Source: a virus
Length of the DNA: 47,976 bases
IMG/VR virus record: IMGVR_UViG_3300006071_000020
Span: 1-47,976 of that record
Reading direction: 5' to 3' (one strand)
Shown: positions 1 through 47,976 of the stretch, piece by piece
Layout of the letters: every line of letters begins with the position of its first letter
Position numbering within the stretch: position 1 is the stretch's first letter
The notes under the pieces: generated by a model
The model's database searches: none
The model's input: the letters and a program-made list of their open reading frames with translations, nothing else
Told to the model about the DNA's origin: nothing
Program-made: the position numbers and the translations under genes

Positions 1-34
1 TGATACCTTTGATATAGCTAACGATTCCACCCAT
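1..34 (-). CDS. Partial CDS (5' end only), next gene of late minus block
   Basis: An ATG at 32-34 on the minus strand opens a frame reading MGGIVSYIKGI before the window edge. A strong Shine-Dalgarno AAGGAG lies about 8 nt upstream, in the 11-nt gap after the stop of the 46-1929 gene. The start is therefore well supported and the gene continues the same operon. Only eleven residues are visible, so no product can be named. Confidence 0.6.
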   Translation of the reverse strand, partial: MGGIVSYIKGI

Positions 35-45
35 TTGTTTTCTCC

Positions 46-1929
46 TTAATATGCGAAATAGAATGTATCGAGCGAGTTGCGAACACCAGCAGTTGACGAC
101 GCTGGGCTAATTGACCCACCTCCGCCACCACCGCCATTGTTCACGACAGTGCTACTCATAATATTCCCTTGTTGCTTTTGATCCTTCTCAGCTTCCTTCA
201 TTTCTTTCTTTTCGGAAGCTGCTTTGGTCTGAGCAACGAGATCGTTTGACTGTTTTGATACAGGTGGCTTTGCTTGCTGTGCAGGTTGCTTTGGCTGTTC
301 AGTAACTTTCTTTTCAGGAGTGGCTTGCTTATCATCTCCGCCACCGAATAGCTTATATGCTCCGTAGCCAATGCCGCCGACAACTGCCGCAGCGCCAAGA
401 CCAGCAAGGATTTCAGGAGCAGCAGCCAAGGCAGAAGCTCCCATACCTATTCCCTCTGCGGCTCCAGCTAGCCCTGCAACTCCCTCTGCAGCCCCAGCCA
501 GACCTGCGGCACCTTCAGCTAGCCCTGCAGCTCCCTCTGCAGCCCCAGCCAGACCTGCGGCACCTTCAGCTGCGCCAGCTGCACCCTCGGCAGCGCCAAC
601 TGCTTCACCAGCCGCACCTTCAGCTGCAGCTGGGTTTGGAGTTTCGATAGGCTTACCCTTCTTTGAGAATTTTTCTTTCAGCTTATCGAAGAGTTTGGAT
701 TTACCCTTTGACTTGTTTTCTTCTGGCTGAGCCTCAGCATCCTCAGGAGTTTCTTCTGGCTCTTCAGCTTCTTTCTTCTTGCCGAATGGGTTTGGAAGAT
801 ATTTGAGCATACGCAGCATTGGCATATCTTCAGCCATTCTACTACCAATTGCTGAACCGAGATCTTGACCGAGATCGCTTTCAGAAAATCTCTTTAGCAG
901 ACCCTTCTTCTTTGGAGCTGCTTCTTCTTGCTTTTCTTCTTCCTGTTCTCTCAGCTCTTCCTCAATTTCCTTTTTGGATAGAACCTTGCCGTCTTTGCGG
1001 TAGGAGAAATCTTTTTCTGAAGCAGGAGCGATGCCCTTCTTCTTCAGCTTCTCAATTTCTTCAGGAGTTAGCTCGCTGAGTTTCTTATCAGCAGTGAAGC
1101 CTTGTTTTTCCTTTTCTTTTTTGGCATCTTCTTTCTTCTGCTCTTCTTCTACTTTTTCAGCATCTTTTTTCTTAGCCTCATCATCTTCAGCTTTATCTTC
1201 TTGTTTTTTCTTTTCGGTCTCGTCTTTTTCTTTCGCTGGCTTTTCTGCCTTGGTTCCCAGCAAGAAGTTTAGAATTGACTTCAGCGTTTCATCAATTGAA
1301 GTAAACAGACCCATTGAGCTTGACGATTCTTTGCCAACACCAGTCGCGTCATCTTTTTCAGTTTTTGGTTCTGACCATCTCTTAAGATAAGAAGGCGATT
1401 GTTTGTCAATTTGATTCTTGAATGCGTCAGAAAACGAAGAGAAGAAAGTTGGCTGCTCACCATTCTTCTTTTTCTTTCCGTTGGAAGTTATCTCGGAAAT
1501 TGGTCTTGCTGGCTCAGGAACAGCTTGTTTTGCAGGCTTGGAAGGCTCTGGCTTTTCCTTTGCATTCTTAACTTTTTCTTCTTCAGCAGTTTCTGGAGAA
1601 GGAAGGGCAGATTCCCTTTCGTTTTCTCCTTCAGTGTTACGAATTTCTTCATCTTCTCGCTGCTCGTCTTCATCAGTGTCTCTTTGAGCTTGTGTTGGCT
1701 CTTGATTCTTTTCAGTTTGGTCTCTGCCTTCAGAGGTAGTTGTCTTAGTGCCAACGAATGCAGTTTTTTCTGCGCCTTGATCTTGGTCGGCCATTTTCTC
1801 GAAAATACCATCGAGCATGATGGAAGTGACATTGCTGGCTTCCTTTTTGCCAGACATCCACTTTTGTTTCTTTTCGTCGTAGGTGTATGTTTCACCACCG
1901 ATATTGACTGGCTCTCTTTTGATACCCAC
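46..1929 (-). CDS. Lys/Glu-rich virion protein in tape-measure position
   Basis: This 627-aa protein directly follows the gp26-family gene and its frameshift extension, where tailed phages usually encode the tail tape measure. T4 gp29 is 590 aa, a similar length. Residues 1-100 are a short basic and acidic segment. Residues 100-420 are dominated by long charged K/E/D runs, probably coiled coil or disordered. Residues about 430-500 are an Ala/Gly/Glu tandem repeat built on AAEGAAGLAG units. They are followed by a hydrophobic stretch rich in Ala, Gly, Ile and Val that could span a membrane or form a helical hairpin. The C-terminus is a polyglycine linker and an aromatic tail ending DTFYFAY. Tape-measure function is inferred from position, length and composition, not from homology I can recognise. 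A baseplate-hub-associated structural protein is the main alternative. Confidence 0.6.
   Translation of the reverse strand: MGIKREPVNIGGETYTYDEKKQKWMSGKKEASNVTSIMLDGIFEKMADQDQGAEKTAFVGTKTTTSEGRDQTEKNQEPTQAQRDTDEDEQREDEEIRNTEGENERESALPSPETAEEEKVKNAKEKPEPSKPAKQAVPEPARPISEITSNGKKKKNGEQPTFFSSFSDAFKNQIDKQSPSYLKRWSEPKTEKDDATGVGKESSSSMGLFTSIDETLKSILNFLLGTKAEKPAKEKDETEKKKQEDKAEDDEAKKKDAEKVEEEQKKEDAKKEKEKQGFTADKKLSELTPEEIEKLKKKGIAPASEKDFSYRKDGKVLSKKEIEEELREQEEEKQEEAAPKKKGLLKRFSESDLGQDLGSAIGSRMAEDMPMLRMLKYLPNPFGKKKEAEEPEETPEDAEAQPEENKSKGKSKLFDKLKEKFSKKGKPIETPNPAAAEGAAGEAVGAAEGAAGAAEGAAGLAGAAEGAAGLAEGAAGLAGAAEGVAGLAGAAEGIGMGASALAAAPEILAGLGAAAVVGGIGYGAYKLFGGGDDKQATPEKKVTEQPKQPAQQAKPPVSKQSNDLVAQTKAASEKKEMKEAEKDQKQQGNIMSSTVVNNGGGGGGGSISPASSTAGVRNSLDTFYFAY
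466..567 (-). repeat. In-frame 51-bp tandem repeat (17-aa unit, two copies)
   Basis: Two adjacent 51-nt units (466-516 and 517-567) differ at a single base. They encode a 17-residue Ala/Gly/Glu unit inside the 46-1929 protein. Degenerate AEGAAG/LAGAAEG copies extend the array on both sides. In-frame length change by slippage would preserve the reading frame. Confidence 0.85.
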
Positions 1930-1938
1930 TGCTTTTCC

Positions 1939-2109
1939 TTAGTTCTTGGCTAATTCATCCTGTATCATTTTCTGTAATAGTCCAACGTAGATGTCTCTTT
2001 CAAACGGGAACATCGACTCTATTTCATTAATTGAATATTTATGGTGCTGAGCCAAATTGAATATCAGATAATAGTAATTCAAAAGGCTAGTATGACTCAG
2101 CCCTATTGA
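1939..2109 (-). CDS. -1 frameshift extension of the gp26-family gene (GT-like)
   Basis: In the -1 frame relative to the 2103-2813 gene, an open stretch encodes 56 residues after the slippery codons. It begins SIGLSHTSLLNYYYLI and ends with MIQDELAKN and a TAA at 1939-1941. The frame is open upstream only to a TAG near 2143-2145. It contains no ATG or GTG before the conserved-looking region, so independent initiation is unlikely; the first ATG would give only 24 residues. Slippage at T TTT TTT would fuse it to residue 235 of the gp26-like protein, giving about 291 aa. The arrangement matches the short and long tail-assembly chaperones (lambda G and GT), which load onto the tape measure, and a tape-measure candidate is the next gene. 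Expression as a fusion is inferred from the sequence. Confidence 0.75.
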   Translation of the reverse strand, partial: SIGLSHTSLLNYYYLIFNLAQHHKYSINEIESMFPFERDIYVGLLQKMIQDELAKN

Positions 2110-2130
2110 AAAAAATCGCGATAACCCTCC
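2083..2130 (-). promoter_or_regulatory. Programmed -1 ribosomal frameshift signal
   Basis: Reading the minus strand, GGAGGG (2130-2125) lies 9 nt before seven T residues (2115-2109). These are phased as T TTT TTT relative to the zero frame (GAT TTT TTT CAA TAG). Four nucleotides later, AGGGCT (2104-2099) can pair with AGCCTT (2088-2083), with one G-U pair, around a 10-nt loop. An internal Shine-Dalgarno, a heptamer and a downstream stem is the three-part layout known from E. coli dnaX. The zero-frame stop TAG is one sense codon beyond the slip site. Confidence 0.8.
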
Positions 2131-2813
2131 AGCTTGATAAGTCTATTGTTGCCCTTCTCGTTTACGTACTTAATGTCGTATGTGAGTTTTGGCATCTTGT
2201 CAAGGAAATCGTTAACGATTTCTTCATATTGCTTCGAATTCAGATTATTTATGAATTCAACCTTTTCCTCCTGAGAGAAGTCAGCTCCAATATAAGTTTC
2301 TTCACCATCAACAATAACGTCAATACAAGCCGCAACCATCTCGATAGCTGAGTCAACATTTGTTACATTGAGCTTGTTGATAGTTAATAGAGTTTCAAGA
2401 GTAGGAAAGTTTAGAGAAATAGCAATCTTATCGCTGATCTGGAATGACTTCTTTTGTTCAGGATTAAAAGCAGGAACGATGGTGTCCAAATCGACATCAA
2501 AATCGCGAACAATGCCATCCTCTTTGTCTCTATAACGCAGATTCGAAACGTTATTGACCGATCGTGCTCTCAGCTGAAGGAAGAAATACTCAACATCAAA
2601 CAACGGAAGGGTGCTTACGTTAATATCCGAAATGCAGCAATTCTGAAGAACCTGACCGAGTGCGTTAATAACTTCTCGTTCTTCTCCACTTTCTTCAGCG
2701 ATAAGGAAGATCTTTTCTTCTCTCACTGTAAACTGTCTGAACCTGACAGGATTCGCCACGGAAAGCAGTTTAATTTCAAATGTTGGCATATCCAACACTG
2801 GTAACTTAGCCAT
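2103..2813 (-). CDS. 26: gp26-family baseplate hub / tail-assembly protein
   Basis: This 236-aa protein resembles the T4 gp26 family (T4_baseplate). It shows the family's PVRFRQFTVREEKIFLIA opening, central VRDFDVDLD and an ISLNFPTLETLL region, and is close to the length of its marine phage homologues. In T4, gp26 is genetically a baseplate-hub assembly factor. The ATG start is at 2811-2813, after a 17-nt gap from the tube-fold gene. Its last residues DFFQ are encoded by the slippery heptamer and the following codon, so two products are likely: this short form and a -1 frameshifted long form. That pattern argues that the family acts as a tail-assembly chaperone rather than as a hub component. 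The family call is firm; the chaperone role is inference. Confidence 0.82.
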   Translation of the reverse strand: MAKLPVLDMPTFEIKLLSVANPVRFRQFTVREEKIFLIAEESGEEREVINALGQVLQNCCISDINVSTLPLFDVEYFFLQLRARSVNNVSNLRYRDKEDGIVRDFDVDLDTIVPAFNPEQKKSFQISDKIAISLNFPTLETLLTINKLNVTNVDSAIEMVAACIDVIVDGEETYIGADFSQEEKVEFINNLNSKQYEEIVNDFLDKMPKLTYDIKYVNEKGNNRLIKLEGYRDFFQ

Positions 2814-2830
2814 AGTTTAATTCCCTCGCT

Positions 2831-3502
2831 TTAAGTAATTTTTGGTGGCACTCCAGGAACATATGGTGGAATATTTCCTGGGTTATTCACTGGGGTTGTT
2901 TCGTTTTGTAATTGTCCAGTAATTGGAGCTGGTGTCTGTCTAGGAGTTGCGTCCTGAACACCAGAGACAGCTCCAACAGTTTCTGTATAGTAGAAGTATG
3001 CAAACGTGACAGGAATAGAGATCATGCTGTTTCTAGCTGCCCAGCTGAAAGGTACTGAGCCGATCGTTTCAGGAAACGCCAAAGAAAAATGCCAGTTCGC
3101 GATCTTTCTGCCATACGTATCGTACTGAATCAAATCCATATCTGATGAGTAGTTGGTTCTATATTGGACTTGCTGAAGATTTTTACCGTGTGTGTCAAAC
3201 AGAAGATCAGCCCAAGAATTGAGTAGCTTCAGATTGTCTGCTCTCGCATCGCAGTAAACAGAAACGTTCAGTCTCTCGAATCTAGCGCCAACAACATATG
3301 GCTGTCTGAAGCCTTGACCTAGACGAGCAATCTCGACAGTCTCTGCGCTTCTTGAAGGTAGAGTGGCAGAATGGCAAAGCAGCGATAGCTTTTTGCCGTC
3401 TCCTTTGAGGATGCTAGGAAGCGTGATCAGTAATTCAAAGTGAGCTTCTCTTGCGAATCCCTCAACATTATTCTGAATAAATTCGTTGATATTAAAAGCC
3501 AC
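2831..3502 (-). CDS. Tail-tube-fold protein, probably baseplate tube initiator (gp54/gp19-like)
   Basis: The likely start is the GTG at 3500-3502, which overlaps the 3' end of the preceding gene and has AAGGA about 9 nt upstream. That gives 223 aa beginning (M)AFNINEFIQ. The pattern is typical of contractile tail-tube proteins: a first segment FELLITLP, a LLCHSATLPSRS loop, a WADLLFDTHG segment, an aspartate-rich YSSDMDLIQYD strand, then a late FPETIGSVPFSW and SIPVTFAYFYY strand pair. The last 40 residues are a Pro/Thr/Gln-rich tail. In T4, gp54 starts the tube on the baseplate and gp19 forms the tube, and both share this fold. Position among baseplate genes favours gp54-like initiation. Assignment between the two is uncertain. 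Confidence 0.65.
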   Translation of the reverse strand: MAFNINEFIQNNVEGFAREAHFELLITLPSILKGDGKKLSLLCHSATLPSRSAETVEIARLGQGFRQPYVVGARFERLNVSVYCDARADNLKLLNSWADLLFDTHGKNLQQVQYRTNYSSDMDLIQYDTYGRKIANWHFSLAFPETIGSVPFSWAARNSMISIPVTFAYFYYTETVGAVSGVQDATPRQTPAPITGQLQNETTPVNNPGNIPPYVPGVPPKIT

Positions 3503-4094
3503 TTCTTGAATCCTTCCAAACGGTGCTCGTTGATGCTTTCTGGAATTTCTGCGTTGGTAGAAACAAAGCAGTGTCCCAATCTTTCGGTTCCACATAAATG
3601 AACCTAGACTTAACTTGATTGGTCAAATAATGTTTAAAGCATGGCTTAAACAGAGCCAAATTCGAAGCACCTTTCAAAGTCTGGTAGCTGATATTTAGTT
3701 TGGTTGAGTCATCATATTTTTGATTATTCGTTACAGTGTATAACGCATCCATAAGACGAGCTCTTAATACTGGCTGGAGGTAATGTAGGTTCAGACCATA
3801 GAACCCATTATCCGCTGGACCAACCATAAAGATTAGAGGGAAAGCGTCCCAGTATGGTAGTTTCTCTTTGTGTTTGGCATCATAGACATACATATACATA
3901 CGTCCAGGAAGAACCTTGTCCGAGAGAGTCGCACCCTCAAAGAACTTATTCTGTTGGAGTCTTGGTCCTCTGTAATCAGCAGCTTTTCTACGGAACCAAT
4001 CTCGAGCATCTTTCGTTTTGTTTGGCACAATGTTCTGCGCAGCCGCACGTTTGAGCACGCTGCTATAGACATATTGTTCGGTTGTTTGTGCCAC
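3492..4094 (-). CDS. Conserved T4-like virion protein, 200 aa (possibly gp2-like)
   Basis: The gene starts with GTG at 4092-4094, preceded by AAGGA, and overlaps the next start by 11 nt. The protein has an N-terminal ARDWFRRKA segment, a central MYMYVYDAKHKEKLPYWDAF stretch, FYGLNLHYL, LRARLMDALY and a late FKPCFKHYL followed by SRFIYVEPKDWD. I recognise this combination from marine T4-like phages, where such proteins neighbour gp4 and have been labelled structural or DNA-end-protector-like. I cannot confirm homology to T4 gp2 from sequence alone. Its operon partners are gp4 upstream, now separated by an inserted endonuclease gene, and the tube-fold protein downstream. Confidence 0.5.
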   Translation of the reverse strand: MAQTTEQYVYSSVLKRAAAQNIVPNKTKDARDWFRRKAADYRGPRLQQNKFFEGATLSDKVLPGRMYMYVYDAKHKEKLPYWDAFPLIFMVGPADNGFYGLNLHYLQPVLRARLMDALYTVTNNQKYDDSTKLNISYQTLKGASNLALFKPCFKHYLTNQVKSRFIYVEPKDWDTALFLPTQKFQKASTSTVWKDSRSGF

Positions 4095-4107
4095 AAATAT
4101 TCCTTTT

Positions 4108-4115
4108 TATAAATA
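4108..4115 (+). promoter_or_regulatory. T4-type late promoter TATAAATA upstream of GIY-YIG HEG 1
   Basis: A perfect TATAAATA box, as recognised by the T4 late sigma factor gp55, lies three bases before the leader hairpin and 57 nt before the endonuclease start. It sits within 15 nt of the oppositely oriented gene starting at 4094. Confidence 0.75.
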
Positions 4116-4118
4116 GAT

Positions 4119-4146
4119 GGTAGTCGCGGATGGCGGTCCCACTACC
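4119..4146 (+). promoter_or_regulatory. Two-stem hairpin leader of HEG 1
   Basis: Outer arms GGTAGT (4119-4124) and ACTACC (4141-4146) pair perfectly. A CGC follows the left arm and a single C precedes the right arm as an asymmetric internal loop. Inner arms GGA and TCC close a six-base loop. The same layout with different bases occurs before the other three endonuclease genes. Confidence 0.75.
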
Positions 4147-4171
4147 ACTAATACTAACTGGAGTATCAGCT

Positions 4172-4720
4172 ATGATATATTTATATATTAAACAACACCA
4201 AAAAACTGGTCTGAAATATTTCGGAAAAACCGTAAAAGCCAATCCATTCAAATATAATGGTTCAGGCAGTTATTGGTATAAACATCTAAAAGAACATGGA
4301 AAACACATTAGAACCATAGAAATATGGGGGTTCGATGACCAACAGTTGTGCACACAATTTGCTTTAAAATTTTCTAAAGACAATAATATAGTAGAATCTA
4401 AAGAATGGGCGAATTTAGTCCCTGAAGATGGTATAAGTGGAGGCAGCATCGGTAGCCGTAAAGGAAGAAAATTATCAGAACAAACAAAAGCAAAAATGTC
4501 TAAAACTAGAAAAGGATACAAATATGGTCCTGAGTTTGCAGAAAGATTTAGACAAAGATTATTAGGTGTTCCTAAAACTGAAGAACAAAAACGCAAAATG
4601 CGCTTGGCAAAATTAGGCAAACCTCAATCCGAAGAACACAAAATGAAACGATCGGAAGCTATGAAACGAGCACACGCTATTAAAAAGTTATCCCTAAATC
4701 TTTCTCAGTTACGATCTTAA
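4172..4720 (+). CDS. GIY-YIG-like homing endonuclease with NUMOD3 motifs (HEG 1)
   Basis: The start is taken as the ATG at 4172, which has a GGAG 8 nt upstream and aligns with the starts of the sister genes. The upstream in-frame ATG at 4130 lies inside the leader hairpin. The 182-aa protein opens MIYLYIKQH and has GLKYFGKT, a variant GIY-YIG pair in which the first motif reads YLY. Next come WYKHLKEHG, IEIWGFDDQ and EWANLVPE, the expected catalytic-core spacing. The C-terminal half contains several basic NUMOD3-type DNA-binding repeats of the form SEQTKAKMSKTRKG. The gene is A/T-rich compared with its neighbours. It interrupts the minus-strand operon between gp4 and the 200-aa gene. Its last 41 bases overlap the 3' end of gp4 in antisense. 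The position equivalent to Arg in WLRH/WNRH of its sisters is Lys here. Confidence 0.8.
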   Translation: MIYLYIKQHQKTGLKYFGKTVKANPFKYNGSGSYWYKHLKEHGKHIRTIEIWGFDDQQLCTQFALKFSKDNNIVESKEWANLVPEDGISGGSIGSRKGRKLSEQTKAKMSKTRKGYKYGPEFAERFRQRLLGVPKTEEQKRKMRLAKLGKPQSEEHKMKRSEAMKRAHAIKKLSLNLSQLRS

Positions 4721-5114
4721 ACTGCCAGCCTCTGTCGTCACAGAATCTTTTAGCGGCATCCCATTTTGCTTGATTTATAAGATATGTGCTAACCTCGGTC
4801 AAATACCTTCTGGTTTGTCTCGCTTTCTTTGCTGGTGGTCTTGTCTGAGCGTCAGGCTTAATTTCAAAAACGAATCTATCACCATTAACGTTCTCAGCAT
4901 AAATATCAGGAAAGTATCTATGCAGTTTGTTATCAATAGGACTTAGGTATGGAATAGAGAATTCTTCTGATGCCCAGCGAGTTATATTCGGGTCGGCATC
5001 AAGACGAACGAATAGCCTCTGTTCCCAACTACTCCTATAAATAATGTTGTTAGGATTCCCAATATACTTCTCAGGATTCTTTGGGATAAATCGTCCTTTG
5101 TATGTTTTGAACAT
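4680..5114 (-). CDS. 4: gp4 head completion protein
   Basis: This 144-aa protein closely fits T4 gp4 (also called gp50, about 150 aa), which finishes the filled capsid before tail joining. It contains NPNNIIYRSSWEQRLFVRLD, WASEEFSIPYLSP, then RYFPDIY and FVFEIKPD. Asp70, Glu84 and Lys86, with Glu31 in SSWEQ, form a PD-(D/E)XK-like set similar to TnsA-type nucleases. A nuclease-like fold is therefore plausible, though activity is not shown. Its late promoter (CTAAATA on the minus strand at 5151-5157) lies in the short divergent gap shared with the tube-cap gene. Its 3' end is overlapped by HEG 1. Confidence 0.9.
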   Translation of the reverse strand: MFKTYKGRFIPKNPEKYIGNPNNIIYRSSWEQRLFVRLDADPNITRWASEEFSIPYLSPIDNKLHRYFPDIYAENVNGDRFVFEIKPDAQTRPPAKKARQTRRYLTEVSTYLINQAKWDAAKRFCDDRGWQFKIVTEKDLGITF

Positions 5115-5126
5115 GTATAGAAAACT

Positions 5127-5134
5127 CTAAATAA
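5127..5134 (+). promoter_or_regulatory. Late promoter CTAAATAA for the plus-strand hub block
   Basis: This T4-type late box precedes the gene starting at 5169. It sits face to face with the gp4 promoter, so each promoter lies in the other's early transcribed region. Confidence 0.55.
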
Positions 5135-5150
5135 TATAATAGATCCTTCT

Positions 5151-5157
5151 TATTTAG
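5151..5157 (-). promoter_or_regulatory. Late promoter CTAAATA for gp4 operon
   Basis: On the minus strand, CCTAAATAAG lies about 37 nt before the gp4 ATG. The same CTAAATA form recurs upstream of gp25 (21601), HEG 2 (13162) and the last fibre gene (47529), which supports it as this phage's late-box variant. Confidence 0.55.
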
Positions 5158-5168
5158 GTATAGAACGA

Positions 5169-6014
5169 ATGGGCCAAACACCGCAACAAAAGACTGGAGC
5201 TGCTAAGAAAGCTGCATCAGGAACAACACCATTAACTTACCCACCAGCCCTCGGTGAAGCTCCTATTAAGTTTGGGATTACTCTGAGAGATTACGGTAGT
5301 TTTAAGATTGGTCCAGGAGCAGTTACCGCATCAATTTACCTCCCAATGCCAACAGCTGGTCTAGTTGATAACTTCCCTGTTGAGTTTGATACAAAATCCA
5401 TGGGAGCTTTGGGCGGCATCGTCAGCAGCGGTATTGACGCTGTCCAATCAGGCGGACAGAGCGTTGGTGATGGTCTATGGGCTGGACTGAAAGCGATCGG
5501 CAGAAACGTCGGTCAATCTGTTGTTGCTGGTCTTGGCGACGTTGCGGGTGTTGGTGGAGATGTTGCGAAAGCTCAAGGCGAGCTTGCAACAGGTCTTGTC
5601 AATAACCCAAACTACGCCGTTCTATTCAAGGGTGTGAAGCCAAGAACGTTTAGCTTCACTTGGAGACTTGTGGCTGTTAGCCCTCAAGAATCAGGAACGA
5701 TTACCAATATCATAACTGCATTAAAGAAAGCAGCACTCCCAGCCACTTCCGGAACTGCTGACCATTTTACTCTCACTTATCCTAACATTGCTTACCTAAG
5801 CGTCCTTGGTCCTGAGAAGAATGCCATGCTGACGTTTAGTAAGAAAGGCGCATTTATTGAAGACGTCAATGTAAAATATGATGGTCCTGGTCACGCTGCA
5901 TTCTTCGTTGGAACGAAAGCGCCAGTTCAAATTGATCTTACAATTTCTGTTCGCGAGAGAGGCATCGTCACTCGTGAGGATATTGGCGTTTCACATTATG
6001 GAAATCCGGAGTAA
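5169..6014 (+). CDS. Baseplate tail-tube cap protein (gp48/gp54 type)
   Basis: This 281-aa protein has YLPMP near residue 55, a Gly/Val/Ala-rich low-complexity middle (residues 75-145), then NPNYAVLFKGVKPRTFSFTW and SPQESGTITNIITALKKAALP. The second set is the signature of the gp48/gp54 tail-tube cap and initiator family, which bridges the hub to the first tube ring. The C-terminal third carries FTLTYPNIAYL and IDLTISVRERGIVTREDI strands. T4 gp48 is 364 aa, so this is shorter. The ATG at 5169 opens a plus-strand block in which each gene overlaps or nearly abuts the next. Which of gp48 or gp54 it replaces is not decided here. Confidence 0.7.
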   Translation: MGQTPQQKTGAAKKAASGTTPLTYPPALGEAPIKFGITLRDYGSFKIGPGAVTASIYLPMPTAGLVDNFPVEFDTKSMGALGGIVSSGIDAVQSGGQSVGDGLWAGLKAIGRNVGQSVVAGLGDVAGVGGDVAKAQGELATGLVNNPNYAVLFKGVKPRTFSFTWRLVAVSPQESGTITNIITALKKAALPATSGTADHFTLTYPNIAYLSVLGPEKNAMLTFSKKGAFIEDVNVKYDGPGHAAFFVGTKAPVQIDLTISVRERGIVTREDIGVSHYGNPE

Positions 6015-6017
6015 CCA

Positions 6018-6614
6018 ATGTCTAGTTATTTTGTCAATTTCCCAAGAATCAAATATTTCAACACGGTCGCTAAGAATATCACTCTTCGCGCTGGCTTCGT
6101 CAAGAAGCTAAAGGAAGATTCTTCTGCGTTCTATCCATACCAAATCGGAGAAGGCGAGAGAGCTGACACCGTCGCGGCGATGTATTATGACAATCCTGAT
6201 TTTGATTGGTTGGTGTATCTAGCTAACGACATCGTCGACCCATACACTCAATGGCCAAAGAGTCAGCAAGAGTTTAACGACTATATTGTAAAGAAGTATG
6301 GATCACAACAGGCTGCACGTTCTCAGGTAGCTTTCTATAGAAAGAACCCAGACATTGCATATGTTAAGAATGACGGAACTGATTATTCGACTTCAGCCAC
6401 TTCTGACGGAACTTATACTATTTCGGTAACAAATGAAGACATTCGGATTACTGCAGACACTTATGCTTTGATTAGCGATAAATCAAACTACTATCCTGTA
6501 TATGCATATGATTATGAAATTGAGCTAAATGAAGAAAAGAGAAACATTGTTCTGATCGACGAAGATTATGCGAATAGAACATGGATGCAATTGAGAGATC
6601 TATTAAATGGCTGA
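6018..6614 (+). CDS. 53: gp53 baseplate wedge protein
   Basis: This 198-aa protein closely matches T4 gp53 (196 aa). It has an N-terminal YFVNFPRIKYF, a central YPYQIGEGERADTVAAMYYD with the LysM-like segment, and DFDWLVYLANDIVDPYTQWP followed by FNDYIVKKYGS. In T4, gp53 joins adjacent wedges and locks them round the hub. It starts 3 nt after the previous stop and overlaps the next gene by 8 nt, so translation is probably coupled. Confidence 0.92.
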   Translation: MSSYFVNFPRIKYFNTVAKNITLRAGFVKKLKEDSSAFYPYQIGEGERADTVAAMYYDNPDFDWLVYLANDIVDPYTQWPKSQQEFNDYIVKKYGSQQAARSQVAFYRKNPDIAYVKNDGTDYSTSATSDGTYTISVTNEDIRITADTYALISDKSNYYPVYAYDYEIELNEEKRNIVLIDEDYANRTWMQLRDLLNG

Positions 6615-8166
6615 GAATGCATCTGGAAGTGCTGTAGATACTCTTGGGTTCATGAAGCGTTTTGTTGTAACGCTCGTTAGCCCAGACAATAAACAAAGAA
6701 AAGTTATTACTCGAATGGTCGATACACTGACGATCACCGAGGACATCTTCAAAAATAGTTTGTATGGCGCTGTTAGAATTATTGACGCTGTCGACCTCCT
6801 TGGCGGCGGACCATTTGACGCAAAGTCAAAGGACGCTGCAGTTTTTCCTATCATCGGAGAAGAGTTTTTAGAAATTGAAATTCTATTGGACGGAAAGCCA
6901 CCAGTCAAACTTCGTTTCGCCATCTATCGCATTTCCGATATTATCTACAAAGATAACAACACCAAGAAAGAATATACTCTTGAGTTCTGCAGCGAAGAGC
7001 ATCTGATTGATGCCACGACTGCGATCATGAAGTCATACAATCAGCCAAATAGTGACACTGCTAAGGCGATTCTTAAAGACTACCTCAAGAATGAATCGAC
7101 AGATAACGGCAAATTCAAAAAGAATATCGTTAACCTGCAGCCAACCAAAGGACCACAGAAAGTGGTTATCCCTAGACTGAGCCCATTCCAGGCAATGGAG
7201 TTTCTGGCTCGTCGTTCTATCGCTCAGGATACGTTTGAGTCAGGTTCTTATCTGTTCTTCGAGAACTTCGATGGGTTCAGTTTCTGTGATGTCGAATACC
7301 TTATCAAGAAGGGTGTCGACAAAGCCAAAGCAAACAAGAAAGATTATGAATATTTCTACGAATCAACTCTGACTGCCAATCAGAAGAAAGAAGATCCGCA
7401 GAGACAATTCAAAACTATCACCACGATGCAACATACAGTATCTTTCGATACAATCCAAAAACTCAAATTTGGTATGTATGAGTCTGACGTTATTCTGTAT
7501 GACTTCATCAATCACAAAACAATTCCGACAAGATTTAGATTCGCAAATAATGACACGAGAGACAATAACAAAACATTGACCCTCGGCAATAAAGAAGATA
7601 AGTCATATCCCGAAAACAGTCTTACCTTTTTGAAGAGCTATATCTCCAATGATGATAAGGATGTGAAATATACTCGCAAATTCTTTATCGCAAAAGACAC
7701 ATCATCCACCACTCTTGATAACTACTTGGATAATGTTTATCCAGCCAGAGCTTCATACTTCACAAGACTAGCTCAGAACATGTATACCATCAATACATTT
7801 GGTGATACAACTATCAGAGCTGGCGATGTAATCATGTTAAACATCCCAGAAAGTCAAGGCGAGAATAACGACGGCGGTATCGACAAATATCAATCAGGAT
7901 ATTATTTGATTGGAACAATTCGCCATATCTTCTCAGCCACTACATATATGACAAAGATGGACATTTACAAGAATGCTATTGGCGCTCAGTTGACGAATAC
8001 TGAAGAAGCTAAGAATACCAAGGTTAAGCCAACCGACAATAAAGCGATTGCCGAGCAGGCTCCAGCTGATCAGTCTCCTGAAGCTGTAGAAGCGGCGGAT
8101 CCCGAGGACCCTAACCAGAAAAATTCAAGCCCATCAGTTGTTGGATTCTTGAAAGGACTATTATGA
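6607..8166 (+). CDS. 27: gp27-like baseplate hub protein
   Basis: This 519-aa protein sits between gp53 and the gp5-like protein, where a hub ring is expected. T4 gp27 is 391 aa. The N-terminus has FVVTLVSPDNKQRKVITRMVDTLTITEDIF and YGAVRIIDAVDLLG, typical of the tube-like domains of phage hub and phage D proteins. A later IPRLSPFQAMEFLARRSI and YLFFENFDGFSFCDV resemble the hub's central domain. DVIMLNIPE and YYLIGTIRHIFS form the last structured strands. The final 60 residues are an acidic Ala/Pro/Glu tail ending VVGFLKGLL. The hub assignment is good at family level; trimer contacts cannot be judged. Confidence 0.75.
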   Translation: MAENASGSAVDTLGFMKRFVVTLVSPDNKQRKVITRMVDTLTITEDIFKNSLYGAVRIIDAVDLLGGGPFDAKSKDAAVFPIIGEEFLEIEILLDGKPPVKLRFAIYRISDIIYKDNNTKKEYTLEFCSEEHLIDATTAIMKSYNQPNSDTAKAILKDYLKNESTDNGKFKKNIVNLQPTKGPQKVVIPRLSPFQAMEFLARRSIAQDTFESGSYLFFENFDGFSFCDVEYLIKKGVDKAKANKKDYEYFYESTLTANQKKEDPQRQFKTITTMQHTVSFDTIQKLKFGMYESDVILYDFINHKTIPTRFRFANNDTRDNNKTLTLGNKEDKSYPENSLTFLKSYISNDDKDVKYTRKFFIAKDTSSTTLDNYLDNVYPARASYFTRLAQNMYTINTFGDTTIRAGDVIMLNIPESQGENNDGGIDKYQSGYYLIGTIRHIFSATTYMTKMDIYKNAIGAQLTNTEEAKNTKVKPTDNKAIAEQAPADQSPEAVEAADPEDPNQKNSSPSVVGFLKGLL

Positions 8167-9191
8167 TTGGAAGAACTGAACATCTTATAAACGATCCGCA
8201 CTTTATCGGCGTAGATAAGTTCGTACTCTTTTTCGGTGTTGTTGAAGATAGAGATGATCCTCTACAGCTAGGTAGAGTCCGTATTAGAATTTTCGGCGTC
8301 CATCCAGACGACAAGTCATTAGTTGCAACGGAAGATCTTCCATGGTCGTTCCCTATTATGCCAATTACTGCGCCTCAATACGGTGGCGTAGGTTCTGGTC
8401 CAGTTGGAATTATGCCAGGTTCAACAGTCGTTGGATTCTTTGCTGATGGTTTAGACAGACAGATTCCTATGCATTTTGGCACTATGTCTGGCGGCACTGG
8501 ACACTTTGCTGCAGGAGCGAATGGCGACGCTGCTAATATGGATCCGGCGACTCCATATAATCCTGACGGTATTTCTGGCTCTATTGATCCAAAATCCTCA
8601 ATGGTTGTTAAGGGTGTTCAGCTCGGAAAGATTCTTCTAAGCAATTTCGCCTCTCAAGGTCTTAAGCCACATCATGCTGCTGCTATCTGCGGTAATCTAG
8701 GAGAAGAATCTGGCGGGTTCCCTGTGCCTGCTATTCATGAAAGAGGTAAAGGTGTTGGCGGTAGCCCAAGCACTCCACCGTCACGTAGCTCTGTTGGTGT
8801 TGGTTATGGTTGGGGACAATGGACAAACAACAATCGACTGACCAAGTTCCTCGATTGGTGCGACAAATATCACCTTGAGCCATCCGATCAGCAAACTCAA
8901 ATTAAGTACTTCACATATGAAATCACCACTGTCCCACCATACAGCAAACACTTTCAGACTTTGATGAAGGGCGGAACAGCAACCATTAATAATACTAGAT
9001 TCACCAAGCCAAATGGTACTTACAATCTAGATGACGTTGATCAGGCGACTGCTTGGTGGATGTGGGTATATGAAGTGCCAGGAGCTCCTAATCTTGCAGC
9101 AAGACAGAAGATCGCTAGATCAATTCGCGATCAGTTAGTGGGCGGATCCGCTGGATCTTCAGTAAGAACAAACGGCAAACCTGAGAAATAG
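8163..9191 (+). CDS. 5: gp5-like hub: OB fold plus phage tail lysozyme
   Basis: This 342-aa protein combines two parts. Residues about 15-115 are a gp5-type OB fold with DPLQLGRVRIRIFGVHPDD, DLPWSFPIMP and PGSTVVGFFADG followed by QIPMHFGTMSG. Residues about 145-330 are a phage tail lysozyme domain. It begins LSNFASQGLKPHHAAAICGN and LGEESGGF, with Glu181 and Glu182 as catalytic candidates, and continues with YGWGQWTNNNRLTKFLDWC. In T4 gp5 one chain holds OB fold, lysozyme and needle; here the needle is in the next gene. The protein would cut glycan strands during puncture of the host envelope. It overlaps the gp27-like gene by 4 nt (ATGA). Confidence 0.88.
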   Translation: MIGRTEHLINDPHFIGVDKFVLFFGVVEDRDDPLQLGRVRIRIFGVHPDDKSLVATEDLPWSFPIMPITAPQYGGVGSGPVGIMPGSTVVGFFADGLDRQIPMHFGTMSGGTGHFAAGANGDAANMDPATPYNPDGISGSIDPKSSMVVKGVQLGKILLSNFASQGLKPHHAAAICGNLGEESGGFPVPAIHERGKGVGGSPSTPPSRSSVGVGYGWGQWTNNNRLTKFLDWCDKYHLEPSDQQTQIKYFTYEITTVPPYSKHFQTLMKGGTATINNTRFTKPNGTYNLDDVDQATAWWMWVYEVPGAPNLAARQKIARSIRDQLVGGSAGSSVRTNGKPEK

Positions 9192-9199
9192 GATATAAC

Positions 9200-11782
9200 A
9201 TGGTCGCATCGAGTAATACAATTCCAGTCGCTCCACCTTCTCCAACCCAACCAGGAGCAGATCAGCCTGTAATCAAGTCAGGCGAATCTCATTATGACGT
9301 TGATATTGGAGTTAGTTGGGCGCCAACATCAAACACAGTAGCTGGTGGTGGCGTCGGCGTTTCTCCTCCACCATATCCATCATACACAACTGTCAACAGA
9401 CCGCCTGATCCGCCATCAAATGCACTTGATCCATTACAAGCTCTTGGCGCACCACCTTCACCTCTTGTCAAATTAATCGGTAATACAAAAATTACCACCA
9501 TGCTTGATGTTGCAACAAACAAGCTGGTGACTACGGTTATTGATACAACAACAAATCAGCTTCTTGGTGCGATGTCTGGATTAGGTTCTGATCCTACTGC
9601 GCTTGTATCTCAGCTGACTCAGAATTCAACTGGCGCAAAAAATGCACTATCGGTAGCCGAAACTTCTCTTGCAAGTGCTCAATCTATTCTTGCTGATCCA
9701 AATGCAACTGATGCACAGAAAGCTCTGGCTCAGGTAAATATTGATTCAGCAAACAAAACGATCGCATCATTATCATCACAGACCACAGCTCTTACAGAAG
9801 CTGCGGCTCATTTAACTGATAATTTCTCTTTTGACGTATCCCAAATTACTGATTTTGCTTCTAAAATTGATAGCATAGCAAATTCATTGGCCAGCGGAAT
9901 TGATCCTGTTTCTCTTGCTCTAAAGCAAGGCGAAGAAATATACAATCAAGCTGCATCTATCTTTGGCAGCACTCAAGGAACTGGCAGCTCATTACCTTTC
10001 CTAGAGCAAGTCAAGACTCTTGATACATCTTCTGTAGAGATTATTCCGTTCACAAAACGAACAAACATCAACACAGTTTCTAGTATCGACAATGGCGGTA
10101 ATGATAAGGCATATTTCCCTACCGTTCCTGCGGCGAACAATATCGTTAACCCAGGAGCAAACAGTGTCGCTAATCCAAGCGATCGTGTTACTAATACAAT
10201 CGCCAATGAACCTGTTAGAGAATTCGAAGGGTTATATCCATACAATAAATCAAACAAGAGCGAAAGCGGACATCTTCTTGAAGTTGATGACACTCCTGGC
10301 AAAGAAAGAATCCTAACTGAACATAAGAGTGGCACCTATCATGAAATGACTGAGCATGGTGACTTGATCACTAAAGTGGTTAATGATAATTATTTGATCA
10401 TTGCCGAGAACGAAATCGTTACCATTCAAGGCAAAGCCAACCTACGTATTCTAGGCGATGTTAACGTCAAGATCGGTGGTGCTATGATTATTAACCCTGA
10501 TGGTGGTGTTTATGTCGCCACGAAGGGAGACTTCAGAGTCCATGCTAGGTCTATTCATATGGAAGCTGATTCAGGAGACGTCAACGTCAAGGCATCAGGC
10601 AAGACTAGAATTACGTCAGGCGACGAGCTTCATGTAAATTCAAAGAACAATATTATTGAATCCTCAGGCAAGACATCTATGAAGTCTGGTGGCACGAATA
10701 CGATTCAAGCGGCAGGAATTAACTTCAACTCAAGCAAGGATGTTAATCTTCGTGCGGATGGCATTATCGCTTCCGCTTCGACCGGAGACACTACTATCAA
10801 CAGTGCTGGAAACTTGAACGCGAAGGCTGCTGGATCAATCAACCAGAAGAGTGCGGGAAGTAATTATATCACTGCGTCTTCTCTTGAGCTCAATGCAACT
10901 CTTAATGCAAAGGCAACCACTAATCTTCAAGGAACAGACCCTCAAGGTGGAATTGTTACTCCAATCAATGGCTCTGGTGCTGCTGACGCTGGCGAAGGAA
11001 CTGCTGCTGGTGTATTCGTTGCTGATGATGCAGATACGGCAAAGGGTTCAGGTATCACTCACTCGGTCAACGTTGATGACTTCCTACAGAATCTAGACGA
11101 TGAGGATGACGTAACGAGAGCAGCAGCGATTAAACATGCTGTGGAAACTGGAGTCATTAGTCAGGCTGACGCAGACAAGATGAATGCACCTCCTGGGACA
11201 CCATCAGCGAGCGATACATCAGGAGCAGGAAACGTTTCGCCTAGCGTATCAAAGGCTACTGTTGGTGATCTTGGTAGCCATGCGCCAGCCGACAATCTCA
11301 AATTGTCAAAATATTTTACTGTTGCTATGTTGAGCAGTCACTGTGAAGCTGGTAGCCATGTCATTGGACCGCAGCTTGGATTGTCTGTGACAGATATTAC
11401 TGGCAACCTACAGCTACTGGCCCAGAACTGTCTCGATAAGATCAAGGATCAATATCCTGATATGAGAATCAGCTCTGGTTTCAGAGATCTAGCTTCAAAT
11501 AACAGAACTGCTGGCGCATCTAAGACTTCTCAGCACTTGAAGGGTGAAGCTGTTGATATCAAATTCAGTCACGCTGATAAAGCTCAGTCCCAATACTATG
11601 AAATAGCCAAATGGATCAAGAACAATATCCCATTTGACCAGCTAATTTTGGAGTATGGTATGCCTTCAACCGACCGTCCATGGATTCACATTTCGTTTAC
11701 AACTGGACAAAAGCATAGTCCAAGAGTGTCAACGAAAGTTCACGGCAAGACGGTCGGCGAAGGTTTACATCAGATGAGGTAA
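9200..11782 (+). CDS. Cell-puncturing needle (gp5 C-like) fused to M15 peptidase
   Basis: This 860-aa protein has a Pro/Thr-rich N-terminus. Residues 100-290 are helical Ser/Ala/Thr-rich. Residues about 390-600 are a VgrG/gp5-C triple beta-helix with many short repeats such as GDVNVKASGKTRITSG and TIQAAGINFNSSKD. The last 130 residues are a zinc DD-peptidase of the M15 type, with ISSGFRDLASN, SQHLKGEAVDIKF (His about 778, Asp about 785) and PWIHISF (His about 830). The predicted role is a trimeric needle that pierces the outer membrane and carries a peptide-cross-link cutter, complementing the glycan-cutting lysozyme in the previous gene. It starts 8 nt after that gene. Its TAA abuts the opposing stop of the next gene in a TAATTA palindrome. 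Confidence 0.85.
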   Translation: MVASSNTIPVAPPSPTQPGADQPVIKSGESHYDVDIGVSWAPTSNTVAGGGVGVSPPPYPSYTTVNRPPDPPSNALDPLQALGAPPSPLVKLIGNTKITTMLDVATNKLVTTVIDTTTNQLLGAMSGLGSDPTALVSQLTQNSTGAKNALSVAETSLASAQSILADPNATDAQKALAQVNIDSANKTIASLSSQTTALTEAAAHLTDNFSFDVSQITDFASKIDSIANSLASGIDPVSLALKQGEEIYNQAASIFGSTQGTGSSLPFLEQVKTLDTSSVEIIPFTKRTNINTVSSIDNGGNDKAYFPTVPAANNIVNPGANSVANPSDRVTNTIANEPVREFEGLYPYNKSNKSESGHLLEVDDTPGKERILTEHKSGTYHEMTEHGDLITKVVNDNYLIIAENEIVTIQGKANLRILGDVNVKIGGAMIINPDGGVYVATKGDFRVHARSIHMEADSGDVNVKASGKTRITSGDELHVNSKNNIIESSGKTSMKSGGTNTIQAAGINFNSSKDVNLRADGIIASASTGDTTINSAGNLNAKAAGSINQKSAGSNYITASSLELNATLNAKATTNLQGTDPQGGIVTPINGSGAADAGEGTAAGVFVADDADTAKGSGITHSVNVDDFLQNLDDEDDVTRAAAIKHAVETGVISQADADKMNAPPGTPSASDTSGAGNVSPSVSKATVGDLGSHAPADNLKLSKYFTVAMLSSHCEAGSHVIGPQLGLSVTDITGNLQLLAQNCLDKIKDQYPDMRISSGFRDLASNNRTAGASKTSQHLKGEAVDIKFSHADKAQSQYYEIAKWIKNNIPFDQLILEYGMPSTDRPWIHISFTTGQKHSPRVSTKVHGKTVGEGLHQMR

Positions 11783-12349
11783 TTAGAAAGAGTGCTTGAA
11801 CGCAAGTCCAATAGCATCTGAACGAGTCGTTCCGGTAGTACGGTAGTACTGAACACCAAGGTTATTACCATGGCCGATCGAAAGACCGAGACCACCATTC
11901 AGCTCATTTTCATCAAGACGACGAGTCAGAGTGAATGAGCCACGATGACTATAGCCAACGTTAGCAACAACTGGACCAGCAATCTTATGTGAGGTAGTCA
12001 CGCCAGCACCCCAAAATCCGTAGTCGTCACCAAGACCCAGCGACTCACCAGCTTCGGCATATGCTGCGGTCTTGAAGCCAAGAACGGTAGGAAGGGCAGG
12101 ACCAACGCGAGCCGACACCTTCGAGGTAAGAGGACCAGCGCCATTCTTCTGCTTTACTTCAATTTCAGCGCCATAATTCAGAAGCGAATTCAGTGGAGCA
12201 GTATACTGAACGTTGTATTCAGTCGAGTCGGGCTTCGTGCCACCACGAACGTCTCCAAGGCGAACTTCAGCCTGAATAGTGCCTGCCATAGCAGGAGCAG
12301 AAACGGCAGAAAGAGTTACCGCAGTAAGAGCAAAAATTGTATTCTTCAT
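11783..12349 (-). CDS. Phage-encoded outer-membrane beta-barrel protein
   Basis: This 188-aa protein begins with a signal peptide: MKNTIF, a hydrophobic run, then APAMA before Gly, so cleavage is likely after residue 22. The mature part of about 166 residues alternates hydrophobic and polar strands, carries GFWGAGV, VANVGYSHRGSF and LGLSIGHGNNLGVQYY, and ends in Phe (AFKHSF). That is the C-terminal signal read by the BAM machinery. Length suits an eight-stranded barrel like OmpX. Lambda Lom is a precedent for a phage outer-membrane barrel. Possible roles are blocking superinfection by altering the receptor surface or adapting the infected host envelope; neither can be told from sequence. It is the last gene of a minus-strand cassette, 3 nt after the cytidylyltransferase gene. 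Confidence 0.78.
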   Translation of the reverse strand: MKNTIFALTAVTLSAVSAPAMAGTIQAEVRLGDVRGGTKPDSTEYNVQYTAPLNSLLNYGAEIEVKQKNGAGPLTSKVSARVGPALPTVLGFKTAAYAEAGESLGLGDDYGFWGAGVTTSHKIAGPVVANVGYSHRGSFTLTRRLDENELNGGLGLSIGHGNNLGVQYYRTTGTTRSDAIGLAFKHSF

Positions 12350-12352
12350 ATT

Positions 12353-12754
12353 TTAATTACTTTCTTTGATTCGACAACGAAGCTCAGAAGAGCTATAGTT
12401 GTGCTTTCGTTTACAAAAATAAACAGGAATGTCTAAACCATATCCTGTATACGATTTACTGTCGAGATAATCTTCGCCCAAGAATCGGATGTCGATTTGA
12501 GTATTCGCCAGCAAATTTAGTAAGTCCTCTTCGGTATCGTAGGGGACAATATCATCTACAACCTGCAGTGCTTTGAGTTGTAGATATCTTTCGAATGTAG
12601 ATTGAATAGGAACATTCTTATCTTTTCGATCAATGCTTGGATCGGTATGGAGACCAACAACCAAACGGTCACACTTTGATTTAGCTTCTGCTAACATAAG
12701 GATATGTCCAGGATGCAGAAGATCAAAGGCACCAGCAACAAAACCAATTTTCAT
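12353..12754 (-). CDS. Glycerol-3-phosphate cytidylyltransferase-like nucleotidyltransferase (TagD family)
   Basis: This 133-aa protein has the nucleotidyltransferase fold signature FDLLHPGHI near the N-terminus (HxGH at about residues 14-17). It also has FERYLQLKALQVVDDIVPYD and a C-terminal NYSSSELRCRI in place of the RTxGISTT loop. Length matches bacterial TagD (about 129 aa). The family transfers CMP or AMP to a phosphorylated small molecule; the true substrate here is unknown. It lies between the SpeD-like and outer-membrane genes, transcribed together, which hints at surface or small-metabolite modification. ADP-heptose-type or related transferase activity remains possible. Confidence 0.8.
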   Translation of the reverse strand: MKIGFVAGAFDLLHPGHILMLAEAKSKCDRLVVGLHTDPSIDRKDKNVPIQSTFERYLQLKALQVVDDIVPYDTEEDLLNLLANTQIDIRFLGEDYLDSKSYTGYGLDIPVYFCKRKHNYSSSELRCRIKESN

Positions 12755-12771
12755 AATAAATCAAATCCTAA

Positions 12772-13143
12772 TTAACGCGGCGCTTGCCTCGACACAGTAG
12801 TTGAATGTATCTTTTGCGCCTTAAAGTATTTTTGAAATATATCCTGAACCAAATCAGAATCGTATGGCTTACAAGAAAATATATCTACATAAGCAGAATT
12901 TCTATCTGCAGGACAAAAATGAGCTGATACATTAGAGTCTTGCAGAAGCTGATAGATAGAATAGCCTATTTTATTTGGATCGTTCGTATCACACCAGATA
13001 ATATTAAGATTCCCAATTTTAACCATTTCAATAGATTCCAAAAGATCATCAACAAAGGTCTGAAATACTTGTTTGTCCATAATAGCAGATGAATCACATT
13101 CTGCGGCATCAATCATTGTAATCCAACCCCATGGCTTGCTCAT
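12772..13143 (-). CDS. speD: S-adenosylmethionine decarboxylase-like protein (SpeD family)
   Basis: This 123-aa protein fits the short prokaryotic SpeD class. Ser70 in LQDSN aligns with the serine that becomes the pyruvoyl group. His75 in VSAHF and Cys91 in DIFSC match the processing and proton-donor residues. The spacing Ser-to-His is five, as in bacterial enzymes, and His-to-Cys is one longer. The conserved His immediately after the cleavage Ser in most SpeD is Asn here, so processing efficiency is uncertain. SpeD supplies decarboxylated SAM for spermidine synthesis, and polyamines help neutralise packaged DNA. Related genes are known in T4-like cyanophages. The gene heads the minus-strand cassette with the cytidylyltransferase and outer-membrane genes and diverges from HEG 2. 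Confidence 0.72.
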   Translation of the reverse strand: MSKPWGWITMIDAAECDSSAIMDKQVFQTFVDDLLESIEMVKIGNLNIIWCDTNDPNKIGYSIYQLLQDSNVSAHFCPADRNSAYVDIFSCKPYDSDLVQDIFQKYFKAQKIHSTTVSRQAPR

Positions 13144-13161
13144 TATTAGAATCCTTTTTAC

Positions 13162-13201
13162 CTAAATAAAAGTGGTTCGCGATGTACCACCATCCAACCA
13201 C
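13162..13201 (+). promoter_or_regulatory. Late promoter CTAAATA plus two-stem hairpin leader of HEG 2
   Basis: CTAAATA is at 13162-13168. Outer arms GTGGTT (13172-13177) and AACCAC (13196-13201) pair perfectly. After the left arm comes CGC, then the inner arm GATG, a six-base loop, the inner arm CATC, and a single C before the right arm. This is the same architecture as the other three leaders with different outer-stem bases from HEG 1 and HEG 4. Confidence 0.75.
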
Positions 13202-13226
13202 ACTAACGTCACTGGAGACAATCAGC

Positions 13227-13871
13227 ATGATTATTTATCTTTATGTAAAACGCCATAAAATTACTGGTCTGAAATATTTTGGTAAAACCATACAAAATCC
13301 ATGGATTTATCCTGGATCGGGCAAATATTGGAACCGACATCTAAAAGTCCACGAAAACAATGTTGAGACTATAGAAGTTTGGGGATTTGACGATCAAATT
13401 TTATGTTGTGAGTTTGCGCAAAAATATTCAAAATTACATAATATCGTTGAATCCAAAGATTGGGCCAACCTCATTCCGGAAACAGGAACTGATGGAGGAT
13501 TTACTACATCTAGAGAACAACAAAAGAAAATTTGGGAAAATTCAGCTTTGCGCGAAAAACACCATAACAGCATAAAACGCTCATGGACTGAAAAACGAAA
13601 AGTGATCGCTTCAAATAATACATCAGAACAATGGAAACGTCAGGATAAATCTTTAATAGCAGAAAAAATGGTCAAAACCAAAAAAGAAAAATACCCTGAC
13701 GGTAATCCAAATGTGGGCGTTTATGTAAGAACGGAAGAAATTAAACACAAAATGAAACTTGCGGCTAAAGAACGAGATTTAATCAAGATAGTTTGCGAAC
13801 AATGTTCGAAAGAATCTAATAGATCTAATTATGCTCGCTGGCACGGATCTAATTGCAAAACTTTACGCTAG
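13227..13871 (+). CDS. GIY-YIG-like homing endonuclease with C-terminal zinc finger (HEG 2)
   Basis: The start is the ATG at 13227, with GGAG upstream and alignment to sister genes; the track-like earlier ATG at 13182 lies in the leader. The 214-aa protein begins MIIYLYVKRH and has GLKYFGKT, YWNRHLKVH, IEVWGFDDQ and DWANLIPE, which form the GIY-YIG-type core. The middle is basic and helical with one NUMOD-like segment. The C-terminus carries CEQC, RWH and NC, a probable C2HC zinc-binding module also seen in the HNH enzyme at 18438. It is antisense to both flanking genes and its stop overlaps the next gene's stop by 4 nt. Confidence 0.8.
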   Translation: MIIYLYVKRHKITGLKYFGKTIQNPWIYPGSGKYWNRHLKVHENNVETIEVWGFDDQILCCEFAQKYSKLHNIVESKDWANLIPETGTDGGFTTSREQQKKIWENSALREKHHNSIKRSWTEKRKVIASNNTSEQWKRQDKSLIAEKMVKTKKEKYPDGNPNVGVYVRTEEIKHKMKLAAKERDLIKIVCEQCSKESNRSNYARWHGSNCKTLR

Positions 13872-14044
13872 TAGTCCTGATCATCGTCGTATAAACTTTC
13901 TATATCCAGTTTGCGTAGAGCACTATTTATTCTTTTTTCGTAGCGGTGATTCCGCCTTTCCTTCAGTGCTCTATATTCACCACCGTCTTCATCATCATAC
14001 AATTTAGAAGTATTACGGCGATAATCGTTACGGCTCTTAGACAT
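13868..14044 (-). CDS. Small charged protein of unknown function
   Basis: The ATG at 14042-14044 has AGGG five nt upstream and gives 58 aa beginning MSKSRNDYRR; an in-frame TTG seven codons earlier is less likely. The protein is basic in the middle (KERRNHRYEKR) and acidic at the end (LYDDDQDY), with no recognised domain. It is the last gene of the minus-strand block running from 16555, and it ends against HEG 2. Confidence 0.5.
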   Translation of the reverse strand: MSKSRNDYRRNTSKLYDDEDGGEYRALKERRNHRYEKRINSALRKLDIESLYDDDQDY

Positions 14045-14070
14045 ATTCCCTGCGCTGCTATACAATTGAG

Positions 14071-14676
14071 TTATTCTTCTGGTTCTTCTTCGTGCTCGTC
14101 AGTTGACGAGCCATCCGGATGATTCCTCGCTATGTGTTGGGCGAGTGGTCCTGGTAAGAATAGCCCATCCTCTGCGGTAGATACGCACCCAAAAGGGCAG
14201 GGAACTGCGTTTTTTCTCTTGGCACGCTTTTCTTCTTCAGTAAGCTCAGGAGGCTCAGGAAGGAAGTTAGGGAATGTCTTCTTCACTAGCTCATAGGTGA
14301 TGCTAGGATAGAGAGACTTCTTGTCCTTCATAGCCAGAATCAGATCAGCATCGTCAGGGTCAAGCGACTCGAGAAGCTGAACGAAAAGCGACTGGCGCTT
14401 CAGGTCGTGCATAGGAGGAGCAATACCTTCAATGAAATACTTGAGGGTCTTAGCTTCGCGGTAGAGAGTACCCTGAGCATCCTGGCTCTTCTCGAGCTTC
14501 TTGAAAGGAGGAGCGCCTTCAGGCAGAAGGAACTTTACCTCAGGATGGAAGGTAGCGTGCAGAACCTGCATCAATGGTTGAATTTCAACACATGTGCCGA
14601 GAGCGTTCTGTCGTTCTTGGAAATTCTTAATACCAGAGATCGTCTTAAGAATCTCTGCAATGCCTTGTCTGTTCAC
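14071..14676 (-). CDS. Conserved T4-like protein with C2H2-like zinc site, unknown function
   Basis: This 201-aa protein starts with a GTG at 14674-14676, inside the stop of the 56-aa gene upstream (GTGA overlap). It has a helical N-terminus (EILKTISGIKNFQERQNAL), then KKSLYPSITYELVKKTFPNFL. The C-terminal segment reads CPFGC followed by HIARNH, which could hold zinc as a C2H2 finger. The tail is acidic. Similar proteins with the YPSITYELV segment occur in T4-like phages, but I know no function. Translational coupling with the upstream small gene is likely. Confidence 0.65.
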   Translation of the reverse strand: MNRQGIAEILKTISGIKNFQERQNALGTCVEIQPLMQVLHATFHPEVKFLLPEGAPPFKKLEKSQDAQGTLYREAKTLKYFIEGIAPPMHDLKRQSLFVQLLESLDPDDADLILAMKDKKSLYPSITYELVKKTFPNFLPEPPELTEEEKRAKRKNAVPCPFGCVSTAEDGLFLPGPLAQHIARNHPDGSSTDEHEEEPEE

Positions 14677-14843
14677 TGTTCATTCGCCTTTAGAAATTGT
14701 TTAAACTCAGCAACTATATCAACGAAACGACGAACAGGATCATCGCTGCCTTTACTTCGCTTTGCATTGTATATATTTGCACCTCTATATAGTAATGAAT
14801 AGAGTTTCGCTGCTTCAGCTTGTTCGCGAGTACGATCAGTCAT
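14673..14843 (-). CDS. Small helical protein, 56 aa, unknown function
   Basis: The ATG at 14841-14843 overlaps the stop of the upstream 146-aa gene (ATGACTGA), and its own TGA overlaps the next GTG start. The protein MTDRTREQAEAAKLYSLLYR continues to FVDIVAEFKQFLKANEQ and looks wholly helical. Tight overlaps on both sides and normal codon use support a real, coupled gene. No domain is recognised. Confidence 0.65.
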   Translation of the reverse strand: MTDRTREQAEAAKLYSLLYRGANIYNAKRSKGSDDPVRRFVDIVAEFKQFLKANEQ

Positions 14844-15276
14844 TGACAAACTCCTGAATTACAAATTCACCACCATCGACAGTAACTCTAGCAGTCGGAC
14901 ACATATTGGTTCGTGTATAATCACGACCACCATCGATCATAGCACCCTTCTTAGCTACGTAGTCATGACGATAGCGAGAAACGATGACCTCGCCATCCGC
15001 ACACACCGAACCAACGATAGGCTCAGAGAAACAAGACTCAGCGTTGGTGATATAGATAGAATCGTTTTGAATGAACATACCAAAATAGTTGGAATGGCCA
15101 GCGTCACGGTTCGGATTCTCGACATAGAACACATCGACTGGTCGTTCGTTCCATGAATTACCATCCAGCCTCTTAGTGCACCAGTAACCCATATACTTGG
15201 CTTCCTTCAGGGCTTCAATTTTACGAATTTGAGATTCGGTGAAGTGATAGCCATCCTTCGGTAACTCAATAAACAT
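14836..15276 (-). CDS. Unknown 146-aa phage protein
   Basis: The ATG at 15274-15276 shares its A with the RNase H stop, so the two are coupled. An N-terminal helix (FTESQIRKIEALKEAKY) is followed by mixed beta segments: YFGMFIQNDSIYI, VGSVCADGEVIVSRYRHDYV and RVTVDGGEFVIQEF. The C-terminal half has the look of a small beta-sheet domain. I do not recognise the family. Placement between RNase H and small regulatory-looking genes suggests an early or middle role. Confidence 0.6.
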   Translation of the reverse strand: MFIELPKDGYHFTESQIRKIEALKEAKYMGYWCTKRLDGNSWNERPVDVFYVENPNRDAGHSNYFGMFIQNDSIYITNAESCFSEPIVGSVCADGEVIVSRYRHDYVAKKGAMIDGGRDYTRTNMCPTARVTVDGGEFVIQEFVND

Positions 15277-16112
15277 CAGAAGTCTCCAACGGATTCCATA
15301 AGGTTCTTCATCTTATTCTCGATGAAATAGCTGAACAGCTTAGAGCGATTGCCCCATTCCTGACCATCAAACTGCTCGATCACCTGAGCTTCGATGTAGT
15401 CAGGAATGCAGTCAAAGTCGATCAGCTGCTTATTGCGGAGGAAGTTGCGCTTCACCTCGCCGTCAAGGGCATCGGGGTTAGCCATAATCTCGTCAATGCG
15501 CTTAGTAGTGACAGGCTTCTGGCGCAGACCCATGACGAACGTATTGTCCGCTGACAGGCAGTTGGGCACACCGTCCCCGCCATCCCCCCGAATGATATGC
15601 TCTAGGAGATATTGCTTGGGGTTAGCGCAAACGATTTCCTTCTTAAGGATCGGGCTGTATTGCTTCACCATAGGATAAGCCTGCAGCTGCTGGTAGTCCT
15701 TATCAGAGGAGGCGATAAGGATGCCCTCAGCATGATAGTGCTTAGTGAGGACAGCGATGATATCGTCAGCCTCAGCGTGCGGGACTTGGATCACCTTGTA
15801 GGGGAAATTCTCACGCAGCTCAATCTTAAACTTATCGAGGCAACCGAAGATCATGTTCCAATCCATATCGGATTCTTCACGAGCCTTCTTGCGGTGAGCC
15901 TTGTAGTAAGGGAAGATTTGCTTGCGCCAATAGTTCTTGTCATCACAAGCGATGACGACGTCACCATAATCCTTATACTTCATTTTCATAGAACGAATGC
16001 TGTTAAGGAGAATATGACGAAGCAAGTTCTCCTCAACAGGCAGGTTCTTCTGACCTCCCATCTGCGCGAACACAGAAGAGATCAGGAATTGAGAGAGGTC
16101 AATAATAATCAT
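15276..16112 (-). CDS. rnh: RNase H / 5'-3' exonuclease (T4 Rnh family)
   Basis: This 278-aa protein belongs to the FEN-like 5' nuclease family. T4 RNase H is 305 aa and removes lagging-strand primers. Metal-binding acids appear in order: MIIIDLSQF, VVIACDDKNYWRK, the helical-arch basic segment FPYYKAHRKK, AEADDIIAVL, IASSDKDYQQL and RGDGGDGVPN. The C-terminal helical domain follows. The start overlaps the HD-domain gene's stop by 4 nt, so it is transcribed from that gene's promoter at about 16580. All active-site acids appear present. Confidence 0.92.
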   Translation of the reverse strand: MIIIDLSQFLISSVFAQMGGQKNLPVEENLLRHILLNSIRSMKMKYKDYGDVVIACDDKNYWRKQIFPYYKAHRKKAREESDMDWNMIFGCLDKFKIELRENFPYKVIQVPHAEADDIIAVLTKHYHAEGILIASSDKDYQQLQAYPMVKQYSPILKKEIVCANPKQYLLEHIIRGDGGDGVPNCLSADNTFVMGLRQKPVTTKRIDEIMANPDALDGEVKRNFLRNKQLIDFDCIPDYIEAQVIEQFDGQEWGNRSKLFSYFIENKMKNLMESVGDF

Positions 16113-16555
16113 TTCGAAAGCCTTGCTTGAATTTCAAGATAGAACTGGTTGTATTTAGCCAGCCGAGCGATATCCTTTTCGGTGATACCCTTCAGCCGAC
16201 GGATGTCGGTGTTATGACGAAGGTCAGCCAGCTTCACACGCATCGCGTCTTCATTGGCGAACACACCCTGCTTATATTGCTCATAGCTTTGGCCAGGCAT
16301 CTTGGTGAGGGCAGCGACAGCCTCAAGGATACGAACGGTACAACCGATATCGGCGAGGTCAGCCCATGTCGTCTTAGTGTCTTCAACCACATCGTGGAGG
16401 AGAGCGATGCACTGGAGTTCCTCATCGTCAGACTTGAGGTAGTGCATTACCTTCATCGGGTGGAGAATGTAGGGGTTGCCGCCACGGTCGAATTGACCAG
16501 CGTGAGCGTTAGTGGCGAGAACGAGGACTTTGCCGAGGAGTTCGCCTTTTTTCAT
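16109..16555 (-). CDS. HD-domain alarmone ((p)ppGpp) hydrolase-like protein
   Basis: The start is taken as the ATG at 16553-16555, with AAGGAAAGGG upstream; the in-frame ATG at 16582 overlaps the promoter core. The 148-aa protein carries the metal-dependent HD set of SpoT/MESH1-type hydrolases: His18 in NAHAGQ, His32 in PYILHPMKV, His54-Asp55 in ALLHDVVEDT with Glu58-Asp59, and Asp111/Asn115 in KLADLRHN. There is no synthetase domain, so it resembles a small alarmone hydrolase. Lowering (p)ppGpp would relieve stringent control during infection; that role is inference. Other nucleotide phosphohydrolase activity is possible. Confidence 0.85.
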   Translation of the reverse strand: MKKGELLGKVLVLATNAHAGQFDRGGNPYILHPMKVMHYLKSDDEELQCIALLHDVVEDTKTTWADLADIGCTVRILEAVAALTKMPGQSYEQYKQGVFANEDAMRVKLADLRHNTDIRRLKGITEKDIARLAKYNQFYLEIQARLSK

Positions 16556-16569
16556 ATAAAATTCCCTTT

Positions 16570-16615
16570 CCTTATTATTCATTCTAACCTAGATTTGAAA
16601 ATAAGGAAAGCACTT
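16570..16615 (-). promoter_or_regulatory. Repeated promoter-like element, copy 1
   Basis: On the plus strand the 15-nt core TCATTCTAACCTAGA is at 16579-16593. Read on the minus strand it gives CTAGGTTAGAATGA, with TAGAAT as a possible -10 and GCTTTCC about 18 nt upstream. A CCTTATT/AATAAGG inverted repeat flanks the core. It immediately precedes the HD-domain gene start and shares 39 identical bases with copy 2. Confidence 0.75.
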
Positions 16616-16617
16616 TC

Positions 16618-16896
16618 TTACTGAATCGTGAGCCCAGTGGTCTGCTTGAGGTATTGGCCAGCCACCATCTTATCGGTCGGGAAGTGGCAGATCACCACGG
16701 TCGCCGGAAACTCAATCGTTATGTCCTGAGGCGCAGAGAAGGCGAACGGAACGAGACCCAGCCCCTGTGCACCCATCATGAAGGTCACTGGCTTCTTGAG
16801 CCGGACGGTTCCCTCATCGCTAGGTTCGAACCGACCGATAACCTCCTCGCCGGAGGTCAGCTTGATCGTGATTGTATCATTCAACTTATAATTCAT
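16618..16896 (-). CDS. Sm-like (LSm/Hfq-fold) phage protein
   Basis: The ATG at 16894-16896 has GAGGAA upstream and gives 92 aa beginning MNYKLNDTI. The segment ITIKLTSGEEVIGRFEP followed by GTVRLKKPVTFMM is the Sm1-like strand pattern of small phage Sm-fold proteins, one of which, of putative cyanophage origin, has a published crystal structure. A hydrophobic loop and a PATVVICHFPTDKMVAGQYL tail follow. These proteins may form rings and bind RNA; no RNA partner is known here. The gene follows the 106-aa gene and ends just before the promoter copy at 16570. Confidence 0.72.
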   Translation of the reverse strand: MNYKLNDTITIKLTSGEEVIGRFEPSDEGTVRLKKPVTFMMGAQGLGLVPFAFSAPQDITIEFPATVVICHFPTDKMVAGQYLKQTTGLTIQ

Positions 16897-16897
16897 T

Positions 16898-17218
16898 TTA
16901 TTCCTCATCGTTATCAGGATTGTCGATCATCAATTCAATTTCAATTTCTTCGTCTTTGATAATCTGTTTAGCAAGTTCTTGAAAGGGATGCTCGACACCA
17001 AGGCATGAGCAAATAAATGACTCCATAGCCTCGAGAAAGAGAATCATCTCTGGTGTTTCCATCATATGCGATGGATCAATACCCATGTCATCTAAATCAT
17101 TAACAATATCGTTAGCAAAATCGCAAGTCAATTGGTGAGCATAATCAGTGTTATTAAAAGCGAGGGTTGCTTCTTTCTCTTTCTTCTTTGAGACAAAATC
17201 AACCACATTGTTTGCCAT
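16898..17218 (-). CDS. Unknown acidic 106-aa protein
   Basis: The ATG overlaps the stop of the 359-aa gene upstream (TAATG), and the gene ends next to the Sm-like gene's start. The N-terminus is basic (VSKKKEKEA) and the remainder helical and acidic, ending EIEIELMIDNPDNDEE. The segment AHQLTCDFANDIVNDL is amphipathic. I do not recognise the family. Co-transcription with the Sm-like protein is likely. Confidence 0.6.
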   Translation of the reverse strand: MANNVVDFVSKKKEKEATLAFNNTDYAHQLTCDFANDIVNDLDDMGIDPSHMMETPEMILFLEAMESFICSCLGVEHPFQELAKQIIKDEEIEIELMIDNPDNDEE

Positions 17219-18297
17219 TAGGTCACCTTCAGGAGAATAGTTTCAGAATTAATCCTACCGTTCAAAGGAGAACCAGCAGTCTTCACTGTATCTAGGAACT
17301 TTCTGAGACCTACCTTACCCAAGCCAAAGAATTCCTTCAGCTGCTCCTCCGGCTTGCGCAGGGTCTTGCTGATAGACAGCTCAGGGTCGAAGCCAGTGAC
17401 CGAAGTCCCCTTGACCATGAATCCCTTTGGCGCATTGCTCTGATAGAAGCCGATGCGTCGGGTCTTGGTGTTATAGACCCATAGCTGGGTTGCCCCGATG
17501 ATCGACTGAGGATTGACCGAGGCGAGCTTCAGAGCCGAGTCAGTGGGCTGATACTTGAGCCACTTGACCAGATCGGCGGCTGGCTTAATCTTGATCGCCT
17601 TTGGCGCACGAACCTTGACCACCTTCTTATTATTGAGGTAGCGATCAAAGTCATGCATCATATCGCCATAGACTTTTTGCCAAAATTTGAGAGTCTTGCC
17701 GTAGCTTTCCTTGACCTGCTCATCACCAGACATAACTTCGTCATATGACCGCTTGTAGAAGTCTCGAAGAGTGTTAGCAGCCTGAACCGAAGCCTGCTTA
17801 GCTGTAAGGAAGTTATACATGCTAAACTCTGCGTTCTTGTCGAGTTCTTCTTCAGCATCACAGATCATATTGTCGATGTTACGCTTAATGCGATCCTGGA
17901 TCGAGATGACGTTGGTCTTGACGGTCGGCTTGACTTCCTTGACGCCATGGCGAGCAAGCTCAGCGACCCTCTCGTTGAAGCGAGCCATGTAGGCTTCATT
18001 GAAGGTAGTCCCGTTAAGCATCATACGAGCCATCCAGCAGGTGGTCGTCGGAGTCCGCCACTCAATGGCAGAACGGATGTCGCGGATCAACTGAGGGTCG
18101 CGCCCATCCTTCTTGAGATATTCGATGAGCCAGCTCTTGCCCTTAGTCATGTCGGACATGTAGTTATACCAGTTGAAGGCATCCATCAACTGGGATTCGG
18201 TCGCCGAGCCGACGATGATAGGTTCGTCGCCATAATGTTTCTGGTCAAAGCTCTTGACCTGAGTTCTGGTTTTGATTTTCTTAGCTGCTTTGGCCAT
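17218..18297 (-). CDS. Conserved phage protein of unknown function, 359 aa
   Basis: Translation starts at the ATG at 18295-18297, below promoter copy 2. The N-terminus is basic (MAKAAKKIKTRTQ). Residues 40-110 are helical with FNWYNYMSDMTKGKSWLIEYL. A WRTPTTTCWMARMMLNG segment is distinctive. A long helical region precedes a basic linker (VVKVRAPKAIKIKPAADL). The last 130 residues look beta-rich, with TQLWVYNTKTRRIGFYQS and GTSVTGFDPELSISKTLRKP. I believe homologues exist in T4-like phages without known function. The basic linker suggests nucleic-acid contact, but that is a guess. Confidence 0.65.
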   Translation of the reverse strand: MAKAAKKIKTRTQVKSFDQKHYGDEPIIVGSATESQLMDAFNWYNYMSDMTKGKSWLIEYLKKDGRDPQLIRDIRSAIEWRTPTTTCWMARMMLNGTTFNEAYMARFNERVAELARHGVKEVKPTVKTNVISIQDRIKRNIDNMICDAEEELDKNAEFSMYNFLTAKQASVQAANTLRDFYKRSYDEVMSGDEQVKESYGKTLKFWQKVYGDMMHDFDRYLNNKKVVKVRAPKAIKIKPAADLVKWLKYQPTDSALKLASVNPQSIIGATQLWVYNTKTRRIGFYQSNAPKGFMVKGTSVTGFDPELSISKTLRKPEEQLKEFFGLGKVGLRKFLDTVKTAGSPLNGRINSETILLKVT

Positions 18298-18310
18298 TTA
18301 AAGTCTCCAT

Positions 18311-18352
18311 TCCTTATTATTCATTCTAACCTAGATTTGAAAATAAGGCAAG
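18311..18352 (-). promoter_or_regulatory. Repeated promoter-like element, copy 2
   Basis: The core TCATTCTAACCTAGA is at 18321-18335 on the plus strand, with the same CCTTATT/AATAAGG flanking repeat as copy 1. It drives toward the 359-aa gene and ends about 14 nt upstream of its start. Confidence 0.75.
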
Positions 18353-18368
18353 TGAAAAATTCTTTTGA

Positions 18369-18411
18369 TATAAATATGAATGTGGTTCGCGATGCGTCAA
18401 CATCCAACCAC
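18369..18411 (+). promoter_or_regulatory. Late promoter TATAAATA plus two-stem hairpin leader of HEG 3
   Basis: A perfect TATAAATA is at 18369-18376. Outer arms GTGGTT (18382-18387) and AACCAC (18406-18411) enclose CGC, the inner arm GATG, a six-base loop, the inner arm CATC and one C. The structure is the same as in HEG 2, although the gene downstream encodes an unrelated HNH enzyme. Confidence 0.8.
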
Positions 18412-18437
18412 TCTAACGCTTACAAGGAGCATCAGCC

Positions 18438-18989
18438 ATGGCTATTTATAGAAAAATCTACGAACGACATTTTGGACCAATCCCTAAAGAAGAAAACGGT
18501 CGCACTTTCGAGATACACCATATAGATGGGGATCGGACTAATAACAGCATCAATAACCTTAGATGCGTTTCCATTGAAGAACATTATAATATTCATTACG
18601 CCCAACAAGATTGGGGTGCATGCGGGGCGATCGCACAAAGAATGAATTTGTCGTTGGACAAAATTTCCAATCTAAGAAGCAAACATGCATTAGCAAGAGT
18701 AGCCGACGGAACAAATCCATTCTTAATCCTAAGTAAAATTAGATCTGAAAATGGAACTCATAATTGGATGACTGAACAACATTCAGAAAAAACAAGAGAG
18801 CGCCAAATTTCTAGATTAGAACTCGGGGATCACGAATTTTGTAAACGATCTGTTTGCCCTTACTGTGATAAGGAAGGGCAGTATGCCGTAATGGCCAGAT
18901 GGCATTTCAATAATTGTAAATTGAATCCAAACTACACATCAAAACCCAAAAGAAAATATAAAAAGAAACGGCTGAATCAGACCACCTAG
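18438..18989 (+). CDS. HNH homing endonuclease with C-terminal zinc finger (HEG 3)
   Basis: The ATG at 18438 has AAGGAG 8 nt upstream. The 183-aa protein has an HNH core: EIHHIDGDRTNNSINNL (His27-His28, Asn40) and CVSIEEHYNIHY (His49, His53). A helical DNA-binding middle follows, and a C-terminal CPYC ... RWHFNNC module matches the C2HC zinc site of HEG 2. The last residues are Lys-rich. It lies antisense to both neighbours, between the 359-aa and metallopeptidase-like genes. It shares leader and zinc finger with GIY-YIG enzymes but not catalytic fold. Confidence 0.85.
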   Translation: MAIYRKIYERHFGPIPKEENGRTFEIHHIDGDRTNNSINNLRCVSIEEHYNIHYAQQDWGACGAIAQRMNLSLDKISNLRSKHALARVADGTNPFLILSKIRSENGTHNWMTEQHSEKTRERQISRLELGDHEFCKRSVCPYCDKEGQYAVMARWHFNNCKLNPNYTSKPKRKYKKKRLNQTT

Positions 18990-19049
18990 GGAATTTACTT
19001 CTCATTTAAGAGAAACCCAATATACGAACGTCCATTCGAGATTCAGCCG
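18969..19049. repeat. 10-bp perfect inverted repeat at the 3' end of HEG 3
   Basis: CGGCTGAATC (18969-18978, inside the HEG 3 end) is complementary to GATTCAGCCG (19040-19049), 61 nt apart. The intervening sequence includes a short TTCTC/GAGAA hairpin but no T-tract, so a classical terminator is not evident. It may mark the insertion boundary or act as a long-range stem in either transcript. Confidence 0.6.
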
Positions 19050-19059
19050 CTCAGTAAAC

Positions 19060-19095
19060 TCATTCTAACCTAGAATTTTAATTAAGTAAAGCATT
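19060..19095 (-). promoter_or_regulatory. Repeated promoter-like element, copy 3 (orphan)
   Basis: The core TCATTCTAACCTAGA is at 19060-19074, with an upstream TGCTTTAC. It points toward the minus strand, yet the next region downstream is the antisense of HEG 3 and no minus-strand gene starts there. The apparent orphaning fits insertion of HEG 3 between this promoter and its former gene. Confidence 0.6.
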
Positions 19096-19177
19096 AATAT
19101 GCCAGCTCATAGAAGCGAAGACCACAAGCCACACGCGAACGGAGCAGCTTGGCGCGGAATACAATAGGACTAAGCAC
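19094..19177 (-). CDS. Possible 27-aa ORF overlapping the metallopeptidase stop
   Basis: A GTG at 19175-19177 overlaps the stop of the preceding gene and opens MLSPIVFRAKLLRSRVACGL to a TAA at 19094. Codon choice is like the GC-richer early genes around it. The Shine-Dalgarno-like AGG is too close to the GTG to be convincing. It may be real and translationally coupled, or chance. Confidence 0.25.
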   Translation of the reverse strand: MLSPIVFRAKLLRSRVACGLRFYELAY

Positions 19178-19661
19178 CCTCGCCTACGAACCAAGGCTTA
19201 GTGGGATCGTGGCGAGTAAGCCACTTCTGATAGAGCCCTACTTCCATGCCATATGCGATAATCTCCCAAGGGCTGTCAAAATAGTGGTCCTCATTGCGCT
19301 TGGGCTTCCAGATCTCGCCCATCCAACGGCTGGTCATCTTCAGCCCACCCTTGGTGGGGATCATGATGCCTCCCTGCAGCTCATTCTTAGCATGCTGCTT
19401 CACATGAACCATCTCGTGACCGAGGGTCTTGATCATTTCCTCAATGTCCTGCTTGCGCAGCCCGATGGTGAACCAGCGAGGGTTGCGGGTGCCTTCCTCG
19501 TCGACGCACTCGCCCATAACATCAAGGGTCTTGCTCACCTCAATGTCGATATTGAGATTGCGGACCAAACGTGGATCCATGAGCTGAGCTGCAAAGAAGC
19601 GAGCAGCCTCCTCCAGCTTTGCCTTATCGCGCTTGCCGAGACCAGTGACCGTGAGATTCAT
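19170..19661 (-). CDS. Zinc metallopeptidase-like protein (HExxH)
   Basis: The ATG at 19659-19661 has GGAG with 6-nt spacing and is preferred over two upstream ATGs. The 163-aa protein has LGHEMVHVKQHAKNEL (His82, Glu83, His86), the zinc-binding HExxH helix. DSPWEIIAYGMEVGLYQKWL further on could give the third ligand, as in SprT-like or gluzincin proteins. The first half is helical plus a beta strand pair. The substrate is unknown. It is preceded by promoter copy 4 and belongs to the early/middle-looking minus block. Confidence 0.72.
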   Translation of the reverse strand: MNLTVTGLGKRDKAKLEEAARFFAAQLMDPRLVRNLNIDIEVSKTLDVMGECVDEEGTRNPRWFTIGLRKQDIEEMIKTLGHEMVHVKQHAKNELQGGIMIPTKGGLKMTSRWMGEIWKPKRNEDHYFDSPWEIIAYGMEVGLYQKWLTRHDPTKPWFVGEGA

Positions 19662-19682
19662 ATCAGACTCCATTCCCATTCC

Positions 19683-19715
19683 TCATTCTAACCTAGATTG
19701 GAAAAAAAGGAAAGC
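19683..19715 (-). promoter_or_regulatory. Repeated promoter-like element, copy 4
   Basis: The core TCATTCTAACCTAGA is at 19683-19697 on the plus strand, with ATGCTTTCC upstream on the minus strand. It directly precedes the metallopeptidase-like gene. Confidence 0.75.
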
Positions 19716-19740
19716 ATTATCTTTGGTACAAATCAGTGAG

Positions 19741-21549
19741 TTAGGCTATCGCAGTAACAAAGGTGTTGTTTGCGGTTCCGTCCAGACAAAAATACTTGAC
19801 ATACATTGTGTTATGAGAACTGAGATAGAACGACGATCCGCCTGTGGCTTGTGTTGAGGCAACACCATGATTAAACTGCTGAGTTCCGCCAACATTATTG
19901 AAGATAAACAGTTCAACAGATTTTCCGGCAGTCAGGTTTTGGAGATTGGCAGTAACTGTGCCTTGGTTTGTGTGAATATGAACAAAGTTATCTGTCGAGA
20001 AATCGATCAATACTGTGTTCGAAACTACGTTAGCAATTCTAACATTAGGAGCTTTGTATGCTGTATTTTGGTGAGAACCATCAGTAAAAGTAATGCCAGC
20101 ATTTGAATTTGGGTTATTAACAAAACTCATTCCATTCGCATAAAATGCAACTGTTTCGTTTTGTATGGTGTTGGAACCTGTAGGCGTCAACTGGAAAGTA
20201 ATTTTTGTTCCTGTATTGGCAGTATAAAAATCTTCGGCTGCCATCATATTGATGCGTCCAATAGAACCAGCGTATGTGTTACCGTCGGCTGTCCATCCTT
20301 GCATACTCATACGAATAATCGTGTCGTTTGCTTGAGTTTGTGTAGGCGAAACAACAGTTCCGCGTGCTCCGCGCCCAGCAATTGCTGCGTAAGTGTTTGG
20401 GCCAAACGCATCAATACTGATACGAGCGGGTTGACCATCTTGCGCCGTTGCTTGTAATAATGTGCCATTATAGTTGCGCGGTTGCGCTACGCCAGAATTT
20501 GATCCAACAATAGATAGAGCAGAGTTCGTAGTTAATATTGTATTTGGAGTATGAATCTGCACTTGACCGGTTCTATCGACAGCAAATGTGGGATTAGAAT
20601 TTGTTCCTGTAGAATAAACAACAATAGGTCTATTGATAACAAGATTACCAGTAGCAGCAGTAGAACCAATATAGAATACTGCATTCGAATCTGTAAGACC
20701 AATAAAATTGTTTTGTAGTAAGAAATTACCTACTCTAAATCCAGCATTTGATTGTTCTGAAGTATTTGCTGATGTTGAGATGAAAAATACACCATTTGAT
20801 ACAGTCAATCTTTGATCTGGATAAGATGTATTTTGATCAGAGAAAATAATTGAATTTGAGCCAACCCACATCGATTCCCAACGATTTGTTGTGTTGCCAA
20901 GAGAATATACTCCATTTGTGCTAGGAATAATACTTGATGGGACATGCAGCCAGTCAACAGTAGTGGTAACATTCGCGAATTCAAATTTCTTTACGTCAGT
21001 ATTATAACGCAGAAACATATTGTTTGCGATACTGTTTCTGTCAACGTCATCAAGATATCTCAGCTTGACTTCACCACCACCAGCAACGACTCCTGAAGCA
21101 TTGCGGGCAAACCTATGCAGGTCAGCCAGAGTCTTCTTCATTAGGTCTATTTCTTTTCGAATACTATTCGGAATAGAATCGGTCTTGGCTACATATTCAT
21201 CACGAGGAATCTTGGACAGAAGTTCAACTGACTTGGTGATTATATCTTTCTGTGGAAACTGTGGCATTGGCTGAGCACCAAGAGGAATAGCAACAGGCTC
21301 CTCGAGGATGATAGGTTCGACAAACTCATCCATTGATTCAACCAGAGCTTCGTGTAGGGATTCACTCTGCTGCTCTGTGATAATGGCTTTTTCTAGCTGT
21401 ATCTCTTCGGGAGTGGGAAGTGCATCATTACGTTTGAGGTATTGTTCCAGTGCACTGGCAGTCTGCCTGCGTTGTTGATCCGCAAGCATCTTTTCCTCAT
21501 GCTTCTGTCTCGCAGCTCTGATACTTTCTAGGAAGATGTTATCTTTCAT
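19741..21549 (-). CDS. Fibre-like virion protein with coiled-coil N-terminus
   Basis: This 602-aa protein begins with a charged helical region (residues 1-170, with AARQKHEEKMLADQQRRQ and EIDLMKKTLADLHRFAR). A short VKLRYLDDVDR switch leads into a beta-rich part: residues 190-600 contain GVYSLGNTTNRWESMWVGSN and many Asn/Thr/Ser-rich strands. The SLG...W.. motif is common in phage fibre and S74-type shaft domains, but no C-terminal S74 chaperone is present. A minus-strand TATAAATA late box at 21577-21584 precedes it, fitting a virion protein. Its orientation is opposite to the following baseplate genes. Exact location in the virion is unknown. Confidence 0.7.
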   Translation of the reverse strand: MKDNIFLESIRAARQKHEEKMLADQQRRQTASALEQYLKRNDALPTPEEIQLEKAIITEQQSESLHEALVESMDEFVEPIILEEPVAIPLGAQPMPQFPQKDIITKSVELLSKIPRDEYVAKTDSIPNSIRKEIDLMKKTLADLHRFARNASGVVAGGGEVKLRYLDDVDRNSIANNMFLRYNTDVKKFEFANVTTTVDWLHVPSSIIPSTNGVYSLGNTTNRWESMWVGSNSIIFSDQNTSYPDQRLTVSNGVFFISTSANTSEQSNAGFRVGNFLLQNNFIGLTDSNAVFYIGSTAATGNLVINRPIVVYSTGTNSNPTFAVDRTGQVQIHTPNTILTTNSALSIVGSNSGVAQPRNYNGTLLQATAQDGQPARISIDAFGPNTYAAIAGRGARGTVVSPTQTQANDTIIRMSMQGWTADGNTYAGSIGRINMMAAEDFYTANTGTKITFQLTPTGSNTIQNETVAFYANGMSFVNNPNSNAGITFTDGSHQNTAYKAPNVRIANVVSNTVLIDFSTDNFVHIHTNQGTVTANLQNLTAGKSVELFIFNNVGGTQQFNHGVASTQATGGSSFYLSSHNTMYVKYFCLDGTANNTFVTAIA

Positions 21550-21576
21550 ATCAATTCCTTTAGGGGATATCCGGTC

Positions 21577-21584
21577 TATTTATA
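21577..21584 (-). promoter_or_regulatory. Late promoter TATAAATA for the fibre-like gene
   Basis: The reverse complement of TATTTATA is a perfect late box about 28 nt before the 21549 start. It diverges from the gp25 promoter 17 nt away. Confidence 0.7.
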
Positions 21585-21600
21585 ATTCCCCAGCACAAAC

Positions 21601-21607
21601 CTAAATA
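21601..21607 (+). promoter_or_regulatory. Late promoter CTAAATA for gp25
   Basis: This late-box variant lies 22 nt before the gp25 ATG at 21629. With the box at 21577 it makes a compact divergent late promoter pair. Confidence 0.5.
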
Positions 21608-21628
21608 TAAGAAACTGCGGAGACATGA

Positions 21629-22033
21629 ATGGCCAATTCACCGATTCAACAACAGACATTCTACTCGGATTTTCTCTTTGACTTCAAGAGGAATCCTGCC
21701 ACTCATGACATCCTTACTGTAACAAATGAGCAGTCTGTTATTAACTCTATCAAGAAGATTCTCCGCACAAACAATTATGAAGTGCCATACAATCCTCGCT
21801 TCGGTGCCAATATTTACCATTATCTTTTTGAGCCATTTACAGAGTTTACACAGGATGCGTTAGAGAAAGAAATTACATATGCAATCGAGGCATATGAACC
21901 AAGGGCGAATCTAATCAGTGTAACTGTTACTGGCAGTCCTGACGAGAACAGTATCGACATCACCATTGTTGTGTCGGTAATAAATAATCCAAACCCAATA
22001 ACAGTTACAACAACACTCAGCAGGATTCGCTAA
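21629..22033 (+). CDS. 25: gp25 baseplate wedge protein
   Basis: This 134-aa protein matches T4 gp25 (132 aa), the lysozyme-like-fold wedge component conserved in contractile systems. It has FYSDFLFDFKRNPATHDI, INSIKKILRTNNYEVPYNP and GANIYHYLFEPF, followed by the IEAYEPRANLISVTV segment. In T4 it links the wedge and sheath initiation. HEG 4 has inserted immediately after it, antisense, with a 17-bp overlap of coding ends. This now separates it from gp6, its usual neighbour. Confidence 0.93.
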   Translation: MANSPIQQQTFYSDFLFDFKRNPATHDILTVTNEQSVINSIKKILRTNNYEVPYNPRFGANIYHYLFEPFTEFTQDALEKEITYAIEAYEPRANLISVTVTGSPDENSIDITIVVSVINNPNPITVTTTLSRIR

Positions 22034-22643
22034 ACCTGCGTTTCTGAGACTCTCTCATTTTGAGTTTGGTCTCTTCAGTATGCGGCTTACGTTTCTTACC
22101 TTTTTGTGATTCAGATATTTTCTTTCTGGTGTATTCAGAGTGTTTACACCCAGTGCGAGAATTTCTCATCTTATTTCTTGTCTCTTTAGAAACAATTTTG
22201 TTTTTTTGTGATTCTGAATTTTTGAGTTTAGATTCTTCAGACACAGGAGCTCTAGTTTCCCAAGCTATGCGCATTTTGAATTTTGTTTCCTCAGAGCGTT
22301 TCTTTCCTGTTGCCGATTCTCTTATTTTTCTTCTGTGGTCCTCGGATAGTATTGTTCCATTTGGAGTGCCACTCAACCCATTTTCTTCTATCATATTAGC
22401 CCATTCGTCGGACTCAACAATATTGTTCTGTTTTGAGAAATTTAAAGCAAACTCTGTACATTTTTCTTGTTCATCAAACTCATACAATTCAATTGTGTTG
22501 ATGTGTTCAATTCCATATTTCTTAACGTGCCTAAGCCAATACTTACCCGACCCTGTGTAAGTATATGGATTCTCTCTAATAGTTTTGCCAAAATACTTCA
22601 GACCCGTTATGGCATGCTGCTTAACGTACAGATAAATAATCAT
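22017..22643 (-). CDS. GIY-YIG-like homing endonuclease with NUMOD3 repeats (HEG 4)
   Basis: The ATG at 22641-22643 has AGGAG upstream. The 208-aa protein opens MIIYLYVKQH and has GLKYFGKT, YWLRHVKKYG, IELYEFDEQ and EWANMIEE, the same variant GIY-YIG core as HEG 1 and HEG 2. The C-terminal half is an array of at least five NUMOD3-type repeats with SEETKFKMR, SEESKLKNSESQK, SKETRNKMRN and TEETKLKMRESQ. It is antisense to gp25 and gp6 and uses the minus-strand half of the 22706-22719 promoter. It ends in Cys and lacks the zinc finger of HEG 2 and HEG 3. Confidence 0.85.
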   Translation of the reverse strand: MIIYLYVKQHAITGLKYFGKTIRENPYTYTGSGKYWLRHVKKYGIEHINTIELYEFDEQEKCTEFALNFSKQNNIVESDEWANMIEENGLSGTPNGTILSEDHRRKIRESATGKKRSEETKFKMRIAWETRAPVSEESKLKNSESQKNKIVSKETRNKMRNSRTGCKHSEYTRKKISESQKGKKRKPHTEETKLKMRESQKRRFSESC

Positions 22644-22668
22644 AGCTGGTTCTCCTTACTGGGCTAGA

Positions 22669-22702
22669 GGTAGTGGGTTTCTTGCCGGTCACCGCGACTA
22701 CC
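22669..22702 (-). promoter_or_regulatory. Two-stem hairpin leader of HEG 4
   Basis: On the minus strand the left arm GGTAGT (22702-22697) pairs with ACTACC (22674-22669). CGC follows the left arm, an inner GGT/ACC pair encloses a 12-base loop, and one C precedes the right arm. Confidence 0.75.
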
Positions 22703-22705
22703 AGT

Positions 22706-22719
22706 TATTTATATAAATA
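22706..22719. promoter_or_regulatory. Palindromic bidirectional late promoter TATTTATATAAATA
   Basis: The 14-bp palindrome contains TATAAATA on both strands (minus 22706-22713, plus 22712-22719). It faces HEG 4 on the minus strand and gp6 (ATG 22753) on the plus strand, so one site could serve both. Confidence 0.7.
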
Positions 22720-22752
22720 CAAATATTAACAGAGAGGCAATGAGGATCCAAA

Positions 22753-24516
22753 ATGGCCAATAATGTATTAGCAGTTACACAACTAGACTTTACAGGTATT
22801 AAAGATAGCCTCAAGACGTTTCTACGCAATTATCCACAGTTCATGGACTATGACTTTGAAGGTAGCAACCTAGGAACATTGCTTGATGTGTTAAGCTACA
22901 ACACATATCTGAATTCGTTCTACACGAACCAAGCAATTAACGAAATGTTCCTTGATACTGCTGTATTAAGAGACTCTGTTGTGTCACATGCCAAGGAACT
23001 TAACTATCTCCCTCGCTCTGCTCGTTCTGCCGAGGCAAAGATCGACCTGACTATCTATCCTACAGACTCTCCTGCAACCATTACGATTCCGTCAGGAACA
23101 AAATTCACTGGCTCATCTGGCCAGTCTGTATATACATTTCAGACTAACGAAGCGATTGTCATCACTCCATACAACAATACATACACAGCTAATGCAGTGT
23201 CAATCTTTGAGGGAACGACAGTAACAGAAAATTTCATTGTGAATACTGCTATTACTGACCAGAGATATATTCTATCCAATCCTAACATCGACACGACTTC
23301 ACTAATCATCTCTGTATCCAACTCAACAGGCTCATCTGAGACATGGACTTTCTCTCCGAGTCTGTTAAATGTAACCACAACATCAAAGATATACTTCCTA
23401 CAAGCCACTGCTGACAAATATGAAGTCCTGTTTGGTGATAATATCGCTGGTCTGTATCCTCCTAACAACGGAACAATCACTGCTACCTATAGAACATGCA
23501 ACCAAGACTCGCCAAATGGCATTAAAGCATTCAAAGCTGCACAGAATCTTGGTGGATATTCTAACTTCTTTGTGACTACGAGCAAGGATGCGAATAATCT
23601 AATTATCTCGGCTACAGGTGGAGCTAGTCCTGAAAGTGTAGGTAGTATTAAGCTAAATGCTCCTCGTGCGTTCCAGACGCTTGAAAGAGCCGTGACAGCG
23701 AATGATTATAAAAACATTCTTTTTAATGCATATCCGGAAATCAGAGCGATCAATGTCTATGGTGGCGAGGAATTGTCTCCTCCACAATATGGCAGAGTGT
23801 ATATCTCCGTTGATGTGACGAATGTGGTTGGTCTGTCTGATACTGAGAAGAATAAGATCCAGAGCTTCATCTCCACTCGTACACCAATCTCTATCTCTCC
23901 TGTGGTGGTGGCGCCTGACTATACGTTTGCCAGTGTGGTGACTGATGTGCAGTATAACTACAATACCAGCACACTGTCTCCTGCTGACATTCAGTCTGCT
24001 GTGCTGTCTGCCATCTCTGCGTATAACAATGCGAGTCTGATTAACTTCAATACCAAGCTGAGATACTCAAAGCTGGTCGCTGCCATTGATGGTGCTGATG
24101 TGTCTATCACACAGAGCAATACCAGAGTGATGATCTTCAAGAAGATTAATCCTACTCTGTCTACGAATTACTCTGTTGCTCTAGACTACCAGAATACTCT
24201 CGTCGCTGGGACTGTGACATCTTCTGGCTTCACATATGCTGGTGTGGCTGCAACATTCCGTGATGATGGTGCTGGCAAGATTCAGATCATTACCACACTG
24301 AACAATGTGGTGACTGTGCTGAATAACAGTGTTGGGACGATTGATTATACCACTGGCATTATCAACCTCGTGAATCTCAATGTCTCTGAGTATGTGGGTA
24401 ATGCCATTAATATCTTTGCAGAGACAGATCTGTCTGACTTCTCTGCAGTGAGAAACACAATCCTTGAGATTGATGCCAATGAAGTAACCATTAACGTAAC
24501 AGGGGTTCGCCAGTAA
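22753..24516 (+). CDS. 6: gp6 baseplate wedge protein
   Basis: This 587-aa protein matches the gp6 family: FTGIKDSLKTFLRNYPQFMDYDFEGSN at the start, LLDVLSYNTYLNSFYTNQAINEMFLDTA and VVSHAKELNYLPRSARSAEAK. A DUF-like beta domain and INVYGGEELSPPQYGRVYISV follow. T4 gp6 is 660 aa and forms the wedge ring with gp7 and gp53. A clear GAGG ribosome-binding site lies upstream. Its TAA overlaps the ATG of the next gene, so the pair is coupled. Confidence 0.92.
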   Translation: MANNVLAVTQLDFTGIKDSLKTFLRNYPQFMDYDFEGSNLGTLLDVLSYNTYLNSFYTNQAINEMFLDTAVLRDSVVSHAKELNYLPRSARSAEAKIDLTIYPTDSPATITIPSGTKFTGSSGQSVYTFQTNEAIVITPYNNTYTANAVSIFEGTTVTENFIVNTAITDQRYILSNPNIDTTSLIISVSNSTGSSETWTFSPSLLNVTTTSKIYFLQATADKYEVLFGDNIAGLYPPNNGTITATYRTCNQDSPNGIKAFKAAQNLGGYSNFFVTTSKDANNLIISATGGASPESVGSIKLNAPRAFQTLERAVTANDYKNILFNAYPEIRAINVYGGEELSPPQYGRVYISVDVTNVVGLSDTEKNKIQSFISTRTPISISPVVVAPDYTFASVVTDVQYNYNTSTLSPADIQSAVLSAISAYNNASLINFNTKLRYSKLVAAIDGADVSITQSNTRVMIFKKINPTLSTNYSVALDYQNTLVAGTVTSSGFTYAGVAATFRDDGAGKIQIITTLNNVVTVLNNSVGTIDYTTGIINLVNLNVSEYVGNAINIFAETDLSDFSAVRNTILEIDANEVTINVTGVRQ

Positions 24517-27320
24517 TGTTCGACAAGACTATCTCGACTGCTGTTGCTTACCACTTCCCTGAGTTCTATAGAGCTGAGGGTGCCAACTTCGTTCAGTTTG
24601 TCAAGGCATACTACGAGTGGATGGAGCAGAGTGGCTATGAGATTGACGCATCTAAGTCTCTTCTAGACTACAAAGACATCGACACAACTGTTGATCAGTT
24701 CGCTGATCGTTTCAAGAATGAGTTTCTGGTTAACTTCCCTGCCATTACTCCTGCCAATAGAAATATCCTCGTCAAGAGAGTCAAAGACTTCTATACCAGT
24801 AAGGGTAGCACACAGGGTCTTCAATTGCTGTTTCGTCTTCTCTATGATGATGACATTACTGTATATGATCCTGGCACAGATATTCTCAAGCCATCTGATG
24901 GTATCTGGAAGGTTCCACAGTATATCGAAGTAGAATCAAATCCCAAGAGCAAGACCTTCACCAATCAGGTGGTGACAGGTGCCATCAGTGGTGCCACTGC
25001 GTTTGTTGATTCAGTCTACTCTACCACTATCAAGCAGAGATTCATTGACGTTCTCCGAGTGAGTGATGTCATGGGGAATTTTATCTATGGAGAACTGATT
25101 ACTGTTGATGGTAATCTTACTGATGCACCAAAGGTGACAGGATCTCTCACCTCTATTAATGTTGTAAATGGTGGTGCCAATAATACAATTGGTGATCTAT
25201 TCAATATCACAAGTTCTACCTATGGCAAGTTAGGATCAGCTCGTGTTGTTTCTACTACTGATGGTAGCGGCAGAGTTAATTTCCAGCTCGTAGATGGTGG
25301 CTCTGGCTTTACTACTGATGCTGCTCAGGTGCATGTGTCGAGCAATGTTCTCTATGTTTCCAAGTTCACACAGAGTAATGCACAAAGAAGTGCATTGGTT
25401 ACTGACTTTGAATATGTCAACCAGCCACTTACTACTCTCAGCTACTCTGTCACGGTTCCTGTCACTGTCAATGCAGCTTCGGTTGCAGGCTCTAATGTCT
25501 ATGGCTATGATGCTACCAACACTCTGGTGGCGAATGGTGTTGTGGTTGCGACGAATGCTGCCAGTAATGGTGTCACGATTAGTGTTCTCAGTGGAGACTT
25601 CACCCTCGCAGCGAATGTGACGACCACTGGGAACTCAGTAGTCTTTGATGGGTTCAGCACCGCCGATGCTACAGCTAGAGGCATTGTCACAGGATCTAAT
25701 GCGACTCACGTTGGTCTTCACTCTGTCACCAACAAGTTCTATGCCAATGCCATGACATATGGTGAGACGAGCAACACCTTCTTAACTGTCACTGCACTTT
25801 CGACCGGAAGTGGTGCTACGTTTGGTATTTCTTTCCTAACCAACACTGAAGTCGTTTCTGTTTATAACGATGTCATTGGTGGCAATAATGTCAATGGTAT
25901 TCCCTACCTGAATATGGTGATCTCTGGTAGTAATTCCAACACTGGACTTCTGCCTGCCACTGGGTCTATCACCTGCAACAGTGCTACCAGCAACGTGACA
26001 GGTGTGGGAAGTCTATTTACGACCGAGCTGGCAGTTGGTGGTGGTCTTTATACCACTGGGAATGTCTTTATTGGCACGGTGAATGCTATCACTAATGCTA
26101 CTGCACTTCAGCTTAGTGCAGTAGCCAAGGCGAACGTCTCGAGCTCCTTATACAAATACAACACTGGACAGCTTGGCTTTACCAAGACACCTACTGCAAC
26201 ATATAACAGCTTCCTGTTCGATATTCTTTCATACAGTAATTATACAATTGGTAGTATCGCTCAGCTTGGTAGCATCAACCCAGGAACGAATTACAATATT
26301 AATCCATTCGTGGCAGTTCGTAACGATGTGATTGCAGCGTATAATAGAAAGAATCTCATTCTGTCACTTGCGAATAAGACAGGTGTTTTCGCAATTGGTG
26401 ACGTTGTAAGTCAGAATGTGGTGACTTCATATACGACCGTGCAGTTTAATGCTAACACTGCAGGATTCATTTCTGGCGAACCTGTCACACAGAGCAATGG
26501 CACTTCTAACTCATATGCGACGGTCTCTTCGATCAATGGTTACTACCTGACACTTACTGATGTCAAGGGCACTTTCTCAGGAAACAGCCTTGGTGGACAG
26601 GCAATCAAGGGAATCAGCTCGACCGCAACTGCCAACGTGCTGGCTGTCAGCTCACCTTCGTCTAACTCTATTGCCAAGGGTATTATTACCAGACAGATTG
26701 ATTCATTCACATACGAGGTCAAGAGAACATCGTTCAACACGACTTATGTGACAGGTGTTGGTATTACGACCACTTCAGGTGGTACGGCGAATATTGTTTC
26801 TGTGACACAGAATACAGCATCAAGACCAATGGGCTTCAATGCTTCCCTTACTGCGAACGTGTCTACTGCCAAGGGAATTGCCGCTACACTGCAGGTTCTG
26901 GATTCGGGTCATGGTTACTTCCCAGGTGAGACGGTGACTCTGACAAGCTCGAACGTGAATAATCAGTTCGTGATCACTGGCACAGCGAATGTTTTCTATA
27001 ATGGTGTTGGAACAGGTTACTGGGAAAACAACCAAGGCAAGCTCAGCTCAGACAAGTATATCCAGGATAACTACTACTACCAAGACTTCGCATATGAAGT
27101 ACAGTCTAAGCTGTCATTAGATAAATACTCTGAAGTCTTAAAACAACTCGCCCACGTTGCTGGAACAAAGATGTTCGGTAGAGTTAATGTTGGATCCAAG
27201 TCCATCATGAACTTTGCGCCTGTTTCGGCTATCGTTGTATTGGTTGACAATGAGATAAGACAGAGAAATAATAATCTGACCACCGATCGTGCTGGCACCG
27301 TAATTCAATTAAGAGGTTAA
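24516..27320 (+). CDS. gp7-like baseplate wedge protein
   Basis: This 934-aa protein starts within the gp6 stop. Its N-terminus HFPEFYRAEGANFVQFVKAYYEWMEQSGYE, then FKNEFLVNFP and FYTSKGSTQGLQLLFRLLYDD, is the module found in the wedge protein after gp6 of marine T4-like phages, in the place of T4 gp7 (1032 aa). Residues 150-800 are repetitive beta-rich Ser/Thr/Asn segments, each with VDGGSGFTTD or VLDSGHGYFPGETV-like turns. The C-terminal NYYYQDFAYEVQSKLSLDKYSEVLKQLAHVAGTKMFG block is well defined. Equivalence to gp7 rests on order and size, not on detectable T4 similarity. Confidence 0.72.
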   Translation: MFDKTISTAVAYHFPEFYRAEGANFVQFVKAYYEWMEQSGYEIDASKSLLDYKDIDTTVDQFADRFKNEFLVNFPAITPANRNILVKRVKDFYTSKGSTQGLQLLFRLLYDDDITVYDPGTDILKPSDGIWKVPQYIEVESNPKSKTFTNQVVTGAISGATAFVDSVYSTTIKQRFIDVLRVSDVMGNFIYGELITVDGNLTDAPKVTGSLTSINVVNGGANNTIGDLFNITSSTYGKLGSARVVSTTDGSGRVNFQLVDGGSGFTTDAAQVHVSSNVLYVSKFTQSNAQRSALVTDFEYVNQPLTTLSYSVTVPVTVNAASVAGSNVYGYDATNTLVANGVVVATNAASNGVTISVLSGDFTLAANVTTTGNSVVFDGFSTADATARGIVTGSNATHVGLHSVTNKFYANAMTYGETSNTFLTVTALSTGSGATFGISFLTNTEVVSVYNDVIGGNNVNGIPYLNMVISGSNSNTGLLPATGSITCNSATSNVTGVGSLFTTELAVGGGLYTTGNVFIGTVNAITNATALQLSAVAKANVSSSLYKYNTGQLGFTKTPTATYNSFLFDILSYSNYTIGSIAQLGSINPGTNYNINPFVAVRNDVIAAYNRKNLILSLANKTGVFAIGDVVSQNVVTSYTTVQFNANTAGFISGEPVTQSNGTSNSYATVSSINGYYLTLTDVKGTFSGNSLGGQAIKGISSTATANVLAVSSPSSNSIAKGIITRQIDSFTYEVKRTSFNTTYVTGVGITTTSGGTANIVSVTQNTASRPMGFNASLTANVSTAKGIAATLQVLDSGHGYFPGETVTLTSSNVNNQFVITGTANVFYNGVGTGYWENNQGKLSSDKYIQDNYYYQDFAYEVQSKLSLDKYSEVLKQLAHVAGTKMFGRVNVGSKSIMNFAPVSAIVVLVDNEIRQRNNNLTTDRAGTVIQLRG

Positions 27321-27324
27321 TTCT

Positions 27325-28461
27325 ATGGCAAATACCTATATCTACCAAATGACCGACACGTGGAATTCGCTTGCGTCGGATTACGTCGGCATTGGTCTAG
27401 ATGTTACTGACACGTCTTCCACTTCCAACTCAGCTCTGATGAACCTTTCGGTTGGTGGCGCGAATCAGTTTACTGTGTTTAAGTCGGGAGACGTTTTCGC
27501 AACTGGTGGTTTAGCTGCCAATGCTATCAATACGTTAAAGCTGGCTGATGGTATCATCGTCGACTACTCAGCTGCGGCTAGTATGGGTCGTATTATGGTA
27601 GGTCTGGGAGATGGCTTTACCTTCTATTCAGGTAACAGCACTGCAGTTGGTGCTAACGTTGTCATGATGACTATTAGCAACACTGGTGTGGCTCAGCTTG
27701 GTAACTCCTCTGCGAACGTGCAGCTTGGTGGTACGACCGTTCTTGGCACTCCAGCTGTGGCTGTTGGCTATGGTAACTCGAACTCGTCAGTAGACATCGT
27801 TGTCACGAATTCTAATACTGGTGGTAACACCTCGGCTGACTTTGCGGCTTATGATGGTAGCGGTCTCAGTGGTGTCAACTTCATTGACATGGGTATTAAT
27901 GGCAATACTTGGTCAAATTCTTCATGGACGATCAATGGTCCATCGGATGGCTATCTCTATACAGGTAACACGAACCTCTCAATTGGTACTGCAGGTGGTG
28001 CTGTCACCAATGGCTATATTAACTTCTTCACCGCAGGCACATTAGCTGCCAACGAAAGAATGCGTATCACTCCAGGTGGTAACGTTGGTATTGGCAATAC
28101 TGCACCTGATGCGACGTTCAAGGTGACAGGAACTGCAAATATCTCGGGTAACGTAGTTCTTAGCTCTAATAGCCTTCTTCTAGGAACAGGTGGCACAGCT
28201 GCGGCTCAGTCGGCTAATGGTTGGACAATGCTTCCTAATGGTATGAAGGCGAACTATGGCTGGATCGCTGCGAATAGCTCTGTTGCGAATGCTACCTTTA
28301 CTAGCCCATTCACTACAGCTTGCCTTCATGTATTCCTGACTTCTGTTAGTGCCACTGCCACTGGTCCATATTTGATCCAGCCAGCGAATACGACTGTTGC
28401 TCCTATTAGAACAACTTCAGCTACTGCCGCTAACGTCGCCTACTATGCAATAGGATATTAA
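27325..28461 (+). CDS. Tail fibre-like structural protein with gp53-like C-terminal domain
   Basis: This 378-aa protein is Asn/Ser/Thr/Gly-rich. It contains shaft-like repeats (VGGANQFTVFKSGDVFATGG, GVAQLGNSSANVQLGG). It then has a knob segment, GMKANYGWIAANSSVANATFTSP, and ends AYYAIGY, the strand pattern of the tail fibre gp53-like C-terminal knob. Such knobs bind receptors or fold as trimers. It lies in the wedge operon 4 nt after the gp7-like gene and 3 nt before gp8, an unusual place for a fibre. It may decorate the baseplate. Confidence 0.65.
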   Translation: MANTYIYQMTDTWNSLASDYVGIGLDVTDTSSTSNSALMNLSVGGANQFTVFKSGDVFATGGLAANAINTLKLADGIIVDYSAAASMGRIMVGLGDGFTFYSGNSTAVGANVVMMTISNTGVAQLGNSSANVQLGGTTVLGTPAVAVGYGNSNSSVDIVVTNSNTGGNTSADFAAYDGSGLSGVNFIDMGINGNTWSNSSWTINGPSDGYLYTGNTNLSIGTAGGAVTNGYINFFTAGTLAANERMRITPGGNVGIGNTAPDATFKVTGTANISGNVVLSSNSLLLGTGGTAAAQSANGWTMLPNGMKANYGWIAANSSVANATFTSPFTTACLHVFLTSVSATATGPYLIQPANTTVAPIRTTSATAANVAYYAIGY

Positions 28462-28464
28462 TAG

Positions 28465-30534
28465 ATGAGTCTGAATAACACGATCAATTTTACCCTTCGT
28501 AGGAATTTGTGGATTATCACGAATGATGCTGCGAGTGGTCGTTTCTATACCTTTGCAGCTAAGGCAAGTGCATGGCCAGATGATACACAGCCACCTAGCC
28601 TTGACAACTCTGTGGGACTCAACGACTACCAGATCAATAATGAAATTCTTTTTGGGAAATATGTCGATCCAGTAAGTGGTGTTAAGAGCCTAGCCAAAAG
28701 AGCTGACTGGACTTCAGGTACTGTCTATGCACAGTATGATGATCAGGATCCTCTTCTATTCGACAAGAACTTCTTTGTAGTTGCACCTGAAGGTGGCTCT
28801 TACCATGTATTCAAGTGTCTCTCAAATAATAACGGTGCGCCATCAACTTTCCAACCAAGATTTTCTGAGACGGCTGCTGATGACGTTTTCTATGCCACGG
28901 CGGATGGCTATCAGTGGAAATATCTCTATACCATTGACAGCACAGATTTTACGAACTTCTCCACGACAGATTATATTCCGGTCATTGCCAATACTTCGGT
29001 AACAGCGAATGCTGTTCCTGGTGCACTTGAGACCTTCATTATCACTTCTCCTGGTGGTAACTATAACTCATTCACCAATGGTTACTTCACCGATACTGCT
29101 ATTGGTGGTAATACTTTGTATTATGGACTTCAGGGACCAGATACGACTATTCTTGTCACATCGTCGGCGAATGCGTTTAACGTTGGTGAGTTGATCTCTC
29201 AGTCGACCTATGGTGGTTCAGGCGTCCTTGCCACACAAACTCTGGCAGCGAATGGTTCAGCTCGAATCCTTACTCTTCGTAACGTTCAGAATTACTTCAG
29301 TCCCACAGGTGCAGCTCTTACTGGTAACGTTTCTACCAACACTGCTTCGGTTACAGACGTTTCTTCTGCTCAGATTTCATCGAATGCGAATTTCTATAGT
29401 GGCTCTTCTCTGTATATCTCGTCAGGTACTGGTGCAGGGCAGATTGCTACTATTGACCAGTATTATGTCACTGGTAATGCAAGACGTGTTCTTCTTAATA
29501 CTCCATTTGGTACGACTCCTGATCTTACCTCGAAATATGTGATTACACCTCGTGTTTATATCACTGGAGATGGCACAGGAGCTTCTGCTATTGCCACTGT
29601 TGATCAGGCATCAAGAACTATTACTCAAATTCAGGTAATCAATCGCGGGTCAGGATATACCTATGCCAACGTGTTTATCTATGGTAACACAGGATCGACA
29701 TCGCTTGCTTCTAATAATGCTGTAGTTCGTGCAATTATTCCTCCTCGTGGTGGTCATGGTGCTGATCTTGGTTCAGAACTGAGCGCGACGACTCTTGGCT
29801 TCTCGACTACCTTTAATAACACTGAGAGTGGTCTTATTCCTGGAGCTGGTACGAAATATCGTCGAGTTGGTATTATTGTTGATCCAAAGTGGGCAAACGT
29901 TGCACTGACCTATAGCTATAGCAGTGTTCCAACCTTCCCAGTTGCAGCCAATACACTGGTTCGTGGCTCGGTGTCTAATGCCTATGGATATGTGATTTCG
30001 ACTTCAGGTGGTACGAATACCGTCACACTGTCCAATGTCTCTGGTGTTTTCTCGACCAGCGATGTTCTTACAGCGACATATTCAAACGGAGCGACTGCTG
30101 TTGCTGCTTCGGCGAATGTTGTGGTGCTTTCTTCTACAGGTCAGGGTAATGCCTTTGATCAGAGAACTCTTCTGATTTGCCCAGCGTCAACTCTTTCAGG
30201 TACTCTGTTTAGTGCAGGTGAAAAGGTTGTTCAGACTGACCTTGTTATTGATGGTGCTTTTGGTGTTGTCGAGTCAGTTTCTCTTATTAGCGGAAACTAC
30301 TATATTTACATTACAGAATCAAAAAATACATGGCAGTCGTCAGACCTTCCGTCATCTTCTTATAAATACATATATGATGACGCAACAAGACAAAGAAGAC
30401 TTCGTGTGGATACTGTAAATCCTCCAAAGATGGTACCATATACTGGTGACATTCTATATACAGAGAATATCCAACCGATCACTAGAAGCGGCACTCAGTC
30501 GGAAACAGTTAAACTTATACTTGGGTTCAGTTAA
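28465..30534 (+). CDS. 8: gp8 baseplate wedge protein
   Basis: This 689-aa protein carries the gp8 N-terminal region: NNTINFTLRRNLWIITNDAASG, FYTFAAKASAWPDDTQPPS and VYAQYDDQDPLLFDKNFFVV, then YHVFKCLSNNNGAPSTFQP and DGYQWKYLYTID. T4 gp8 is 334 aa. The extra 350 residues are beta-rich insertions resembling those in marine phage versions. The C-terminus DDATRQRRLRVDTVNPPKMVPYTGDILYTENIQPI closes the core fold. In T4 it clamps wedge arms. Confidence 0.88.
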   Translation: MSLNNTINFTLRRNLWIITNDAASGRFYTFAAKASAWPDDTQPPSLDNSVGLNDYQINNEILFGKYVDPVSGVKSLAKRADWTSGTVYAQYDDQDPLLFDKNFFVVAPEGGSYHVFKCLSNNNGAPSTFQPRFSETAADDVFYATADGYQWKYLYTIDSTDFTNFSTTDYIPVIANTSVTANAVPGALETFIITSPGGNYNSFTNGYFTDTAIGGNTLYYGLQGPDTTILVTSSANAFNVGELISQSTYGGSGVLATQTLAANGSARILTLRNVQNYFSPTGAALTGNVSTNTASVTDVSSAQISSNANFYSGSSLYISSGTGAGQIATIDQYYVTGNARRVLLNTPFGTTPDLTSKYVITPRVYITGDGTGASAIATVDQASRTITQIQVINRGSGYTYANVFIYGNTGSTSLASNNAVVRAIIPPRGGHGADLGSELSATTLGFSTTFNNTESGLIPGAGTKYRRVGIIVDPKWANVALTYSYSSVPTFPVAANTLVRGSVSNAYGYVISTSGGTNTVTLSNVSGVFSTSDVLTATYSNGATAVAASANVVVLSSTGQGNAFDQRTLLICPASTLSGTLFSAGEKVVQTDLVIDGAFGVVESVSLISGNYYIYITESKNTWQSSDLPSSSYKYIYDDATRQRRLRVDTVNPPKMVPYTGDILYTENIQPITRSGTQSETVKLILGFS

Positions 30535-30543
30535 GGAATAAAA

Positions 30544-33500
30544 ATGGGAATCGAAACTGATCTAAACGTATCGCCTTATTATGACGATGCAAATAATGCT
30601 ATTAATGAAAATTATCATCGGATCCTTTTCCGACCATCAGTTGCAGTGCAGGCTCGTGAGCTAACTCAACTTCAGGATATCCTACAGAACCAGATTGAGC
30701 GTTTTGGCGATAATATTTTCGTTTCAGGTACGATCCTCAAAGGATGCAACTTTAACTTCGATACCCAGTATAACTACGTTAACATCCTAGACAATAGACC
30801 TATTGACACAATTCCTGTCACCGCATCAAGCTATGTCAATCTTGTTGGTTATGAATCAACTTCTAATCTCTATGCTATCTGCGTCAATTATCAGGATGGC
30901 TATGAGTCTCAGGCTCCCAACCTCAAGACTCTATACTTCAAGTATCTAAACACTGGTGTTGCTGGTCAGAGTGCGTTTTCTCCAGGAAGCCAAATTAAGT
31001 TCTATTCGACAACTGAAATTGCTGGGGCGAATGCTTCAACGCTAGTGGCAAATGGCGACGTTACTGTTGCTTCTGTTTCTAATGCTGTCGGCATCGGCTA
31101 TGCTATGTCTGTTTCTTCTGGTGTAATTTTCCAGAAGGGTCACTTTATTCAGGTAGCCAACAATTCGACTGCTATTGTGTCGAAATACACCAATGCACCG
31201 AACAATGCTGTCACTGGTTTCTATATTCAAGAGAATATCGTTACTGAGCTGAGCGACACGAATCTCTACGATCCAGCTTCAGGTTCAACAAACTTCAATG
31301 CTCCTGGCGCTCATCGCCTTCAGCTTACTCCAGTTCTTACCACATATCCAGCTGATTCGGCTCCGTCGAATAACTTCCTGGCTCTGGTTGAGTGGGAAAA
31401 TGGAAATATCGTTCGTTCGTTCCAACAGACTCAATACAGCGGTCTGGGTAACGAACTTGCTCGCCGTACCAAAGAAGAATCAGGCGATTACTTCATTAAG
31501 CCATTCAAACTCCATATGGAGAATGTGAACACGACTCACAACTATATCGTGTCGTCGGCTGGTCTGGCTTATATTGACGGTCACCGTGTCGAGCAACTCA
31601 GCAATATCAAGACAAATGTCCGCAAGGGTACCGACGTCAAGAACGTCAAGAATCAAATCCTCAACACCTCATACGATAACTCTATCGTTGTTAAGGAATA
31701 TGTTGGTAACATTCCATCGAACGTTGGTGCTACTATTTCTCTCACTGACTCGGCTGGCGCAAAGGTAACTGCTGGTGGTGGTTCTATTACCGTTTCTGGT
31801 AACGTAATCGGTACAGCCAAGGTTCTTTCGGTTCAATTTGATTCTGGTATTGTCGGAACTCCAACTGCTCAATATCGTATCTACCTTTCAGATGTCCGTA
31901 TGAATTCGGGCAACAACTTTAAAGACTCTAAGGGTGTATACTACAGCGGATCGGCTAAGGGATTTGCTGATGTTATCACAGCTCTAGACAAAACCACAAA
32001 CACCCAGATTGTTGAGCTGTCTCAGCCTTCAAAGGGTCCTCTGATTTTCAAGACAGCAAAGAGCGGTCTTCAAAATCTAAACAGTGCTGGTGTTCTTCCT
32101 GACTACACCTATAGTACTGTTTCAAACGTTGCATTCAACACTACTGCTGCTGGTAATACTAACTCTATTACTCTAAGCGGTTCAACCATTTTCCCATATG
32201 GATATGGCGCTCTAAGCACGGATCAAGAAAGATCTATCGTTGTAACTCCGATCTCGTTTGTCAGCGGTGCTAATAGCGCAAACGTCACTCTGACAAAGAG
32301 CGGCACTATTCAGTACTTCTCATCCAATGCTGTTGTGAACGGCACTTCTACTGCGTTTACTTCTGAATATCAGGTTGGCGACTTTATCTGCATTGACACT
32401 ATCGTAAAGCAGATTACAGCCATCGGTAATAATACCTCAATGACTCTGAGCAATACATTTGCTACAGCAAATAGCGGTGCGCACCACCATAAGTGCTACC
32501 AGCTGAATGTTCCTATTAACTTTGCTGAACGTCAATCTTCGATGACAGTTACTGACGCTGCTCAGCAAAACATGGTAATGTCTCTTATTGCAGCAAATGG
32601 TTCATATGAAGTTCTGACTACAAACGCTGTATTCTCGGTTTATCATAATGCATTGATTCCAACTGATGCTGATAAGGGTCTTCAGGCAAACACTGTTACG
32701 GTAAGAATTAACGTCGGCAATAATGCTGCGAATTCTCCTTATGGTCCATTCTGCCTTGGTATTCCTTACGCTTATAATCTTCGCAGTGTTTATAGCTCTT
32801 CTAATTCGTTCAGCTTCCAAGCAAACACTACTGCATCAAGCAACCAAATTGCAACTGATACAACAGCCCATAGCTTTGTTGTCGGTGGCGTAATCAGCGG
32901 TGCATGGTCAAATGCTTTCCCAACCACTGCTACAGTGACTGCTGTTGGCGCAAACACTGTTAACGTCGACACTGCAGCATCTAGCACTCTAGCAAACACT
33001 CAAATGCTTCTAAGCTATTATGCAACAGGAAGCACTGATGGTATTGATGTCACTTCTCAGTATACGATCGATACTAACCAGAAAGATGGTATTATTGATC
33101 TGTCATATCTAAAACTGAAGCAAACTCCATATGGTTGGGGAACTCGTGCTGGCGGTAGCGATCTTCTGACAGTTACGTTTGATGCTATGATGCCAACAAA
33201 TACTGGTAAGGGTTACATTTCGGTTGACTCATACTATTCTCTGGTTTCTGCCGGAACTATTAACTGGGAAGATATCCCATCATATACTTCTCCTGCAGGC
33301 ACAACTTATGAGCTAAGAGATTCTATCGACTTCCGTCCGTTTGTATCAAACACGGCTGCATATACCAGCACTCTTGCTAGCACAACGGTAAATCCTTCTA
33401 ATACTTCAGCATTGCCTGCAAGCGAAAATTACATTGTTGCTCCAAATCAAACGTTCAAGTATAATCTAAACTACTATGTCGGTCGTATTGACAAACTGCT

Positions 33501-35181
33501 GATCAATACTTACGGTGCATATTCTGTAATCGAAGGTTCTCCTTCAGAAACACCAGCAGCGCCAGCTGATAAACTTGGCTCAATGACTCTGGCGACAATC
33601 AATGTTCCGCCTCTGCCATCTTTAGCCAATACAACCAATGTATCAAACACTGCTCAGAAATATCTTGTAACTTTTGTTGGCGCTAACCAAAATCGTGGTT
33701 ATACCATGAAAGATATTGGTAAACTTGACCAGCGTCTGAATCAAGTTGAGTATTATACAGCACTTAACCTGCTAGAGCAAAAGACTAGCCAGCTGACAGT
33801 TGTTTCGTCAGTTACTGGTGCAAATCGCTTTAAGAATGGTATTTTTGTTGACGGATTTGATAATCTGGATAGCACTGACTATACCAACCCAGAATTCCGT
33901 GCAGCTATTTCTTCTAGCGAATCTGCTATTGTTCCAATGTATACGCAAGACAGAATTGCTCTGCGTTTTGCGAACTCAACGAATGGAGCTGTTCAAGGCA
34001 GATATATCACTCTGGCTAACACCACTCCAACAGTAGCATTGAGTCAGAAATTTGCGACAACAACTCATACTTGCACAGATATAACTTATAGCTATACAGG
34101 TCAAGCTGTTGCTGTTGTCAATTATGTTGACACTCCAGACACTGACACTAAGAAGCCAGCAGCAAACACAACTCTGCCAGCTAATACGACATATACTGCA
34201 AACGTAACTCCTCCAGTGCAGCCAACTCCTGATCCTGTTCCGCCGCTATATTCATACGGTCAGCTGGTGGTAGACATCTATCAGCACTCTACAGGAACTC
34301 GTCTATTCCACGGATATAGCGGAACTGGTGCTGCTCCTGGTGGCTTTGTTCAAATTCCAAACATGAGCGAATCAGCTGCTGCTTCTCTGATCAGCAGATA
34401 TTTCAATCTGACCACTGCTGTTCCTACATATCCATCAATACTTGGTCTTGGTGTCCTTGGCGGCATTTTCGGGTCCGGCACCACTACTACAGCTACTACT
34501 CAGGTAAGCTATACAATTGCTGGTGCTTTTGATATGCATCAGTATGGATTCTTTATTCCAACTTACACTGGAACTCATACGTTTACAAGTTTCCACGATG
34601 ATGCTTGGTGTCTGTGGGTCAATGGATCTATTCTGGCTAACCAGTCAGGCGACTTTTCTTATGCTTCTACTACTTCTAGCGGAATTTATCTCGAAAAGGG
34701 CAGAATGTATCCATTCTGGTCTACTCTGTATGCTAACGGTCGTGGAACAACAGCATGGACATTAACTTACACTGTTAACGGACTAACGTATACTCCTGAT
34801 TCATCAAACTTTGCTCGTTCAAATGATGCGAATTATGTATACTCTCAGTATAATAGCTTGGCTGCTGCCGATAATGCTGCGAATACAGCAACAATCAATT
34901 ATGACGTTGGTTTGTATGGATATAATATTTGGACTGGAGGAGTTTATAGCTATTCAGCAATTCCTTCTCTAAATCCAACGATTACGACAACATCCCCATA
35001 CACAGCCAATGCCCCAACTACTGTTTCTACAATTAACTTGAATGGTGCTATGTATAGTGTGCCACTTAGCATTAATACTGCTGCAATATCAGCCGCTTCT
35101 CCGGTTACTGCTTCAGCGTATAATGTAGTTCCTATTGTAAAGGATATTGCCATTGCTGGTGGGGGTAAAATATTATGGTAA
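30544..35181 (+). CDS. Giant baseplate/adhesin protein: DUF4815 region with GLEYA/PA14-like domain
   Basis: This 1545-aa protein opens YDDANNAINENYHRILFRPSVAVQARELTQLQDILQNQIERFG, the signature of the DUF4815 family of phage structural proteins. Residues 30-350 are this region. The middle is a series of beta domains. Near residues 1320-1425 a segment YTIAGAFDMHQYGFFIPTYTGTHTFTSFHDDAWCLWVNG, with LEKGRMYPFWSTLYANGRG after it, matches the GLEYA/PA14 carbohydrate-binding beta-barrel with its Asp-Asp pair. Location after gp8 suggests a gp10-like peripheral role. Sugar binding is inferred from the fold, and the receptor is unknown. Confidence 0.75.
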   Translation: MGIETDLNVSPYYDDANNAINENYHRILFRPSVAVQARELTQLQDILQNQIERFGDNIFVSGTILKGCNFNFDTQYNYVNILDNRPIDTIPVTASSYVNLVGYESTSNLYAICVNYQDGYESQAPNLKTLYFKYLNTGVAGQSAFSPGSQIKFYSTTEIAGANASTLVANGDVTVASVSNAVGIGYAMSVSSGVIFQKGHFIQVANNSTAIVSKYTNAPNNAVTGFYIQENIVTELSDTNLYDPASGSTNFNAPGAHRLQLTPVLTTYPADSAPSNNFLALVEWENGNIVRSFQQTQYSGLGNELARRTKEESGDYFIKPFKLHMENVNTTHNYIVSSAGLAYIDGHRVEQLSNIKTNVRKGTDVKNVKNQILNTSYDNSIVVKEYVGNIPSNVGATISLTDSAGAKVTAGGGSITVSGNVIGTAKVLSVQFDSGIVGTPTAQYRIYLSDVRMNSGNNFKDSKGVYYSGSAKGFADVITALDKTTNTQIVELSQPSKGPLIFKTAKSGLQNLNSAGVLPDYTYSTVSNVAFNTTAAGNTNSITLSGSTIFPYGYGALSTDQERSIVVTPISFVSGANSANVTLTKSGTIQYFSSNAVVNGTSTAFTSEYQVGDFICIDTIVKQITAIGNNTSMTLSNTFATANSGAHHHKCYQLNVPINFAERQSSMTVTDAAQQNMVMSLIAANGSYEVLTTNAVFSVYHNALIPTDADKGLQANTVTVRINVGNNAANSPYGPFCLGIPYAYNLRSVYSSSNSFSFQANTTASSNQIATDTTAHSFVVGGVISGAWSNAFPTTATVTAVGANTVNVDTAASSTLANTQMLLSYYATGSTDGIDVTSQYTIDTNQKDGIIDLSYLKLKQTPYGWGTRAGGSDLLTVTFDAMMPTNTGKGYISVDSYYSLVSAGTINWEDIPSYTSPAGTTYELRDSIDFRPFVSNTAAYTSTLASTTVNPSNTSALPASENYIVAPNQTFKYNLNYYVGRIDKLLINTYGAYSVIEGSPSETPAAPADKLGSMTLATINVPPLPSLANTTNVSNTAQKYLVTFVGANQNRGYTMKDIGKLDQRLNQVEYYTALNLLEQKTSQLTVVSSVTGANRFKNGIFVDGFDNLDSTDYTNPEFRAAISSSESAIVPMYTQDRIALRFANSTNGAVQGRYITLANTTPTVALSQKFATTTHTCTDITYSYTGQAVAVVNYVDTPDTDTKKPAANTTLPANTTYTANVTPPVQPTPDPVPPLYSYGQLVVDIYQHSTGTRLFHGYSGTGAAPGGFVQIPNMSESAAASLISRYFNLTTAVPTYPSILGLGVLGGIFGSGTTTTATTQVSYTIAGAFDMHQYGFFIPTYTGTHTFTSFHDDAWCLWVNGSILANQSGDFSYASTTSSGIYLEKGRMYPFWSTLYANGRGTTAWTLTYTVNGLTYTPDSSNFARSNDANYVYSQYNSLAAADNAANTATINYDVGLYGYNIWTGGVYSYSAIPSLNPTITTTSPYTANAPTTVSTINLNGAMYSVPLSINTAAISAASPVTASAYNVVPIVKDIAIAGGGKILW

Positions 35182-35234
35182 GTAATATTACAGATAGTCT
35201 TAACGTTAAATTAGTATAATAAGGAAATTACCTA

Positions 35235-38228
35235 ATGGCACTCACATATGTTCCTGATTCTACTGGAGCTGCTGCAGACGGAAACCAACCAACGGTTGAT
35301 ATTGTAGGTCAGTATGCTGACTCTACTCAAACCAACAAATATCTATTGGATAGATATATTCCTGAAATGGTAATTCCGATTATTGTGAATGGATTGAGAC
35401 CAAATACTAGAGTTAGCGTTTTCTGCGAAAAGACGAACGTAACACATTTCTGCGCTCCAGCCAATTATGACAAATCTATCTTGAGTCCAAAAGTTACTGA
35501 CTTCTATGCTCAAGGTGCTGCTGGTACTGCCATATTTACTGATGCCTTTGGCTCGGTCGTACATCTGTTTTATGTTCCTGCAAAAACTTTCAGACTGACA
35601 ACTCAAGATCTGACTATTGTTGATTGGACAAACGCACAAGACGATTATGACACAAAGATGAGCAATAAGACAATGGTTGCTCGCACCAAAGTTAATGCAT
35701 TCAATCATGATAGCACTGACTATACTGATCCTGCTGTAATTTCAACAACACCTTCAAGAAACACATCAAACGGAACCACTACAACTGCTGGTTCAGGAAC
35801 TGCAACTTTTGCTGATCCTAATAATCCACGTTTTGATCCTATGTGTCAATCGTTCTACATTGGCTCGGATCTGACGCAGGGTGCTGATGGTATGTATCTT
35901 AAGTCGGTTGATCTATATTTCTCAGCAAAGTCAAACACGCAGCCTGTCACTATTGACATTAGAACTATGGAAAATGGTATTCCTACAACAAAGGTTATCC
36001 CAAACTCTGTAGTCACGCTTCCTTCTTCTAATGTAACTACTTCAAACACTGCAGCTTCGGCAACGACTTTTGTTTTCGAAACACCAATTTATGTCCGTGC
36101 TGGATACGAATATGCTATGTCAGTTATTCCTGGTGGCGGTTCTCCTGACTATTCAGTTTGGACTGCTAAGGTGGGAACTGCTGATATTGCTAATGGCTCA
36201 ACTGTTCCTATTTGGGGACAAGGAATCCTATTCACCTCAGCTACAGGAACTACTTGGACTCCAATTCAAAACGAATCTCTGAAGTTTACTGTTAATCGTG
36301 CAGATTTTGCGAATTATGCTTCTGGCGCGAATACAGTTCTGGTTAACGATGACCTTGAGTTTATTTCCTATGCTGACATGTCTACCATTCCTTTCAAGGT
36401 CGGCGAATATGTCTATCAACAGCCAAGCCCACTTCCAGGATTTGTTTCGGTAACTTCTACTAATGCTGTGGTCACATATAATACTACTGCTTCCGGTAGC
36501 TTGTTCGCTAACCTGTATAACGAATTTGCTGTAAACGATCATATTCTTGTTGTTGGCTCTCTTCCAACTTCATCAGACACTTATCGTAGATTTAACCACA
36601 ACATTTTCGCTAATGCTGTCACATTGAAGGTTTCTTCAATTGAACAGACAAACAATAACATCGTTTTCTCTTATGCAAACGGTTCTCCTGCGAATACGAC
36701 TACCGGAACTCCTTGGACGAACACAGCTTGTTATTTCTTTAAGCCATACAAGGGTCACGTTCAGATTCAATCAGGCAATCCCGTCGTTGTTGGAACAGGG
36801 ACTCGATTTGACCAAGACGTAAACACTCTTACTGGGGATGATGATGTCCGTCGTCCAGTAATTATTCGTCACGGCAACAGCACTGTTGTTGGCCACCATG
36901 TTCTGCACCCAAACAATGTGTCAAATTCGACATATATGACTGTGCGCAATCCACCAACGCTATCAAACACCCAAGCGTTCCCAATTGGTGCTCCAACAGC
37001 TCGCGTCGTTTCTGTTGACTTTGATAGACAGATTATCACTCTTGATCGTTCTACTGCAAATGCACAAAGCAGCACTACTGCTTGGATCAATGCTTATGCA
37101 AGCCCAAGCTATTTTGCTCCTGGTCGTGTTCTTATTGGCAGTGAATCAAATGCTACTGCGATCATTAGATCAATCAATGATATTGTGATTCATTCTGCTC
37201 AGCCAAACTTTTATCAAACAACGGTTCAGGGAACTGATATTACGTATTCTATTAATGCTACTGCAAAAGCTGTAGACGGCAATGGTAACATTACATACGC
37301 AAATACAACTTTCCCTTCTCTGCCAATTTCTCAGACTACATACTTCAACACTGACGTTGTTGTTTCTTCTAAGTCAAATGAAATTATCAATAACGGTGGT
37401 GCGAAGTCTCTGAGAGTTTATGCGAATATGTCATCGACATCTTCTCTTCTCTCTCCTGCTGTTGATAGAAACCACATCAGCCTAATCGCAAAAAGAAATA
37501 TCATTAGCGATTTCGCTGCTGGTGAAACTACAAACCAAGGTACTGCTTTGGCTAAGACAGTTTCAAAGATCGTTACTCTTAGCGACGGCAATGACGCTGA
37601 AGACCTTAATGTATATCTGACTGCTTATAAACCAGCAGGAACTGATATTCAGGTTTATGCTAAAATTCTTAACGCGAACGATCCTGAAACGTTTACCAAT
37701 AAAGCATGGTCGCCACTCCTTCAGGTTACTGATCCTAACCTCTTCTCTGATATCACAAATCAGCAAGACTACAAGGAATTCCAGTATACGTTCCCACCAA
37801 ATCCTGTAACCATTGATATGGCTGACGATCTTGTAACCACAAACAATACAACAGTCATTAAGTCAACCAACGGCAATACTGTTTGGCAGTCTGTGTTTAC
37901 CAATAACCAGCTGATCGCTGTTTATTCGGATGTCTATAAAACGAACTTTGAAGTTAAGGCAATTGCTTCTGTCGATAGCAATACTCAGATTACTTTTTCG
38001 ACAAACGTAACTCTGTCAAATACTTCTTCTGCGTTTATCAGTTCTCTGGTTTATCCAAATGCTGGTTATAAGAACTCAGGAAACAATAACGTTGTTAGAT
38101 ACTACAGCAACGATGGCGTTCCTCACGATACGTATAAGCAATATGCTATTAAAATCGTAATGCTGTCGAATACTGGATATGTTGTGCCAAAAATTAACGA
38201 TATGCGTACTATTGCTCTATCGGTGTAA
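35235..38228 (+). CDS. Large T4-like virion structural protein, 997 aa
   Basis: The protein resembles a conserved large baseplate-region protein of marine T4-like phages. Near residues 190-360 are RFDPMCQSFYIGSDLTQGADGMYLKSVDLYFSAKSNTQPVTIDIRTMENG, then TFVFETPIYVRAGYEYAMSVI and YSVWTAKVG, ending WTPIQNESLKFTVNRADF. The rest is beta-rich, with a FQYTFPPNPVTIDMADDL and a terminal YAIKIVMLSNTGYVVPKINDMR. It follows the 1545-aa gene by 53 nt without a clear late box. Role in baseplate periphery is inferred from position. Confidence 0.65.
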   Translation: MALTYVPDSTGAAADGNQPTVDIVGQYADSTQTNKYLLDRYIPEMVIPIIVNGLRPNTRVSVFCEKTNVTHFCAPANYDKSILSPKVTDFYAQGAAGTAIFTDAFGSVVHLFYVPAKTFRLTTQDLTIVDWTNAQDDYDTKMSNKTMVARTKVNAFNHDSTDYTDPAVISTTPSRNTSNGTTTTAGSGTATFADPNNPRFDPMCQSFYIGSDLTQGADGMYLKSVDLYFSAKSNTQPVTIDIRTMENGIPTTKVIPNSVVTLPSSNVTTSNTAASATTFVFETPIYVRAGYEYAMSVIPGGGSPDYSVWTAKVGTADIANGSTVPIWGQGILFTSATGTTWTPIQNESLKFTVNRADFANYASGANTVLVNDDLEFISYADMSTIPFKVGEYVYQQPSPLPGFVSVTSTNAVVTYNTTASGSLFANLYNEFAVNDHILVVGSLPTSSDTYRRFNHNIFANAVTLKVSSIEQTNNNIVFSYANGSPANTTTGTPWTNTACYFFKPYKGHVQIQSGNPVVVGTGTRFDQDVNTLTGDDDVRRPVIIRHGNSTVVGHHVLHPNNVSNSTYMTVRNPPTLSNTQAFPIGAPTARVVSVDFDRQIITLDRSTANAQSSTTAWINAYASPSYFAPGRVLIGSESNATAIIRSINDIVIHSAQPNFYQTTVQGTDITYSINATAKAVDGNGNITYANTTFPSLPISQTTYFNTDVVVSSKSNEIINNGGAKSLRVYANMSSTSSLLSPAVDRNHISLIAKRNIISDFAAGETTNQGTALAKTVSKIVTLSDGNDAEDLNVYLTAYKPAGTDIQVYAKILNANDPETFTNKAWSPLLQVTDPNLFSDITNQQDYKEFQYTFPPNPVTIDMADDLVTTNNTTVIKSTNGNTVWQSVFTNNQLIAVYSDVYKTNFEVKAIASVDSNTQITFSTNVTLSNTSSAFISSLVYPNAGYKNSGNNNVVRYYSNDGVPHDTYKQYAIKIVMLSNTGYVVPKINDMRTIALSV

Positions 38229-38229
38229 T

Positions 38230-38427
38230 ATGAAACTTGTTCCCACAGATAATTCTAACTTTCTGCGTGATCTTTCTACTGGCGCACTAATAAATAGAAA
38301 TATGGGAGAGCTTGAAGTCCTTAAAGCGCAGAGAGCAAAACTTACAAAACAAGACAACGAAATAGAAATGCTGAAAATGCAAATTGAAGAACTAAAAAAG
38401 ATTGTATCGGCTAGGAGCGATAGTTAA
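38230..38427 (+). CDS. Small coiled-coil protein, 65 aa
   Basis: The ATG at 38230 is 1 nt after the preceding stop and gives MKLVPTDNSNFLRDLSTGAL, then a heptad-like helix VLKAQRAKLTKQDNEIEMLKMQIEELKKIV. Its stop overlaps the ATG of the giant fibre (TAATG). Similar short coiled-coil proteins beginning MKLVPTxN precede fibre genes in T4-like phages. It may attach or chaperone the fibre; that is inference. Confidence 0.7.
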   Translation: MKLVPTDNSNFLRDLSTGALINRNMGELEVLKAQRAKLTKQDNEIEMLKMQIEELKKIVSARSDS

Positions 38428-41400
38428 TGTCAAAGTCAACATATGTTAGCGCAAATATCACTCCAACGTACGATACGTTCGCTGGGTGGCTAACAAAAAC
38501 GAACCAGATTATTTTCGATATGGGCACTTATGTCCTTACCACTAGTAACACGGTTGATGCTGACGTAACTACAGGTAATGCCTTTGTTAATGGCCAGTTT
38601 GGTTCAAACACTGTCTTTGTTGGATCTGCCCTTCGTGGTGGTAATAATACAACCTCAGCTAACCTTTCTATTACTTCTGGTCTTATCCTTACTGGCGCTA
38701 CTCTTAATGTTTCTTCAAATGCTCTATTCACTGGCAACACCTTTGGTATCACTAGCTCTGCTCTGACGGTTTCGGCTAACGCTGGTTTTTCTGGTGCTCA
38801 GACTTATTTCAGCTCAAACACTAACTTCCTTGCAGCTAACGTAACTCTTGGCGGCGGTTCGTTTACCATCACTTCAAATATTGTTTCTTCTGCAGCAAAC
38901 AATAACTTCGCTGGTTATTTCTATATCGCGAACAACTTCGCTGCTACAGGAAATATCAATGGCGCTTATGTTATTGGTGGCACAGTTATTGCCAATACGG
39001 CAGCAAATATTGGTAATACTACAGCGAATGTTGTAGTCACTTCTTCTTCTGTCACGGTTCAGAATGCGACAGCTACTTCTACTGTTGGTCTTTCAGGCGT
39101 AACGTTTACTAACCCTAGCGCCCAAGTATTGTTTGGGAATACAACAGCAAACTCTGTTGCTAATGCTACTGTATTTTCTGTTGCTAATGCTACAGCATAT
39201 ACTAACGTAGGATTGGCTTCTATCACAACTTCTGCTGGCACTCTAAATGTCGGCAATACGGCAGCAAACTCTGTCGTTAACTCAACGATTGTTACAGTCG
39301 CTAACTCAACAGCTTATACCAATGTCAGCTTGTCTGCGATTGCTTCTACTAACGCAGCATTGAATCTTGGTAATACAGCTGCTAATCTTGTTGCAACCCA
39401 AACATCGGTATATCTGTCAGTAAACTCAACTGCCAACTCTCTGGTCAATTCAACCAGCGTTTCGGTTGCAAACTCTACGGCATATACTAACGTTGGTCTG
39501 GCTGCTATTACGACGACTTCTGGTCAGCTGTTCTTAGGCAATAGCTCAACAAACACTGTTGCAAACACTACAACTTTAGTAATACAATCTGCCCCAGCAA
39601 TTGGCCAATTCCAAGCTAACTCAACCGCATACAGTGTCGGTAACTCAACAGTTAACGTTTCGACTAACTCGACTCACTTCTTTGCTGGTAACTCAACTTC
39701 ATATGGATTTGGTAACTCGACTGTTGAAGCTGTTGTGACTGCCAATACCACAGCAAATATCAGCGTCTATACTATCAACTCAACTTCGGCGAATGTTGGT
39801 AACACGACAGTTTATGGTTTTGGTAACTCGACTGTTGAATTGCTTTATACGACAACTTCTCAGACTGCTGTTACTGCTACAAATATCGGTATCGGCAATA
39901 CGACAGCTAATGCTTCGTTTAGTGCGACTGGTTCTCAATACAGCAATACTACAGCATACACTGCGGTCAATCTTTCAACTGGATTTACTACAACTGCTGG
40001 TACATTGAATGTTGGTAATACTGCTGCTAATATTGTTGCTAACACGACAGTTCTAACTGTAGCAGCCAATACGACAGATAAGCTGTTTGTCAATAGCACT
40101 ACTTTCTTTACTGGTAATGCTACTGTATTCAATACCGTTAACTCAACAGCGTTTTCTGGCACAGCAAATAACTCAACGAACTTCGGCGGAATTTCTCTTG
40201 CAACTATTCAAGGGCAAATTACTGGCAATGCTGCAACTGCTTATACCAATGCTGTTGCCAACGCTGTTGCGATTGGTTCGGCAGCTTATGCTAATGCTGT
40301 TGCTAATACCACTTACCAGTCAGGCGTCGCCTATACAAACGCTATCGCTATTGCTAATTCTTCTGTGGCTAACGGCTACTGGGTTGCTGCAAATGCGCTT
40401 TATGCCAACAATGCTGGTGGTGTAGGTGGTATTGTTGTAAACGCGACATCTCCTTCAGACGGTTATATTCTTGCGTATGATGTTACAACTACTAAAATCA
40501 TTTTCAAGAACCCATCCAATATCTCAACAGCTCTAAACTCTAATACGATTGTTGCTAATTCCCAGCTACAGGCTGGCTCAAATGGCGTTGGTTATGTTCT
40601 GAATGCTTATTCTAACTCGACCAGCTCTAACTTGGTCATGCGAGCAAACAATATTACTCTGACTGTTGATTCAGGTTCAGTTTCTATCAATAGCTCTGCC
40701 AATATCAACGGCAATATGACTATTGGTGTGATCAATGCTACTTCGGTTGGATTGCTGGCAAATAGCACTGTCCTGACAATTGGTAATAATAGCGTTAATA
40801 CTACTATCAATGCAACTTCATTCTCAGGTACGGCTGCAAACGCTACTGCTCTAGGCAGCGTAACTCTTGCAACTCTACAAAGCCAGATTACTAGCAACGC
40901 AGCTACTGCATATTCTAATGCTGTCGCCAATGCCGCAGCTCTATATCAAACGACTGCTGGTCTAGCAGCCAACGTTCTAGTTCTGACTGCCAATGCTGCC
41001 AATTATCTTGGCAACTCTTCAGGAACAATTGCTAACGTTGCTTCATGGATTACAGGCAACGCTACTTCTGCTGCTGCGACTGCATACTCAAACGCAGTAG
41101 CAAATGCCGCAGCTCTGTATCAGACGACTGCTGGTCTATCGGCTAACGTAGCAACTCTGACTGCATTGAATTCCACTCAGCTTGGTGGAGCTGCTGCTTC
41201 GGTTTATGTCAATACATCAGCCGCATTTACTCTTGGTGGTGTCCAAACCTTCAACTCAAACGTTGTTCTTGCTGGTAATGCCACTTCGCAGCTGGTAATT
41301 TCGACTATTAATGCTACCTCAAATGGTATTACGGCTAATGGCTCAACGATTACTGTCGGTAATAGTTCGGTAAGCGTAACCATCAATCCTACTACATTTA

Positions 41401-43187
41401 GTGGAACAGCTGCCAACGCAACTCTGTTTGCTGGTCAAACTCTTGGAACAATTCAAAGCCAAATCACTGGTAACGCTGCAACTGCTTATTCAAATGCAGT
41501 TGCAAATGCTGCTGCTCTTTATCAGACAACAGCAGGTCTGGCGGCAAACGTTCTGGTTCTTCCTGCAAACTCTGCCACTTATCTTGGCAACTCGTCAGGC
41601 ACAATCGCTAACGTCGCTTCATGGATTAGTGGTAACGCTGCTACTGCGTTCTCGAATGCCATCGCTAATGCTGCGTCCAATGCTGCATCGCTTTATCTGC
41701 CTCTGGCTGGTGGTACCATTTCCGGTGCACTCACTGTTACTGGTAACCTGACAATTGCTGGTGCGACCACTTTTGTCAACACCTCGGTTATCACTACAAC
41801 AGATAAGACAATTTATCTGACGCATGGTTCAAGTGGCGCTGCTGCTTCGGATGGATCAGGTCTGGTCGTTAACAGCGCAGCGACTTGGTTGTTTAATAAT
41901 GCCAATACTTCTTGGCAGTCAAATGTCAGCATTACTCCTACCTCAAATCTTGCATTGAATCTTGGTAGTGGCACTTCTTACTGGCAGAACGTTTATGCAA
42001 ATACCGTTAACCTGACTGGTGGCGCAACTCTGAACGCTACTTCTTATAGCGGCACGGCTGCAAATGCTACTGCTCTAGGTAGCACTACTCTTGCTACGAT
42101 ACAGAGTCAGATTACAGGCAATGCCGCTACTGCATATTCTAATGCTATTGCTGTGGCAGCAACTTATGTTACAACTAATGCTGCTGCTGCTTATGCTAAC
42201 GCTGTGGCTAATGCCGCTGCGCTTTATCAAACAACTGCTGGGTTGTCAGCTAACGTTCTGACATTGACTGCTGGATTCCTGGGTAACTCTTCAGGAACTA
42301 TTGCTAACGTAGCTTCATGGGTCACTGGTAATGCTGCAACAGCTTATTCTAACGCTGTTGCGAATACAACTTATCAAGCTGGTGTAGCATATACAAATGC
42401 TACTGCCTTTGCTGCTAATGCTAGCAACCTAGGAAACGGAACAGTTCCTACTGCAAGACTTGGTTCGGGCACAGCTAACTCAACCACTGTTCTATATGGT
42501 AACAATGTTTGGGCTGCTATTGTTGGTGGTGCGACTCTTACCGCAAATAATACAGACACTCAGACGTTCTATCTGCCAATGGCAAATACGACATCTGGCG
42601 CATGGGCGAACGCTGTAGTTTCTACGACGAAACTTTCGTTTGTTCCATCTACTGGCGTTTTAACAGCAACTTCGTTCACTGGCGCTGGTACTGGTCTAAC
42701 AGGAACTGCTGCATCTCTGACCGCTGGTTCTGCTTCGGCGTTAGGAACATCGACTGGCTATCAGGTTGGTTCCCTCGGCGTCGGGACTGCATCTTCTGGT
42801 ACTGCTGGTGAAATTCGTGCAACAAACAATATTACTGCATATTACTCAGATAAACGTCTAAAAGAAAATATCATACCAATTTCTGATGCTCTAAGTAAAG
42901 TTATGCAAATTTCTGGTGTCACGTTTAATTCTAATGAAACTGCTGCTAAATTTGGATATACAGATAAGAAATCGCAAGTTGGTGTTGTTGCTCAAGAAAT
43001 TGAAGCCGTTCTTCCGCAAATTGTTGTTCCTGCTCCATTCGATATTGGTCAGGATGATGATGGAAATGAGTATTCAATCAGTGGCGAAAACTACAAGACT
43101 GTTCATTACGATAAGCTAGTTCCTCTTTTGATTGAAGCTATTAAGCAGCTCAAGTCTGAATTGGATGAAGTTAAGGGTAGAAAATAA
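38427..43187 (+). CDS. Giant tail fibre with repeated coiled modules and self-cleaving S74 chaperone
   Basis: This 1586-aa protein has an attachment-like N-terminus (TPTYDTFAGWLTKTNQIIFDMGTYVLTT). Residues 60-580 are Asn/Ser/Thr/Ala repeats around GNTAANxVVNST. Residues about 586-1325 hold four large modules, each with LATIQSQITGNAATAYSNAV and LYQTTAGL. The last 113 residues are an intramolecular chaperone of the Peptidase S74 type: YYSDKRLKENI, VGVVAQEIEAVLPQIV and VHYDKLVPLLIEAIKQL. Ser1474 and Lys1479 form the autocleavage dyad (S-D-x-R-x-K), so the chaperone is expected to be removed after trimer folding. The fibre is a host-recognition candidate. No tip domain is evident before the chaperone. 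Confidence 0.85.
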   Translation: MSKSTYVSANITPTYDTFAGWLTKTNQIIFDMGTYVLTTSNTVDADVTTGNAFVNGQFGSNTVFVGSALRGGNNTTSANLSITSGLILTGATLNVSSNALFTGNTFGITSSALTVSANAGFSGAQTYFSSNTNFLAANVTLGGGSFTITSNIVSSAANNNFAGYFYIANNFAATGNINGAYVIGGTVIANTAANIGNTTANVVVTSSSVTVQNATATSTVGLSGVTFTNPSAQVLFGNTTANSVANATVFSVANATAYTNVGLASITTSAGTLNVGNTAANSVVNSTIVTVANSTAYTNVSLSAIASTNAALNLGNTAANLVATQTSVYLSVNSTANSLVNSTSVSVANSTAYTNVGLAAITTTSGQLFLGNSSTNTVANTTTLVIQSAPAIGQFQANSTAYSVGNSTVNVSTNSTHFFAGNSTSYGFGNSTVEAVVTANTTANISVYTINSTSANVGNTTVYGFGNSTVELLYTTTSQTAVTATNIGIGNTTANASFSATGSQYSNTTAYTAVNLSTGFTTTAGTLNVGNTAANIVANTTVLTVAANTTDKLFVNSTTFFTGNATVFNTVNSTAFSGTANNSTNFGGISLATIQGQITGNAATAYTNAVANAVAIGSAAYANAVANTTYQSGVAYTNAIAIANSSVANGYWVAANALYANNAGGVGGIVVNATSPSDGYILAYDVTTTKIIFKNPSNISTALNSNTIVANSQLQAGSNGVGYVLNAYSNSTSSNLVMRANNITLTVDSGSVSINSSANINGNMTIGVINATSVGLLANSTVLTIGNNSVNTTINATSFSGTAANATALGSVTLATLQSQITSNAATAYSNAVANAAALYQTTAGLAANVLVLTANAANYLGNSSGTIANVASWITGNATSAAATAYSNAVANAAALYQTTAGLSANVATLTALNSTQLGGAAASVYVNTSAAFTLGGVQTFNSNVVLAGNATSQLVISTINATSNGITANGSTITVGNSSVSVTINPTTFSGTAANATLFAGQTLGTIQSQITGNAATAYSNAVANAAALYQTTAGLAANVLVLPANSATYLGNSSGTIANVASWISGNAATAFSNAIANAASNAASLYLPLAGGTISGALTVTGNLTIAGATTFVNTSVITTTDKTIYLTHGSSGAAASDGSGLVVNSAATWLFNNANTSWQSNVSITPTSNLALNLGSGTSYWQNVYANTVNLTGGATLNATSYSGTAANATALGSTTLATIQSQITGNAATAYSNAIAVAATYVTTNAAAAYANAVANAAALYQTTAGLSANVLTLTAGFLGNSSGTIANVASWVTGNAATAYSNAVANTTYQAGVAYTNATAFAANASNLGNGTVPTARLGSGTANSTTVLYGNNVWAAIVGGATLTANNTDTQTFYLPMANTTSGAWANAVVSTTKLSFVPSTGVLTATSFTGAGTGLTGTAASLTAGSASALGTSTGYQVGSLGVGTASSGTAGEIRATNNITAYYSDKRLKENIIPISDALSKVMQISGVTFNSNETAAKFGYTDKKSQVGVVAQEIEAVLPQIVVPAPFDIGQDDDGNEYSISGENYKTVHYDKLVPLLIEAIKQLKSELDEVKGRK
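40186..42400 (+). repeat. Four-fold repeated fibre modules (coding)
   Basis: Four copies begin near 40194, 40863, 41446 and 42088 with a (T/S)LxTIQSQIT-type segment followed by NAATAYSNAVANAAAL and usually GNSSGTIANVASW. Nucleotide similarity between copies is high, so unequal recombination could change fibre length. A fifth copy begins the gene at 47602. Confidence 0.8.
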
Positions 43188-44731
43188 TGTCACTACCAGC
43201 AAATAGTACTGCGATAACAATTCAAAATATTAATTTTGAGTTAGGAGCATCCAACACTCAACCAAGATCCCTTAATGATCAGAGTGTGCGATTGATCACC
43301 GCAGGAACAGGTAAAACCATTAATACAACTTCTGCTGGTAATATTTCTTTTAATGATCTTTCAACAGGGTATATTCCTGAATATAATTTGACAGCACTCT
43401 CAAATGGTAGTATTGCCGCAGCTGCGGTAGATAGTAATGGCTCTATAGGACTTCTTACAGTGCCCACTGGAACCAACACTCCAGTATTATCCAGGCATTA
43501 TCCTTCTGGACAAAGAGCATTTAATGGATATCAATTAGCCTTTGGTGGATCAAATGGCGTAAGTAATGCGACCGCAGTAAGTTATTATCCTGGAACAATT
43601 AGATTTGATTCATATAATAATATGTATTATTTGTATTCTTTAACATATACTGCAAAATATACATATTCATATTTCCAAGTTCTTAAAATAGATAGCTCTG
43701 GGACTTTTGCTTGGTCTAGTAATGTGCTCTCCACAATAGCAGTCTTGGTATTGTTCACCGGTCCACCAGTAGTTACAACTATGGGTGTTGATACTGCAGG
43801 AAAAGTATACTTTTATTCATCTGGCAAAAATGGTAGCAATAATGTCGTTAATATACTTGACGGAACCACAGGAGCTCTTTCTTCCAATATATCTCACAAT
43901 TTTTCGGGGTTGGGGATAACTCAAGTTGGTCTTGCAAATTATGTCAACAGTCCTGACTCAGCTTATGTTTATGCTGTAGGGACTATGGCAAATTCTACTA
44001 ATACTTATCCGCTTATTGCTAGTATTAACACCACAAGCGGAAATGCTATATGGGGATCCGTGCTAGCGAACGCTAGTTTTATAGTTACGACAAATCCTTC
44101 TTCCGTGTATTCTAATGGATCTATTGTTGTTCCTGCCGGCGCTGGTGCAAATGTCGCATTATTTAAATTATCTACAAGTGGAGCTCTTGATACCACAAAC
44201 TGGCCAAAAACTATTACATACAGTAACACTACATCAGGAATACTAGGAACAGCATTTTCAGCTATAGATAATTCAGATAATTTTTATTTTGGGTTTCAGT
44301 CGGGTAATACGTCAGGTATTAACAGAGTGCACACTGTTGTTGTTTCTTTAGACAGTACAGGAGCAAAAAGGTGGGAACGATCGTTTTATGCAGCAAACAC
44401 AACAACCAGTGGTGGATTCAATAGCATGACTGTTTCTGGTAATAAAATATTAATATCGATGAGTGCAGGGAACACTGCAGGTAGCGTTCCGACTATTCTT
44501 GTTGTTTCTAATTCTGCTGGACCCAAAACTGGAACATTTACGAGTAGTAATGGTTATGCATCATATATTATATCCACTACTACAGAAGTAACAATAACAA
44601 ATAGCGTTTCTGGAGTAACCGCCTCACAGAGTTTGACTCCCTTGGCGTCAACAGGTGTAAATGCCACTTATTATAATTATATAACCACTTCGGCGAATAA
44701 TTACGCTAACCACACCATATCTAATATGTAA
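43187..44731 (+). CDS. Beta-propeller-like adhesin / fibre-associated protein
   Basis: This 514-aa protein overlaps the giant fibre stop by 1 nt (TAATG). Its first 60 residues, INFELGASNTQPRSLNDQSVRLITAG, are a motif found at the start of phage fibre and adhesin proteins. The rest shows repeated WD/PQQ-like blades: VDTAGKVYFYSSG, LFKLSTSGALDTTNWPKTI, AIDNSDNFYFGFQSG and VVSLDSTGAKRWERSFYA. These repeats, each a strand pair with an aromatic at the end, suggest a beta-propeller. It could bind a surface ligand. It ends with a Ser/Thr-rich stalk. Confidence 0.6.
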   Translation: MSLPANSTAITIQNINFELGASNTQPRSLNDQSVRLITAGTGKTINTTSAGNISFNDLSTGYIPEYNLTALSNGSIAAAAVDSNGSIGLLTVPTGTNTPVLSRHYPSGQRAFNGYQLAFGGSNGVSNATAVSYYPGTIRFDSYNNMYYLYSLTYTAKYTYSYFQVLKIDSSGTFAWSSNVLSTIAVLVLFTGPPVVTTMGVDTAGKVYFYSSGKNGSNNVVNILDGTTGALSSNISHNFSGLGITQVGLANYVNSPDSAYVYAVGTMANSTNTYPLIASINTTSGNAIWGSVLANASFIVTTNPSSVYSNGSIVVPAGAGANVALFKLSTSGALDTTNWPKTITYSNTTSGILGTAFSAIDNSDNFYFGFQSGNTSGINRVHTVVVSLDSTGAKRWERSFYAANTTTSGGFNSMTVSGNKILISMSAGNTAGSVPTILVVSNSAGPKTGTFTSSNGYASYIISTTTEVTITNSVSGVTASQSLTPLASTGVNATYYNYITTSANNYANHTISNM

Positions 44732-44741
44732 AGGATAAATT

Positions 44742-44888
44742 ATGGAAAATTTAGAAACAGTTGATTTGGGAACGAATCCTACATTAGAATCTCATCCCGA
44801 CCCAATCGTTGTGGTTCTGAATAATGCGGAAAATACCTCGGCGGCTGGTGCAGAAGTAGAAGTATATAATAACCCAAGAGAATTATAA
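44742..44888 (+). CDS. Small acidic protein, 48 aa
   Basis: The ATG at 44742 has AAGGA 8 nt upstream (aaggataaattatg), and the TAA at 44886-44888 overlaps the next ATG. It encodes MENLETVDLGTNPTLESHPD and ends VEVYNNPREL. Overlap with the next gene supports coding. No family is recognised. Confidence 0.6.
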   Translation: MENLETVDLGTNPTLESHPDPIVVVLNNAENTSAAGAEVEVYNNPREL

Positions 44889-45364
44889 TGAAAATCAAAT
44901 CGCTTTTTTATAAACCATTTTTGTATTCTAGATGCACAGTAGCTGATGGTGAGACTGTCACATTCAACGAAAACGAAATAAAAGACAGTATGGGCGTAGC
45001 TCATGTAAAGGGCGAATTGACATGTATTGACTGCGATGTTCCTGAGTATATCGGCACAATTCATTCCGTTGCAATTAATGGTAATGAGATTTTACAAACT
45101 ACTAAAATGAAGGGTCAGACTTGGGTTGCAAACGGCGAAACCGAATGGGTCTGTTTTCAAACAACTCCAGATATTAGAGCAACAAGAAATCTTGTAACAC
45201 AAACTGTTTCTGGAGAATACACACTACCATCAGGCACAGGATTTCTTGTATTATCTGGATCAGTTACGGCTGATGGAATGACCGCAAACCAAGATGATTA
45301 TTTCAGAGCAAGAAACGCAGATCTTCTTGTATCTGGCAATGGAGTTATTATCCTTGTTACTTAA
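44888..45364 (+). CDS. Beta-rich, possibly cupin-like protein, 158 aa
   Basis: The start ATG lies in the stop of the 48-aa gene. The C-terminal half has a strand series GEYTLPSGTGFLVLSGSVTA, NQDDYFRARNADLLVSGNGVIILV that resembles a cupin or related jelly roll, though metal ligands are not obvious. The N-terminal half is also beta-rich with CTVADGETVTFNENEI. Its end overlaps the desaturase gene, so the two are probably expressed together. Function is unknown. Confidence 0.5.
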   Translation: MKIKSLFYKPFLYSRCTVADGETVTFNENEIKDSMGVAHVKGELTCIDCDVPEYIGTIHSVAINGNEILQTTKMKGQTWVANGETEWVCFQTTPDIRATRNLVTQTVSGEYTLPSGTGFLVLSGSVTADGMTANQDDYFRARNADLLVSGNGVIILVT

Positions 45365-46070
45365 AAATTTTGACAAAAGATACATTCTAACGTCTTTTCA
45401 GCTTTTTGGCACTCCTATTGCTATTTGGGCAGCTCTTACGTACGGAACTGCCCAGTTATTGGCTTTTTCTTTATTGATGTTCTTTCTATACAAATGCGTC
45501 GGCGTTGTTGTCACGTATCATAGAATATTGTGTCACAGAGCTGGAAAAATGAACCCTGTGATTCAATTTATTTGCACGGCTTTTGGATTTTACGGTAGCT
45601 TTCTTTCGCCAATGACTTGGTCGGGCGTACACATCAATCACCACAAATATGTCGACACAGATAAAGATCCTCATAGTCCAACACATATTGGGTGGAAAGG
45701 TTGGTTTAGTGTTTTTTGGGTAGACAGCGTTGATCTTAAAGTTATGGCAAGAATCAAAAGAGACAAAATCAGCAACTTCTTTCATGAATATTATTATTCA
45801 TTGTTGTTGATTCCTGTGGTCGGCTTAATTTTATTCCCTATCCCGTTTCTGTTTGGCTGGCTTATTCCTGCGAATCTAAGTCTTTGGTCACATCATTTAA
45901 GCGTCTATAATCACGACGAAACTGGCGCTAAAGAAATGGGTAAACTATTTGGGTTCTTGACAATGGGCGAGCACCACCACAAGTGGCATCATGATCATCC
46001 TAACGATACTTCGGGCGAAGGATGGATCCACTATATCACCAAAGCACTAACATATGCAGATTCAAGATAA
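45339..46070 (+). CDS. Fatty acid (acyl-CoA) desaturase-like membrane enzyme
   Basis: This protein of about 243 aa has the three histidine boxes of stearoyl-CoA-type desaturases: HRILCH (His61, His66), HINHH (98-102) and HHKWHH (213-218). Hydrophobic segments lie at about residues 18-60, 75-90 and 165-190. The gene would introduce double bonds in host membrane lipid, using oxygen and a di-iron centre. The start is uncertain: ATG at 45339 or 45294, both inside the preceding gene and neither with a strong Shine-Dalgarno. Its 3' end overlaps the 2OG oxygenase start by 17 nt. Substrate identity is not shown. Confidence 0.85.
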   Translation: MELLSLLLKNFDKRYILTSFQLFGTPIAIWAALTYGTAQLLAFSLLMFFLYKCVGVVVTYHRILCHRAGKMNPVIQFICTAFGFYGSFLSPMTWSGVHINHHKYVDTDKDPHSPTHIGWKGWFSVFWVDSVDLKVMARIKRDKISNFFHEYYYSLLLIPVVGLILFPIPFLFGWLIPANLSLWSHHLSVYNHDETGAKEMGKLFGFLTMGEHHHKWHHDHPNDTSGEGWIHYITKALTYADSR

Positions 46071-46506
46071 TTTTCTAACCGATCAGGAGCTAAAAGACTT
46101 TCAAGAGCTAATCAAAACCAACCAATATATGGTTAGCCCATATGAAGAATTTGATATTGTTTCTAGAAAGATTATGAACTTCGCAAAACAATTCTATGAT
46201 TTCTCAGAAATGCATAGCTGCGAAATGTGGGTTAACTATAATCAAGTATCTCAGATATTACATACAGATCATGATATGAAACATTTTGTTTTGACGAGAG
46301 AAGAGAAATATCCAATCTGCACAATTGTATTTTATCCCGAAACAACATGCACTGCTGATGGATGGCTAGAGGTTCAAGGGCAAATTGTGCGACCAGTTAC
46401 GAACAGGATCGTTTGTTTTGGACCAGCAATTCCTCATATTGTTAGACCTTTTACCGGAACTCGTATTTCTGTTGTGTATAATCCTTGGGAGTACGACATT
46501 AGATAA
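46054..46506 (+). CDS. 2-oxoglutarate/Fe(II)-dependent oxygenase-like protein
   Basis: This 150-aa protein has the facial triad of a jelly-roll hydroxylase: His70-x-Asp72 in LHTDHD, His128 in AIPHIV, and Arg137 in TGTRISV for 2-oxoglutarate. It begins QIQDNFLTDQELKDFQELI, a helix typical of P4H-like phage oxygenases. Length is shorter than most bacterial members, near a minimal core. It lies after the desaturase, overlapping it, so both oxygen-dependent iron enzymes may be co-expressed. Substrate (protein, nucleotide or lipid) is unknown. Confidence 0.8.
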   Translation: MQIQDNFLTDQELKDFQELIKTNQYMVSPYEEFDIVSRKIMNFAKQFYDFSEMHSCEMWVNYNQVSQILHTDHDMKHFVLTREEKYPICTIVFYPETTCTADGWLEVQGQIVRPVTNRIVCFGPAIPHIVRPFTGTRISVVYNPWEYDIR

Positions 46507-46509
46507 ATA
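46502..46509 (+). promoter_or_regulatory. Candidate late promoter GATAAATA
   Basis: This late-box variant lies 24 nt before the GTG of the metallopeptidase-like gene. Its first two bases overlap the 2OG oxygenase end. Confidence 0.4.
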
Positions 46510-46533
46510 TTGTTTTATTGATAGGAACATCAA

Positions 46534-46896
46534 GTGCACACTTTTAGAGAATTCGTAGAGCAACTGAACCAGAACACCGTAAAAGGTGTGCTGGATTTAT
46601 TTGTGCCATTCGTGAAAAAAGAACTTGGTGTTCACGATCTGCCTCCGATCAAAATGGTTTCTGGCAAAGAATCACAAGAGATGAAATCATTCGGTTGTTG
46701 GGATGGCGAAACGATTACTTTGAATCCTGACGGTCGTCATCCTATGGATGTCATGAGAACATTGGCCCATGAAATTATTCATGCTACTCATGGACACACT
46801 AACGGCGAAGATGGCAGCGATGATGAAAATGAAGCCAACGCTAAGGCTGGCGTGATTATGCGTAGATTTGCCAAGGCTCATCCAGACCTGTTTTAA
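46534..46896 (+). CDS. Small HExxH metallopeptidase-like protein
   Basis: The start is GTG at 46534 with AGGA about 7 nt upstream. The 120-aa protein has LAHEIIHATHGH (His79, Glu80, His83), with Glu98 or Glu100 in DDENEANAKAG as a candidate third zinc ligand. The N-terminus MHTFREFVEQLNQ resembles the capsid-targeting style of T4 internal proteins (MKTYQEF-type). That raises the possibility of packaging and injection, but the resemblance is short. It follows a candidate late promoter, in line with a virion component. Confidence 0.68.
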   Translation: MHTFREFVEQLNQNTVKGVLDLFVPFVKKELGVHDLPPIKMVSGKESQEMKSFGCWDGETITLNPDGRHPMDVMRTLAHEIIHATHGHTNGEDGSDDENEANAKAGVIMRRFAKAHPDLF

Positions 46897-46902
46897 TAAA
46901 TA
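46895..46902 (+). promoter_or_regulatory. Candidate late promoter AATAAATA
   Basis: This box overlaps the preceding stop codon and lies 22 nt before the ATG at 46925, which has a GGAGGA ribosome-binding site. Confidence 0.4.
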
Positions 46903-46924
46903 GAATAAATTACTGGAGGATGAC

Positions 46925-47251
46925 ATGGCAGTCAGAGCAAACATCGTTTTAGACCAAAGAACTACATTCACCACAGCCATCGATCTAAATGATGCTAACG
47001 GCAATCCAATCGACCTCTCTTCATATAGTATTCTGGCACAGGTAAGAAAGTCACCAACATCAACAAATGCAGTTAGCTTTACCGCAACAGGAAATTCCTC
47101 TGGAATCATTCTTCTTTCGATGAATGCTGCCACAACTTCGACTCTTTCTGCAGGTAGATACGTATATGATGTTCTAGTAACCGATGTTCTTGGTCAAGCT
47201 ACTCGAGTCGTAGAAGGTCAAGTCACAGTAAGCCCAGCGGTGTCTAGATGA
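46925..47251 (+). CDS. Fibre-associated BppU-like / Ig-like structural protein
   Basis: This 108-aa all-beta protein begins MAVRANIVLDQRTTFTTAIDLNDANGNPIDLSSYSIL and has LSAGRYVYDVLVTDVLGQATRVVEGQVTV near its end. The DLS.Y..... G.Y.YD pattern is that of baseplate upper-protein N-terminal and Ig-like phage domains. A GGAGGA ribosome-binding site precedes it. It overlaps the next gene by 4 nt and leads into fibre genes. Confidence 0.6.
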   Translation: MAVRANIVLDQRTTFTTAIDLNDANGNPIDLSSYSILAQVRKSPTSTNAVSFTATGNSSGIILLSMNAATTSTLSAGRYVYDVLVTDVLGQATRVVEGQVTVSPAVSR

Positions 47252-47526
47252 CTATAACAAACTCTGGCGTATTGTTCAATAATGCAAATGGCTCGATCAT
47301 AGTCACTTTACCCAACAACAGCGTCATAACTGCAAATACTTCAGCTCTGACTAATACTACTCCAAAGGTATTGGCTAATCTTGTTGTTCTTGCAGGAAAG
47401 TCTAAGTTCTCACAGCTTGAAGACGTAAACACAGCAGGAGAAACCACAGGCGATACTGTGGTGTATAACCAGACAACCAATACCTACAACGTCCAGACCT
47501 TTTCTTTGGATTCTGGAGAATTTTAA
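47248..47526 (+). CDS. Small fibre-linked structural protein, 92 aa
   Basis: The ATG overlaps the preceding stop (ATGA). The protein has SVITANTSALTNTTPKVLA then KFSQLEDVNTAGETTGDTVVYN followed by TFSLDSGEF. The LEDVN...GDTVVYN motif is common in phage fibre linkers and adaptors. It is followed after 76 nt by a fibre gene with its own late box. The exact role is unknown. Confidence 0.55.
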   Translation: MTITNSGVLFNNANGSIIVTLPNNSVITANTSALTNTTPKVLANLVVLAGKSKFSQLEDVNTAGETTGDTVVYNQTTNTYNVQTFSLDSGEF

Positions 47527-47528
47527 AA

Positions 47529-47535
47529 CTAAATA
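47529..47535 (+). promoter_or_regulatory. Late promoter CTAAATA for the last fibre gene
   Basis: The same CTAAATA box as at 13162 and 21601 lies 66 nt before the ATG at 47602. The intervening leader has no evident hairpin of the HEG type. Confidence 0.5.
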
Positions 47536-47601
47536 TAAAGTTGATATTGGTGGCTATATAGCTGCGTGAATCCTGAATAGATATTCGACACGGAGAGCCA
47601 T

Positions 47602-47976
47602 ATGGCTGGTAATACTCACCAATATCAGATGAAGCGCACCTCCGTAGCAGGTCGACTTGCTAATACAACAGACCCAGCAAATACTTCATACATCCCTGCT
47701 GGTGGCCTCGCAGTAAACTTTGCAGACAGATTAGTATATACGTCAGACGGATCAAATCTATTTGTCATTGGTGGCGGAGATGCTAATAATGCAAATTATC
47801 TCGGCGGAGCTTCTCTAGCCAATATTCAAAGTCAGATCGCAGGCAATTCAGCCACCGCATATTCTAATGCTGTAGCTAATGCTGCCTATCAAGCAGGTGT
47901 TGCTTACTCTAATGCTATAGCCGTCGCAGCCGCTGACGCTACGTCCAAAGCTGCTACTGCTTATGCCAATGCAGTG
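47602..47976 (+). CDS. Tail fibre protein, N-terminal part (truncated by window)
   Basis: The ATG at 47602 follows GGAGAG, and the frame is open to the window end (125 codons). The N-terminus HQYQMKRTSVAGRLANTTDP, then YIPAGGLAVNFADRLVYTSDG and LFVIGG, is a fibre attachment-like domain. After YLGGASLANIQSQIAGNSAT comes an AYSNAVANAAYQAGVAYSNA array, the same module as in the 1586-aa fibre. The shared module makes the two genes potential recombination partners. The C-terminal part is not visible. Confidence 0.75.
   Translation, partial: MAGNTHQYQMKRTSVAGRLANTTDPANTSYIPAGGLAVNFADRLVYTSDGSNLFVIGGGDANNANYLGGASLANIQSQIAGNSATAYSNAVANAAYQAGVAYSNAIAVAAADATSKAATAYANAV

Follow-up and report, generated by a model that had tools for sequence, protein, structure and literature searches.

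The gp26-family gene of this uncultured virus very likely gives rise to two tail-assembly chaperones, a short form read in the 0 frame and a long form that would be produced by −1 ribosomal frameshifting at the 3′ end of the gene. The window (the whole stretch of DNA analyzed, 47,976 nt) very probably contains a real frameshift signal; ribosomal frameshifting is a much likelier explanation than separate initiation of the extension, slippage during transcription or an indel from assembly. The whole arrangement lies on the minus strand and comprises the following features:

2103–2813, minus strand: gp26-family gene, 236 aa, probable short tail-assembly chaperone (TAC-N); matches PF12322 (E 7.4e-50) and phrog_150 (E 1.2e-54)
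2125–2130, minus strand: GGAGGG, a putative Shine–Dalgarno (SD)-like stimulator 9 nt upstream of the heptamer; from the sequence, with SD-like motifs and codon bias in relatives
2109–2115, minus strand: slippery heptamer T TTT TTT in the tandem-slip phase; from the sequence, conserved in relatives
2103–2105, minus strand: TAG, the 0-frame stop codon; from the sequence
2083–2104, minus strand: weak local hairpin, a possible stimulator; z −1.86, with family-wide structure enrichment at the same offset
1939–2112, minus strand: predicted −1 frame extension with a gp51-family domain, from the second slipped Phe codon to the stop; phrog_634, alignment with relatives and JSE-type gp51
46–1929, minus strand: next gene, 627 aa, Glu/Lys/Ala-rich, candidate tape-measure protein; inferred from position

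Slippery site and −1 frame in the window

The window gp26 protein matches positions 1–218 of the 219 in the PF12322 (T4_baseplate) profile with a score of 170 bits, against a curated cut-off of 24.5. On the minus strand its gene ends CTG GAG GGT TAT CGC GAT TTT TTT CAA TAG. A sequence-only reading of this DNA had pointed to GGAGGG followed after nine nucleotides by T TTT TTT in the right phase, and both elements are present as described (2130–2125 and 2115–2109). The 48-kb window contains this pattern of hexamer, spacer and heptamer a single time, and none of 100 shuffled sequences contains it. Runs of seven T are much scarcer than expected in the window, with three observed on both strands compared with 16.8 expected.

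After the heptamer the −1 frame continues for 56 residues to a TAA at 1941–1939. The earlier reading had stated that no ATG or GTG precedes the conserved-looking part of this frame, and that is correct: between the preceding stop and a TTG at 2082–2080 (codon index 9 after the heptamer) the frame contains no ATG, GTG or TTG, making this TTG the first possible start, and the first ATG is at codon index 32. The extension matches phrog_634 ("baseplate hub assembly catalyst", gp51) with an E value of 5.3e-20 over profile positions 57–108 of 121, and a gp51-family C-terminal domain is thereby encoded directly after gp26. It also matches the C-terminal columns 241–279 of the 282 in phrog_150, which indicates that some members of that family carry both parts as one protein.

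Conservation across relatives

Relatives were drawn from viral contigs and isolate phages by taking the best 80 loci per scan, so the sample is not random. The 174 loci were reduced to 136 non-redundant genes at 90% gp26 identity, the window included; these are phylogenetically related and do not represent independent samples. Very diverse gp26 and extension alignments were too divergent for the collection scans, and closer subsets worked.

A lack of conservation of the heptamer or the −1 frame had been named beforehand as an outcome that would refute the frameshift; both are kept. An in-phase T TTT TT[T/C] lies 0–3 codons before the gp26 stop in 134 of the 136 non-redundant genes in the sampled set, 105 times as T TTT TTC and 29 times as T TTT TTT. 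Each of these 134 genes has a −1 frame that stays open across the heptamer and past it, usually for ∼60 codons; the +1 frame after the gp26 stop is short in nearly all relatives. Within gp26 gene bodies the in-phase motif is found at only 6 sites in 30,548 codon positions, and just 6 of 153 Phe-Phe pairs there are written in this way. Conservation reaches down to about 23–29% gp26 identity and covers Kyanoviridae, Schizotequatrovirus, Aeh1, Stenotrophomonas Menderavirus, Agrobacterium OLIVR5 and Methylophilales Melnitz-1; S-CREM2 and S-N03, which were read separately, also have the heptamer and the −1 frame. The closest cultured matches to the window lineage are less than 60% identical. The conserved in-phase heptamer and overlapping open −1 frame support the earlier suggestion that this locus has the layout of the G/GT tail chaperones.

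The two exceptions are from an Ackermannviridae phage (L013) and Vibrio phage K469 (L015), where the −1 frame is open and the canonical heptamer is absent. In these Ackermannviridae-like gp26 genes (L013:3712–3901 and L015:3622–3833), ATT TTC and CTT TTT stand in its place, and the TTC or TTT codon may allow a weaker slip by a single tRNA.

Stimulatory elements

In 119 of the 134 sampled genes, an SD-like motif ends 8–10 nt before the heptamer. The Glu codon at the SD position is GAG in 60% of cases compared with 27% elsewhere (p 7e-14), and the Gly codon is GGA or GGG in 64% compared with 37% elsewhere (p 5e-10), where both p values ignore the relatedness of the sequences. This bias in the choice of codons indicates that the SD-like motif is more than a by-product of a conserved Leu-Glu-Gly. 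RNA folding is also enriched just after the heptamer across the family, with a mean z of −1.36 and 49% of genes below −1.5, compared with mean z values of −0.5 to +0.1 for segments upstream of it, and the downstream stems vary from group to group.

The 6-bp hairpin proposed for the window held up only in part. A local fold is present, in which 2104–2098 pairs with 2089–2083 through seven base pairs, two of them G-U (z −1.86). It is the weakest part of the signal, because a longer segment of the window prefers a different pairing and because the hairpin is not consistently kept in close relatives when the folds are compared by eye.

Alternative explanations

The extension might instead be a small gene in its own right (gp51), with translation beginning at a separate start codon or resuming past the gp26 stop by reinitiation, and it is annotated as a separate gene in S-SM1, S-N03, OLIVR5 and EniLVp02. 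In 65 of the 134 sampled genes the −1 ORF does have an ATG among its first 20 codons, but 39 of 131 genes have no ATG, GTG or TTG before codon 18 of the extension. In the window, the TTG at 2082 comes after a near-invariant Leu at codon 8, and no SD is visible near it in the window sequence. Independent initiation would also leave the heptamer unexplained, and JSE gp51 has the extension only in one piece with a gp26 domain. We regard a separate gene as very unlikely.

Slippage could also occur during transcription, with RNA polymerase slipping on the T run and some of the mRNAs thereby carrying the fusion as a single frame. Seven or more consecutive T are present at the site in the window and 28 other genes, but six T are few for transcriptional slippage, and in 105 of the 134 genes there are six T and then a C, with the exact tandem-slip phase still kept. 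That most relatives have only six T, in precisely this phase, argues against transcriptional slippage, as do the SD spacing bias and the downstream structure, which are features of ribosomal frameshifting; we consider the idea very unlikely. A break in frame at a run of seven T, in a record from an uncultured virus, might also be an indel introduced into the homopolymer during sequencing or assembly, or the pattern might have arisen by chance. However, the same arrangement is found at about 170 other loci, mostly with six T and including the isolates S-SM1, Aeh1, OLIVR5 and S-CREM2, and a 79-kb contig has the identical sequence across the junction. An assembly indel is excluded by this recurrence in isolate genomes, and the probability of artifact or coincidence is negligible.

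Relationship to T4-type gp51

Phage JSE has one gene for gp26 and another for gp51, and the two are transcribed divergently. JSE gp51 has a PF12322 domain at residues 2–198 (E 2e-43) and an overlapping phrog_634 match at residues 143–251, all in one frame. The predicted window fusion aligns with JSE gp51 over almost its full length (E 6e-6). When a profile is made solely of the fusions predicted for frameshift-type phages, its match to JSE gp51 spans the junction, and in the alignment of extensions a JSE-type gp51 is in register from the Phe pair onward. JSE gp51 is therefore colinear with the predicted fusion, such that the hypothetical frameshift product of one group is an ordinary gene product in another. 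The T4-type gp51, as a natural in-frame protein made of gp26 and the extension, supports the chaperone reading. The proposal that gp26 homologues are tail-assembly chaperones thus gains support from the identity of the −1 product as a gp51 domain and from the in-frame fusion in JSE, with the role itself being one that the sequences suggest.

Frameshift-encoded groups include the cyanophages, Schizotequatrovirus, Aeh1, Menderavirus, OLIVR5 and the window lineage. We suggest only tentatively that, as the T4 superfamily evolved, the encoding of the long chaperone has switched between frameshifting and a separate fused gene of the JSE/T4 kind, and that the Ackermannviridae-like phages with half a heptamer may be intermediates. 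Because the junction is identical in both encodings, the direction and number of such switches might be reconstructable.

Structural and virion data

An AlphaFold2 model of gp26 has a mean pLDDT of 95, and its matches in BFVD are other phage proteins annotated as hub proteins or chaperones. A PDB fold search with this model gave no significant match; the HK97 chaperone gp13 (2ob9) was recovered weakly (probability 0.35, E 1.7). The gp26 profile found nothing among PDB sequences, and an NCBIfam search gave no matches.

T4 gp26 and gp51 have been tabulated as hub assembly chaperones, with gp51 described as absent from the particle, although part of the earlier genetic work on T4 assigned gp26 to the hub (PMC3004832). 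In the virion proteome of S-CREM2, the gp26 and gp51 homologues (ORF206 and ORF207) are absent, as are ORF202 and ORF205, and ORFs 203, 204 and 208–213 are present (PMC10665884).

The gene following the extension

The 627-aa gene (1929–46, minus strand) begins 12 nt past the −1 stop. In 96 of 109 relatives, a large ORF has its start no more than about 20 nt from that stop. The sequence-only reading suggested that this next gene encodes the tape measure, which is plausible mainly by position. Its matches to PHROG are weak and probably compositional. The C-termini of several next-gene proteins are Asn-rich, as is that of JSE gp29, although this is an impressionistic comparison. By the tape-measure rule, a helix extends 0.15 nm per residue, and a 627-aa helix would then span about 94 nm, a T4-like length. 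The position fits the earlier claim, but the size of the protein does not simply follow that of the tail: S-CREM2 has a 418-nm tail and 1565 aa at the next-gene position, compared with 138 nm and 933 aa for S-N03, so the relation is not proportional.

Directly after gp26/gp51 in S-CREM2 (L182, OR473000), the large virion proteins ORF208 and ORF209 are annotated as endolysins. They have 1565 and 1456 aa, compared with 933 and 722 aa for their S-N03 counterparts.

Proposed mechanism

The signals in the sequence, their conservation and the homology between the predicted fusion and gp51 are observed; from these we infer the slip, its efficiency and the role of the chaperones in the window phage, and the model is as follows. 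The short chaperone, TAC-N, would be the product of the gp26-family gene. A minority of ribosomes reaching T TTT TTT, a codon short of the stop, would slip by −1 with both tRNA-Phe re-pairing, promoted by the upstream GGAGGG and perhaps also by downstream RNA structure. Slipped ribosomes would read 56 more codons, and the resulting long form (TAC-NC), of 291 residues, would end in the gp51 domain. On the pattern of lambda gpG/gpGT, the tape-measure protein would be bound by many copies of the short form and few of the long one, which would bring in the tail-tube subunits, and neither form would be retained in the virion. In the group of JSE (and T4), the long form comes from a separate gene 51 built from the same two parts.

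Comparison with known systems

The E. coli dnaX −1 signal combines an SD-like element, an A6G heptamer and downstream structure. The window signal likewise has an SD-like element and a homopolymeric heptamer, with a possible downstream structure, but differs in having a T run rather than A6G, a weak and variable stem, and a different biological role. The likeness to lambda gpG/gpGT and other G/GT pairs of dsDNA phages is one of layout (a short ORF, a 3′ slippery site, an overlapping −1 ORF and a large gene next; PMC5009743), whereas the poly-T heptamer and upstream SD set the window apart from the lambda type. The chaperone locus of Vandenendeviridae/Andersonviridae, exemplified by phage Adele, also has a −1 shift at a T run near the end of TAC-N and an uninterrupted −1 frame (PMC12846349). 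The Adele motif is shorter, GTTTTT, and the comparison with the window is by layout.

The nearest known system is that of the T4-like phages, whose gp26 (TAC-N) and gp51 (TAC-NC) share their gene family with the window locus, as a short form and a form with the gp51 extension, and a poly-T frameshift site occurs in some groups. JSE and T4 encode the long form as a separate gene, whereas the window lineage, which is uncultured and divergent, would require the frameshift. Vladimirov and colleagues reportedly identified genes 26 and 51 as the T4 pair in 2022, and frameshifting is said to be kept in several T4-like groups. Their paper (Vladimirov, Gautam & Davidson 2022, Virology 566:9–15) is cited in passages of PMC10885494 and PMC12846349 for gp26/gp51 as T4-like tail-assembly chaperones, some of which use frameshifting. 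PMC10885494 adds that in some T4-like phages frameshifting is replaced by two genes, one short and one long and fused, and PMC12846349, citing Vladimirov et al., describes T4-like phages whose TAC-N genes have poly-T slippery sites. The principle of a frameshifted chaperone in T4-like phages has thus been in print since 2022; the window locus is a further, well-supported case, and the present counts provide independent support for the proposal.

In the records examined, public annotation gives a structural baseplate-hub subunit together with a separate small protein, or omits the extension. The evidence says that these two annotated genes correspond to a single chaperone with a predicted short form and a predicted long form made by frameshifting. 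Annotating them jointly would aid proteomics, since fusion peptides are absent from the annotations examined, and would help to find tape-measure genes in cyanophages, a group of widespread marine phages.

Other genes

In the near-identical 79-kb contig, the 627-aa gene is followed by a small hydrophobic, holin-like ORF of 81 aa (L001:6780–7025, plus strand), which runs off the start of the window and has no match in Pfam. Elsewhere in the window, a homing-endonuclease-like ORF (4130–4720, plus strand) with a NUMOD3 motif and an N-terminus resembling GIY-YIG lies between the genes for the DNA-end protector (gp2) and head closure (gp4), on the strand opposite to both. A fatty-acid desaturase gene (45294–46070, plus strand; PF00487) is a possible auxiliary metabolic gene.
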